Origin: Polytrichum commune
Lineage: Eukaryota; Streptophyta; Polytrichopsida; Polytrichales; Polytrichaceae
NCBI GenBank assembly: GCA_950295325.1
Contig: OX485803.1
Span: forward strand, 11,656,001-11,720,000
Length of the DNA stretch: 64,000 bases
Reading direction: 5' to 3'
Shown here: positions 1-64,000 of the stretch, piece by piece
How positions within the stretch are numbered: the stretch's first letter is position 1
Layout: each line of letters starts with the position of its first letter
Translations under genes and position numbers: made by a program
The notes under the pieces: generated by a model
What the model saw: only the letters and a program-made list of their open reading frames with translations
Databases searched by the model: none
Told to the model about the DNA's origin: nothing

Positions 1-398
1 GTGACTTACCACTTGAAAGGGTCTTTTGTCATTCTAATATGAAACTTATACTTGGTTTGTTTATTTATAATAGTTTAATTACTGCCTTCTACTTTCACAA
101 GTATTCATGCATATTCAAACTAATTCGACATGATTGAAGTAATATATCATAATTAATTATGGTATAAGCATTTGATATATAATTAGGCTTAATTGCCTTG
201 GTAAGCATTTGTTCCTGATTTTATTATATTTAATCAGGCTTGATACACTTAAATTCATTAACTCAGCTTAATTAGTTCAAATATGTATGAATAATTGTGA
301 AAGTAGAATGCATAATATAATATATTAAAAACTAAACATATAACAATAATATAAGTTTTTTTAAGAATGAAAAAAGACCCTTTCAAATGGTAAGTCAC
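1..398. repeat. Foldback (long imperfect palindrome) element
   Basis: The first 27 bases, beginning GTGACTTACCACTTGAAAGG, recur as reverse complement ending at base 398. Inner segments also pair: bases about 90-125, containing CTACTTTCACAAGTATTCATG, match 270-310 in inverted form. The whole stretch therefore folds back on itself, as expected of a MITE or foldback transposon. The window edge falls at the left terminus, so no target duplication can be checked. No coding capacity is seen. Confidence 0.75.
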
Positions 399-1896
399 AT
401 ACATTATAATCTCAATGCTAATGAGAACTTTGTAATATTTAGTTTTTATTTCCAAATTCATTACATGCTTTATTAACATCCATTTACATGCTTTTGGTTT
501 CACTCCGATGAAACCCCAATCAATTGTTTATTTCCTAAGGGGAAGTGAACATATATATTGAATCTTGGGCTTTTTTTGCAAGGGCGTTTTTTTTTTAAAA
601 AATTGGGCGTAGCAGGCAAAAGTTGGTTGAGACGGAAAAAAAAGATGGAAAAAATTATACAAAAAAACTAAAAAAAAAACTGATGGGATTGCGTCGGGTG
701 CCGGATTGCAAGTTCCAGCCTTGAGACCTCCTTCCCCCCATGACGGGGTCATGACTCAGCTGGATGGGGCTCGTCCAAATGGCATGAACTCTAGCCCCGA
801 GTTGGGTGAACCAACCCATACACTTGTTCCTTGTTGGATGCCTAAACCCTTGCCTCCAAGAAACTGTAGTGTACGGGTTGATTCGCCCCAGCCCTCTAGC
901 CCCACCCCAAATTGGCAACACAAATTGCAATAAATTAGTAAATGATGTACTGTAACAAAGCCTCGAAATATCCAGTGCCAAATGAACTGTGTTCAATAAT
1001 GGTGAGACCTGGAAATACTGTACAGTTCGAAGGTGAACTATGAGGTTAGTTTCCCCAAATGGAAATATTATTTTTAGGAAAAACTCATGTCAAGTTGTAG
1101 CTTGCCCTTATAGGGAATAATATTTAGTTGGTGAAGAATGGAATCTCGATGGGCTGCTTGTCCATAATAGTTTTTTACTGAAGCCCAGTTGATGGAAGTT
1201 AATGATGAACATACTACCAAATTAAATGAAACAAGTTGATCTCAGAAACCAAAAGAAGTAAAAGATTTGTAGAATGAAGAGAAACACATGAGATTATAGA
1301 ATAGGAAGAGAGAACATATTTTGAATAAGAAAATAATGCACACATGATAGGTATAAGAAGGGAATTTTAAGGATTAAGAAAGCAAAGTGATTTCAAAGAA
1401 GTAATTTTCTCTCCAAAAAAATGAAGGTCTAGATAATGAGAAATAAAACATATAATGGAGATGAAGGAGAAGAAGAAGAGGAATTTTTTAAGGTCAAAAT
1501 AAAATTGAGAAGCAAAATACTCTCAAAGATGTTGAATATCAAAAGAATAAGTACAAATGAAGATCTCATAAGAAAAGAAAAACAATGAAGAAGTGGAGCA
1601 AAGCTTGGGCATGGCGATTACAAAAAGGAAGAGTAGCAATACAATACCCTATTAGTAATTGATGTGGCATGTGAAGGGGCAAGGATGAGGAGGGTTCCCA
1701 CGTGACCGCAAGTTGGCATATAATTGCAAAGTCAACATCCTAGTACTAGCTTAGGGTTTTTTAGGATTCTCCAACATGCATGTATTATTATCCCACACAA
1801 GACATGAAACCATCTTGTTGTTTATTGCCTAAATTGATTGTAATAAAATTGGCATTATCATTGATGAGATGAAAGAATTCAAAATGAAAATTACAC
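399..1896. other. Intergenic DNA, no gene recognised
   Basis: No gene is supported here. The stretch contains a T-rich and A-rich segment (570-680), the small hairpin listed separately at 803-888, and a purine-rich AAGAGAA-type segment at about 1240-1600. Short ORFs on either strand show no recognisable motif and are probably chance. Confidence 0.6.
803..888. repeat. Short hairpin element, copy 1
   Basis: Two arms (about 803-833 and 857-888) around AACCAACCCATACACTTG pair imperfectly with each other. The same hairpin occurs at 16493-16576, with the central loop in the opposite orientation. Finding it at two unlinked places suggests a small mobile foldback element. It could also be a hairpin small-RNA source; that is not shown. 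Confidence 0.6.
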
Positions 1897-1898
1897 TA

Positions 1899-3445
1899 CA
1901 GTGAAGAACAACATTGAGTACTCACTTGAGAACTTCAATTTCGGCAAGCAATCTCTGGCGATTGAAATTTGATATCATTGAAGTAATTAAGCAAAGTATG
2001 TGTACAAAATAGTCTTCTTCATGTATGTAAAAAGAAAAAATTAAAATTTTTATTAGGGATTATGAGAATAGCCATGTCAAAGCGGCTAGGGTTCATAGAC
2101 TCAATTTTGTTTGGAGCCACCAACTGAACTTCAATTTTCATTTGCATACTAATTTGTGGTCAATTTCGTTAGATCATTAGTGCATTGTGACACTTTGTAG
2201 TTGGAGATTGTGTAGTAATGAGCATTTGTGCAATTGCTTATGTATGCCTTGTTTATCTGCGTCGCGAAAGCTCCAAGCAATTGAGCAATTTCGGAATGGC
2301 AATTCAACACAAAAAGTTGCGGATGCAATTGGGATGAGTCAATCTTGGGTAGTTAGGCTTAGAAAGGAGATCGCAGGGGAGCTTGAGAGGCAAAAAAGAG
2401 GGCACCCAAGACACCTTTAGTTATTGTGAGAGAGAGGCGGAGATGTTTCACCTTGCTTATGGAAGGGCGTTTGGGAGTTGCATCAAAGGTGGCAACAAAG
2501 ATTTGAAATGAATTAGGTAAAAATGTGTCTGATGTAGTTGTGAGACGTGCTTTGCGATGGGAAGGTTTCGCTGCACATGTGCAACAGAAGAAGCCGTTGT
2601 TGACAAGAAGACATGTTCAGGCACGGGTGAGGTTTGCTTGTAGGTATGCAAATTGGACCGTTCATGATTGGAAACGCGTTATTTTCAGTGATGAGACAAA
2701 GATAAACAACTTTAATTCTGATGGTAGGTCCTGGTGTTAGATAATAGATGGAGAGCATGTACAACCACAACATGTACAACCACAACATGTCCAACATATC
2801 ATGATTTGGGGTTGCATGACAGTTTTTGGACCTGGAGCTTGGCATAGGATTGAAGGTATAATAGATCAACACATGTACAAATGTATTTTGGAAAACTAAG
2901 TTATTGTGTTTCAATAGGATAATGATCCAAAACACACAAGTAAGAGGTAAAATGGTTGAAATTGCAGCCATTCCAACTTCTCCAGTGGCCTGTTCAATCA
3001 CCACATGTGAATCCCATGGAGCATTTTTGGGCTCTTCTCAAACATCATTTGAATAAATTTTCTACACCTCCACGAGGAATTGAAGAATTGTGGGAGTGTG
3101 TGTGCATTGTTTATTCTAATTTTAATGAAGAGGATTGTATGGCACTATATGAGAGTATGCCGCGAAGGATTGTTGTTGTATTGGCTGCTAAAGGCTATTG
3201 GACAAATTATTGAAGTTCAAAAAAATAGATTAAACAATATTGAGTACTTGTATATGGTTGGTGATTGTAAATTGTAGAAGATTATCTAGTTTTCAATTTG
3301 ATGTATAAATTTGCATATATATATATACATACCTCTATTTGTTTTTTAACTCACTTTTTAGCTTTGCAAAAAAATATCTACATTGTCTATAATGGCTTGT
3401 CGAAGTTGGCTTCTTCAACAAAGTACTCAATTTTGTTCATCACTG
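1899..3445 (+). mobile_element. Tc1-like (Tc1/mariner superfamily) DNA transposon, full length, inactive
   Basis: The element starts CAGTGAAGAACAACATTGAG and ends with the inverted match to CAGTGATGAACAAAATTGAG. The inverted termini stay similar for roughly 55 bases. Both ends are bordered by TA (1897-1898 and 3446-3447), the known target of Tc1/mariner insertion. The 1547-bp length suits the family. Inside lies one broken transposase gene. Terminal CAGTG is common in Tc1 elements. The element is complete in outline but cannot move itself, because its gene has several stops and frameshifts. Confidence 0.88.
2187..3213 (+). pseudogene. Tc1-like transposase (DD34E type), broken
   Basis: Three open segments read as one degraded transposase. 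The first (2245-2420) is a helix-turn-helix region: an AIEQFRNGNST segment, then GMSQSWVVRLRK, ending in a basic GHPRHL stretch. The second (about 2525-2740) has the RVIFSDETKINNF block with the first catalytic Asp. Further on come MIWGCMT and DNDPKHTS (second Asp), and a third segment (2956-3213) with SPHVNPMEHFW (catalytic Glu) and a C-terminal ESMPRRI block. The second Asp to Glu spacing is about 34 residues after allowing for one lost base near 2950, which fits DD34E Tc1 rather than the DD39D mariner-like elements usual in plants. Stops at about 2738 and 2898, plus frameshifts, kill it. The C-terminal ESMPRRI motif recalls fungal Tc1 proteins; that comparison is from memory. Confidence 0.85.
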
Positions 3446-4355
3446 TAGCTATGAAAATATTTGAGTGCCACAAATCCCCAACCCCCATCCTCCCTCAGCA
3501 CAATAATACGACAGAACCCCTCCACACCACCACTGGGCACCCTAATCTCATACATCTCCTCCTTCAAATTCAACCATTGGAAAGACAAATGGGGAGCCCA
3601 AAAACACACATATACCTTCAACTGCCATTGGCAATCTATACCACACCACTACTCAAAATAGGTTGCACAAACAACCCTACTAAACCGGACAACATCCTCT
3701 ACAATCACAACTTATCCCTTATAACTCACAAAACACACAAGCCATCAAAAAGTGACGAAGTTGCGGAGTGTCATAGTAAAGAACACCATGGATTTGCGGA
3801 GCAAGAAGTAGAAGAATGTTTGTTTATGAATGGCACATCAAGGTGAATTTTGGTAATGAATTATTGAATTGTCCATAGAATTTCTTATCATTTGTTCGCT
3901 TGAATTCACATCATTGAGCTTGTGAAAAATATTTTTAAATTTAATTTTAAAAGAAATTCAATCAAAAAATAAAATAAAAAAGAGAGAAGAGGAGAGGCGG
4001 AGGAGCCCCTTCAAGAGCTCCTGTTTCGGGCAGCTAAGCTGCTGCAGCTGGTTGGCCCCCCCTGCTTCCTCCTTCCCTCCCTTGTACTTCCCTCCCCCCC
4101 TAATTAGGCCCCACCCCTCCAGCTACCTACCCCTCAACTCCCCCCCACCAGGCAACAATTGTGGGGGTGGGAAAACTTTTATTTATTTATTTATTTTTAA
4201 TTTTTTTGGATAACCAAATATTTGAGTTGGTAACAAAAAAATTATTTAAAATAAAATACAATAGATTCACATATTGAAGGGAGGTATTCCAAAATCTTAT
4301 TGGTTGGAGGTACTACTCTTGGGTTAATGAAAGACACATTTTTGCAAGAGCACTT
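3446..4355. other. Intergenic DNA with a purine/pyrimidine-skewed block
   Basis: No gene is recognised. Open frames at 3298-3846 on either strand have no family signature. The segment 3980-4165 switches from a purine tract (AGAGAGAAGAGGAGAGG) to pyrimidine runs rich in CCTCC and CCCCC, flanked by A/T-rich tracts with TTTA repeats (4180-4200). It could be a small repeat insertion, but no target duplication was found. Confidence 0.5.
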
Positions 4356-4419
4356 TTGCCAAGGTTTTTTTCATTAATCAAGAAAAAAATTGGGGGCTCG
4401 AAGACAATCCGATACTGGT

Positions 4420-4640
4420 GTTTACAAATTGAAATGCCTTATAGAAAATTAAGATTTTTGGGGTTCGGAAGATGTGGAGCATCGCAAAAGAAGTTCACAA
4501 GAACATCCGGGAACATGCGAAAGGCGTGGGATTGCAGCGAATTTAGGATTGGCTTATTTTTTACGCACACACCTCAGATGACAGGGGCTGGACCACATCT
4601 TATAACTCACCAAATCCGCAGGAACAACTTATTTGTCTGA
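4420..4640 (+). pseudogene. Possible gag tail of the gypsy relic
   Basis: A weakly open stretch reads KFTRTSGNMRKAWDCSEF and continues directly toward the protease segment without a gap. It lies where the end of gag is expected. No CCHC zinc knuckle is intact. The assignment rests mainly on position and on continuity of coding texture. Confidence 0.4.
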
Positions 4641-5319
4641 TGTAGCTGGTAGGCTGGCTCGCGAGTGCCGCGGCATTCGACCTGGTGTCATGCGTATGGT
4701 GAATGATATCAACACTTTGGTGGTCAGTCGGGTTGGAGGCAATCCCATTCGGGTTGCGCCCCAATGTGTGATGATGGATTCGGGGGCACAATTAGTTATG
4801 ATCAGCAAAAGACTTGCCTATGAACTACGGTTTACGGCCGACGACTTGGCTCCTTGCCCATTTACCATCGTCACCTTTATTGGCCACGTGGAGCGGGCCA
4901 CTCATTACATTCGGGAGCCACTGCAGCTTAGCTTTCACGTGAAGCGTGGAGATCCACCCGCATTTCTTCTTCTCAGATGTAAGGTGACAGATGCAACCAT
5001 CTACGATATTTTAGTTGGTCAGCAAGCACTCTACTCCCTCAGTTTTGGTTTGGACAACTGGACTAAGGAGGCTTGGATCCGACTAGGTTGGTTGGCTGGA
5101 GATGGCTACGTGGAACTTATTCCTGTGGCATTTTCGGCGGCCACGACCATAGCACCATTATCCAAGGTTTTTGGATATGATGTTATTGTGGATACATTGC
5201 CACATGCTTCCGCATTATTAGAGGATTTATTGGTATTCATAGAGAGTGCTGAGGATCAACGGGAGATGATACCTAAGGGTGCATTGGTGCGCCGTTCCAA
5301 GGATCCTCTTCCTCCCTAG
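4633..5319 (+). pseudogene. Gypsy-type aspartic protease domain
   Basis: This 228-codon open frame contains the retropepsin active-site triplet D-S-G (codons 4777-4785) in the context MMDSGAQLVMISKRLAYEL. A hydrophobic flap-like section follows, then YDILVGQQALY, which resembles the second conserved ILG block of retropepsins. In the family the enzyme cleaves the Gag-Pol polyprotein inside the particle. It lies directly upstream of the methyltransferase-like region and would have been translated as one polyprotein with it. The frame is open, but the neighbouring domains are broken, so no active product is expected. Confidence 0.75.
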
Positions 5320-5454
5320 CGCGATTCCGCCAAGCTATTTCGGAGGTGTGAGAACACTATCCTCTCTCTTAGTTCTACAACACTACCCACCCGTGACACC
5401 CCATCGGCGTTGGCACATCCTATTTCATGGCATCCGCCAGATGAGGGGATCACT

Positions 5455-6425
5455 TTGGTAGAACTGTTTGGGGACATTGGGACATGATTCGCAGCTATGT
5501 TGGAGGATGGTCTCACAGTTCAACAGTATGTCTATGTGGATGACAATCATGTGTCCACCATTTCCACAAGTTGATGGTGTTGTATCCGCAATAGTTGGAT
5601 CCAACTGCCATTCGTGAGTATTTTGCACGTTTCCCTCGTGATGTTACACTTGTCAGTGTAACAAACTTACGCAGATTGGATCCCGTGGATCAAGTCATCG
5701 TAGGATGCCCATGCCAAGGCCACTCACGTGTTGGAACCGACTGAGGATCCGTCCAATCCTACACGTGGTCCTGATCTAGTTTTTTTGGGGACCTCATCCG
5801 GTTCATGCAGTGGCGGTATGTCCACCAACCTTCCCCTTTAGGATACATATTCAAGAATGTATCTTTGTTGGGAGATTTTCGAGACAAGGTGTTGGAAGCC
5901 AAACATTATGTTTGTCAGCACATAATGGGATCCCATTTTTGTGGATGCCGCGAGCTTTGGTTCTTATTCCCACCGGCCTCAGTGACTTGGTGCAACCTCG
6001 CACCACTATCCACTTTAGCTACATCATTTTTTGCAGTGCCTCCACTTTCTGATCAAAAGGTGGATGACATCTTGGATCCACACCGGATTACTTTGTTGGT
6101 TGTTCGAGATGATCTACCCCCGTTGGCATTGGTCAACAAAGTAGGAGCACCACGGAGGACCTTCCCCACCAAGTTTATGACTTTTCCACAGTCATTTGTA
6201 TTCCGCAATCGAGGGTCTGACATGGTGTTGGATGATCACACCAAACCCATACCAAGCCATTAGCTGACGAATGGGAGCGTGTCATGGAATTTTGTACAAG
6301 CATCACATGAGCTTCTAGCCTTTTTGAGGGCCAACGGCGCTTCATGTTGGGCCAAATCATGAATCTTAATATTATGGTGTGGACTGTCGGTTTATGCCTT
6401 GCATTGCAATGGCATCATAGTGACC
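5455..6425 (+). pseudogene. Cytosine-C5 DNA methyltransferase-like domain inside gypsy pol (broken)
   Basis: Between protease and reverse transcriptase the translation, followed through several frame changes, shows the ordered motifs of C5-cytosine methyltransferases. LVELFGDIGT (codons 5455-5484) resembles SAM-binding motif I. DPVDQVIVGCPCQGHSRVG resembles motif IV, with the catalytic P-C-Q at codons 5709-5717. GYIFKNVSLLG (about 5841-5873) matches the motif VI F-x-E-N-V block, but the catalytic Glu is replaced by Lys (codon 5853-5855). VDAASFGSYSHRPQ (about 5943-5985) fits the motif VIII region, and GQIMNLNIMVW (about 6351-6385) a motif X-like end. The span of roughly 320 codons fits a bare catalytic domain. 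A TGA sits right after motif I (5485-5487), with further stops and shifts, so the enzyme is dead. In the family, such an enzyme transfers a methyl group from SAM to cytosine in DNA. Its role in a retroelement is unknown; self-methylation or control of host silencing is speculation. Confidence 0.75.
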
Positions 6426-6778
6426 AGTTGTTGTTTCTCGGGGCAGAGAACCCTAGTCAGGGGGCACAACGGTCCACATCCATGGAGGAGGAAATTGAAG
6501 CCATGGTTGGAAGAGCCGAACAAATCTCTCGATTTGAGCAGCAGGTGATGGAAGAGCTTTAAGTTCAACGGATTTTAACTTCTTCAGCTTCTTCGCCTCT
6601 GGTGGTGGCTTCATCATCACATATTGGTGGTGATGAAGAGAGATCAGATTCTATTGTTGGCACTGGGGTTAGGGGCATGGTGCATGCCCCCTCCTCTCAG
6701 TAGGAGTTAGAGTATGTGCCAGCATCAGGTGGTTTCACTTTGGTGGAGAGGGAAACCACAGAGTTTGACGATTGACCA
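6426..6778 (+). pseudogene. Linker between methyltransferase-like domain and reverse transcriptase
   Basis: An open segment continues from the methyltransferase-like end with an acidic, probably helical stretch (EEEIEAMVGRAEQISRFEQ) and a low-complexity serine-rich part encoded by 6580-6700, then joins the reverse transcriptase. One in-frame TAA (6560-6562) and a TAG near 6703 interrupt it. No domain is recognised. It looks like polyprotein spacer. Confidence 0.5.
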
Positions 6779-7610
6779 TTGGAATTAGGCCCTCATCTCA
6801 CCGGTACTGAGGTATGGAAGGTACGAGCGTTCATTCGCTCGTACCATAGATGTTTTGCTTTCAGCCTTCAATATCTTGAAGGCTATAAAAGAAAACCCAT
6901 CCACATTCAGTTGGAGGATGACCATCCTATTTTTCGGAGACCTTCCAGGCTTAGTGTTTCCGTGAGGATTGGTGTCCAAGCTCGTTGCCAAAAGATATTG
7001 GCAGCAAGGTTGATCAAACTCTCTAACAAGGAATATGTTTGTACTACAGTTATGCCATCAAAGAAGAATATCTTTGGCAATTGGACGGAGAAGCGGATGT
7101 ACGGGGATTACTGTCTAGTTAACCGGAAGACCAAGTCGGATCGGTATCCCATACCAATTCCGGAGGAGTTGTTTGATGCCATCGGATTTTCTTGAGTCTT
7201 TAGCACCCTAGACTTGAGATTCGGCTATCACCAGCTCTTATTATTTTTGAGAGATCAAGTGAAAACCGCATTCTAGGGAGTTGATCAAGATGGGAAGGAT
7301 CAACTGTACCATTGGAAATTTCTTCCATTTGGCCTCAAGAATGTACTTGTTGAATTTTAGAGAGTAATGGACCATGTCCACTTTGGCTTGCCCTTTGCTG
7401 AGTGTTATATTGATGACTTGATCACCTTCAACAAGACACCACATGACCATGTAAGACATATGCAAGCCATTTTTAAACGGTTGCGGCAGTGGGGATTGCG
7501 CTTGCACCATGGCAAGTGCAAGTTTTCCTATGACCGACTAGCATATCTAGGTCATATGATTATTCCATGAGGTTTTGGGATGCAGCAAGCTAAGGTGGAC
7601 GTTTTGTAAA
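6779..7610 (+). pseudogene. Ty3/gypsy reverse transcriptase domain
   Basis: The fingers and palm can be followed through DDHPIFRRPSRLS, MYGDYCLVNRKTKSDRYPIP (the DYR.LN-type block), LDLRFGYHQLL, FLPFGLKNV and the active site ECYIDDLITF, with Y-I-D-D at codons 7406-7417. The connection toward RNase H follows (HGKCKFSYDRLAYLGHMI). The catalytic Asp pair is still present, but stops (for example after IGFS near 7195 and at 7274) break the frame. In the family the enzyme copies the genomic RNA into cDNA in cytoplasmic particles. Confidence 0.88.
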
Positions 7611-7619
7611 AGATCCCGG

Positions 7620-8265
7620 CACCGGTCGATGTGCCGAGACTTCGTGCTTTCTTGGGCTTGGCGAATTACTACTGTCGATTTGTTAAAAACTTTAGTTTGA
7701 TCGCCAAGCCTCTCACCATTCTCACGAGCAAGGACCAACCTTGGACTTGGGTTGTGAGCAGCAACATGCATTTGAGACATTGAAGCAGAGACTGGGTGCG
7801 GCTCCAGTGCTTCGACGTCCGAATGTCTCCAAATTCTTCCAGTTTCATACAGGCTGGAGTTCATTGGGTTTGGAAGCAATTCTCACTCAAAAAGAAGACC
7901 ATGGTCGGGAGTATGTTGTTACTTATGCTTCGCAAAACATCAACACTGTGAAGGCCAATTATTCGTCTTACGAGGAAGAAACGTTGGCGGCGGTGTGGGC
8001 TATTGCCCATTTCCAGCCATATTTCTATGGTTAGCGCTTTACTTTGGTGACTAACCATCAGCCTTTACGGTGGCTCATGGAGTTGGATAAGCTTACTAGC
8101 AAGCTCGCCAGGTGGGCTTTATTGCTCCAGGAGTATAACTTTGAGGTGATACACCGTGCCAAAATTACCAATTTGAATGCAGATGGACTCTCATGCAATC
8201 CAAATCCTTTAGATGAGGACTTGACTGGGGCGAGGTGGCATGGGGATTGTGTAATTGAGAGGCGG
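7620..8265 (+). pseudogene. Ty3/gypsy RNase H domain
   Basis: The segment begins with a connection-type block (RAFLGLANYYCRFVKNF) and continues with QHAFETLKQRLGAAPVL, VTYASQNINTVKANYSSYEEE, LAAVWAIAHFQPYFYG and, after a stop at 8032-8034, TNHQPLRWLME and AKITNLNADGLSCNP. These are the usual Ty3/gypsy RNase H landmarks. Coding likeness ends at about 8262 with EDLTGARWHGDCV. No integrase zinc finger or DDE block follows, so the relic is truncated here. Confidence 0.85.
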
Positions 8266-8300
8266 TTCCAGGTTGACATGCAACTACTTACCTCACTTTG

Positions 8301-8629
8301 TTTTCTAGCGTTGCTGTTGATGTGTTGTTTATGTGTGTTTTTGCCATGTTTTAGTTGTATTTGTTAATGGTGGTTTGTACTCAAGCTGCAGTGACATACG
8401 ATCGTTGTTTACACGACAAATGTTTACATTTTAAAAAACTAATATAAACTTTGAAGTAAATGCAGATTTTTAAAAAAATGCTCTATTGTTCAGAGGAAAA
8501 TTTGATAATAGATGTGTTAGTTTCATTCAATTTACATTTCCATCCATTGTTGTCATATTATGATAGTTCCCAATGACTTATATATGCAAAAGAAGCCTAT
8601 TTATTTCATGATTTATATATTTGTGTATG
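8301..8629. other. Short AT-rich spacer, nothing recognised
   Basis: This lies between the truncated gypsy relic and the hAT element. It is AT-rich, with no open frame worth reporting and no repeat that I can match elsewhere in the window. Confidence 0.6.
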
Positions 8630-8637
8630 TAATGGAG

Positions 8638-9722
8638 TAGGGTTGTCTATTGTGTCGTGACGGAGGGTAATCCCGACATAATGTCGTGCCGTCACGACAC
8701 GTATCCGTCACGACATTATGCCGGATGATGTCTTTATTCTGCCGGACTTGAATTTTACCGAATTTTTTGTGTATTTACATTACCCCATTGCGGACACGTA
8801 GGAGTTACGATGTCCACGTGTGATGACATGTCAGCAAAGTAGAGGTAAAGTGGGGAATAAAATTACTAGCGCCCATCCGCCCTCCCGTCCGCCCCCGTTC
8901 CCCCCCGTTCCCCGTACCCTAACCCCGCTCCCTTAGCCCATTAACATGTTCCCTAACCCGTTCCCTACGTTCCCTCCCGTCCGACCCCCCCGTCCGACCT
9001 TTTCCCATCCTGCCTTTTCCCGTCCGACCCTCCCGTCCGACCCTCCCCCCCGTCCGACCCCCCGTCCTCCCTCTCGTTCCCCTCCCCCGTTCCCCTAATC
9101 CTGTTCCCATCCATCCCGTCCTATCCAAACCTCCTAAACCCGCTCCCATCCCCCGCTCCCCCCGCTCCCCCCGCTCCCCACGTTCCCACACGCTCCCCGC
9201 GTTCCCCCCCCGTCCGCCCCCCCCCCCCGTTCCCACTTACCTTCCCCCCGTTCCCCGTACCCTAACCCCGTACCTTCCCGTCCTCCCTCCCCGTCCGACC
9301 TTCCCTCCCCGACCCTACCCCGACCCTACCCTACCTTCCCTCCCTACCTTCCCACCCCACCCGATCCTCCCCCCCCCCCCCCCCCCCGTCCGCCCGCGCT
9401 CCCCACCTGTTCCCCCCGTCCGACCCTCTCCCCCGTCCGACCTACACCCTCCTTAGTAATATTTTATTACTTTGATTTTAACAAAATGGTAAACACAGTG
9501 GCAAAATGGTTTACATGCCAAGGGAAATATGCACATCCACGTCGGCATTTTTTGCCACATAGGACGCCACCTTGGCAAGAAGGTAAGTATTTTACCCACC
9601 CTACTAGGTTGACCCTAGTTTGACCCTACGAGGAGCCTATTGTGTCGTGACAGAGGGGTCCGACCCGACACGACGCGTCATGACGGCACGACCCCGTCAT
9701 GACGTCGCGATAGACAACCCTG
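8638..9722. mobile_element. Non-autonomous hAT element with 8-bp target duplication
   Basis: The left end reads TAGGGTTGTCTATTGTGTCG and the right end is the inverted form of CAGGGTTGTCTATCGCGACG. Both are flanked by the same 8 bases TAATGGAG (8630-8637 and 9723-9730). YAGGG termini and an 8-bp duplication are hallmarks of hAT elements. Sub-terminal motifs of the TCGTGACGG type occur several times at both ends, and a 14-base segment from the left terminus (TATTGTGTCGTGAC) is repeated as a direct copy at 9638-9651. Such repeats are typical transposase-binding sites. The interior has no transposase and is mostly a C-rich array. Confidence 0.85.
8872..9447. repeat. C-rich degenerate tandem array within the hAT element
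   Basis: About 570 bases consist of variants of CCCGTCCGACC, CCGTTCCCC and CGCTCCCC, with an unbroken C run of more than 20 near 9368-9387. The plus strand is nearly free of G except in CCG and CGT contexts, so the minus strand carries many G-runs able to form G-quadruplexes. A long minus-strand frame rich in Gly, Arg and Glu is a by-product of the repeat. Confidence 0.85.
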
Positions 9723-10384
9723 TAATGGAGGCATATACCACATTGAATTGAAAATCTTAGTGCAAATACATGAGTCCATTTTCTAGCCTAACTATGAGTA
9801 CGTATACATTTGGTTTTCTCTATAAACAATTTTGTGCGTAGGGGTTTTATTTCATATTTACCCATGCACGTCATTCAAGTTTCCAATGAGAGCCCAACCC
9901 CCTCCCCCCCCCCCCCCCCGCGGGTGCATTTCCAGGTATCAAATGATTCCTTCTTCATAGTTAGAGGGGACAAAAGGTACGTAGACAAGTTGGTGAGGCT
10001 ATTGAAGGTCTTTAGCGATGCCTTGGGATGGAGATCAACTTGGAAAAGTCATGCACCTATTGGTTTGATAAATTTACTCATAAAGCCAAGGCCATATGGC
10101 TAACATGGTATGACTGGAAGTGGGCAGAAGACTAGGCTTGTCAAAACTTCTTGGCACACCATTCAAACTTAATTTGCACACCCTGGACGTCGATCAATTT
10201 CTTTAACAAAATATCGAGGAAGCTAGACTATTGGAGCACGGTGAAACTTTCTCTAGCATGTTAGGTAGTAATTTGCAACTAGGTCTTGCTCTCCACCCTC
10301 TGGTCTTTCATCACCATTTGGGGGGCTTTAAGAAAATCGTAAGGAAAAATCTGGGTGGCAACCATGAACTACTTAATATGATAA

Positions 10385-10778
10385 GAGCATCCTCAGTCGG
10401 TCTAGGTAAAGCTCACTGCAAACCAAGACCTATCTTGCTTAAAATTGCTCAAAATTTAGAGGGAGTGCACCAAATCTTGCTTAAAATGGACAGATCCTCC
10501 CACACTCCCTCTAAATGTCAAAAATTTGGAGGGAGTGTGGGAGGATCTTTCCATTTTTAAGCAAGATTTGGTGCACTCCCTCTAAATTTTGAAAATGTGG
10601 TGTTTTCAATGAGGGATTTCACCTACGTCAAATTTTTACAATTCTTTTTTCTTGAGAAATATCTCACATTTATTTAGGTGTGCTTCTAATGATGGTAATT
10701 TCAGTTTCTAATTTTAGGTCAGTCAGAAGATAGGTTTTGGTTTGCAGTGAGCTTTACCTAGACCGACTGAGGATGCTC
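10385..10778. mobile_element. PIF/Harbinger (Tourist-like) MITE inserted in the LINE
   Basis: The termini GAGCATCCTCAGTCGGTCTA and its inverted copy extend for about 50 near-perfect bases. The element is flanked by TAA on both sides (10382-10384 and 10779-10781), the 3-bp target typical of PIF/Harbinger. Its 394-bp length and lack of coding suit a MITE. LINE coding similarity resumes on the far side, so this MITE is younger than the LINE. Confidence 0.88.
10451..10590. repeat. Near-perfect internal hairpin of the MITE
   Basis: Within the MITE a second inverted repeat has arms of about 66 bases (10451-10516 and 10524-10590) and a loop of only about 7. The arms contain GAGGGAGTGCACCAAATCTT and its complement, with only a few mismatches. 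A transcript would fold into a long hairpin suited to Dicer-like processing. Processing itself is inference. Confidence 0.85.
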
Positions 10779-12789
10779 TAAGGGAATGAGCAACACACTT
10801 GCACCATGGTTAGTTGGAAAGCATGAAAAAAATGGAGGCCTCGGATTAGTTGACCTAGAGGCGGCTAAGACTAGTTTATTCTAAAAGTGGACAACTAGCG
10901 TAATAGAACCTAGGGAATCTAACCTCCAGCTCATGCCTAGGCACAGACTAGCTAAATTCAACCCACAAAGATGTAGAAGTTGGGGAGTTAGTCCTGATTG
11001 GCTTAGTAAACAACACCAAGGGTACTTAGGCTCCAAGGTTTGGGGCCACATTGATAAGACTTGTAAAATTATGGCTAAAGGCACTTACCAACTTCCTTCT
11101 TGCACCCTTATGGAACTGCTACACTTTAATGTAGGATGGTTATATGGCCTTGACCTCATCAATAATGGATTTACCTATATTAGGGCCCACAAACTTTACC
11201 GCAAATGAATCCCATGTGTGTATGACAATTGGGATAGTGAGCACCGCAACCTTCTCTCATGGGATGATGAGGCTATGCAAAGTTTTAACTCACCACAGTG
11301 GGTAATGCATTAGTCTCACTTCCAAGATGATTGATAAATGGAGGAGCCTTCTAGAACGAGAAGCAGAGGCTACTTACCTGGCCAATGGGTATGTTTTTAT
11401 TGTAACTGTGTGGAGGACCCAACTTTTATGTTACAATGTGCGGAGGACTTCATCCCCTCCTGTAGGGACCAATGCCATCTCACCTTGTATAACATGGTCA
11501 AATGCTTCACGGTTGGTACCCACTCGAGATGCCTTAGTGAGTGGTGGCAACCCATTGGGGATTTCACGGGTTTCATTCACCATGTTAAAATTATCCAAAG
11601 GAGGGCAACGAGGAGATCACTTTCTTCTACGACAAACTGGCCCTGCTTGGTTGAGATCCGGATTGATGGAGGTGGATCAAAGGGCACTGCTTCCTTAACT
11701 ATACCACATAATTTGGCAAAGACTTGGTCATCAATAGGATCCTCGAAATAACTAGAGCGGCAGACAAATGGCAAGGTTACCTTCCACGGAATTATAAGAT
11801 TTATTGGCCTCAGGTATGGGATCCAGCACACTCCAGCAAAGAAGTTGCATTCATGTGGTTTATTTGCAATGGCACAAGGTTGTCGCAGTTAATGAGTGGG
11901 GGGCACGCATTGCGCTAGCCTCCATCTCTAAGCAATGTGTTTTTTGCCTTCCTAACACAAGCGAATCGGTTAAACACAAGTTTTGGGATTGCATTCAAGC
12001 CCATAGCTTCGCAATGGGCCACCTTCATCATGCATGAATTATGCGGGGTCCAAAGTGGTAATTATGATAGTTTCCATTGGAAACAAATGTTCTTGGGTAG
12101 AGAATTCCTAAGAAGTTCGCCAAGGAAATGAAGGTTTGTCACCTCCATGGCATTACTCTTTGGACTATTTGGATTGAACGTACTGACCGGGTGTTTAACC
12201 AAGAACAATGGCATGAGTCTAAGGTCAAACACCTCATCTAGAATGACCTCATTTTGTACACCAAGGGTGGTTTAGTTTGCTAAGATTAGTGCCTATTCTG
12301 CCAAAACTATTTTTAAAGGCTTCGACCAAACTTGGGAGGCTAGGAATGTCCTTTGTAGACACGGCAATTTGAGAATTACTTGGAATTGAAAATGTCAAAG
12401 TTTGTAGGTAGTTTGGCACTTAGGTTGTTACTTGGTGGCCTAGGGGTTGTCCTTGGCTAGTGGGGTGGGGGTGGTCCTTGGTTATATGGCTCGGTGGGTT
12501 GTCCTTGGTGGGGTCCTTGTTACTCTTGGCCTCTTTGTTACTCTTTACATGGTTGTGTGGTGCATCTAAGGACTCTGCCTCCCCTTGAAGTGGGTGTGTC
12601 TTCCTTGGTTCTTTATGCATTTCGTTGGCTTGTTGGCCTTTTGTCTCACAAAACAAACAAAGGAAAAAACTAAAAACTAAAAACTAAAAAATCTTAGTCT
12701 AGGGTGGCCAGGGACATTAAGCACATGCCTTATCCCTCACCTCTCCCCATTACTTGTCCTTTAATGTACGTATACCCAAAACCACCATT

Positions 12790-13235
12790 GGACCTTAAAC
12801 CATCACTGGGTGCAAGCATGGTAAAGTGGACCAAAAAAGTGCTCTGGTATACGAAAACCATAATTTTTTTGGTCAAAGGCCTAAAAGTAGTAGCAAAGAG
12901 TTATTTAAATTGGAATTTTTTTTATGATGACCTCTATTGTTGTGTTAAATACTCAAATGTAGAATATCAAGTTGAGATCTTCAATACTTAGCATCAAAAG
13001 TGATGCTAAAAAACAAATGGTTGAGTCTGGTTTTGGATGTAGATTTCATGACCTTAACTATTTTGAAGTTAGATTTTTTTTTATATTATTCCTTGAATTC
13101 ATTATCTACTTGAGGGCATCACCACAAAACTTTGTAAAAAACCATCAATTTAATGTAATTTTATCATATTTTAAACAAATTTTAGACAGTCACTTATTCA
13201 ATATCACCTACTTGCACGCCACTTGCACCGTCTTC
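12790..13235. repeat. Dispersed repeat R1, copy 1
   Basis: This segment matches 53800-54245 in inverted orientation. Shared landmarks in order are GGTGCAAGCATGG, ACCATAATTTTTTTGGTCAAA, TATGATGACCTCTATTGTTG, TGAGATCTTCAATACTTAGC and ATGTAGATTTCATGACC. It is AT-rich with no coding region. It is probably an unclassified transposon relic. Confidence 0.7.
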
Positions 13236-13424
13236 TAAAATAGGTAGACTTTTCTTGGAATTCTTTTTGTCATCATAAATTGCTTGGCTTTGTAGATCAA
13301 GATGTTTTTAAAATGTCTATGGTTTATTTCTTCACAAAATACAAAGTTAGTACATAAAATTGAATCATTTTCACTTAACACTAGGCAAGGATCAGGAGTT
13401 GTCCATTTTACCGTGCTTGCAGTG

Positions 13425-13479
13425 CTATGTACCACATGCATACATTTGGAAGCAATAAATGCATGCATGTGGTACATAG
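13425..13479. repeat. Small perfect hairpin
   Basis: CTATGTACCACATGCAT (13425-13441) is followed after 21 bases by its exact reverse complement (13463-13479). The 17-bp arms are perfect. It could be a terminator-like or small-RNA hairpin, or the remains of a foldback element. No neighbouring gene gives it a role. Confidence 0.75.
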
Positions 13480-13540
13480 TGTTGGTTTTAGATTTGGTGG
13501 TGGTTTTAGAGCATTCAACCTCCCCACTCCCCTCCCCACC

Positions 13541-13720
13541 TGACTTTAGCTAAGCCTAAAAGTTGGTTCTAAAAACACGGCCTTCACACCATCGACATTA
13601 TCTAGTGCCGGCCCTAGTTGGCAAATGGTGTGGCATGGTTTAAAAGTGGAATTTTTAAGCCTCAAGCACCGACCCTCCCATCGGTACCTAGACATGAGGC
13701 AAGAATATTGGACTTTTTAA
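13541..13720. repeat. Dispersed repeat R2, also present beyond the 3' ends of both STIG1 copies
   Basis: The order CTAAGCCTAAAAGTTGGTTC, AAAACACGG, GCATGGTTTAAAA, ACATGAGGCAAGAAT matches both outer ends of the STIG1 inverted repeat (about 27530-27725 in inverse and 37160-37445). The ancestor of those arms therefore carried this repeat. No coding region is seen. Confidence 0.7.
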
Positions 13721-13739
13721 AGTGTCGTCTCTTGCCCTT

Positions 13740-13996
13740 ATCACTATATTCGTTAATTTGAGACTTTCTCTTGTCTCAAATTAATATATGGACCACAACA
13801 ACATGGTCTAATGTTTGGGTCGTCCTACCTAAACCATCTTGATATGAGTTCTTAATTGGGTTCTTGATATGAACACCCGCTTCAAAGTATTTGCATCTTA
13901 CAACATTCTCCAATATTCGTGTGATTTTATCCATGTTCTTATATTTGTAACTGTCTCAAAATGCCGAAAAAGTCTCAAATTAACGAATATAGTGAT
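13740..13996. repeat. Perfect 28-bp inverted repeat pair (possible MITE)
   Basis: The sequence starting ATCACTATATTCGTTAATTT (13740-13767) recurs as its exact reverse complement at 13969-13996. A partial third copy, TGTCTCAAATTAATATA, sits just inside the left arm. A perfect 28-bp match 200 bases apart is very unlikely by chance, so a small inverted-repeat transposon is probable. No clear target duplication was found. Confidence 0.65.
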
Positions 13997-16492
13997 CCTT
14001 GTGATTGGTTGCTTTTTAGTCTTAGTTATAAGGGCACGAGGAGCTTCATTAACAAAAACTGATGGTAAGATAGATGAGTAGTAAGGGATTTGGGGATGGG
14101 ACAAAAACTATCCAACATTTATTGCTTGGTAGATAAAACCATGAACATGTGTGAAAGCTACTTAACTAAAACCTACTCAAAAATCTCTGGAGCAAGTTCT
14201 TGTAGGTGCATTGGGATAGGTAGATGCCTCCCCTATAACCGAGGGAGCTTTACCTGGTTTTTAGGAATGACTTTGGTTATTTGGTAAAGACAGGTGGGGA
14301 GGGGCATCAATAAGTTAAAGCGTGTGATGAGGAGAGGAATATACACTCATAATGTTAGTTCTCTGCAGACATTTTCACCACATTAATATTAATCCGTAAA
14401 TCCTCTCGTCACCACATAATGAATGTTTGCTAAATCTTAATGGTAGCAGTGTTAGCCTGCTGGCTTTGGTGTTTATGGACAAAGTCCAGTGACCAAGATA
14501 GTCAATCGCCAAGTGATTGCAGACTTGTAGACTTGCAAGCAAGCTTAATTGTTGTCGGTTTCAAGCAAATCTGCACCAATTTCGAGCAAAGAACCCAAGA
14601 TGGGTTGCATGATTCTCATGTGTTTGCTGACACAGGGTTGGTTGTGCATCACAATGCCTAGAGTGTGCACCCAGTCTGGACATACAGATTCATGCCGAAC
14701 ATGGGCGATGTGAAAGATTGTGAAGCTCAATGTTGTGGACACTCTTCCCTCGACACTTGGACACTGCGTGGTTCGTATGGAGCAATTTCGTTGTGCAGCG
14801 TTCGCATTAGGACTGCTGCGGATTTCACATGAGTACCATTAAAAACCAGGCTGGAGCTTGTGAAATCAGTTGAACCCTCCGGATCACCACATTGCTGCTA
14901 ACGTAAACAACACTGAAAACACCAAGGCTCAACCTTGTGCACAGGCCAAAATTGTTGCCCAAACTACTTCATTATAAGGGTGCAGAGTTACTCATGAGAT
15001 GCCTTCCTCTTCGTTTCAAGGTGCTTCTTGAGCAGGCCTTTCAATCCCGAATTGCCTCTCCACTAAATTTAGAGAATGTCCAAGTTTGGAATCTGATCAG
15101 AAAAAGGCTGCAAGGGTAGTCCATCTCTCATGTAGTCATGTCACGTCTATCAGGTCCTATTATATGATCGTAATGTCCTAGAGCACTCCTTGTTTTTACT
15201 TCGGTAGACTGTAAATGTATTTGATTATGAGCAATTTAACCACAAGGTTACGATAATTACCAACTTGTCCTGGCCCATCCTTCAATGGCCACGTTCTACT
15301 TATAGCTGGATTGTCCTGGCTCATCCTTCAATGGCCAACTTTTAGCTCTAGACACGGCACAGTAGTAGGGCTGTGCTGCCGGAGCCTCCTCATGGTGTCT
15401 ACTGTTATAGAAGTTGGTAGGGCTGGAGCTTCAAAGATTTGTTCACTTGTGATTTGTTCACCTTCCCAATGGATGGATTTCCGTACGTAGGTACCACAAA
15501 GCTCTGCCAAAAGCTCCAGCCTAGAACTAGAGTGGATGACCATTTGATTTGATTTAAGTTCAGAGACATTGGATGGATGGATTTATGTCTGTAGAGTTTC
15601 CGTAGAAAAACAAAGCTCTAGCCTAGGACTAGGATGGATGACCACCGGATTTCTGTACATGACCTCTGACCTCGGTGGTACACTAAGTACTCCTATTAGT
15701 GTGGGTGGAAAATTAGCGTGCAAATAATCAGTGTGGGTCATACTAATTTCTAGTCGAGATAGAAATAACACAGGTCCAAGACCTATGGCCTTCCCCTAAG
15801 TTTGTGGTGAAATTTTTAACCAACACATTGAATATTAATTATAAAACATAAGTAGCACATAATAAAATAATCACGCACATTAATTTTCTAGAAAACAAGT
15901 AACATAGCCCATGCTAATTTTCTAGTAAGAATTTACCGTGATCGAGAATGACTCTGGGCCATATAAATTCTCACTATGAGAATTAGAGTGGGTTCTAGAG
16001 AACCACTGTGGGCCACAGTAATAGGACTATATAGTGTAGTTGTGGTTGGGTAATTCTCTTGAGATGGCACTCGACGGTAGACTTTTTCCATGCAAGTTAG
16101 TAAGTCCAAGTAACAAGTCTAAGAACTTCATCAGAATTTTATTGTATGAATTATGGCATTACAATGTAACTCTCTTCTGCATAAAAAGTTAAACTTTGTT
16201 CCCTTGGGTACTAAAACTACATTTTGCTCTTGCAGAGAGATGTAGTTACATGACTCCACCGACCTTCTCCACGAAAGCAGAAGATTCTGATTATCGCTGC
16301 AGCAGAATGCGGCAGTACTGGAGCACGCTAACTTATTATCTTATTAATCTGAACCTGAAATCAAACTTCCTCGATCAACACCAGCCAACAAGTTACAGCT
16401 CCACAAGTGGGGCACAAGTCCTACAGATAGTAATGAAGCAGGTTGTCGACAGATGTGCGTTAATCACCTGCAGTTAGATTAAAATTATGGCT
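13997..16492. other. No recognised gene
   Basis: Short frames only. A 50-base segment (TTGTCCTGGCYCATCCTTCA) is tandemly duplicated at about 15266-15337. Base composition is higher in G+C at 14440-15130 and 15340-15780 than around it, so decayed coding or LTR DNA is possible, but nothing could be named. Confidence 0.45.
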
Positions 16493-16576
16493 GGGACGAA
16501 CCAACCCGTACACTTGTTCCTTGGAGGCAAGGGTTTACGCATCCAACAAGGAACAAGTGTATGGGTGTGTTCGCCC
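16493..16576. repeat. Short hairpin element, copy 2
   Basis: Arms GAACCAACCCGTACACTTG (within 16493-16522) and AAGGAACAAGTGTATGGGTG (within 16548-16576) pair almost perfectly around a loop of about 25 bases. The sequence family is that of 803-888. Confidence 0.7.
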
Positions 16577-19539
16577 AAATCCCAAATTATCTCCCTAGAG
16601 TTGTGCTTCCCTGGCTTGCTGCATTCAGTATGTACTCTAGCCCATTTTAGAAACCCACCTTTTCAGGCTAATCACAAAAGACTTAGCACCATGATCATGG
16701 GTGTGAAGCTCGATGTCTGCAGCTTAGTAATGACGATATTATCACTCATGGAGGCTTTGAACTTCGAGCAAGCTGAGGTCGTCATGGAGGGCCAGCCACA
16801 CATAAGTTTGCACTTTGAACTTTTACAATCTGCTGGGATGTTCTAAAGTGCACACATAGCGATGGGGCGAACTGTAGCAGCAGCATCTTCGGGTTTCGGA
16901 GCACCGCCGAGCGGCCCGATGGTAGTTAAAGTGCCAGCTGGCACCTATACAAATGGCAAGTGGGTAAAGGGGCCCTGCAAAGTCTCTCATTTTAGAGGGC
17001 ACAACGTGATAAAACAGAATGCTCATTATTGTTTGAGGTGTATATGTGTGTGTATATGTATATATATCTGTGTGTGTGTGAGGTCTAGTATGTGTCCAAG
17101 ATGGCTATAAGTAACCATTATCTTGAATTTATACGTAAAATTGGACATATTTGGACATATTCCAGCATTCATGATCCACATATTTCGCAGTTTTAAGAGT
17201 TCAGAGCGACATAATCTCAAATTCTAATACAATTTGGAAAGAAAATGGAGAAAAGTGGAGGGTTATTTCCGGTTAAGATTTGAGATAAGGATTTTGCAAA
17301 GATTCCCCAGGTAGTCTACAAATCGAGGATGTACGTCGAGGATGTACTACAGTACAGGAATGCTGAACGTCCTAAACAGAGGTGTCGACGAGCTTCAAGA
17401 CAGGGGTTCTTCTTGGAGGGTCAATTAATTACATCTTGCTCTTCCAATGTGGCAATGTTGATGCAATCAACACATCTGGTGTCGGCAATGCGGGCCCCTC
17501 TCTTTCAAGTTTAGATCCTCTTCCACTGCAAAAGTGATAAGAAATCAACATACAATCCACATTTCCATCTCACTGCCATCAAATTGCTACTGTGGTGCCA
17601 TTCTCCACATATTAGAAGTCCAACCTTCAACATGGATCATTTAAATTACATTGCAACTAGTAAATTGGTAGAACCATTGCATCCAAAGGTCTAGAATTGG
17701 ACTCACTTGTAGAAATGCGGCAGTGTGGTATTGTTCAATTACCGGATACCGAGCTCCTTTCTTGCTTAAAGCTAACTTTTAATTACAGATATTAACGCAA
17801 TTCATGCAAGAAGTCTTGTATTTTATTCTAGTTCAAGAAAGTCATGTTGTCTTTGGAAAGAGGAATGTATAGGAATACAATAATGTCTTTTACACTAAAA
17901 TTTGAAGGAAATTTTAACACGGGGTGGGGGGAGGGTGAGGGCAAGCCACCAAGTTTTTGAAGGTGTATATTTGAATTATTATCACCATTTGTTTGAATAT
18001 TCGAGATTTTTTTTGTCTTAATTGGTTGGCATGGTCTTTTCTTGGGGGTTGGGGGTTTAAGGTTACACACAAGGAGGGGTTCAATGACTTTAGCAAAAAT
18101 TCAAGTTCTCAATTCACTTTAGGACCCCACTATTTTATTTGATAAGTTACGATCCAAAATGTTCTTTCTTTTTCTCAAGATATAAATGCACAAAGAAAGC
18201 CCCTAGGTGGTTTGAAATTAATGGAATTGCCCCTAATAACTTGAATTTAGGTATTTCTATACTTATAATAAGTTCAAACTCAATAGACATGCAATTTTTG
18301 GACATGTGAACACTTGTGCCATTGTGTAGGTGATTGTAAACTAGAGGGTTGTGAGCATGATGTATGCAAACATTTGGTACCATAGTAGAAATATTAAACC
18401 AAGCGTGCAACAATAATTTAATCCAGAATTGGCCAAATACTAGTTTTGTCTATGATATGGGACTTGTGTACCCGGAGTTTGGTTGGATGGGTAATAATAA
18501 TGGGGCATTCTGAAATTCAAAAAGAGTTTTAATACCCATGTACAGTGAATAGATCAAATTATGAGCAACTCTTGAAAATTTTCGAAGCCAACTCCTAGAT
18601 TGTTAGACCATGGACTCATTGTGCTTTGTCCTTACTAATCTGGAAGACAAAGTTCTTGAAAAATGTTATATTGATAATAGTGTCCCTATACAACCCCTCA
18701 ACACAACATGAGAGTGCCAGCTTTGAAAAAGAAAGCATTGTGTATGCAAATCTCAAACCTGACACCATTAGAAACACCCCCTGAAAAAAATCAAAAGATA
18801 ATCCTAGTAGTGATAGCATGTTGGATACACATACCTACTCCTAGCTTGAAAATTGCAAATGGGGTCCAAAACCATTTGCATTATTATTGCAATCGCCATT
18901 ATAAGGAATTGTGTCGTTTCCCAACAACTACCACGGGAAGTGTGGTAAACATATGCCCTTTATAAGTTTGTTGTTCATTCATCCTTATTTAACCTCAAGA
19001 AGCTATTCTGGGGTCTTTGACCCGCTCCCTTGGCATGTGCTACAAATTGCTAACATTAGTCACATCCTTATATTGAAATATCTTATATATTCTCCAAGGT
19101 TGCAGGCTATGGCACTCTTCTAACCTGGCAAGCTCCAAGTACGACTGCTTGATATGAATTCTAGAACTATTTTAACATTTTAGTGTCTTCACAGGAAGCC
19201 GTAAAGAAGCGCTGAAGTGACCACCTTCCGTGGTGGGTAAAAAACCCTACCCATGTCATCCGTTATTCACATCAATTCTTTGCTACTTTTATCTATTTCC
19301 CCTCATCTTTAAACTTTTGATTTTAAGAAAGACACATTCACTTGGCACCATTTATCCACTTCTACAGCCATGCAACTGTATTTCAGCTTTTGGAGGAAGA
19401 GAATGCCCAGCCAATGTTCAAAAATGAAGTGCTCACATGCATTTCAAATTGAAGGGCACCAAAATAAACACATTTCACATTAATATTTTCTATTTGTCAA
19501 TGCCCTTAACAAAAAATAATTATATTATTATCTTAACTT
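16577..19539. other. No recognised gene; contains a short TG/TA microsatellite
   Basis: A mixed GT/TA dinucleotide stretch lies at about 17040-17082. The frames at 16487-16846 and 16862-17110 have no motif that I can place. The remainder is AT-rich with no repeat partner detected inside the window. Confidence 0.5.
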
Positions 19540-19547
19540 GTCGACAT

Positions 19548-20159
19548 CTCGGGGAGTCACTCTCTCTTACATTAATGCATACACGTGTGCTCATGACCTA
19601 TTTATCGGGGGGTTATTTATCTTGCAGAAAAGATTACAAGGTATGGTATTTTCAAAATAAAGGTAAATGCATGTATTTTAATACACACTATTAGTATTTA
19701 TAAATTTTTGGGGGAATCATTTTAAAATATCCTATTTTACTTAATATACTGCCAAAGAAAATTGAAAAAAGATTGCAATTCAAACAAAGCGTTGAAATTT
19801 CCCCTCCTGGCACATAGATAAAGAACATTAACTCCACATTGGATATGTTGGTTTGTAACGTTCAAGCTAACCAACTTGTGCTTTTCCAACATAAAATTAC
19901 CTCTTTTCATCCACTAGCATAGACCCTACTCTAGACCCGCTACCCCTAGTAATTGTTTCCACGTTATTTTACATGTACTGAATAGATAAAAGAGGCCATT
20001 ATATGTGATGGTATTTACATGTAACATGTTTCATTATTTTTAAACCCCCTATATTATATGTACATATTTTGCAAAATTTATCTACAATGAATATATTAGA
20101 CCTTATTTTTTATCGCACGTTGTGTCTACGATTTTCACCAATGACCCCCCCCCCGCGAG
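19548..20159. mobile_element. MITE family M8, copy 1 (8-bp target duplication)
   Basis: The element has termini CTCGGGGAGTCACTC and the inverted form of CTCGCGGGGGGGGTCATTGG. It is flanked by GTCGACAT (19540-19547) and GTCAACAT (20160-20167), an 8-bp duplication with one mismatch. Internal sequence matches the 54641-54926 copy at both ends (for example CCTATTTATCGGGGGGTTAT and TCTACAATGAATATATTAGA). This copy has about 300 extra internal bases (about 19690-19985), so the shorter copy is probably an internal deletion. An 8-bp duplication suggests hAT, although the CTYGGGG ends are not the usual YAGGG. No transposase is present. Confidence 0.8.
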
Positions 20160-20167
20160 GTCAACAT

Positions 20168-20835
20168 GGTACAGTGACTTTAAAAACAACAATTTATATG
20201 CCAAATATGACATAATTTGATTACGTAACTATGAGACATTGTTAATATGAAACTACTTACAAGAGTCCACTTTTAGAGATTAAAGCCTACAATTCTTTAT
20301 TGTTTTTCATATGACACCTCATGAAGCTTGCCATTTTCTATAATACAACACCCAACAATATATTGTGATGAGGAGAGGAATTATTGTTTACAAGCATACC
20401 TCTCATCCATCCAAATACAACAAAACTCTAAAATAATTTGCATCCCAAAGATTTTCCTTTTTTAGAGTTATTTGACCCCAAATTAATCTACTCAAGGTCA
20501 TATGAGTTGAATAAGCAACAAAGCTATACTAGGTTAAGGTTTTATGTTGAATGGACAAGAGGTACACTCATATACGATAATTTCCTCTCTCCTATTCCGA
20601 GGGCTGCCATGGAGCCCAATAGCTTCACCTTACTTACAAATGTAGCAACATGCATATGATTATCGTTCCTAAGAAGTGTAGCATACCATACTTGTTTTTT
20701 ACTATCCTTCCTAAGGGTCAAGCCACCCCTAGCCTACCCTCCCCTTTGGCATTGTGTCTCAAACAAAAACACATGAAAAACAAAGATGAAAAAAAAATAT
20801 TAAAAAAACTCCAAGCTTAGGCCACCTATTGCTGA
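20168..20835. other. Spacer with a possible LINE 3' tail
   Basis: No gene is seen. TTTGGCATTGTGTCTCAAAC followed by A-rich sequence (20740-20815) resembles the LINE 3'-end signature seen elsewhere in the window, so a plus-strand 5'-truncated LINE insertion may end here. Confidence 0.4.
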
Positions 20836-20841
20836 TAGGGC

Positions 20842-22620
20842 TTAGATGGGTGACTGTATGTGTATAGTGCCTCGGATTCCTGCTGAGCAAGTGATGGGTG
20901 GTAGTGTTTCCCAACCTTGTTGAGATAAGAGTGGGAGAAGGACCACATATTTGTTTGGTTTGCAAACGGTGGCCTCTATTGGGAACCTTTCATTATAATA
21001 TGTAGATTCAAATATTTGTATTTTGAGGTTGGGGGTTTGGTGTAAAAGGGGGATGGACAAAGGGAGGTGCACCTATGACGCACAACATGCCCAACCTTAG
21101 TTTGGCATGGCATTGGGACCAGGGAAGGTAGCATGTGCATGGTAGGAGCCATGAGGGAATGGTGTTATCCGGTGTTTTATTGTTGATTTTCCCCGTCATT
21201 AATGAGTGTAAAATATCTTCATGTACAACTTTGTTATGTAGGTTGGTATGTAGGTTATTTATATGTTTGTTTTTACAACATGCTAAGAGGTGTAAACATT
21301 TATTGTTTTGGCGGGATGGGCATAGATTGCAGAGTAGGGATGTTTTGTTGGAGGATGTGTTTCCTACGGTAGTTACCTAAGTAGTGACCAAATCTAAATT
21401 TAAGGGTTTGTAGGATTTGCGTAGCGGTGATGCAAGGGGTGTCCCACTTTAGGTGGATGTCGGTGTTGGAGAGCCATTCATTGACATTTGGTATTGTGTT
21501 CTTACTCTGTGTAATATGTGTGCTTAGGTATTCATGTTCAATGTACCTTTTGAGGTTCTAGATCAAACAATCGTGTTGTGTTCACGTTAGGGGAATGGAG
21601 GGCAAGTATGGAATTTGGTGTCCGACGAGATGGTAGGCATACACATACACATTTGCAGATAGCCTACATACACTAATATACATTAGTTATTAGTGTGTTC
21701 CACAACTAGTAGCAATGCATATAATTCCACGCAAGGATGTTTTGGTATCTAGGTAGGTGCATGAAGATATTGGTTTGAAGTGGGCCATTGAAAACCCCAA
21801 CATTTGCGATGTTTCCATTACCTTCACCATCCAAAGGTGTGAACGAGCCATCCTTATAGTACGATTGTATATGGGGATATCTTAAGGGTAGAATATTTGT
21901 TGTGGAGTAGAGGAGGGGGGGGGTATAGGAGGTGAGGAATGTGTTGGGAGTTGTTGTAGACATGTGGTTATTTGCGAGGTATGAAGGTTATGGGATATGG
22001 AGGTGAAGAGAGATTCTTTGTTGTTGTAGTATGATGGGAGGGATGAAGACGTAGGGTCTTGCATGGTGAGGGGAGGAATGGTTAGTATAAGGGTAACATT
22101 GGTTTGTTTGAGTGAGTTGATATGGTGGTTGGACCAATTATCATGGATAATGATTATGACTATAGTGGAATTAAGTATGTTGTGGTCTACAAGTTTTGCC
22201 CATTTAAAGCTTTTGGGAAGGAGGTCTATGTTCATTATGTGGGCTAGTTTACCTGCCCATTGGATAGAGAAGGTGGGGCCCAATGAACTGAATATTATGT
22301 GTTGTTCGTGTGGGGAGTGGTATTGTGTGAGGTTTGTAAGGTATGTGAGGGGGCTCAAGAAGTAGCAACCTATGAGTTGGAAGGTTTGTATGAGTTTGTT
22401 GAGTATATGTGTTCATAAACCTATGAGTTGGAAGGTTTGTATGGTGGTTGCGTAGTGGCGTGATGCTAGGGGGTGTTTTTCTTGGTAGTGGAATTATATA
22501 GCAATTTATAAGAAGTAACATTTTGTGGTGAAGTCTTGGATAGGTGAGGGGGTGATATAGTTGGGGTTGGAAGGTATGATGAGTACCTTTCCCATAGCTA
22601 ACATAGTCTTTCAAGGGTAA
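20842..22620 (-). mobile_element. LINE relic with RNase H domain, C-terminal half
   Basis: On the minus strand, broken frames in order give a region with SIQWAGKLAHIMNID and NWSNHHIN, then the RNase H start YYKDGSFTPLDGEGNGNIAN with GVFNGPL and LPRYQNIL, and after further stops TPDNTIPSWLLPCTCYLP, CVIGAPPFVHPPF and a C-terminal FESTYYNERFP...LLSQQGWETLPPIT segment. D-G-S near 21870 is the RNase H opening Asp motif. The last segment, with its hydrophobic strands and spaced K/Y/GW residues, might be a restriction-like endonuclease remnant; that is a guess. A 52-bp tandem duplication (22367-22470) adds to the damage. No intact product is possible. Confidence 0.6.
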
Positions 22621-23209
22621 TGGAGGTCACAAAATTGTTGTCAATGTCATGTATTTGGGTTGATGTTGCGGTGATGTCTTTATATGGGTTGAATTCGCGA
22701 ATATGTAGGGTGAAGTCTATAGAAACTAGGGCAAACCAACCATCTATCCTCACACCCTCCCTTGCGTGTCATACCTCAAGAATGAAGAAGTAAAGAAGAA
22801 AAATAAAGGATTCTTGCCAAGTAAGAAGAAATATAGTCAAACCCTTGTAAGAGCTCTAATTTTCTTTTCAAATGCGCATAATGAGTTAAGTTATCTCTCA
22901 CTCCATTATAGAAGGATCCAAAAGTATAAGTAGGGAGAGAAGAACACAAAATTTATTACAAATACATGCAATCTTCATTTTACACAAGCTCTCTCTACAC
23001 ACTCATTCATAAGGCTTAACTTGGCAAGAATGCCAAGCTAAGGAGGAGGCTCTTCACTTAGGAGCATCTCTCCAACTTCTAAGATTCATCCATCCAAATC
23101 TAAATGAATGAAATCCCACGGATAAGGTGCAGCCGCCGACATACTAAAGAGAAAAATAATCTCTCCTTTATGTATATTATATACGGTAATACCTCAAATT
23201 AAAACCTCT
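22621..23209. other. Spacer between LINE relics
   Basis: No gene is recognised. The stretch is A-rich between 22740 and 22900. It may be the junction between the two LINE relics, which look like separate insertions because their coding families differ. Confidence 0.4.
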
Positions 23210-24560
23210 TCCTACACTCACGTTAGTTTGTATGTGGTATGAAGAGTCCATCCCCTAGGGAAATGCATTGCTATCCCCTGTCCCCTCCTGGCATGACGAT
23301 CCCTCTAAGTCTATCATTGGCCACCGTTTTTTTAATAATGTAGGTGAGCATTTCCCCAACAATCAGAAAAAAGCAAGGGGCCAATGGACACCCTTGCTTA
23401 GCTCCCCTCTTAATCTTAAAGTGCTTTAATGGACTACCATTGAGATGGACCACGGCCGATGCATTGTGGAAAAGAAGTTTAACCCATCCAATAATTTCCT
23501 CACTAATTCCATTGTCCATAGCATTAAAAAAAACCTACATGAAACTTTGTCATAGGCTTTAGAGAAGTCTAGTTTAAGGAAAAATTGATTGTTGCTTAGA
23601 GATCTTTGCCCAATGGAGGATTTCTTGAGTTAACACAATATTGTTGGGAATAAATCTCAAGGGTAAGAATGTTGTTTGTTCAAGGCTAACTACATCACTC
23701 AACATGGGGTTGGAGTTGGAGTTGCAAGGTTTTGGCCAAAGTATTGTGCATAATAGTGAGGAGGGTGGTTGGCCGCCAATGGTTAAGACTCTTGGTGTCC
23801 CCCTCCTTAGGTATTAGGTTAACCTATCTCATATGAGGATAACATTCATTGCCTCAGTAATTGTGATAGGGAAGCCTTCAAGAACCTCCTCCAATGTTGT
23901 GTCCAAGATGTCCATGTGTTTGTATAGGTCCTAGTAGCTAGAAGTCGAAGCAAACTCTTTGTAGATCTTCATTTTTTGTGGACCTCCAACCTAGGTCATC
24001 CCTAAGCTCAATGATAAATGCTTTGGAATTATTTTGTCTTGCAAACTTATAGAATTCCATTGAGCATCTATTTCCAAATTTTTTTCCCCAAATTTGATAG
24101 TTACTCTAAGCCTTTTTAGTTTCAGTTTCCTCTAATTCTCTTTTAAGTTTACCAGCCTCCCCTTGCTTATCCACGTTGTAGACATCATCGTGTAAGATGG
24201 TGGTTGCTACCTCTAGGTGGGCTCTAGTGTCTAGCTTTTTTTCTTGTACTCATTTGCCATATGTTTACTAGATTGTCTGAAATACTTAGAGACTTGCCTA
24301 AGTTTTTAAAAAGGAGGATATGTCTTTTGGTAGGCTAGCCTAGAGTTCCAGAAGCTTGTTTATGACTTCTCCCATTAAGTGAGCTGCATTCCATTTAAAT
24401 GGCTGCCATATTGGAGTCATGCCTTAGGGCCTCCCTTAAAATCCACCCCTCTTCCTCTTCTAACATTGGGTCAAAACATGTTCTTCCTTTGTTCCTTTTT
24501 TTTTGGCGTAGGTCTCCATCTCAACGCTCCATTTCAACCACTCAGATTTGTGGTGGCCTT
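23210..24560 (-). pseudogene. L1-type LINE reverse transcriptase fragment
   Basis: The minus-strand frame 23271-23519 reads EIIGWVKLLFHNASAVVHLN, then FKIKRGAKQGCPLAPCFFLI and VGEMLTYIIKK. These are the plant L1 reverse transcriptase blocks around motif B (RGxxQGCPLAP). Upstream (higher coordinates) decayed coding continues to about 24500, including a segment equivalent to LDFSKAYDKV near 23560. The F-A-D-D active site is not found in what remains. Stops and frameshifts are frequent. It encoded the polymerase for target-primed reverse transcription in L1 elements. Confidence 0.75.
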
Positions 24561-24753
24561 TCGCAGAACTATGAGATCCTCCTATCACAACCCTTGTAGA
24601 TCAAGATCTGGCTCACATTATGCGCCTCAAACACACTAGTTAGATTTGTTAAATGTGTATTCCTTTAGGTAGATCTCTCAATCCATTGCTACACTATGCA
24701 TTGCTTCGCAAGATCTGAATTTCAAACTATGCTAAGGCACACATCAATGTGCA

Positions 24754-25240
24754 TAGGGCCTACTGCAAAGGCTCTGCCTCTTTCACCAACGAGTCATGAC
24801 CTTTATTTCCCCTCAAGCAAGTTCACTTGACCCCATATACCCTCACTCTCATGTTAGCAGGGACATCATGTATCCCCTAAATTGAGCTTGGAATGTGGAA
24901 ACAATTTATACCACAGTGCACATGGAACTCGTGAGGGACTTGGGGGTCCTTTAACCCCCTCAATCAAGTTCATTTGATCCCATATACCCTCCCTCTCATG
25001 TCAACATGACATCACAGCCTCCAGCAAAGGCACTGCCACTTCCTCCGGCGAGCCATGACCTTTATCCCCCCTCAAGCAAGTTCATTTGTCCCCATATACC
25101 CTTGCTCTCATGTCAACATGGACATCATGTATTCCATGAACTGAGTTTGGAATGTGGAAACCACTCACATCATAATGGACATGGAACTCGTGAGGGACTT
25201 GGGGGTTCTCTTGGGATAAAGGAGATGTGCCTAAATCCGA
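24754..25240. repeat. Tandem repeat, ~259-bp unit, about two copies
   Basis: The landmarks CATGACCTTTAT, CCTCAAGCAAGTTCA, CCCATATACCCT, TGGAATGTGGAAAC and GGAACTCGTGAGGGACTTGG recur in the same order with a period of about 259 (24791 against 25050). A partial extra unit begins at 24955. No coding is seen. Confidence 0.85.
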
Positions 25241-25254
25241 CATATAAAAAAAAT

Positions 25255-25575
25255 TAGACACTTATATTTTAGTAGTATGTGATTAGGTGGGGATCTAAGA
25301 ATGGACACCAAAAAGACACATGTTTAAATGAGATTGAACTACGTGTTTGAATATACTAATCATTCTAGACTCAGTAGTCAACATAATTGGGGTGGGGGTT
25401 TGTATGACCACTTAAAGTGTTTGAGAATCTCCACTTTGAAAATGAACTAGATTCTCATATGAGTTCCAAACTTATGAGGCAAATGACTAAATCCATGATC
25501 ATTTGGATGTGCTAACCATTTAGTTCTAATCGCATGTTTTATAAATTCATATTAGGAGAAGTGGTCTAGTTGGGA
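25255..25575. repeat. Dispersed repeat R3, copy 1
   Basis: This is directly repeated at about 42235-42565. Shared blocks in order: GGTATGTGGTTGGG-type start, TTGAA...AATCTTCACTTTGAA, TCATATGAGYTCCAAA, and TGCTAACCAT with ACTAAT/TCTAAT and ATGTTT. Divergence is strong. It is an unclassified repeat. Confidence 0.55.
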
Positions 25576-27270
25576 AAAGTAACCATTTGAAACCCATCTA
25601 CTTTAATAACTGGCCGCTCAAGGAAATCTCTTGGTTTTCCTTTATTTCTCAAAATGACATAGTGAAAATCACCTTTATAAAAAATGAAGTAAATGACCTT
25701 TAAACACATGCAGGCAGTGTCTAACTTTCCAAATACCTTCAGGGTGGCGGTGACAATTGCTGCCACAATCTCCAACTCGTTATGAATTTCAAGCTTTTAG
25801 AGTGGCATTTAACACTACATGCACACTTAATGCTCCACAAACTTGTAGTATCTACCACTGTCCAAAGCTGTATACATGATAAGTTTTTGGTTTTGCAATT
25901 TGGAACATTCAATAAAAGACATTATTTCTGTTTATATTTGGGAGGGGAGGGATTCAATCTGGCAGGTTTTTCCCTTTTTTGGCAATGCCAATTTTGGTCG
26001 TGATTTATTTCGGTTGGTAACTTGGTTGAAGGACATGTTGGTGGAAATTGAGCCCTTGGTTAGATCTTGGTTGAATAAATAAAAAAACCACACTCTTATA
26101 ACCAATGTAAGTGACCCTCTTCTCGAGAAAGAGATTATAACAATTTGTGTAGCACACAACTTTTTGCATATTTTAATGTAATTTTTATAAGCCAAGTAAA
26201 ATAATTTCTATTCATGCAGTGTGTCTTCAAATTTCTAAAGGAACTAAGGTGGTTGCACTAATTTTATTTGTGGTCTATTACGGACACCTAAGTTTAAAGG
26301 TGTAGTGGACACAAAGGATATGTTAGTGCAATGTCACAAAGATTGAAAATCAAGTGAAGGTATGGCATGCCCTTTGTTCACACATGAAAAATTCACCTTG
26401 TAGCATGTCTTGGCATAAAAAAGTGAGTGAAGGTTTCAACATACTAGGTAAGGTCATGGATTTGTCAAAAAATAATTACACTTGATTAAACTATACATAG
26501 GACATTTGAAGCAAATGTAAGCTGTAGCATGTCACTTCTGGTCTCACATTCTCACAATCATGAGGTGTTGGACAAGATTGTAGTCAGTTTCTCAAGAAGC
26601 TGCACTTTAGGGTCAAAGCAAGATACCATGAATGATCCACCTATGAATTGGAAAGTGATTAATTGAGCAGTAAAAGAACATTTCGTTTGGAAAAATTTTT
26701 ATTACAATAGAAAAGATATTGTATTTGATATCTTTCAATCTGAAATAACTAATTTACCATTTTGTCATTTTAGTTTTAAGTTGAATAAGATGTGTGTGGC
26801 ATAAAAATGATGCACGGTACTTTGTCAAAAAATGAAAGTAGGTGGATAGTGGGGTGAAGGTACATAAAAATGTATCATTTCCACATGAAAACTCATGTGC
26901 CCTCAATAACATTATGAACTTCAAAATGATAAAAATTAAAAAAAGTTATGCATTGGAGGTACTTCTAGTATGGAAAAGTACATTCATATGTTAACACATC
27001 AATTACATATCGTTGAAACAACAACATCAATAGCAACAACACAATAACTATAAGCTTGGATGTTTATAAGTTTGATATTCTCCAACCATCATATTTGTGT
27101 AATGCGATCTAATGTACCAATGTTGATGGTTGGAATTGTAATACATGATTAAATCTACCTATACTTATATCCTAGTTTTCTTATACAAAGGAGATATTCC
27201 TGGCACACCTAATTTAATATTATTAAAATCCTTGACCAGTCCACATGTCACGTGAAAAGGATCAGTTTTC
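25576..27270. other. No recognised gene
   Basis: AT-rich DNA with only short chance frames. I saw no recognisable motif, tandem repeat or inverted repeat of note. Confidence 0.5.
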
Positions 27271-27358
27271 AACATTCCACAGCAACCTTTTAAGGTCATC
27301 ACAAAGAGTTCACATGTGTTGGCCTTCTGTCCCAAAAAAAAACAAACAAACATTCCAC
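27271..27358 (+). mobile_element. 5'-truncated LINE tail insertion with 10-bp target duplication
   Basis: A 68-bp insert (27281-27348) ends TTGGCCTTCTGTCCC plus an A-rich tail with C interruptions. It is flanked by AACATTCCAC on both sides (27271-27280 and 27349-27358). This is the product expected of target-primed reverse transcription that stopped almost at once. Confidence 0.85.
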
Positions 27359-28358
27359 GTGAAATACTTAAGGCGGCGTCATCAATTCATCTTAACGTGA
27401 ATAAAAAGCTCCAATTTCCAGATCACAAGACTGAAGTAAACAACTTCGAATGAGCTTTCCGGCTAAGAAAAGGCTGCTTGCTTCAAATTCTCAAAACTGC
27501 CCCTCAAACTAACAAAGGTTGACAGTTATAGAAATCCTCCATTCTTGCCTCATGTCGAGGAACAGATGGCAGAGTCGGAGCTCCAGGAATAAAACCTCCA
27601 TTTTTAAACCATGCTCCCTCCTTTGCAAACAAGGCTCATGACTACATAGCTAGATAGCGTCAGCGTCCATGGTCTGAAGTCCGTGTTTTCGGAACCAACT
27701 TTTAGGCTAAGCTGAAGTCAAGCGGGAGGGAGCAATAACGTTCTTAAACGAGAACAGCAGTGGAATCATCTCTCCTTCTCAGCCGTTACAACATTTGTTA
27801 TCTTCACTCCGACCATGTCATGCATCAAACCAAACTACGTCGCATCTTACAACACCACCACGTTACTCAAGTGGTACAAATATGTTATCGTGCACTCATC
27901 GAGCTCTCAGACATCATATTTCGACAGAACAGACCGAATCTATTTCTGTGAGCCAAGCGATTGCTGACGAAGATAAGCCAGGCCCAGAGACAACCAGGAA
28001 AGGCTTTCGCTTTATTGAAGGAACAAGGGTGATGCACTTATAAATCACCATTGCACCAAAGAATGATTATTCCGAACAGTCCGAGCACTGAGTTGACCTC
28101 ACAAGGAGTGTTCAGACTCTGCATATTCAATTCACAGTCGCCAGGTGCATTGTTGCACACTATCAACGTCCTAACCATAATTCAATCTTGATTACATACC
28201 ATACACGCGAGCGCCTCGATAATGCGTGAGCTTCGAAATTCACTCGACCTCGATCCTGCTGCGGTCGGCACCACATTCCGTTGCACGCAATTCCCAGAGA
28301 ATAAATCACCCAATCTTAGACACAGTGAAACAGTTTTGGCTTCAGACGTATAGTCCAT

Positions 28359-29138
28359 CTAGTGGCCGTATCCGCACATGCCCATGTTGCACTTCACGCC
28401 CTTAGGACATTTCTTCCCGCAAGCTCCGCAGTTCTCCCTGTCGCTCTTGTGGACAAACTTGCATTCTCCCTTGCAACACACGGATCCGAAGTGGCACCTC
28501 TTTCCCCACTTACCGCAGTTCTGGTTGGTGCTGCTCCTGCACTTGCCCTTGCAGCAGAAGCTGCCACTGCCGCACTTCTTTCCGCATTGCCCGCAGTTGT
28601 GGCTGTCGTTCTTCAAGTCGGAGCACCTTCCGTGGCAGCACGTCTGCCCCCCCTTGCCGCAGGACTTCTTGGACCCGCATTGGGGCTTGTGCACTGGGGG
28701 CTTGTGTACTGGAGGCTTGTGCACAGGGGGCTTGTGGCTCTTCACTTTCTTGCACTTGCCGCTCTTGCAGACGCTGTTCTTGGGGCAGCACTTGCCACAC
28801 CTGCCGCAGTGCTTGTTGTTGCTGCTCAGGTTCACGCACCAATGGTTGCAGCAACCGCCATTCTTGAACCACCGGTGGCACTTGCTGGCCGACTTGCAGG
28901 TCTTGGAGCTGCTCTTCGTCTCCGTCAACATGCGAGCGGAGCCGATCGTAGTCTCATCTCCAGTAACGTCGGGGACATCTGCAACCTCCGTCTCCTCCGC
29001 AGCTGCCTCGCTTGCGTAGAGCGATTCCGATCTCTCGTCAGCAAATGCCACAGGTACTGTCTCCTCGACTGCCAATGCAACCTGCAAGAAGAGCAGGGCA
29101 CTCAACAATGCCAGCACCAACACACCAGATTTCGCCAT
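28359..29138 (-). CDS. STIG1-like secreted cysteine-rich protein (left-arm copy)
   Basis: The gene is a single exon of 259 codons. Residues 1-23 form a classical signal peptide (MAKSGVLVLALLSALLFLQ then VALA), followed by an acidic, probably disordered spacer (about 24-75). The rest is cysteine-rich: a first module about residues 80-130 (CNHWCVNL, NKHCGRCGKCCP, SVCKSGKC), a short KPPVHKPPVHKPPVHKP proline-rich linker (about 137-152), then a second module to the end with HNCGQCGKKC, CCKGKC, CCKGECKF and ENCGACGKKCP. These motifs are those of the Stig1 family, secreted apoplastic peptides known in angiosperms from stigma and pollen-tube signalling. Usual members are near 130-160 residues with one Cys-rich domain, so this protein is long and two-module. 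A TATA-like sequence and the start region are shared with the right-arm copy, and the predicted proteins are identical. Its ligand role here is unknown. Confidence 0.88.
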   Translation of the reverse strand: MAKSGVLVLALLSALLFLQVALAVEETVPVAFADERSESLYASEAAAEETEVADVPDVTGDETTIGSARMLTETKSSSKTCKSASKCHRWFKNGGCCNHWCVNLSSNNKHCGRCGKCCPKNSVCKSGKCKKVKSHKPPVHKPPVHKPPVHKPQCGSKKSCGKGGQTCCHGRCSDLKNDSHNCGQCGKKCGSGSFCCKGKCRSSTNQNCGKWGKRCHFGSVCCKGECKFVHKSDRENCGACGKKCPKGVKCNMGMCGYGH

Positions 29139-29271
29139 AGTGTCCGACGAGGTGTCTGGACTGATGAACGCTGCAAGGAGTCTCAGTCTCTCAGCCGCTA
29201 CTGCATACGGCTGGATAAGCCTACCTGAGCGCCTGTTACACTGAGTGCTAAAGTTTGTGCAGTCGGGAGGG

Positions 29272-29279
29272 ATTATATG
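29272..29279 (-). promoter_or_regulatory. TATA-like element of the left STIG1 copy
   Basis: On the minus strand CATATAATCC lies about 135 bases before the ATG, followed by a leader of plausible length. The same element is kept at the same distance in the right arm. A TGACGT motif (bZIP-type) lies about 60 bases further upstream in both arms. Confidence 0.55.
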
Positions 29280-29716
29280 GCCTGGACCTGGGTCATCAGA
29301 TTTCGCTTGAAAGATGGAGGCTCTACCCTACGTCATTATTAATTTAGCCTCCCTTCGTGCATTGGCGCCTAGTCATTCCGCGCAGGCAGCTATAGGCAGC
29401 GTCCTTATAATCCCCCGCCTGTGACAATTGATATCATCCGCAACTTTGAGAGCTAGAAAGTAGGAACCCACGCCTAAATCTGGCCTTTGGGAATCGCTGT
29501 AAGGCCTGACCCTCGGCCTTTCTTTGCAAAACTCACCTACCCTCCCGAGCAGATTTACCTCGTGCGCAATGGCGAGTTCTTGCTGTCCGTCGAGGTCGGT
29601 ACCTGCTTTCGTCTGCTGAAGAATCAGACTGCGGCAACTTCGACCAAGATTAGTATTTCCATGATCGGTAGTGTATCATCTTCATTCAAATAGCGAGTGA
29701 TTCCATCGAATAAGTA

Positions 29717-30093
29717 CACTACACATGATATTTAGTGTCACCAATTCTAATTGTCTTGCTCGATACTAATTCTAAACCGCAGGGTAGTGTCGCCAACACT
29801 AAATGTTAATCCAACCTTATTTGTCATTCCTTGTAATTTTTGGGGGATTAGAGATTTTACAGTGTTGCAATTACAGTCACATACCAAATTATTTTTCATC
29901 CAAATTTCAATCATCCATGATAATATGTCATCACAAGTTTTGGACAAGAGAAAGTAGGGTTTTGGCCAATGGAGGAGCTCATCCATCATCCACAAGAATA
30001 TTTGTTCACTCATTCATAAGAAGTCTCATCCGCAAAAGTTACCATAGTGACATAAAATACCACATGACACTAAATATCATATTTAGCGCAGCA
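29717..30093. mobile_element. CACTA-like non-autonomous element, left-arm copy
   Basis: It starts CACTACACATGATATTTAGT and ends with a decayed GTGTAGTG-type terminus (GCGCAGCA). Perfect internal TGATATTTAGTGTCA inverted repeats lie near each end. CACTA ends are diagnostic of the EnSpm class. Related copies are at 34705-35052 (right arm), 49768-49949 (partial) and 51773-53672 (interrupted). There is no coding. Confidence 0.6.
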
Positions 30094-30364
30094 ATACGCC
30101 CCAACGGCACCCGGATCCCATTCAACCCCAACCGGGCAAGCGAGGAGAAGAACAAGTAAGTAAGGACCGGACGTCAATTACAAACTCAACAATCACACTG
30201 TAAAGAAGTGATTGGATGCAGCTTACCTATTTGACTTCTCTGGACCATCCCCAGTCGACGTAGACCAAGGAGTCTTTGAAGAAATGGCAGAAATAATACT
30301 GCGAGTAACAAATCGAGTAACAAAAACTAAATTCTACCTCACACAAGCATCGGAGGAAGGTCTA

Positions 30365-32729
30365 TGTCTCTGCTGCCAAAAATTTGCAGGTTGCCTATGC
30401 ACAGCCGTACAGGTCGCCCTAGGTTGAACGTAATTACCTTACACTTGACTGTCTCTACTTCACTGAGATTTAACTGTCTCTACTCTACTTCACGGATTGA
30501 CCAATGTAATGAAATTGATTTTAGAGGCCAGCCTGAAGCCAAAAGGATCATGGGGCTGAAAGTACATCAAGATGGTTTCAAACTAGCTAATTTCCTAGAG
30601 CAGTGGAATGCGATAGCTTGCATTGGACAAAGACTAATGTCAACTACATGATCTGATTGAAAGTAAGACTTGAGGCTCTAAAATACTACATTCTCAAATA
30701 GCGATAGAAACTTGTCTCTAATGGGGTTATATAGGGGACACTCCAACACAAAGTGCACCTCGCTTTCAAAGCATTATGGGAGCAAAAGTGGCATAATTTA
30801 TTATCTCTACAAGTAGGGACAGTCCACTACCGTCTAGATTCAATTTCAAGATCAAGTCTATGGTTTCAGGTCATCTAGTTTCTTCCCCAAGAGATGGAAA
30901 GAATTCCACTCTTTAGCAAGAAAAACATCCTTCATAAAATTTGGTCCATTTGTATACTAGTTATGCATGTGATTGTATGAATTTTCTACACAAACTTGTT
31001 TTAAATTCAATTTTGCACTCAACAAATGTTTGTCCATTTATATACTAGTTATGTGTAATGTTTAAGAAAGATTCTACTCTATACTTGGTGCATATAGTAC
31101 TTGATAACCTTGCCTAAAACGCTAGGTAATGGATGTCCTCAATTTAAATCTCGCTCCTTGTTGTCACATTTCCCTCCCATCTATACAAGTTTAGCCCTAC
31201 TTGTTGCCGGATCATGTGGAGGAAAATTAGTAGAATTACCTCGGCACATTTATTTTTATTACATGTTACTCTTTTCTCTCGGCAAGTTAACCTCATGATT
31301 GAGGCGTCGGTTAGGATTTAGGAAGAAGAAGTGCAAAGACTTTGAGTAGGCTTGTAGAACCTAGGGAACTGAAGTTGAGTTGGTGTGCGAAGAAAATCAC
31401 CATGCATTGCAATAGAAAATCACATGTAGGTCAAGCAATGTAGCATGTTGGAGATGTGAGGTGTGTGCCAAACTTCATTTTGATATTGTTTCTCCTCCTT
31501 TCCTACATAATCATGGGCTTGAATTGTTTCAACTTTGTGAAATAAGAGGTTGGGAATTTCACTTAGGTGGGTTATTGAGAGTGGACAAACTTCAAGTATA
31601 AGAAGGCGTGGGGTGGTGGGAGCCTAGATATTGGTGTAGAGGCCACTTGTTGTTACATCTCTCTGAAAGTTGAGGTGGTTGTCGTTCTTTGTGTCTATCT
31701 TCATGGTCTCATGGTCATGTTTTGGTGCAATTTGATGTCAAGATGCTTCAGGTTGTGCACATAATGCCATGAAGCTTTAACAACTTCCATTTGGTTTTGA
31801 AACTATTGAAATGGTTGCCTTCAAATTATAGTGATTGTAGTGATGCATCTTGATGCCACCGCATGGGTTTATGAAAGCATCCAATCATTATGTTTGACAT
31901 TTTGTGTTGCACTTGCGAATATATACTTTGTTGCCAAAAGGGTAAGTGAAGTTGGGCGCCGTAACTCAACTCAAAGTCTTGGGATGTGAATTGTGTGTCA
32001 TAAACTTTGTCTTCATGCTCTTGAATTCATAAAAACATCTATCAACTTTTGTGGATGAAATGGTTCATCAAGCATGCATGCGACAATTGATAACCCAAAG
32101 CCTTGAATGGTGCGAACTGGGCCATTGATCCGAGGGCATTCAAATATTTCCGTTGGGAGACTGCACTATGGTGGAACGCATGTTGAGAATTGTGTAATCT
32201 TGATTTGAAGATAAAGAATCTACTAGAATTCGTTGAAAAATCTCCAAGACTTTGAAATAAATCATGCCACATTGTTTAGATGGCTTTCGACCGGGAATAC
32301 AGCTCCGCCTCATAACAATTGAAATACTGGTCGGATCATCAAGCCTGAAGAAGATTCTAGCTCAATTATGATCTAAACATGGTGTCAATGCTGTTTAAAT
32401 CGGCACTAGCAGCTACCACAGCGTTCAAGGGATTGCAAACTAAACGAATTTCCAGATTCAGCTGAAGGCTATGCCTAAAAAGTCTGAGGACAAGGCCAGT
32501 GTCCAGTCTTATCGAAAACTACGAAAATACAGCACTGATTCTCGACATCGGGGACTAAAAGATAATTTCGCCACTGGCATTATTGAGTCGGCAGCTCCAA
32601 CCCTGGTTGCTTAGAGATTCAAGCAAAGTGTTTACCCCGTTCTTCCAGATCCGTACCTCGCCACCCACATTGCTGCACTAATATGTGAAACTGCAGTTGT
32701 TCCGCATGATTTAGAAGCAATTATTCATG
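30365..32729. other. Spacer of the STIG1 inverted repeat, outer part
   Basis: No intact gene. It holds repeat R4 (30540-30860), a short tandem pair around GTCCATTTRTATACTAGTTATG (30945-31055) and otherwise unremarkable AT-rich sequence to 32280. From 32280 to 32730 the G+C rises and the segment may once have been coding, but no family is recognised. Confidence 0.5.
30540..30860 (-). repeat. Dispersed repeat R4, copy 1 (possible LINE zinc-binding tail)
   Basis: Matches 41760-42060 directly (shared: TACATCAAGATGGT, CTAATTTCCTAGAG, CATGATCTGATTGAA/GGTCTGATTGGAA, GGGACACTCCAACACAAA). Read on the minus strand it gives FVLECPLYNPI, like the H-x-L-x-x-C-P-x-Y block that ends LINE-type polyproteins. 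It is decayed. Confidence 0.5.
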
Positions 32730-33548
32730 CTACACGCGATCCCACCCACAACGTTCCATATGTTCCTGTTGAGCTATGAGTCGCGTATATATTCCTGAGA
32801 GTGGCCCAGAGAGACCGTACTTACACTTCACGCCAAGATGACAATTCTCCCCCCACGCGCCACAGTTCTCCCTGTCGCTCTCGTGGACGAATTTGCATTC
32901 TCCCTTGCAGCACAAGGTACCGAACTTGCACTGCTTTCCTGAAGTACCGCAGTTGTGCTTGTTGTTGGGCTTGCACTTGTCAAAGCACCAGTAGCTGTCG
33001 TAGTCGCACTTCTTCCCACATTGCCAACAGTTGAGGCTGTCATTCTTCAAGTTGGGAGCACCTTGAGTGGCAGCACTTCTGGCCCTTTTGCCGCAGAGGA
33101 CTTCTTGGAGCCGCATTGGGGCTTGTGCACTGGGGTCTTGTGGCTGCTCACGTTCTTGAACTTGCCAGTCTTGCAGACGGTGTTCTTGGGGCAGCACTTG
33201 CCACACCTGCCGCAATTCTTGTTGTTGCTGCTCAGGTTCACGCACCAATGGTTGCAGCAACCAGGCGTCTTTCACCACCGGTGGAACTTGTCGGCCGACT
33301 AGCAGGTCTTGGAACTGCTCGTCTGCCAACAACATGCGGCTGATTGACCCGGTAGTTGCCTCGTCGTCCCCGACGGTCACTCCTGTGTCGTCACCAGCTG
33401 CCTCGCTGGGGTAAAGTTGGGCATCATTCTCCTCGACTGCCACTCCAAGGTGCCAGGGGTAACACAAAAGACCTCCCGCTCCGATCCATGGCCTCTGATT
33501 GACGCCGGTCTGATCAGAAGTGCGACTGCGAGGAGACAAGAAATTCAA
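32730..33548 (-). pseudogene. STIG1-like third copy, frame-scrambled
   Basis: The nucleotide sequence follows the STIG1 genes of the arms, but the signal peptide is lost: the frame begins with MNFLSPRSRTSDQTG instead. A net 2-base deletion near 33312 throws the first Cys module out of frame, a 2-base insertion near 33097 restores it, and a further 1-base deletion and insertion pair (about 33090 and 33060) follows. The C-terminal module (NCWQCGKKC, CCKGECKFVHES, ENCGAWGENC) is in frame but has lost several Cys. The last residues are replaced by an unrelated 25-residue tail. The whole 272-codon frame stays open, because the alternative frame used in the middle (about 33100-33310) is also open in the intact genes. 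Without signal peptide and half its cysteines it is most likely a pseudogene. It reads on the same strand as the left-arm copy. Confidence 0.8.
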
Positions 33549-34433
33549 TTCCTTGCACCTACAGGTTCCAAAGTACCAAGAGAATTATGATGATCACGAG
33601 CACTCATATGCATGACTTGGGAGATGTTTATTGAGAAACCTGTGCATGCTTAATCATCTATTCGGAATAGGTTTCACCGTTACAGATCTCAAGGTTGTAT
33701 ATTGTTACATTTCCGTCCCCATATAAGTCAACCTCTACCAGGCTGGCAATTAACGCCTTCACCGAATGTGCACACTTCAGTAGTACTATAAAAACATTCG
33801 ATTGATCAGGTGCCACACACCTGCACTTGAATGCTTTCCGATAGTTTAGTGTCCCCTATTCAAATTCCTACGTGTGATCTGACTTGCAGAGAACACACAA
33901 CTACTTTAAGGGGAGGTAGAACCCCTTGGTCAGACCACATAAAAAGTACCAAAGAATCAAGTAATTAAAACCCCGTTGAAGAAAATCCACTAAGGAAAAC
34001 CCACTAACCCATCAAGTGACAAAGTAGCCAACTACCTACATACATTGTAGTTTTCAATTCCATGTGATTTTCATTCTAACATTCCTAAACCCCACAGGTA
34101 TTTCATGTCCATGTCTGTCACATCCTCTGACATACGCTATCTATCCATTATGATTTGTCAATTTTTCGTTGTTCCTTACATAATAACAGTGTCCTAGTTA
34201 AATGTCAATCCCATGCTCCATCGGAGATAGCTCTTGACCTAGTCATAAACATGAGCCTAGTCATAAACCGTTTGTAGTGTTTGAACTCAATGAGGGGTTG
34301 TATCATGCCAAACATATCCCTAAAATCCCCATGACTTCCAACCAAAGTCCATATGAGATGGACTATGACGGGGTTAGACACTCTCATTAACCGAAAGGTT
34401 GTCCACGGGGTTGTTCAAGCCCGTCCAGGCTTG
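33549..34433. other. Spacer of the STIG1 inverted repeat, inner part
   Basis: No gene recognised. The bases just upstream of the third STIG1-like copy show no clear match to the promoters in the two arms, so that copy probably lacks the arms' promoter. Confidence 0.45.
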
Positions 34434-34704
34434 TAGACCTTCCTCCGATGCTTGTGTGAGGTAGAATTTAGTTTTTGTTACTCGATTTGTTACTCGCAGT
34501 ATTATTTCTGCCATTTCTTCGAAGACTCCTTGGTCTACGTCGACTGGGGATGGTCCAGAGAAGTCAAATAGGTAAGCTGCATCCAATCACTTCTTTACAG
34601 TGCGATTGTTGAGTTTGTAATTGACGTCCGGTCCTTACTTACTTGTTCTTCTCCTCGCTTGCCCGGTTTGGGGTGAATGGGATCTGGGTGCCGTTGGGGC
34701 GTAT

Positions 34705-35052
34705 TGCTGCGCTAAATATGATATTCAGTGTCATGTGGTATTTTATGTCGCTATGGTAACTTTTGCGGATGAGACTTCTTATGAATGAGTGAACAAATAT
34801 TATCGTGGATGATGGATGAGCTATAGTCATGAAACTTGTGATGAAATATAGTCATGAATGATTGAAATTTGGATGAAAAATCACTTGGTATTTAACTGTA
34901 ATTGCAACACTGTAAAATCTCTAATCCCCCAAAAATTACAAGGAATGACAAATAAGGTTGGATTATCATTTAGTGTTGGCGACACTATGCGGTTTAGAAT
35001 TAGTATCGAGCAAGACAATTAGAATTGGTGACACTAAATATCATGTGTAGTG
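34705..35052. mobile_element. CACTA-like non-autonomous element, right-arm copy
   Basis: Mirror copy of 29717-30093. The GTGTAGTG terminus at 35045-35052 is intact, the other is decayed (TGCTGCGC). Indels near 34820-34860 separate it from the left-arm copy. Confidence 0.6.
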
Positions 35053-35138
35053 TACTTATTCGATGGAATCACTCGCTATTTGAACGAAGAAGATACACTA
35101 CCGATCATGGAAATACTAATCTTGGTCGAAGTTGCGGA

Positions 35139-35233
35139 AGTCTGATTCTTCTTCTTTTTTTTGAGACAGAAGGCCAACCGCCAACGCCAAGATCAAAAGG
35201 AACCAAAAAGGAAAACGCGCAGTCTGATTCTTC
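35139..35233 (-). mobile_element. 5'-truncated LINE tail insertion with 13-bp target duplication
   Basis: AGTCTGATTCTTC occurs at 35139-35151 and 35221-35233, enclosing 69 bases that read, on the minus strand, as GGTTGGCCTTCTGTCTC followed by an A-tail. The left arm has a single AGTCTGATTCTTC and no insert, so the insertion happened after the arms formed, or was lost from one arm by conversion. Confidence 0.9.
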
Positions 35234-35413
35234 AGCACACGAAAGCAGGTACCGACCTTGACGGACAGCAAGAATTCGGCATTGTACACGAGGTAAATCT
35301 GCCGCCGGAGGGTAGGTGAGTTTTGCAAAGAAAGGCCGAGGGTCAGGCCTTACAGCGATTCCCAAAGGCCAGATTTAGGCCCGGTTTGGTAATCTGGCCT
35401 TTGATATCAATTG

Positions 35414-35454
35414 GCCCGGTTGGCCTTCTGTCTCAAAAAAAACAAAAAAAAACA
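35414..35454 (+). mobile_element. Very short LINE tail insertion
   Basis: GGTTGGCCTTCTGTCTCA and an A/C tail are inserted between ATATCAATTG and AATTGTCACAGG. The left arm has the uninterrupted GATATCAATTGTCACAGG. The short repeated CAATTG or CAAATTG is the likely target duplication. Confidence 0.75.
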
Positions 35455-35603
35455 AATTGTCACAGGCGGGGGATTATAAGGACGCTGCCTATAGCTGCCT
35501 GCGCGGAATGACTAGGCGCCAATGCACGAAGGGAGGCTAAATTAATAATGACGTAGGGTAGAGCCTCCATCTTTCAAGCGAAATCTGATGACCCAGGTCC
35601 GGC

Positions 35604-35611
35604 CATATAAT
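35604..35611 (+). promoter_or_regulatory. TATA-like element of the right STIG1 copy
   Basis: CATATAAT lies 134 bases upstream of the ATG, within GGCCATATAATCCCTCCCG, conserved in both arms. TGACGT lies at 35549-35554 upstream. Transcription would start roughly 30 bases downstream. Confidence 0.55.
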
Positions 35612-35744
35612 CCCTCCCGACTGCGCAAACTTTAGAACTCGGTATCGTAGGCGCCCAGGTAGGCCTACCCAGCCATATGCAGTAGCGGCTGAGAGACTGA
35701 GACTCCTTGCAGCGTTCATCAGTCCAGACACCTCGTCGGACACT

Positions 35745-36524
35745 ATGGCGAAATCTGGTGTGTTGGTGCTGGCATTGTTGAGTGCCCTGCTCTTCTTGCA
35801 GGTTGCATTGGCAGTCGAGGAGACAGTACCTGTGGCATTTGCTGACGAGAGATCGGAATCGCTCTACGCAAGCGAGGCAGCTGCGGAGGAGACGGAGGTT
35901 GCAGATGTCCCCGACGTTACTGGAGATGAGACTACGATCGGCTCCGCTCGCATGTTGACGGAGACGAAGAGCAGCTCCAAGACCTGCAAGTCGGCCAGCA
36001 AGTGCCACCGGTGGTTCAAGAATGGCGGTTGCTGCAACCATTGGTGCGTGAACCTGAGCAGCAACAACAAGCACTGCGGCAGGTGTGGCAAGTGCTGCCC
36101 CAAGAACAGCGTCTGCAAGAGCGGCAAGTGCAAGAAAGTGAAGAGCCACAAGCCCCCTGTGCACAAGCCTCCAGTACACAAGCCCCCAGTGCACAAGCCC
36201 CAATGCGGGTCCAAGAAGTCCTGCGGCAAGGGGGGGCAGACGTGCTGCCACGGAAGGTGCTCCGACTTGAAGAACGACAGCCACAACTGCGGGCAATGCG
36301 GAAAGAAGTGCGGCAGTGGCAGCTTCTGCTGCAAGGGCAAGTGCAGGAGCAGCACCAACCAGAACTGCGGTAAGTGGGGAAAGAGGTGCCACTTCGGATC
36401 CGTGTGTTGCAAGGGAGAATGCAAGTTTGTCCACAAGAGCGACAGGGAGAACTGCGGAGCTTGCGGGAAGAAATGTCCTAAGGGCGTGAAGTGCAACATG
36501 GGCATGTGCGGATACGGCCACTAG
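35745..36524 (+). CDS. STIG1-like secreted cysteine-rich protein (right-arm copy)
   Basis: The predicted protein is identical to that of the left-arm gene (259 residues): signal peptide 1-23, acidic spacer, two Cys-rich Stig1 modules joined by a proline-rich VHKPP linker. The linker is encoded by near-identical 18-bp repeats (about 36148-36198). The ATG is the first in the leader after the TATA-like element. The 3' region is conserved too, with a likely polyadenylation signal AATAAA near 36867. Alternate-frame and opposite-strand open frames of 123, 213 and 315 codons overlap the gene; they follow from its codon composition and are not counted as genes. The two genes diverge outward from the spacer. 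Identical proteins and silent sites, set in diverged inner flanks, point to recent copying or gene conversion. Confidence 0.88.
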   Translation: MAKSGVLVLALLSALLFLQVALAVEETVPVAFADERSESLYASEAAAEETEVADVPDVTGDETTIGSARMLTETKSSSKTCKSASKCHRWFKNGGCCNHWCVNLSSNNKHCGRCGKCCPKNSVCKSGKCKKVKSHKPPVHKPPVHKPPVHKPQCGSKKSCGKGGQTCCHGRCSDLKNDSHNCGQCGKKCGSGSFCCKGKCRSSTNQNCGKWGKRCHFGSVCCKGECKFVHKSDRENCGACGKKCPKGVKCNMGMCGYGH

Positions 36525-37234
36525 ATGGACTATACGTCTGAAGCCAAAACTGTTTCACTGTGTCTAAGATTGGGTGATTTATTCTCTGGGAATTGCGTGC
36601 AACGGAATGTGGTGCCGACCGCAGCAGGATCGAGGTCGAGTGAATTTCGAAGCTCACGCATTATCGAGGCGCTCGCGTGTATGGTATGTAATCAAGATTG
36701 AATTATGGTTAGGACGTTGATAGTGTGCAACAATGCACCTGGCGACTGTGAATTGAATATGCAGAGTCTGAACACTCCTTGTGAGGTCAACTCAGTGCTC
36801 GGACTGTTCGGAATAATCATTCTTTGGTGCAATGGTGATTTATAAGTGCATCACCCTTGTTCCTTCAATAAAGCGAAAGCCTTTCCTGGTTGTCTCTGGG
36901 CCTGGCTTATCTTCGTCAGCAATCGCTTGGCTCACAGAAATAGATTCGGTCTGTTCTGTCGAAATATGATGTCTGAGAGCTCGATGAGTGCACGATAACA
37001 TATTTGTACCACTTGAGTAACGTGGTGGTGTTGTAAGATGCGACGTAGTTTGGTTTGATGCATGACATGGTCGGAGTGAAGATAACAAATGTTGTAACGG
37101 CTGAGAAGGAGAGATGATTCCACTGCTGTTCTCGTTTAAGAACGTTATTGCTCCCTCCCGCTTGACTTCAGCTTAGCCTAAAAGTTGGTTCCGAAAACAC
37201 GGACTTCAGACCATGGACGCTGACGCTATCTAGC

Positions 37235-37404
37235 TATGTAGTGACGGGCCTACTTTGCAAACGAGGGTGCATGGTTTAAAAATGGAGGTCTTAATCCTGG
37301 AGCACTGACTCTGCCATCCTATGTAGTCATGAGCCTTGTTTGCAAAGGAGGGAGCATGGTTTAAAGATGGAGGTTTTAATCCTGGAGCTCCGACCCTGCC
37401 ATCC
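37235..37404. repeat. 85-bp tandem duplication at the outer end of the right arm
   Basis: Units 37235-37319 and 37320-37404 each run from TATGTAGT to CTGCCATCC. They differ at a number of positions. The left arm has one unit. The unit is part of dispersed repeat R2. Confidence 0.88.
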
Positions 37405-37447
37405 GTTCCTCGACATGAACTAAGAATGGGGGACTTCTATAACTGTC

Positions 37448-40380
37448 GCCTCCGGGCTTTGAAAGGCTGTTCTGAGGGGTAGCCTTTGACGAATGATTTG
37501 AATGCCTATTTAGCATTTGCATGCACATTATGTAAGTACTGGGTAGTTCAATAATTCACCTTTTGGATGAACTTAGCGGTCACCTCTTTTCCTTTTGCTC
37601 ACTACGCCAACAACATTTGGTGATAACAATAGATTTGGGATAATGAGCATGAAAGGTTAATTCTCATCACTGCACTCTCTCCTTGAGAATATTGGGACCT
37701 ATACTGACTTCTCATAGCTTCACTCGTGAGAAGGTGGCAGACCCGAAATAAGTTCATAAAGTTGGGCCGGATTAGAGCTTAATGCAGGTGAATTGGGCCG
37801 GTGCTTTGGCCGTCCCCAACCCGTGTGTGAAGTGTGTGAAATGTAGGATTCTGCCCACCCTACATTACAGTGAGGGGTATTAGTGATGAAAAATCTTATT
37901 AGTAACATAACATTACTTAGGACCCACTGTATGTTCAGTGGGCTCTCGTAATATAACATTCGGATGTTCACAGTGGGTGCCCAGTAATGTTATAGAACCG
38001 GCGTTCTTACCTGCGATGTTTTAGTGCCGAACCTACATGGCACGTGACCTGTCTCACTTATTACTGTGGTATAAATCCACATAATGCGGGGCCTGATATT
38101 TACTGACCAGCTTTTGCGTAGGTAATAGTCCGCAAATTTCTAGTGATCTTATTGGCCCACCGTCGCTGCTAGCCAGTTTTAGCTAATGTTGCCATTTCAA
38201 GGCCCCGTTAAATCACAACGTGACTCCCCTAACATCCTGCAAATGTCTCCGGCCACCGACCTCCCTGCTTTGCGGTGGGGTCCTCGTTGAGTTTGTGACG
38301 TCTTCGGTGGCTCCGCTAGAAATCAAGCCTGTTCATAACTCTTCCAGGTAATTTTTGTCATATTAGAAAATGTCTGCAATGTAGACACTTCTTTTCATGA
38401 TGCATTAAGTAGGATCTCATCAGGTCGTACGTCACACACGATCTGCCTTTTGTTGGAGCCTTCGTTCAGAAATTGAAGTCTTCCGCACTTCAAGTTGGGC
38501 GTCTCTGGATTCATCATTAGGTGCTCCAAATGCTCCAGACACAAAAGAACATGAGTGCAAGTGGTGGCGTTAAGAATTGCTTTCTCACATAGTTGCTGTG
38601 TAGCGAAATCCTGTGGGTGAGTGGAACTGTGGAGAATTTTGACCTCTTGACGTTTTTGAGATTTGGTTGTAAGTATAGTGCAAGCTTAGCATAAAAAAAT
38701 TGGTAACGAAAGAAAGTTGAGTTTAAGCGTTCGATGTGTACAAGCATTGGTTCTTGTGAACTTCGTTGTGTAGCGAAATCTAGTTAACGACAAGTGAGGG
38801 TGAGAACTTTCGATGTCTACCTAATAGTTCAAGCTATATCTAAAACTGTGGAACCACCATCGTGTCAACCGCACCTACCGTGTAGGTGCTGGATTTTGAG
38901 CAAGAAAAGCTGTCAAGGAAAATTGGAGGAAACTTTCAAGGCCTCCCCAATACCAGTTTTGGAGTTCATTCTGATTCGTATTGCCTTGATGGGAGCAGAG
39001 CAGATGTAAGATTCCCGTAAGGTTTCTGGTCCGCCTGCTGCGTGAGATTCAAGTCTCCTGATATTCAGCACCACCAGGACAGGACATAAATTTATATCAC
39101 CCATTCAGCTCATTCATTACAGAAATATCACCAGTAGTGTAAGCAATTCATTTTTACCAGGTTGCGCTGCAACGGTTTTCCAAATTGTGGATCCTCGTGT
39201 ATTGTTCTTCTTGTAATCATTCTCATCTTCTCCTCAGAACCTGCAACACAGGCCTCATTTATCCACTGCATCCTCAAGAACTTCACCACAACCTTCAGGA
39301 AGTGAGTATCAGTCACAATTTATATAAGTTGTGCAATTTGTGTGCTTATTAACTCCCGATGCTACGGCTTCAAAGCATGTCGTAATTTGTCAGTGGCTTT
39401 CATGTATTAGTGTACACACGAGCAGGCATATGGAAGGCTCCAAGAGCATAAAAAGGATAGAAATGAACAGGAGATTAAGCAGAATAAAGCTTGACAGAGA
39501 GTGAATTCACGATGTGAGCATGTAAACTTTTGATTGTTCGGGAGCATTTGGTGGTATTTGTGGCACAAGCAGGCATCGATCTCTGAAGGTTGATGATATG
39601 GAATTCTCAGCCAAGCTCACACCGCCGTCATCTTCAACTCCCCTTCAACTGCGCTCGAGTTGCTGAGCTATGGGGAGTCCAGTGTCCTTGTCTCCACCCA
39701 ATTCAGACCCAACATTTCTAAAATGCCTCCTAAAAGTTGCAAGCCTCATCACCAGGCTATTCCATGCACTTCAAAACCATGAGTCACAAAACGGGTCGAG
39801 TCCCACGGATCGATATGGCCCGATAGCTAGTTTGCAATGTTGACAGTTCCCACATGGGCAATGATCTATGTAGGCAAAACTGGCACGGAGATTAAGACCG
39901 TGGAAATGAGGTTCACATTCATAATTTGGGCTTTGACAGAATTGGAAGGGCAAGACTGTTGCCAAGCGCACAGGGGGCGATAGCGGCTTCCACAAAAAAC
40001 TTATCCAAAGTACTAGCGGAATCTTATGGATCCACGTTTCTACTTTCAAATGGCTTCAGAGTAGAAAAAGGAACGGTGAAATCCTTGGGCTATATGTTTG
40101 TGTGCAGCTCCCATGTGTGTGCATCTCTCACGGCATCAGCAGCATCTACGACTACAGTGACGAACTTTATCCCCGCCACGGCGATATCCCACCGGCCGTA
40201 TCAGGCCGGGGATTCGTGGCACTCAAGTAAAATCATCCGGTAACAAAAATTGGATGAATCCATCAAGAAGCTTGGATGGAGCTTACTTTAGTGAAACACC
40301 TATGAGTTGGCACGTAAGACCCCCTTGTTCTCTCATAGCTATTATGAACTACTAGCTATTTTGTAAATATCAATTAGTTA
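37448..40380. other. No recognised gene; contains one inverted repeat
   Basis: An imperfect inverted repeat lies at 37906-37994 (ATAACATTACTTAGGACCCA against TGGGTGCCCAGTAATGTTAT), with a nested CCCACTG/CAGTGGG hairpin. Frames at 38517-39316 and 39771-40243 have somewhat higher G+C and could be decayed exons, but no family was recognised. Confidence 0.45.
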
Positions 40381-40385
40381 GCAAA

Positions 40386-40530
40386 GGGCCATGATGTGGC
40401 TTTGGATGCTCTAAGCCTAATTTCTAACCCCTCATGAGTTGTCACCAAGGCCATGATGTGGCTTTGGATGCTCTAATCCTATTTTCTATAACCCCTCATG
40501 AGTTGTCACCAAGGCCATGATGTGGCTTGG
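40386..40530. repeat. Tandem repeat, ~63-bp unit, about 2.3 copies
   Basis: GGCCATGATGTGGCTTTGGA recurs at 40387, 40449 and (partly) 40513, separated by TCTA...CCCCTCATGAGTTGTCACCA. There is no coding. Confidence 0.88.
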
Positions 40531-40739
40531 ATTCCACGTGGTTATATTGATAAATATTGCAAGTTGTCAATGTGTGCAATATTTGGTAAGTGGTTATGAC
40601 GTGTTGTCATAGTCATTTTTTTAATTTCTTTCACAACTCTTTTATTTTGCACGGGTGTAATTGCTTACACATTTGCAAAATTCAAAACTAAGACATATCA
40701 TTTTATGATAAATTGGTTAACTATAAAAATCAGTTCAAA

Positions 40740-41480
40740 ATAATAACTATTGTCATTTCTCTATTATCTAAGTATATATATGTTGAGATAAATATAATAT
40801 AATTTATTTGAAGAGATATAATATACATCATATTATTTTAGAGATAATATCATATGTGATGATGATAAAGCATTACAGTACATCGGATAGACTATAATCA
40901 GAACTTAGGATTTTCTGAGTATACCCCATCTATAATGTTATCCCACAAGTCTAATTCCAATTAAAATAATATTTATTTGCACATTATATTATATTATCTT
41001 AAAGATCATATTTATCTTTATATATATCATTTTTTGGGATATATTATATACTTTATCTTCATCATTTCACTTTGGTCGTTTTATGAACATTACACTCATT
41101 TATGATTTTTGTATTTTATACCTTATCTTAATTTTATTACAAAAATCATCATCTCAACTCCTTTTAGTTATAATAGATCATGCAATATATTTTTGGATGT
41201 CTTTAGATACCTTATCTTGTAATTTGTATCTTTATGATTAATTTTATATATTGTGTAACTTATTTTTTAAAATATTTTGCGACCACCACAAATAGATTAA
41301 TAATAAATATATTACAAATTGACCCACAATAATCATATTTTGTTAATTTTTATATGATTTTTTATTCATTTATTATATATTCCCTATCTTACAACCCATC
41401 AAACATATCCAATTAAAATTTACTTAAATAATATAGTACAAGGTTATTTATTTCTAGACTATAGTTTATCTTGAGCAATT
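40740..41480. repeat. AT-rich block sharing the GATAAGGTAT-type motif with the MULE unit
   Basis: No gene. It contains ATACCTTATCTT twice (about 41118 and 41207), GGATAGACTATAATC (about 40884), CCCTATCTTACAACCCATC (about 41381) and CTAGACTATAGTTTATCTTG (about 41455). The segment TTCCCTATCTTAYAACYCAT is repeated at about 44350. It is probably a non-autonomous relative, or detached end, of the element at 44-49.7 kb. Confidence 0.5.
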
Positions 41481-41759
41481 GATGAGCACAAGAATTTGCA
41501 CCTGTAATCATGAATATTATATTTGTGTGTGCTTCAAACTTTACGAAGAAAGTCGTTATAGGCTTGATTTGGATTTGCTAGCAACCTTGAACTGGTCGCG
41601 TGTTTTATACCATAGGAGAGGTGGGCTAGCAGAAAAATTAAACAATTAAGACCAATGTACATTAGTGCCAGTAATAGATCAAGTTGCAATAGGTACCCTA
41701 CAAACTAATCATCCCAAGAGTATTTTTTGTTTATATAAATAACCTTTGTGAAAATGAAA

Positions 41760-42060
41760 TGATGTTGTTTTTAAAATCCAAGAAGCGAATGGCTTATGGC
41801 ATTAGGTGTACATCAAGATGGTGTCAAAAAAACTAATTTCCTAGAGTAATAAAGTGTAGCGGCATTTGTTAGATCTAATAATGTATCATGGAAGAGGCAC
41901 CATGTTGTATCAATTCAATGGTCTGATTGGAATTGACACTTGAGACAACTTAGTCTAACATTATGAAATAGGAAAATTAATCTATCTCTAATGGAGTTGT
42001 AGCAGGGACACTCCAACACAAAATATGTTTCATTGTCAACTGCATTTGGGAGACATAATT
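41760..42060 (-). repeat. Dispersed repeat R4, copy 2
   Basis: Direct copy of the repeat at 30540-30860, with several indels. It includes TACATCAAGATGGTGTCAAA and GGGACACTCCAACACAAA. Confidence 0.5.
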
Positions 42061-42234
42061 AACATATTCATGTTGTAACCTTAGAAATTGTAATAGAGAA
42101 CAATATTATCAAGCATCGTTCACATCAACAATTCACATTCACAAAATATCACAATTTATGAACGAGATGATTATGATGATGACAACACACAAAAACCTCT
42201 AAAGTATATGTGTCTAATTCTAACATGACAATAA

Positions 42235-42565
42235 TTTGGACACCTATATTTGAGTGGTATGTGGTTGGGCATGGATGAAAAAATTAACTCCAAAAATACT
42301 TGTCTTTAAAAAGGATCGTGACTATGTGCTTTAATAAATAATGTTATCATTTCTTGTGTCAATACTCAACAAATTGGTGGGGAGGATGACTATATTTGAC
42401 CATTTAAGGAGAACAATAATCTTCACTTTGAAGTTGAACAAGATATTCATATGAGCTCCAAAGAATCACGAGAAGATAGACTTCAACCTCGATTTAGATT
42501 TGCTAACCATCTCGTACTAATTATGTGTTTCATATCCTAAAATACACATGCTTGTTGGAAAACCA
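42235..42565. repeat. Dispersed repeat R3, copy 2
   Basis: Direct, diverged copy of 25255-25575. A C-run of about 13 lies a little further on at 42909-42921. Confidence 0.5.
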
Positions 42566-44300
42566 AGCCATCTACGTTAGGGCCGTTTCACATATGGTCC
42601 CAAGTCCCATTCATATTAGCAAACCCCAACACGGATGCAAACTCCCAACTTGTGAGCCTTAAGTGTTGTCTTAAATATGGTTGAATATCATTGTAGTCAA
42701 ATCTTGATTATTTCATGTAAATATATTCACGGGATTTGGATGGAGAGTTGGGTCTAGTTTTTGGCTTGACCCAACTCGCAACACAAGTCCCAAGCCGTAC
42801 GTTGGTGTGAAGCCCAACGTTTCTGATCTCTTCCTCCAAGTGTAATTGAAGAGTGTTATGAGTCCTTACCTTTCGATTAACTTGTGTAAGGGCTGGAGTT
42901 CGGCTACTCCCCCCCCCCCCCGAATAATTCTTCTTTTGATTGCTCAATCTCATGTTTTAGTGTATGAAAACTTATTTATGTGAAGAAGATTTCTTGGAGG
43001 AAGCCGACCCTCACGTTGTTGACAAGCGTGTAGCAATCACACCGTGGTTGTTGGGCGGAGAAGAGTGGTAGTCTAGGAAAATATGGAATGAACCTACCAG
43101 ACATGAAGCATTAATGTGGATCGAATTGGATTTAATCTTACCACGAGAATCAGAGCAATTCTTGTTTGAGAGATTCTAATCAGGATTAATTCTCCCGTGA
43201 GTAAGTAGATATTCTAAAAATCATTCGCCATGGCCATCATCTCTCGAGAATGTGAAGAGGCAGAGGAGGTGGAGCGTCGAAGTGAGAAAGGTGAGTCATG
43301 GAGAGGACGAGGCGAGTGCACCTTATCCCATATCGTTTGGGGGAAGGCTCAAGGGCAAGCATATAAGGAGGAGTGGCTAGCACCTCATTCGAGAACATGA
43401 CATTGACTTGGAACTGGTTATTTGGTTACTTCTTACTAAGACTATGGCCCACTCTGGTAAGAGAGGTTACTTGAGACTATGGCTGGACATTGAGACTATG
43501 GTCATGCCTAACTAGACTATGGTCCTAGGGAGTAGACTCTACGCTTAGGCCAGTTCGCTTAGCTCGGTTCCCGTTACTTGTAACTAGACTTTTGCAAGTT
43601 GTAATAATTAATTTTAATACACTCAATTCAATTTGATGGCGTTAAGTCTAAAAGGACTAAAGAAGCAATTCATGTTTGTGATATTGAGTTTAATTCATTA
43701 ATCTATTTGCATAAAGGTAAGAGTGTCATGTGTGTTTGACCTATCTCCTAACCTGTGGTATGGCCTATGGTCCCTGGATATTTAATTGAAGAGACTATGG
43801 ATCCAACCAAGGTGCCTTGACCTTGGAGTTTGTTGTCCTAAATTCACCTTAATTCCCTTGTGATCTATCAATTAACTTCATGGTGATCTCTAGATGTAAC
43901 ACATAACCCTGTGCGGTTTTCTTAATTGGAACCCAATCTAAAATCCTATCTACACATCTCATGTGACTTTGGGACTTAGGACTTGGAACCTGTCCGAACC
44001 GGCCCTTAGATAGAAAATAGTTTTCCAAACAAGGAGGAAAAACAACAATTAAACTTTAAACAACTACATGATATTTAATTATATAATGATATACTAATGT
44101 TCAACTTTAAGCATTATATTATAATTATTATCATTTTAGAACCTTACTAATTTGGGATTTATGTTTTTTTCCAACGTATAACCTTAATGTTTTTTATGGT
44201 CTAGGGTTTAGGTTTGGATTTAAGTTGGGTCAAACTTAAAATTTGAAGGACCTACATGACCATTTGATGAACCACCATATTGGACTAACAATAGATACAT
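42566..44300. other. No recognised gene
   Basis: The part 43000-43600 contains short repeats of GAGACTATGG or AGACTATGG (at least six copies between 43438 and 43795) and a TATAAGGAG box-like site near 43357. An LTR of unknown type is possible, but I found no paired copy or primer-binding site. Confidence 0.4.
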
Positions 44301-44785
44301 GATTTGCGAACATTACATTTCATAAAACAATATTATATTCTAAAGTTATTTATTGTGGATTCCCTATCTTATAACTCATTATGTATATCCGATCAAAACT
44401 TAGATAAATGATCTAGTAGAAGATGATATAACTTGGCAAGATAGTCTATCTTGTGATAGTTTATTTTGTGTTCATTATCATGTATATCTTATATCATATA
44501 TATAATATTTATGAATTTCTATTAAAAATTATATATTTATATATTAAACATTAAACATTTTCATTAATTTACGATGATATTGTATTATTTAAAGGTTTTA
44601 TCATAGGTTTGTAGAATGATAAACATGGTACGTTTAAGTCCGTATAATTAATATCATGTGATGTCATCTCATAATATAATTTATATGCATGGTGCATAGA
44701 TATAAGATCTAGGGTTCAAAGTAATGAAGATTATATTTCTACATTTCATTTGCCAATCGTTTTCTCATTCATCCAATATGTCCAC

Positions 44786-44793
44786 TATATAAA
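44786..44793 (+). promoter_or_regulatory. Probable TATA box of the MULE transposase gene
   Basis: TATATAAA lies about 356 bases before the likely ATG. A leader exon would end at CACTTCCAAG with donor GTATGT (44842), and the next exon would start after TTTGTTCAG (45121). The leader intron is inferred from splice-site fit. Confidence 0.5.
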
Positions 44794-45141
44794 CTTCATT
44801 TTAGGGATTTCAAGGTGTTTTTCTCTTGTACCACTTCCAAGGTATGTTTTCTCTCTATATTTTGCTTTTGTATTGGGATATGATGTCATTGCATAAGGTA
44901 TATTTATAAAAAAAATTAGTCACATCGATATTGGATTTAAAGACTATTTGTATTTTGTTAAAGATAAATTGCATATAAGCTAAATATTTAATATATATTC
45001 AGTATATATATAAATCTTTTATCTATTTGAAGTTATTTTTGTTAAGTTTGAATATGGATAACTCATTAGATAAGGTATTGTAATTTATAGAATCTTTGGA
45101 TAACATGTGTGATTTGTTCAGGATAGGTTATCGTCGAAATT

Positions 45142-47244
45142 ATGGCTAACTCTATGGTCATCCAATCGCCCTATGTGGGAACTTTCAACCACCGCCATTT
45201 GCAATGGGCAAAATCTATTCGCGGAATGCGACCTTGTAGGATAGCTCGCATTCTATTAGATCGTTTAGATGATTTCCAAAAATGAGAAAAAATTGGTGAA
45301 GGAGGCATGGAAATTTTTTGGACAATTCACAAGATTCGGAAGGTTCCTCCACACCTCCAAAAGCAAGTTCGATCCACAACAAGTCTTGGACACATCACGT
45401 AAGATACCTAACTTGGATATGTATTTGGATATGGTATAGTCAGATATATGTATTTTTTTATAATATTGCTATATATTAACATTTATATATGTTATTTCAG
45501 ATATCATTGTTCATATGGCCCTGAAGACTATAGAAACAAGAAGGAGTTGAGACAAAATCATAAACGAGGATGTCTTGCACGATATTCTATCAAAATTTTG
45601 GCTAAACCCGCGGATACGGTAGAGATAGCCTATTTCCATGAAGAACATATCCGAATTGATGGAACATCGACGCATGGCGTGTACGATCCGGATTCGTCGG
45701 CACGTCCTTCCGCTCTTGCTACACGATGGTCGGATTCATTGAAGACGTATATTGACAATAGGTTGAAGAGTGGCCTTAATGGTCGTCAAATTTATGATGA
45801 GCATCATCAAGTGTTTGCAGATCGATCACGGATGGGTTATTCAATACGTAAAGATGATACTCTTCTTTTGAAGATCCGAAACATTGAGCGTACATTTTTA
45901 CGATGTAAGTGGAAACGACACACTAACGAGGCAAAAACGTTGATTCGTGAATTACGGAAAATAAAGATGATGTGTTTATTTTGCAAGAGTCAAATTATAT
46001 AGATGGCAAAAATACGGCATTTGTGTTGGGTTTGCAATCACCCGAACAATTCAATGTCATAATAGAGTATGGTGACAAATCCGCTATATCTATGGATGCT
46101 ACATTTGAAACTAGCGCTTGCAATTATTTTCTCTATACACTTATGGTGTTCGATGCTTGTGGCAATGGGTTTCCCGGTGCATGAATTATAACAAATAAGC
46201 AAGATTCCGAGAGTCTCATTGTCTTTTTAAAGCCTTTGGCGGATAAATTACGAGCGGCGCATTCGGAATGGTGTCCTAATGTTTTCATTGTTGATAATGA
46301 TGAAGCTGAACACAACGCTTTGAGGTGGGTGTATCATATTCTTTTACTTTCATATCAATATACTCTATCCCAATTTACTAATTTATTTTTTTACAACTTA
46401 CATAATCAAAATCAAATTCAATTTTATTTTTGTCTGAAAATATAGTCTATCCGAATATGTTATCCAAGCATTTTTTTTACATATAGTCTATCCTCATTTT
46501 GTTATCCTTATATGTTTATTCATTTATTTTGCGTGTAGACGCGTATTTGGAGAGGACGTTCCCATATATTTGTGTCAATGGCATATTTTGGAGTGTTGGA
46601 AAACAAATGCTTTGGCGAAAATGAGATTGGACGAGGAATCTCGGGATTGGATTTATTACGGCTTGCGGAACGTGATGTATATAGACATTATATGGAAAGA
46701 AACCAAAAATGATTTCATTGAGCGAGCAAAGGCAAATGCAAATTTTGTATTTGATACGGCAAAAGACTGTCGGAGAGCTCGGATTGTATCAACGATAGAT
46801 GTTCGCGGAACACAACAAATAACTTACTAATTGGAAAGAGACCTCTTCAAGGCGGAGAGAGGATTTTGTGACGAAGATGGATTGGATGAAGATATCATCA
46901 TTGATTCAACCGACACGAATCACGATACAACACCTAATCTAGATGATTTGGAAATTGGGGTGGAATCTTTACAAAAGAATGACGTGATTGAAGTGGATGA
47001 AGATGTTCTTCATGCAAGAGTTATAAAAGAGCACGCAAAGGATTATAAGAAATTTCAAAGATTGATTGAAGGGCACGGACTACGAATGGCCGAGCATGCT
47101 ACTTCCGAATTTCGTGTGTTGTTGAATCGAATGTCGGAGTTGTGTCTCGCGGATTTCCAAGGTACTCTTTATCCGGACACTCAATTCGCGAATATGGATA
47201 GGGGTATGGGTAATTCAATTCGTAGAAAAACAAGGGTGGTATGA
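45142..47244 (+). pseudogene. MULE transposase (MuDR-type), intron-containing, broken
   Basis: Exon 1 (45142-45397) starts MANSMVIQSPYVG and contains an in-frame TGA at about 45282. Donor GTAAG and acceptor TTTCAG (45500) join it to a segment reading YHCSYGPEDYRNKK, GCLARYSIKIL, HIRIDGTSTHG, typical of the N-terminal zinc-binding region of this family. A 1-base shift near 45965 leads into the catalytic core: AISMDATFETSACNYFLYTL (first Asp), MVFDACGNGFP followed by TGA where the family has Trp, then NVFIVDNDEAEHNALR (second Asp). An intron (46325-46538) leads to RVFGEDVPIYLCQWHILECW, the C-x-W-H block. After a TAA at 46828-46830 an open acidic tail continues to 47244. The SWIM zinc finger and the region of the last catalytic Glu were not recognised, so an internal deletion is likely. 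The family cuts and moves MULE DNA in the nucleus. Confidence 0.8.
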
Positions 47245-47439
47245 AAGAATGTTTTCGAAAATACCTCGTTCATGTAACCCTTAGTGAAAATAATTAGTTT
47301 TATATTTATAATATTTATGATTATTATGACAATCGTATATATGATTTTGATGTTTATTACAATTGGTGAAGATATTTGGCATCATATATAATAAAATTTT
47401 ATATTGATTTTATTTTGTTAGTTTTCATATGTTCATCAC

Positions 47440-48290
47440 TGTTTTTGTATACAATACCTTATCCCTCCTCTTATCTTTAAAATGTTAAATGATGATAATT
47501 ATGGATAGACTATCTTAGTTTTGTATATTAGAGATAATATGTAAAATAAAAGGATAAGGTATACTCAGGAAATGAATAGTTTCTGACTATATTCTATCTT
47601 ATAAACTTCAATTATATGATATTTGTGATCGATACCTTATCTATATACTTATCTTCAAAAAAAAATTATCATAAATATGGATAAGGTATCGTTATGTGAC
47701 ATTTTGAAGATAATATAAAAATCAATGATAAGATATATTCAAAAATTGAATAGTTACTGACTATATCCTATCTCACAAACTAAAACTATATGATATTTGT
47801 GATCGATACCTTATCCATATACTTATCTTCAAAAGTGCAAAATGATCATAATTATGGATAAGGTATCGTTATGTTACATTTTAAAGATAATATGAAAAAC
47901 AATGATAGAGTATTCTCAGAAATTGAATGGTTACTGACTATAACCTATCTTAGAAACCTCAACCATATGATATTTATAACATAACGATACCTCATCCATA
48001 TACTTATCTTCAAAAATGCAAAATGATCATAATTATGGATAAGGTATCGTTATGTTACATTTTAAAGATAATATGAAAAACAAGGATAGGGTATACTTAG
48101 AAATTGAATAGTTGCTGACTATACCCTATCTTAGAAACTTCAACCATACGATATTTGTTATCGATACCTTATCCATATGTTTATCTTCAGAAATGCAAAA
48201 TGATAATAATGATGGATAAGGTATTCTTATGTTATATTTTATAAATTATATGGAAAACAATTTAAAAAAATTATTTATATTATAAAACAA
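47440..48290. repeat. ~177-bp satellite-like tandem array between the convergent MULE genes
   Basis: About five units are marked by ATGGATARRCTATC or GGATAAGGTATCG at 47503, 47679, 47856, 48037 and 48214 (periods 176, 177, 181, 177). Each unit contains two palindromically related parts: ATACCTTATCCATATACTTA and its inverse GATAAGGTAT, plus CTGACTATAYCCTATCT. No coding. The regular period is close to a nucleosome repeat length. Confidence 0.85.
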
Positions 48291-48319
48291 TACATATATG
48301 CTCGAAAATACCACAAATC

Positions 48320-49658
48320 CTAGTTTCCTGATGTTACTTCTTCTTCTTCTTCTTTGTCGTCCACCGAGTTAACTTCGTCACTATTTTCGGGACTTGGCGC
48401 TCTCCAGTCAATGTCATCGTCGCTTGCTCGGGATTGCGTTTCACGAGCCAATGCCGCGGCCCGTTCCGCTTTGAGGGCGCGAATGCTCGAAGAAGATGCG
48501 CAAAGATGGGCTCTTAATTTAACATAATGCTCAAGAAATGCCTCAAAATTTCCAAAAAACTCCATTTTTTATGGACATGCGCTACGGTGTTATATTCCGC
48601 GAGCTCACAAAAAGTGAGTTCACGAATGTTTGCGGATTCCTTCAATTCATATCGTTCCCGGGAAAACGCGGGTGCAAGCGTAGACATGTATGGCAATCTT
48701 GATCTCACAATCCGGTTCCGAATGGATTTGCTTCGCTTGAAGGCCGTCCATGTGGTAGGATAAAAAAGAGCATTACCCCACATGGCAAAGTAAAAATTAG
48801 TTTTGACTGACCGGATGAAAAACATGGCGAGGGGGGGCAATTCATCTGGCAACGGATTCTCAGCTGCATCTCGAAGCATATTCTCCCATTGTCGTTCGGC
48901 AGCGATGGCCCATCTAGATTTGGCCTTCGCGTCTTGACGTTTTACCCGGGCAACCGGATTGGATAAAGCCCGATGATTATTCATGCAATTCTCCTCCACC
49001 ATGGTTGAACGCGTCCTCGTGGGCCCCGACATTCGTGGTCTTCCTCCTTTACCACCTCCTTCAACATTAAGAAAACAATTATCATTAATTAAATGTTTTT
49101 TTAGTTTTTGTTTACTTACATAATTTCTTTTGCATTCCACCCAAAAACAATGAAACTTCTTCCGAACGCCTTCTCCTCGAATAGCCCAATGTACATCCAA
49201 TTGAGCAACCCCGTCGATAGGGAGCTCACTTTCCCGTAGATGCGGTAAACCTTTGGAAACTTCATCTTCATCCATTGGGATGTAATTTGTTTGTTCTTCA
49301 TCATCCATTGCATTATTCTCTTCCGTTGCCTCAAGAAGAGATGATGGTGAAGCCAATCCCAAATGGATGGGTGGAACATCTACAAAAATCAAATAAGATA
49401 AGGTATTGTTAGTTTTCAATTTCATGGATTATTACAAACAATTAACGGGATAGGGTATTGTAAAAGAAAAAATGCAAAAAAAACCATCTTTGCTACTCAA
49501 AGAGTAGCAAAGATGGTTAAAACATTACCTTGTGAATGGGTTACAATGGTACATTCCGAAAGGGCAATGTCCACTATTGTTGGGGGAAGCGGTTCAATGT
49601 TAAGAGCCATCCGAATTTCTGTGGTTAGTGGAGTGACAATAGTTGGAATATTTGCCAT
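48320..49658 (-). pseudogene. Accessory gene of the MULE unit, unknown function, one frameshift
   Basis: Exon 1 (49658-49529) starts MANIPTIVTPLTTEIRMALN. Donor GTAATG and acceptor TTTTTGTAG define a 149-bp intron (49528-49380). Exon 2 encodes DVPPIHLGLASPS, an acidic part (MDDEEQTNYIPMDEDEV), a probable C-x4-C-x12-H-x5-C zinc finger (within FHCFWVECKRNYVSKQKLKK and HLINDNC), a basic GGKGGRPRMSGPTRTRS stretch and a helical C-terminus rich in Ala and acidic residues, ending EEEEEVTSGN. A single frame change at an A6 run (about 48563-48568) separates the last 70 codons, which stay in good coding register, so it may be a recent mutation or a sequence error. I recognise no known family. Zinc finger plus basic patch suggests DNA binding, but that is inference. 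It is convergent with the transposase, like mudrB in maize, without evident similarity to it. Confidence 0.6.
49482..49518. repeat. Perfect 17-bp hairpin in the accessory gene intron
   Basis: AACCATCTTTGCTACTC is followed after AAA by its exact reverse complement. The hairpin lies about 10 bases downstream of the 5' splice site of the intron, in transcript sense, and is followed by a run of A (T in transcript). In an RNA it would look like a stem plus U-run. Confidence 0.85.
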
Positions 49659-49767
49659 AATTCTGTACCAAAATCCCCAAAAAATCACATCGAGTCAATA
49701 AATGAATAAACTAACCGCTAGTGAGCCCAACATTTGTTGTTGCTTGTTGTAAACTGTATTTTATCAA

Positions 49768-49949
49768 ATGACTTTTCATCCAAATTTCAGTCATCCATAA
49801 CACTATTTCATCACAAGTTATGAGAAGATATGATTTCATCCATCATCCATGATAACATTTGTTTACTTATTCATAAAGTGATATCATCCAAAATATTGCT
49901 ATAGTAACATAAATACCATGACACTAAATATCATACTTAGTTGATATTA
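49768..49949. repeat. CACTA-like element, partial copy
   Basis: It matches 29885-30085 in order (TTCATCCAAATTTCAGTCATC, ATCACAAGTT, ATCCATCATCCA, ACACTAAATATCATA). Only one end is present, and it abuts the plastid-derived fragment directly. Confidence 0.65.
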
Positions 49950-51010
<1,061 letters not shown>

Positions 51011-51420
51011 ATGAGAAATTACTACATCCATTTAGCACTACAACAATTCCAAGGCCAAGGTCTAATACATTGAGCACCTAGTCTAAGCAAATGCACAACA
51101 TTATATATACAAGAAGAAAAATGATTTCATAGATCAAAATACAAGTTGCAAGATTTCAAAAAAGTTGAGTGCTAACATTTTCTCCCTACATTTCAACTTT
51201 GCAATTGCTAAGCTATGATACACTAAACAATACATTGCCAAAATGAATGCAAGGTGAGTGATGTGAGAGAGAATGTGAGAGTATGACAAAAGTGAGTGTA
51301 AGAGAAATAATGAAGAGGGGGGAGAAGAACCCGGGAGGTTGGGGGAAGAGCCGCTCACACAAAGATGAGAGGATGAGGGGGCAAGGAGCCTTAAATGGCT
51401 TAATAAAATGACATGCTAAT
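51011..51420. other. No recognised gene
   Basis: Purine-rich between 51250 and 51400. The minus-strand frames here have hydrophobic parts but no recognisable family. Confidence 0.5.
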
Positions 51421-51540
51421 CTCTTAAAAATAACCGCATGAGTAGTGATGGGTTGGCAACCCATGATGCACCCACTTGCTCTTAAAAATATCCCAACTAA
51501 TAGTGATGGGTTGCCAACCCATGATTCATCCACTTGCTCT
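51421..51540. repeat. Two 60-bp tandem units with palindromic core
   Basis: Units 51421-51480 and 51481-51540 both contain TAGTGATGGGTTGSCAACCC and CCACTTGCTCT. GGGTTGGCAACCC and GGGTTGCCAACCC are each palindromic apart from the centre. Confidence 0.85.
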
Positions 51541-51833
51541 ACACTAGGCACTCAATTTTAGGTGCACAAAACTTTGTATTTATCAACACCCTTTTAATTA
51601 GGTTGAGATGGTTTTAGACACAAAAGTTTAGTCACCTTGAGACAAGGAGCTGACACCATAAGGGTCATTCTAAAGTGGTTGATCTCATTCAATAAGATGA
51701 ATGAGCTTCTACGGATGATTTTACTTGAGTGCCACGAATCCCCGGCCGCCGTATCACACATTTTACACCATACACTACACTGAATATTGTATACAGTGTC
51801 ATATGGGCTTTTATGTCCTGTAATGTAATGTTA

Positions 51834-53579
51834 GAGCAAGACTAGTGGTTCCCGGATCTGCATCTGCATCCAGAACAAAAAGTCGCTTCCGGCCTGGATG
51901 TGGATGCAGATGCAGGGCACCAGTTCCCTCGCTGCCTGCATTTAGGCTAAATTCATACATGATGCCATTATTTACTGAAATAGTACACTGATTTTTATTT
52001 AGTTCATGGTAAATAAGTTAGTTTCAAATCAAATCAATTAATTTCATGATTGATTATTTAGTTTATTTTTAACTATATTATTTAATTTTTCTAATTAATT
52101 ATTTATATTTATATTTACTGATTTACTAATATCATTTATTGCTTCCTTCCATAATTTGTGAGTTAATATCATAATTACATAGTAGATTTTACAATTAGAT
52201 AATCATAGATGTAAAAATTAAAAATATAAAAAGTTGATAAATTTTATAATTAGATGATTTGACAATAGCATTAATAAGATAATTCATGCTGAAGTTGATA
52301 AATGATAATCAATTGTCTCTCTACAAATAAATAAATGATCATATCCTTATATATAAATGCTCATAAAATCTTATATTTTTTACAAATAATATATACAATT
52401 GTTAAAAATGCGAACAACAAACTTAATTAACATTTGCTTATCATTTGTCATGAATGCGTGTTTGATATCATAGGGGAAGTGGGTTACATAGACAATGTTT
52501 TTTGAAAACCCCCACTTTACTAAGACCCAATGGCTATAATTATGCTCACTTACTAAGTGATTTTTTATGTAGATTTTAAATACGTATTTTCATCATTGAC
52601 TACGATAAAAAAAATTACGTGATTCTAAAAACAAATTAGTGCATTTTATTTGGGCCATTATGAATGTCGGCTATGATAGGCTGCCTCATTTACGTGTCTC
52701 TACTTTTCATTTGAATGTAAGAAATGCAAGCACTTTATAATCCGACATTAAATGATGATTAATACCTTTTAATATGAAACTAAATATAACATATTAATAA
52801 TGTACAAATTCTTAGCATACTAGTCTAATCACCCTAAAGAAGCCTAAAAGCCATAAATTCCCCCTCAAATTCCATCAATGTTCTATGAGGTCGTTCCTTA
52901 ATTAAAACTTTAGGTATGTTTTGGATTTCAATTTGTCCTTGGAGATACTCTTCAAAGATAAGATTTCGAACACGCATAGGCTCAAGAAGAGATGATATAT
53001 TATAATCTCTTTCATCCTCAATGATCATATTATGCATGATGCACAATATTGCAATTACTATCACTTAATAAGTGAATTGTCATCCAAATTTTAATAAATC
53101 TTAAATTTTAAAAATTATTTATTTATCCATATACTATTTTGTAATTTTGTAATTTTATATAATATTTATATAATAATACTACAAACATAGTTATATAAAT
53201 ACATAGATAACTACAAATAATTATGTACATATTGATTAGGTTGTTAAATAATGAGACCATATGAATAATGAGTAATTAGATTATTAATAATTAGCAAATC
53301 ATATAATTTCATCATACTAGCAAAGTACAAAAAATTATTTACCTATCATTCACTAGGTAGGTTAACTTTTGACTTGACTCTGCAAAAAGCTACAATAAAT
53401 TACATGTCCTATAGGGTATTAGGCTTCTTGCATATCTCGACCATATACATGGAGTTTGCAAGTTCCTCTAAACAATCTCATCCAAGAATATATTATGTAG
53501 CATTGAATGGGCTACTTCCCTTCATTCACATCTGCATTGTGGATGTAAAAGTGCATTTGCAGGGTGAGTGGCTACTCTC
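51834..53579 (-). mobile_element. PIF/Harbinger element, degraded
   Basis: TTA flanks both ends (51831-51833 and 53580-53582), and the ends are similar in inverted form (GAGCAAGACTAGTGG and GAGAGTAGCCACTC), with GCATCTGCATCC-type subterminal repeats. The only transposase remnant is at 52834-53064. The interior is very AT-rich. Confidence 0.65.
52834..53064 (-). pseudogene. Harbinger transposase C-terminal fragment
   Basis: The frame begins MIVIAILCIMHNMIIEDERD. The CIxHNMIxEDER block is the conserved end of the DDE_Tnp_4 domain of PIF/Harbinger transposases, and EFMAFRLL closes the reading frame. The catalytic D-D-E part upstream is missing. It lies inside a TTA-flanked element of fitting type. 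Confidence 0.8.
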
Positions 53580-53799
53580 TTAGGTCTACATTTAGTGTCA
53601 GTAGCATTATTGAACAAGACAAATAGAAAATTTTGATGACACTAAAAACAATACGGCAAGCACAGTGTAGTGGACCTAAGATCCATGCATATGTTGAAGT
53701 GAAAGTAATTCAAAAATAATCTAACTTTGAATTTTTTGAAAATTAAGATCATGAATGTTTTAGAAACATATTGATTTTCAAAGCCAAGCCATTGATGTT

Positions 53800-54245
53800 G
53801 ACAAAAAAATCTCAAAAAAAATCTATAGATTTTAGAATGTGGTGCAAGTCAAGTAACTGTCAAAAAAATGTTAACATATGATAAAATTACATTGAATTGA
53901 TGATTTCGATAAACAAAATATTTTATGATGACCTCAATTGTATAATGATTCAAGTAATGTAAAGAAAAAAAATCAAATTTCAATTAGTTAAGGTCATGAA
54001 ATTTACATCCAAAACCAGATCTAGCTATTTGCTTTTGAGCATTACTTTTCATGATAAGTTTCTAAGATCTCATCTTGGTATTCTACATTTATGAACTTAA
54101 CACAATAATAGAGGTCAACATCAAAAAATGTTTAATTTAAACAACATTTTGCTACTAGGTTTAGGCATTTGACCACAAAAACTATGGTTTTCATATACCT
54201 GAGCATTTTCTTGGTCGACTTTGCCATGCTTGCACCCAATACTTA
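53800..54245. repeat. Dispersed repeat R1, copy 2 (inverted)
   Basis: Reverse-complement match to 12790-13235, with the landmarks AAGGTCATGAAATTTACATC, TAAGATCTCATCTTGGTATT, AACTATGGTTTTCATATACC and GCCATGCTTGCACCC. Confidence 0.7.
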
Positions 54246-54640
54246 GTATAACAAAAGAGGGTGCTAAATCAGGTTATAAAATTACTTTAGAGAGGAGTAA
54301 TTCTATTCTATGTCCCACACATACACTCTATATGAGCTTTATAAGTTGCAGGTCCGATGACTTTACAATATAAAATGTACATGGCTTTACATAGTTGAAC
54401 CTAAGTATCTATTTGGTCAAAGATTATGAGGTATTGATAGTTGATATTCTCTTAAAAACCTTGAAACCCACCTTTCTAAAGTTGCATATTTGAAGGGGCA
54501 TAAGGCTTTAGAGGGCATATTTCTAAATTGGTGATAATGAGAACCCATGGGAGCCTATATTGTTGCAATTCAAATCCCCTTTAGATTGATAGTGTGGGTT
54601 TAGAGGTGTACATTGTATTGATAATGTGTGAACATGCTTT

Positions 54641-54926
54641 CTTGGGGGGTTCACTCCCTCTTATATTTTGCATACACGTGCGTTCGGGACCTATTTATTG
54701 GGGGGCTATTTACCTTGCAAAAAAGATTTCAAGCTATGGTATTTTTCAAAATAAAGGTGTGATGGTATTTTACATGTGATGGTATTTTACATGTAATCCT
54801 TTTTCATTATTTTAAAACCCCCTATATTATATGTAAGTTTTTTACAAAATTTATCTACAATGAATATATTAGACCTTATTTTTTATCGCACGTTGTTCTA
54901 CAATTTTTGCCAGTGAACCCCCCGAG
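54641..54926. mobile_element. MITE family M8, copy 2 (8-bp target duplication)
   Basis: Termini CTTGGGGGGTTCACTCC and the inverted form of CTCGGGGGGTTCACTGG are flanked by exact CATGCTTT (54633-54640 and 54927-54934). It is 286 bp, a shortened relative of 19548-20159, with a small internal duplication of TGTGATGGTATTTTACATG. Confidence 0.88.
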
Positions 54927-54934
54927 CATGCTTT

Positions 54935-57093
54935 CATTCCTATACTCCCAAAAGAACTTTAGAATGACAAATCCATTTGATTTAACAATATTTAATCCAC
55001 AACTAAGAAGACGAAGGAGAGGACTAGCATGTTGGAGCAAGAGCAGAACACATGTAGAATGGGAAGAGGCCGAAGTGGGAACCGGCCACGAAAATATATA
55101 CTCATCCATGGAATTACAAGGAAGACACGTGATAATAGGGGGTTGGAATTATGAAAATAGATACCCGGCCACATAAATACAAGAAAAAGACACGTGGTTA
55201 TAGGAGAGCTAACCCATGGAGATAAATTAGGCAATGGTTTTGATGAAAAATATCAAAAAAATATTATAAATATTAGTATCATCGATTGGAAGAACAACTT
55301 ATGAGGATAATATTGGTCATAGAAGAAGGAAAATATATGTGATTAGTATATAAATGAGTATACAAATGAGGATTTTTTGCCAAATCAATCAATTTTGAAG
55401 CCACCTCACTTATACGTTATAATTGATGACTACAGTACCAATTATAATTAATCAATTGTATTGGTAAAATTTTACTTGCCAAGTGATCATCTCTTTGGGG
55501 TCATGATATCATTTAGACTGCCGTGTTACATTCTAGCCCGCCTAATCTAGGCTTGGATGCTAGCAAAGCGGCGGCTACTTCCGCCAAGAAGAGCATTCTA
55601 GGTTTTAGCATTTAAAATCAAAACACCCTAATGTTAGGTGTGGTTGGGCCTTAGGTTGAGCCGATTGAGCTACCTGACCTATCTTTAGCTAGCTAATAAC
55701 TAGCTAGGCTAGCCCATATTATTCAAGCCTCGATCTAGCTTTAGCTGGGCTAGCCCATATTTTTCAAGCCTCGATCCAACTATAACTGGGCTAGCCAAAT
55801 TTTTTCAAACCTCGATCTAGCTATAGCTAGGCTAGCCCATTTTTTTCAGGTACTGTTTTTAGCTATTGGGTTAACCGCTAGCCCAGAAAATCCGTGGGCT
55901 AGCGGTTGTACAAGGTCTGGAGTCTTCTGTCAAAGTACCTCATATACCTCTCCCTTAAGTAGTTATAATCACCAAGGACACAACCCTCAAACTGCACACA
56001 ACTGCTTTGGCAGTTTGTACGTAGATATCGTACTCTTAACATATATAAGCTAGTTACCAATCAGGTTATGTCAAGTCTCTCCATCAAATAGAATGTTCTT
56101 GTAACACCACATAGAAATGCATTCACTTCATACATTCTTTCATTATTACAAAAGTCAACAGAAACCAATTTCTCCTCACCATGTGATGGCAGAGAGAATT
56201 GTTCTAAAAAATGATTTCAGGCATCCTTACCTCCTCATACTTTTAGCACTAACTTAAAGGCCATGAATAATTTGAGGACCGCATGATTACCTGATGATTT
56301 TGCCTTGTAAGAATTCCCTGATTGTTGGAACAACTCATCAAGGATACACTATACACACATTACCTCTGTTAGGGAACGATAAAAATTGGAATGACTTTGC
56401 TCCAGTTGATAATATCTCATTCACCCAACGCAACCGCACAATCAAGTCAAATTGGGCATGGCATGAACATCTAGAACATCATGATCACGAAAATCATACA
56501 TGCCTGCAATCTCTTGGAATCCACAATGTAATATTTATTTGATGTTCACAGGGAGTTTTTGACGTTGGTCAATGATTAAAAAGAATAGTACATCTTCCAG
56601 ATCACTTAATATTTCAGGAAACAAAAGTTTAACTGAAGAGGCGTAAGTAACATGATGACAGAACATTTCATGCAGGGTTGAAATTTTGGTATTTGATAAG
56701 GTTAATTATGAAAACAGCTACTACAGTCTGCATACCACTCTCTGAAGTAAACCAGGATAGATTACATGTTCACATGTTCTAAATAAAATTGTAAGCACTT
56801 CAAACATTCTTCCACAGTACCTAGTGGCTAAAAAACGACAATGCATTCCAACCAATGACAAGACCTCAGGAAACCTCAGAGAAAAGCTTGAGCTCACTCA
56901 CAATGTGGCTGCTGCATACAGGAATGTTCAGTCAAACAGGCTTGTCCTAAAGTGCACGATTTAAATGATCTGGCTAACTTTGTTCCTGCTTAAACCAAAC
57001 CAGAATTTGACCCACAATAATATCATTGCACTGTCTACTAGGGTCTACTAAACCCCATTGATCCACAATCTGTAGTAACAAGCACTCTAGTTC
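54935..57093. other. Intergenic DNA, no recognised gene
   Basis: A 41-bp tandem repeat lies at 55706-55850 (listed separately). A short GGCTAGCGG palindrome-rich stretch lies around 55870-55910. Nothing else is supported. The part nearest 57093 may be 3'-flank of the PRELI-like gene. Confidence 0.5.
55706..55850. repeat. Tandem repeat, ~41-bp unit, about 3.5 copies
   Basis: The unit GGCTAGCCCATATTTTTCA plus AGCCTCGATCTAGCTATAGC begins at about 55707, 55748, 55788 and 55831. Inside are AGCTAGCT-type palindromes. Confidence 0.85.
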
Positions 57094-57477
57094 TCAGCAT
57101 GAACATTCAGGTACAGTGTTGGATAATCTGTACAAGTGACTAGAGAACTCTGCAATGAACATTTGTGGGAGCAACAATGTTGATGAACATGGTGGAGCAG
57201 GTCTGCCCCACAATTCAGGGGCAATAACCAAAAATTCTATAAAAATCCTCTCCTGCAAAAATGTTGCACAATCATGTGCGTCAATATGCGAGTGGAAGAA
57301 TTCCTGCAAATTCTGTACTCTACCTGTTTGGTACTTGGTACCATAAACAGATCCAACCAAATCATAGCAGTACAAGTGCCTAATTTAGCAGAAAGGGTTT
57401 GAGGAGGATCCCAACCATGGAATTGATTTGAGTCTCCTGCAATGAAACTGATCAACCTCTCTTGAGCGTTTGCCATC

Positions 57478-58757
57478 TTATAGTGTGGCACCCACAGTTT
57501 CTGCCCTTTCCAAAAATTTGCATACCTGCTCCACAACGTCCCTACCTCGTGCACTGTTCTGCTGAAACTTCTCCACACACTTCTGCTCAATTTTCCCAGC
57601 CATGGATTTGAGAGCTGGCATTGTTGCACACGTAATGTTGGTCTCTTGTCTAAATAATGTCCACTCAGGATTTTCCGGGTGTGGCAAATAAGAGCATTTT
57701 TCCTCCACTTCCACAAAGTCTTTCAAAGTCACATTGCGGGTTACCATCTCCATAGTGCGCTTGCCTGAAGTTTCCAACAAACCATTCACATATGCAAGTA
57801 TCATAAGCAAGCATACCAAATGACTGTGTCTGCAAATCTTGAATACATATTTGATTTACAATAAGCATCGTCCAAAATCAACGAAGGGTCCAGAAGTCAC
57901 AATCTTAACATCAAGCTAGCAGTTTTACATCATACATTGTTCTCCCCCAACACCTGCATTTGATGCATTTTTAGATTTAGAACAATTATTTGGGTTCAGT
58001 GCCTGGTGGCAACAAGTTTAACAAGCCCATAAAGTACTGAGAAATCTGAGTGCAACTAGAGTCAAAAGACACCATCACCTGTACAGGTGGTCAGTTCTGT
58101 TTCAACTTACAAGCAGCTTTCTAAGTATCTACTTTCTACACTTCATTGCGTCAGACGGGGTGGGGAAAAGAAGCTCCTACCGTTGACTATAACCTCTGCG
58201 GTTTGTCTACTGATTTAAGGAGAAAAAAAAACACTATTGTGTCATTTCTTACAGTGGAAATCAGAACTTCGTGAAAAGATAGCAAGTTGAGATTACATGA
58301 ATACAAATACCAATTTCTTGGCCAAATGAAACAATGAAGAACTGCAATATATTAGAGCCTCCAGACAGCATACACACACAAAACTAGGAAATATAAGGTA
58401 GGTGCCAAATGGTGCTTGGTATATACACTTCATGTCATGCTCTCATAGGATAGCAAAGGGCTGTTTGAAGGTTTTGTATTCCTCACCTGCATCAACAGTG
58501 GATTTCTCCAGACAGTGGCACACTGTCTCTCCCATGAGCCGTTGGAGCCACCAGGGGCCAGGGGCATTTACAGTAATGGCTCGAGTAGTGTGTAGCTGAC
58601 CAGCCTCTTTGTCTAAGGTTCTATCAACAATGTCAACCTCTAGAACATGCGAAAGGAGCATCTTGTGTTCCTTGTCCGAGTATTTTCTCCAATTTGCTGC
58701 AGTTACTCGCTCCCATGGATGCCTGTAGATATGTTCTTGCACATATCCTCTCACCAT
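57478..58757 (-). CDS. PRELI/MSF1-domain protein (two exons)
   Basis: Coding exons are 58757-58487 and 57764-57478, joined across a 722-bp GT-AG intron (donor CAG|GTGAGG, acceptor ACTTCAG|GC). The product is 185 residues, matching plant PRELI-like proteins. Exon 1 starts MVRGYVQEHIYRHPWERVTA and includes LLSHVLEVDIVDR, TTRAITVNAPGPWWL and ETVCHCLEKSTVDA. Exon 2 includes MVTRNVTLKDFVEVEEKCSY, HPENPEWTLFRQETNI, MAGKIEQKCVEKFQQNSARG and VCKFLE. These cover the entire PRELI domain. In yeast and animals such proteins (Ups/PRELID) sit in the mitochondrial intermembrane space with a small CHCH partner and carry phosphatidic acid or phosphatidylserine between membranes. The plant role is assumed by homology. 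No stop or frameshift is seen, so it is probably functional. A leader exon after TGTACAG (about 58830) is likely. Confidence 0.93.
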
Positions 58758-59690
58758 TGCGCAAAGGTTCCTAGGCTTTTATAGCTTGGGTCTGGATAAA
58801 GTCCAATACCAACTGCTGCTGCCCAATCTGTACAGGGACATTTGAGAAGTAAGATACTTATGCTGTACATGGGATAATATCCGATCAGTATCTTTACAGA
58901 GAGAAACCCAAACAACAAATCCCCATCCCCCCACCCAAAGCGAGTAGATAATACCACTTTAACAGATTAACATGTGGTGACAAGCTCCCTACCCAAGCAA
59001 GGCCCAGATGATCATATGCAAACTCGGACCAGTTCGCGCAAATTGTCTTCCGAAATGATTCCTCATCTAGATATCCAAAGTACAATGTCAACCTGGATGA
59101 CTAGATGCTCCATTGAATAGGAATTCTGCTTGTACTACAAAAAAATCCTGTAATGAGTGTGAAAGGTAACCTGCAAGTATCTACAATTGCATTCTAGAGA
59201 GCTACTTAGATCATAGGGATGCTTCCTACAACAATCTTCATCACAGATACCTTACCAAGTTTCAAGAACGGATATCACATCAAAAGTGCAGAACGAGATT
59301 ATTCAAACCCCACTGAACCATACTGCTACCTCAGAAATCGAAGAAAACTGAAAGAAGAAAAGAGGAATCTAACTCCACTCTTGCAACCAAGCCAAAATCC
59401 ACATCCCAATCACATACCGTAGCTACTGTGGACAGAAAAACCTCGCAACAAGTCTCAATACTAAAACAGTCCTCCTAATCACAAGAAACTCGCTGCCCAA
59501 GAAATCGACCAAATGCTCTCCTCAAGATACCACACGGCTCAGCGTAGCTCATATAGTCAAAGGAAGACTCGCGATACGTAATCTGTAGCAAAGCTATTTC
59601 GATAAGGACCTTGTAAGAAACTTGGGAAAAAGGAAAGAAAACAGGAACCTACTCGTGAGTTCTCGGTCAAAACAGGGGACTAGGGCTACA
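58758..59690 (-). other. Probable leader/intron region of the PRELI-like gene
   Basis: The bases just before the ATG follow a good 3' splice site (CCCTGTACAG, about 58831-58840), which suggests a leader intron. A minus-strand frame at 58894-59091 has no recognisable domain. The remainder shows no gene. Confidence 0.4.
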
Positions 59691-60110
59691 GCTTCTTAAA
59701 ACGTCCAAACGCGGCGAAATTTCACTATCATCTTATTCCTCTGCCAATTAAGCCACCGACTTGCAACGACTCTTCAGGATCGTCGCAGGCCATTTGCACG
59801 AAAGAAACCTACGAGTACGTCCTCTTGGTCAGAGATGCTCTGGAACAGGGGACCAAAAATGGCTCCAAACGCGGCGACGACTCAACCATCATCTTACTCC
59901 TCAGCGAATTAGGCTACCGACTTGCGACGAGTCTTGAGGGATCGTCGCAGGTCAGTGGCCCGAAAGACACCTACCAGTATGTTGTTCTCTCGGTCAGAGA
60001 TGCTTTAAAACAGAGACCCAGAAAAGGGCACAAACGGGTCGAGATCTCACCAAATTGCTTGCTGAAAGTCTTGGTACCGACTTGTGACGAGTGTGGCAAG
60101 CAGCAGAAGG
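59690..60110. repeat. Tandem duplication upstream of the PRELI-like gene
   Basis: Units of about 155-170 bp marked by CAAACGCGGCGA (59706, 59876) and a diverged third (60031, CAAACGGGTCGAG) contain CGACTTGCRACGA and GGTCAGAGATGCT. This is G+C-rich DNA where the promoter or leader of the minus-strand gene would lie. A plus-strand 147-codon frame through it (59825-60268) looks like a by-product. Confidence 0.8.
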
Positions 60111-60461
60111 TCGTTGGTGATTGTTTGGCGACGAGTATCGTACCTTATTGGTGGTGGTGGTGGCGGCGGCCGTGGAAGCAGCACGAGGGCTGCACAGAAA
60201 GGAGCAACAAGTCCGCAGGAAACAGAGGTGGCGAGGAAGCAGAGCTCCCAACGCGCTGGTGGGCCTGAAAATGCCTCAATGTGGGCCCACCGCGATATAC
60301 AGTAGTGGGCCCGCGTCTTCAGGGGAATGGTTGGCCATCCTTGAGGCAAAATGAAGACACGTGGACGGGTTCCATGGAACGTGGCGGAAAGGGCAGAAAG
60401 AAATTTGTGTGTGGGCCCGGGGGCTTACACTGACAGAAGCTAGAATCTGAGCATGAGGATC

Positions 60462-62029
60462 AGGGGTGTTTTTTCACAAAGTTTTTACCCGTCCACGTCC
60501 AAAAACCTCGAATTGAAAGGCAAAAAAAATTGCAACCCGTCCCAAAACCGGTAATATCAAAACCAACCCGTCCATGGAAAGGTTAAAGAAAAAACAACCC
60601 ATCCCAAAACCGGTAATTTCTAAACCAACCCGTCCATGAAAAGGTTAAAGAAAAAAACAAATTGATAAAGATAACCCGAAAGATGTCGGCATGTGATTGG
60701 TTGCACTTGGAAACAATAGTATCTTCCTTCAATTATGCTATATCTATTTTAGCTACCACCTGCCCCATTTCATCCACATAGACTAGTTCAGAGAAACAAA
60801 CTCAGATCCTTCACAACAGCTTGTTGTCTCCTTCATCCTTTTCTCTCGGGACTTTATTTGCTTCCGAAGATACTGATCATATCTTCCAATTCTTCTTTCC
60901 ATGTCGCGGTTTGAACCGATTGCGGTGATGAGTGCCGTTTCCTTTCCTCTATTTTTTCCTAAGTTGGACTTTCTGACCTAGTCTTTAAGTTCATCTTTTC
61001 CCTTGGCTGTTTCACCTTCAATAAACAAATGGCACTCCGGTGACTCAAGCAACACACTGATCAATGATGAGGATTCATGAACTTGAAGCAACTCCAATAG
61101 GACTCATCAACCATGCCAGCTAAGTAAGTTAAGTGAGTTGAGATCCTAATGTTTGCAATTTAAAAATCCAAGTGAATGCATTCGGCCTTGGTGGGGTGTC
61201 CTCAGAAGAGTCCAATCCTGTGATGTGGATGTGGGAGAGTTTGTAGCTGCTCATTGGCAAAATTATTAGATTAAAGTTGTAGCTCGCGGTACTGCTATGT
61301 CTGTCGAATACAACATAGTGTTTTCTGGACGAAATCAAGTACCCACTCCATGAAGTTGTGAATGTGGTAGGGAAATTGACAACAGACTTGGAACATCAAT
61401 AAGTGAGCACTGCAATATGTGAGAGAGGTTTTTCTAAACAAAACCTTATCAAAAGTCATCTACGTACTAGGTTGAAGTTAGAAACTTTAGATGCTTTGAT
61501 GCGCATTTCATGTGCAAATATTCCAATTGAAAACATCAATTGGAATGCAATGATGCTTGTTTGGAGAAACATGGAGGATAGGAGAATTCATCCACTTCTT
61601 TGAAGGGTAAGTAGCTCTTTGTTTTTAAAATTTTGAACATGTTTATATATACTAATTCATATTCAATTACTAAGTGTACCTTCAATTATAATCTTTGACA
61701 TTATGTTAAAAAGGTTCTAAATTTTGTGGTTGATGAATTAATGTATGCATGTGAATCAAGCACTTCAAGATTGATATTTTGATTGGGTATTAGTGGTTTG
61801 ATTGCATTATGCTTATATTCACATGTCATATATGACATAATGTAATTGATATTTGTACCATTTATTTTTTTGGACTTTCTTATTTTAAAATGTTATTTTT
61901 AGAACCCGTCCAAAGTGAATTTGACACGTCCCAAAACCGGTTCATTTTCTAAGAACCCGTCCACTATAAATGTTTTTTTCTACGAACATGTCCCTAGACA
62001 TGTTAGGGACCTTGTGAAAAATCACCACT
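60462..62029. mobile_element. hAT element, degraded
   Basis: Termini AGGGGTGTTTTTTCACAA and the inverted form of AGTGGTGATTTTTCACAA differ at two positions. Flanks TGAGGATC (60454-60461) and TGAGGAGT (62030-62037) look like an 8-bp target duplication with two changes. Sub-terminal copies of AACCCGTCC and CCCAAAACCGGT occur at both ends (three or more on the left, two on the right), probably transposase-binding sites. It contains a hAT dimerisation-domain remnant. Confidence 0.78.
61400..61603 (+). pseudogene. hAT transposase C-terminal dimerisation domain fragment
   Basis: The frame reads STAICERGFSKQNLIKSHLR, TRLKLETLDALMRIS and MLVWRN. S-x-x-x-C-E-R-x-F-S-x-x-N-x-I-K is the conserved end of hAT transposases. 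Catalytic parts upstream are not recognisable between 60700 and 61390. In the family this domain dimerises the enzyme. Confidence 0.85.
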
Positions 62030-62229
62030 TGAGGAGTAGGCGGCCCTATTACCAATTGATTGGGACTTGTACGTAATTCATTGATTTTTTTTAAGTGATT
62101 CTTAGTCCCCTATAACCAAGATTTCATGAGGGCTGCCCATTGTAATCGTTATGTTACCCATTCACGTCATGGTGGGGTGTGACAAAATGGGGTTGAATTG
62201 CTTTAAGGGGCTCACAAAGAATGTAGATG

Positions 62230-62750
62230 AAAGAATTTCATGATTATTGACAAATAAAAAACAAAAACAAAAACAAAAAAAAATTGGAGTTTGTTTGCAC
62301 CTCATGTGAAACTTGGAAGGTTGAGGGCAATGGCAAAGCTCATATACATGTGTAGATGAGTGACTTTCATGAATATTGAAAAGAAGAACAACAAATTATA
62401 ATCAGCATTTGTTTGCACTTTCTATGAGATTCTAAAGGTTGAAGGCTTCAGCTCGGCCCTTATAATGCACAGTACTAGTCTTGAAGGGCAAAGCTCATAT
62501 ACATGTAGATGAGATAATTTCATGAACATTGAAAAGAAAAATTAATGTTGGAATTCATTTGCACATTATGTGAATTTTTAAGGGATGAGGGCTTGAGGGT
62601 GGCCCTAGTACTACACATTCCTAGTCTTGAGGGGCATAGCTCATATACATGTAGAATATTAAATTCCATGAATATTAAACTAAATTAAAATAATTATTTA
62701 TTTGCACAATTTATGATTTTTTAAAGGTTGAGGGCTTGAGCTTGGTCAGG

Positions 62751-62825
<75 letters not shown>

Positions 62826-63330
62826 GTGAATTGTATGTATACGTAAAAAAAATTGAAATTGGATTTTGTTGCATTTTCTATGAAATCTTAAGGGTTGAGG
62901 GCTTAAGCTCGGCCCTAGTATGGCACAATATTAATCCCAAAGGGCAAAGCTCGTATACATGTGAATGAGAGAATTTCACGAATATTGGGGATTTTTCCAA
63001 CTAAAATAAAATCATTTGCATTTTTGTGAAATTTTGAAGATTGAGGGCTTGACCTCGGCCCTAGTACTACAAAATACTAAGTCTTGAGGGGCAAAGCTCA
63101 TATACATGTTGATGAGAGAATTTCATGAATATTGAAGAAGAAGAAAAATCAAATTCTAGTGAAATATTAAAGGTCGAGGGCTTGAGCTCGGCCCTCATAT
63201 AGTACCAATCTCGAAGGACAAAACTCATATATATATGTAGATGAGAGAATTTCATGAATATTGAAAAGAAAAATAAATTGAAATTGAAATTCATTTGGAC
63301 CTTCTATGGTACTTAGAAGGTTGAAACGTG
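62230..63330. repeat. Degenerate tandem array, ~150-200-bp unit, about seven copies
   Basis: Each unit contains GGTTGAGGGCTTGAGCTCGG (variants), CTAGTCTTGAGGGGCAAAGC, TCATATACATGTAGATGAGA and ATTTCATGAATATTGAA. Units near 62340, 62490, 62640, 62900, 63090 and 63230 are clear. No coding is seen. Confidence 0.85.
62756..62824. repeat. Compound microsatellite (AC)n(GATA)n
   Basis: About 17 AC units run directly into about seven GATA units. It lies within the ~150-200-bp tandem array and interrupts one unit. Confidence 0.95.
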
Positions 63331-64000
63331 GCAATGTTGTTGGACATGACTTTGATAGATCAACTCATACTATGTTGCCCAATTAAAAAATAAATCAACC
63401 GATCATCATAAGTGCACAATTAGGTGTCACAAGGAAGCAAGTTCCCAAGAATATGAACTTTGCATGCAACTAATTGAAAATGGTTACTAGTAGCCAAATG
63501 TTGGTTGTTGGAATCCTTTTGTAACAATTTGCTTTTAATTATTTTAATTTTTAAAAACATACCAATGAATTTTTCTAAATAATGTTTCCAATTCCTTTTG
63601 TAAGATGCTCCAGTTGGATGTCTTGCCACAATTTCTTTTTTTTTTGGGCAACCTTGCCCAATACACTTCCACGCCCTATATTTATGTGTCGAAGACTTAT
63701 AAAACATATGTCCATGTACTCTAAGATGAGCATGCTCATGTCAAGGTGCACATGAATACGCAACCCCCATAAAACACTCATAGGGTGGTGGTGGGCCCTT
63801 CATTCTTCATGTTCTAAAGTGCCATCTCGTAAGGGTCCACCCACACTAGGCCCTACTGAAGTTGATATGTAGTAGTTCCAATCAATGTTCCTTGGCAATA
63901 GGAGGAGTCCCTTTTGATAGAAAAATTCACCTCTTTTTGAATTTTACTACTACCAATAAGAATCTTCGTTCTACTCATAAGAACCTCACTAATATAGTGT
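63331..64000. other. No recognised gene
   Basis: AT-rich, with a T-run at 63634-63645. The minus-strand frames at 63420-63781 have no motif. Nothing is supported up to the window end. Confidence 0.5.

Follow-up and report, generated by a model that had tools for sequence, protein, structure and literature searches.

A decayed Ty3/gypsy fragment assigned to a retrotransposon lineage with its own DNMT3-type cytosine methyltransferase

The stretch of DNA analyzed here, 64 kb in length and referred to as the window, contains a Ty3/gypsy fragment of about 3.7 kb (positions 4618-8315) that was delimited by profile searches and by tblastn against L007, an 8.2-kb stretch of a contig residing in a cyanobacterial bin (Table 1). 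The gypsy element encoded on L007 is 80% identical in its DNA methyltransferase (DNMT) domain to protein P0038, for which reason the stretch is taken to be contaminating plant DNA. Residues 470-779 of L007 ORF1 align to positions 4618-5547 of the window with 51% identity, and the window reverse transcriptase (RT) is 75.7% identical to L007 ORF2 over 345 amino acids. The RNase H (RH) matches PF17919 at 1.4e-25 and residues 350-516 of L007 ORF2 with 73% identity; the retropepsin-like families PF13975 and PF13650 match the protease (PR) region below the Pfam cut-off. PR, RT and RH are the only members of the Ty3/gypsy domain set in the window. Queries made of the first 700 residues of eight relatives found no gag in positions 1-4617. 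Homology ends at 8315, and integrase is missing apart from a 17-residue match at E 0.81; one 20-bp match to the 3' part of L007 lies at 8399-8418 (E 0.024). Self-comparison revealed no pair of LTRs in the window, nor in the partial L007.

Table 1. Parts of the Ty3/gypsy fragment in the 64-kb window.
Feature	Position	Strand	Frame	Remarks
Retropepsin (protease) region with N-terminal leader	4618..5316	+	1	D-S-G at 4777
DNMT piece 1, motif I (LVELFGDIGT)	5446..5559	+	1	profile 1-38, 26.4 bits
DNMT piece 2	5547..6242	+	3	profile 40-266, 151.8 bits
Motif VIII (SYSHRPQ)	5929..5982	+	1	profile 163-180, 6.1 bits; tblastn of P0001, P0002
DNMT piece 3, preceding stretch plus motif X (GQIMNLNIMVW)	6236..6409	+	2	profile 265-322, 42.4 bits
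C-terminal tail of the Gag-PR-DNMT frame	6410..6700	+	2	ends with GMVHAPSSQ
TAG, followed by GAG TTA	6701..6703	+		matches the end of the Gag-PR-DNMT frame in P0011 and many relatives
Reverse transcriptase	6716..7750	+	2	six stops; RVT_1 1.3e-19
RNase H and start of RNase H-integrase linker	7750..8315	+	1 (RNase H), 3 (linker)	

Apart from this fragment, the window features a large inverted duplication (27521-30364 and 34434-37447), the main parts of which show about 93-96% identity in self-comparison. A minus-strand frame at 28362-29327 is STIG1-like (PF04885, 3.7e-23) and has a mirror frame at 35592-36521, and a diverged STIG1-like frame (32733-33584, 9.3e-11) is situated between the duplication arms. 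STIG1 genes are known as land-plant genes, and these frames fit a land-plant origin of the window. A possible DDE_3 transposase remnant at 2944-3210 matches PF13358 below cut-off (E 0.00026), and diverged direct-repeat arrays were seen in the self-comparison at 47451-48261 and 62329-63324. Scans of the window for Rfam families (gathering thresholds) and tRNAs returned none.

The first-pass annotation had read five cytosine-C5 methyltransferase motifs out of the region between retropepsin and RT. All five are present and the neighbors are as described, with the motifs spread over three frames (frame 1 for I and VIII, frame 3 for IV and VI, frame 2 for X); the frame 1 position of motif VIII is a displacement caused by a local frame disturbance. 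The second DNMT piece contains motifs IV (GCPCQGHS) and VI (FKNV) as well as the region preceding motif IX, has three stops in aligned codons and, as a frame-3 query, is 61% identical to P0001. Five short motifs distributed over three frames are easily over-read, and Pfam reports a single match on the DNMT pieces of the window, PF00145 at E 0.0077 with 16.1 bits and thus below the cut-off of 22 bits, such that chance occurrence of generic residues in an unrelated polyprotein had to be considered. That explanation is refuted by shuffled sequences and by the relatives and is extremely improbable. Profile A2, which was built from eight relatives with none taken from the window, detects three collinear DNMT pieces, the longest with 151.8 bits as opposed to at most 2.5 bits in 100 Markov shuffles of positions 5401-6500, and when all six frames of the 64 kb are scanned, no other site scores above 2.0 bits. 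With the frame-3 piece as a query, 272 candidates yielded 37 proteins at E <= 0.01 (best E 5.8e-72, 61% identity). The profile search that had been suggested is weak with Pfam on the window itself, clear with the profile of the relatives and strong with Pfam on the relatives, where eight of ten scanned match PF00145 (E 7.7e-13 to 4.2e-7); the two that miss it, P0009 and P0011, are C-terminal fragments without motif IV.

The assignment to the C5 methyltransferases stands, with the correction that the domain is of the DNMT3 type rather than of the DRM type. In DRM enzymes, motifs VI-X precede motifs I-V. The domain order in the relatives runs from I to X and is collinear with DNMT3A in three stretches, and the same order is met in the window, though split over frames; a DRM-type domain was rejected on the grounds of this unrearranged order. 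Plant DRM2 and animal DNMT3A/3B belong to the same DNMT3 family, with the motif order rearranged in DRM. In comparison with DNMT1, DNMT2 and bacterial enzymes, DNMT3 is the closer kin of the domain, and the nearest solved structure by both sequence and fold is DNMT3A/3B.

The copy in the window is dead, partial and unable to make the enzyme. When codons are aligned to L007, two stops fall into PR, three and four into DNMT and tail, six into RT and one into RNase H, and frame changes separate the pieces. Motif VI reads KNV instead of the ENV of the relatives and motif VIII reads RPQ, while the catalytic cysteine is kept; together with the broken frames, the altered motifs mean that the DNMT of the window is not functional. 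Differences between window and L007 at the three codon positions amount to 0.41/0.31/0.61 in the frame-3 DNMT piece and to 0.17/0.12/0.49 in RT. These values fit past coding constraint, weaker in DNMT than in RT for this pair of sequences.

All 37 proteins retrieved with the frame-3 piece are nearest to P0002, P0003 or P0011 among 12 references, and they comprise 123-369 amino acids, which is about the range admitted by the search. Among 25 longer proteins (7994 candidates scored) there is no long ORF of the window's inner clade, the best being 66% identical to P0002. In 14 of these 25 proteins, stemming from the sources ena, jgi, lgn and ncbi and 1228-1451 residues in length, Gag, PR and DNMT reside in one frame. 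All 12 Gag-PR-DNMT proteins that were aligned share two invariant sets of Cys/His columns resembling zinc knuckles; Pfam recognizes a knuckle in two of six sequences scanned (P0049 and, below cut-off, P0054) and a protease in all six, often below cut-off. An alignment search yielded 157 proteins at E <= 0.001 (7998 candidates scored). Among the 120 matches listed are Marchantia polymorpha MARPO_0008s0049 (P0079), a protein from the liverwort Calypogeia fissa (P0055) and two from the zygnematophyte Closterium sp. NIES-54 (P0128, P0144). With these named members, a methyltransferase-carrying streptophyte lineage that extends into the land plants is supported at the level of the family; for the window itself, the assignment to a land plant is based on the STIG1-like frames and on its position in the DNMT tree. 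In the Marchantia gene model, the DSG of the protease is present and the DNMT match covers 301 residues of the 323-position model, and the Calypogeia protein has a partial protease without DSG. In Closterium P0144 a partial protease and a DNMT without motif IV are combined with RT and RNase H that match Pfam well; loss of catalysis within the family and an error in the gene model are both possible explanations for the missing motif. A plasmid collection gave no match, and no relative was confirmed among viral contigs with P0005 or A2 as queries. Six stretches found there with query A1 (33-58% identity over 38-101 residues around motif IV) were taken as ordinary phage C5 methyltransferases and set aside.

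Gene arrangements were surveyed in 164 sequences, i.e., 162 proteins and the two ORFs of L007. DNMT stands alone in 107 of them, and 34 exhibit a (Gag-)PR-DNMT arrangement, 15 of which, L007 included, also have Gag; in these 34 the methyltransferase occupies the same place as in the window, and the outcome named in the first-pass annotation as a refutation thus did not occur. P0037, which is one of the 34 and belongs to the window's clade, is a deletion product. In four proteins (P0056, P0057, P0128, P0144) a single frame runs uninterrupted from DNMT into RT, one is a Gag-DNMT protein, and one remaining entry is L007 ORF2. With Gag-PR-DNMT followed by RT-RH-INT-PHD, L007 as a whole displays Ty3/gypsy order. 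A second layout is realized in 16 of the 164 sequences, in which DNMT is located after RNase H or directly before integrase/PHD without RT in between; this count omits P0034, a DNMT-integrase fusion that falls into the window's clade by sequence and looks like a deletion product. In P0062, P0089, P0118 and P0122, RT comes first and DNMT follows within the same uninterrupted frame. The DNMT domains of the second layout are related to those of the first (P0058, P0061 and P0062 are 36-43% identical to P0002), and a PHD finger after integrase is also present in second-layout P0059 and P0061. A G-patch domain beside DNMT was noted in the second-layout proteins P0089 (PF01585, 2.5e-8) and, below cut-off, P0084 (0.0032). 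Plant-type retroelement sequence is filed under bacterial bins not only in the case of L007 (Synechococcales) but also in that of P0063 (Candidatus Obscuribacterales), and both likely represent plant DNA contaminating public metagenome-assembled genomes. On sequence grounds, the fragment in the window is almost certainly a decayed piece of a Ty3/gypsy element from the lineage that carries the DNMT3-type domain.

In a DNMT tree of 66 rows, which has several long branches and a bootstrap that had yet to settle completely, the window, represented by its frame-3 piece only, groups with P0003 and P0002 (100/100) as sister to clade A (100/99). Sixteen rows form a separate clade (95/99), and the second layout is found in all 11 of those with enough flanking sequence. 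The family is unrooted as the sole outgroup, a partial DNMT3A, sits at the end of a very long branch (2.7) and the matches listed include none that is named as a DNMT3 of a plant host. The tree is compatible with one acquisition of the domain or several, and with a move between the layouts in either direction.

Regional identity, computed on the 12 aligned Gag-PR-DNMT proteins, is highest in PR and DNMT. In the seven proteins of clade A, mean pairwise identity is 0.837 in PR as well as in DNMT, with gag at 0.66 and the linkers at about 0.63; in the five of clade B the values are 0.76, 0.73, 0.65 and 0.49-0.52, respectively. A host DNMT gene that had been captured by, or lay nested in, one single copy would not be part of the element at all, and the window copy by itself could not have excluded such a case. 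It is refuted by the relatives and exceedingly improbable: a single frame encodes (Gag-)PR-DNMT in 34 of the 164 sequences, and across 24 elements, window included, the distances in PR are correlated with those in DNMT (r 0.93, permutation p 0.001), even if kinship inflates such coefficients. The correlation shows that PR and DNMT travel together. Co-variation of RT and DNMT (r 0.69) was calculated for five elements only and carries no weight.

The catalytic cysteine of motif IV, the glutamate of motif VI and the arginine of motif VIII are each kept in 63 of 64 near-complete domains of relatives, a set picked for near-full length that favors intact domains. A conserved but non-catalytic domain that binds nucleic acid or other proteins would not need these residues, which renders this alternative unlikely. 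It nevertheless draws on the six of the 64 domains in which the motif set is incomplete, on P0144 and on a dinoflagellate LINE DNMT that was inactive on DNA when tested in yeast and for which an RNA substrate has been suggested (de Mendoza et al., 2018; PMC5890265).

In L007, the Gag-PR-DNMT frame (ORF1, 3-3488, its start lying beyond the contig end) is terminated by TAG at 3489-3491, and the RT-RH-INT-PHD frame (ORF2, 3492-6632) follows in the same reading frame. UAG-CAR-YYA is a context of programmed read-through, i.e., of leaky stops, and AAG TAG CAA TCA in L007, a single DNA sequence, fits it. The 100 nucleotides 3' of the stop fold with -39.9 kcal/mol (z -3.4), which none of 200 shuffles equaled. 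The corresponding TAG in the window is followed by a different context (Table 1), and the fold there is ordinary (z -0.1). Judged by eye, the ORF end is shared by 16 of 17 clade A and six of seven clade B proteins, the exceptions being P0039 and P0064, and the stop codon itself was read in L007 and the window. P0011, from the window's clade, also ends at the matching site: its residues 120-298 are 62% identical to window positions 6182-6700 and its last residues are GGMVNAPSSQ. Four proteins of the liverwort clade and 12 of clade J end in varied places. As far as seen, the shared end appears to be a trait of clades A and B. In murine leukemia virus, gag-pol is expressed through read-through of an in-frame UAG (PMC5009743), and a comparable mode of expression is fairly likely for the elements described here. 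Weighing against it are the varied ends outside clades A and B, the origin of the leaky context and of the fold in the single L007 sequence, and the eight proteins, four with DNMT first and four with RT first, in which both domains share an uninterrupted frame; the imperfect state of the Marchantia, Calypogeia and Closterium members counts against the overall picture as well.

Taken together, we consider it probable that the window holds a decayed gypsy fragment of a DNMT3-carrying lineage that operated as follows. Most ribosomes would stop at UAG and release Gag-PR-DNMT, while a minority would read through and produce Gag-PR-DNMT-Pol. Since DNMT is encoded on the Gag side of the stop, its dose in the virus-like particle would resemble that of Gag and not that of Pol, and the protease would cut it free. 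With less certainty, the enzyme would methylate cytosines de novo, probably in CG, with either the double-stranded cDNA inside the particle or the newly inserted copy as its target. A new copy might then arrive pre-marked as silent host DNA and be hidden, or the damage to the host might be limited, and the PHD finger after integrase could steer insertion to matching chromatin. The copy in the window itself is past doing any of this. Methylation of the element's own cDNA or insertions is a serious candidate that we would nonetheless stop just short of calling probable. Most gypsy elements do without a DNMT, which counts against a role of this kind. The enzyme could also be directed at the host or at rival elements (host genes, defense loci or competing retroelements) instead of the element's own cDNA. 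Enzymes linked to Gag are normally retained in particles, and such action in trans is therefore rather unlikely, although a Gag-level dose and free DNMT after cleavage would allow it and host-wide effects have been discussed for Symbiodinium (de Mendoza et al., 2018; PMC5890265).

The general idea of DNMT-carrying elements is that of de Mendoza et al. (2018; PMC5890265), who described KnitGypsy-Dnmt3 in Klebsormidium nitens and further DNMT elements in dinoflagellates, reported constraint on DNMT and, for some elements, de novo CG methylation, and proposed methylation of the element's own cDNA; streptophyte and dinoflagellate DNMT elements are also mentioned, citing that work, in PMC12344493. 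KnitGypsy-Dnmt3 resembles the elements described here, as its account gives a DNMT3-type domain without DRM rearrangement in a Ty3/gypsy polyprotein, with conserved key residues and a DNMT under constraint. By the same account it stems from a charophyte alga and has DNMT in the Pol ORF, whereas our elements occur in liverworts, Closterium and the window's clade, and those of clades A and B encode DNMT within the Gag-PR frame. L007 adds DNMT before an in-frame UAG and a PHD finger after integrase, and the term "PHD" is absent from the main text of PMC5890265. SymbioDIRS-Dnmt3 and SymbioLINE-Dnmt from dinoflagellates are likewise retrotransposons with a DNMT of their own, and the DIRS enzyme methylates CG de novo; they are DIRS and LINE elements, however, and not LTR gypsy elements, and the acquisition by gypsy is termed independent (PMC5890265). 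Host DNMT3 enzymes are generally found outside retroelements and with other partner domains (PMC12344493). Our second-layout elements (P0058, P0061, P0062, P0084, P0089 and others) are gypsy elements as well and differ in having DNMT after RNase H and before integrase instead of before RT. New to us here are land-plant members, DNMT on the Gag side, a probable read-through stop, the PHD finger and the two layouts; in a limited literature search we found no paper on DNMT-carrying gypsy elements in land plants, and priority is not claimed.

DNA methylation is a main way in which plants silence retrotransposons, and an element that carries the responsible type of enzyme thus constitutes a paradox. 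It is conceivable, though in its entirety this remains a doubtful proposition, that an old streptophyte gypsy lineage, present in Closterium, liverworts and beyond, carries its own de novo methyltransferase, that in its land-plant branch this enzyme is packaged at the level of Gag together with a PHD-bearing integrase, that copies are methylated before or at integration and that one read-through stop is the switch between dose and polymerase. The location of DNMT on the Gag side of the stop leads to a sharp, testable prediction on dose and place of action, and since land plants harbor the lineage and Marchantia polymorpha has a gene model with PR-DNMT, the question comes closer to a tractable genetic model. 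If true, such a retrotransposon would itself set the mark that silences it, in contrast to the arms race usually seen.
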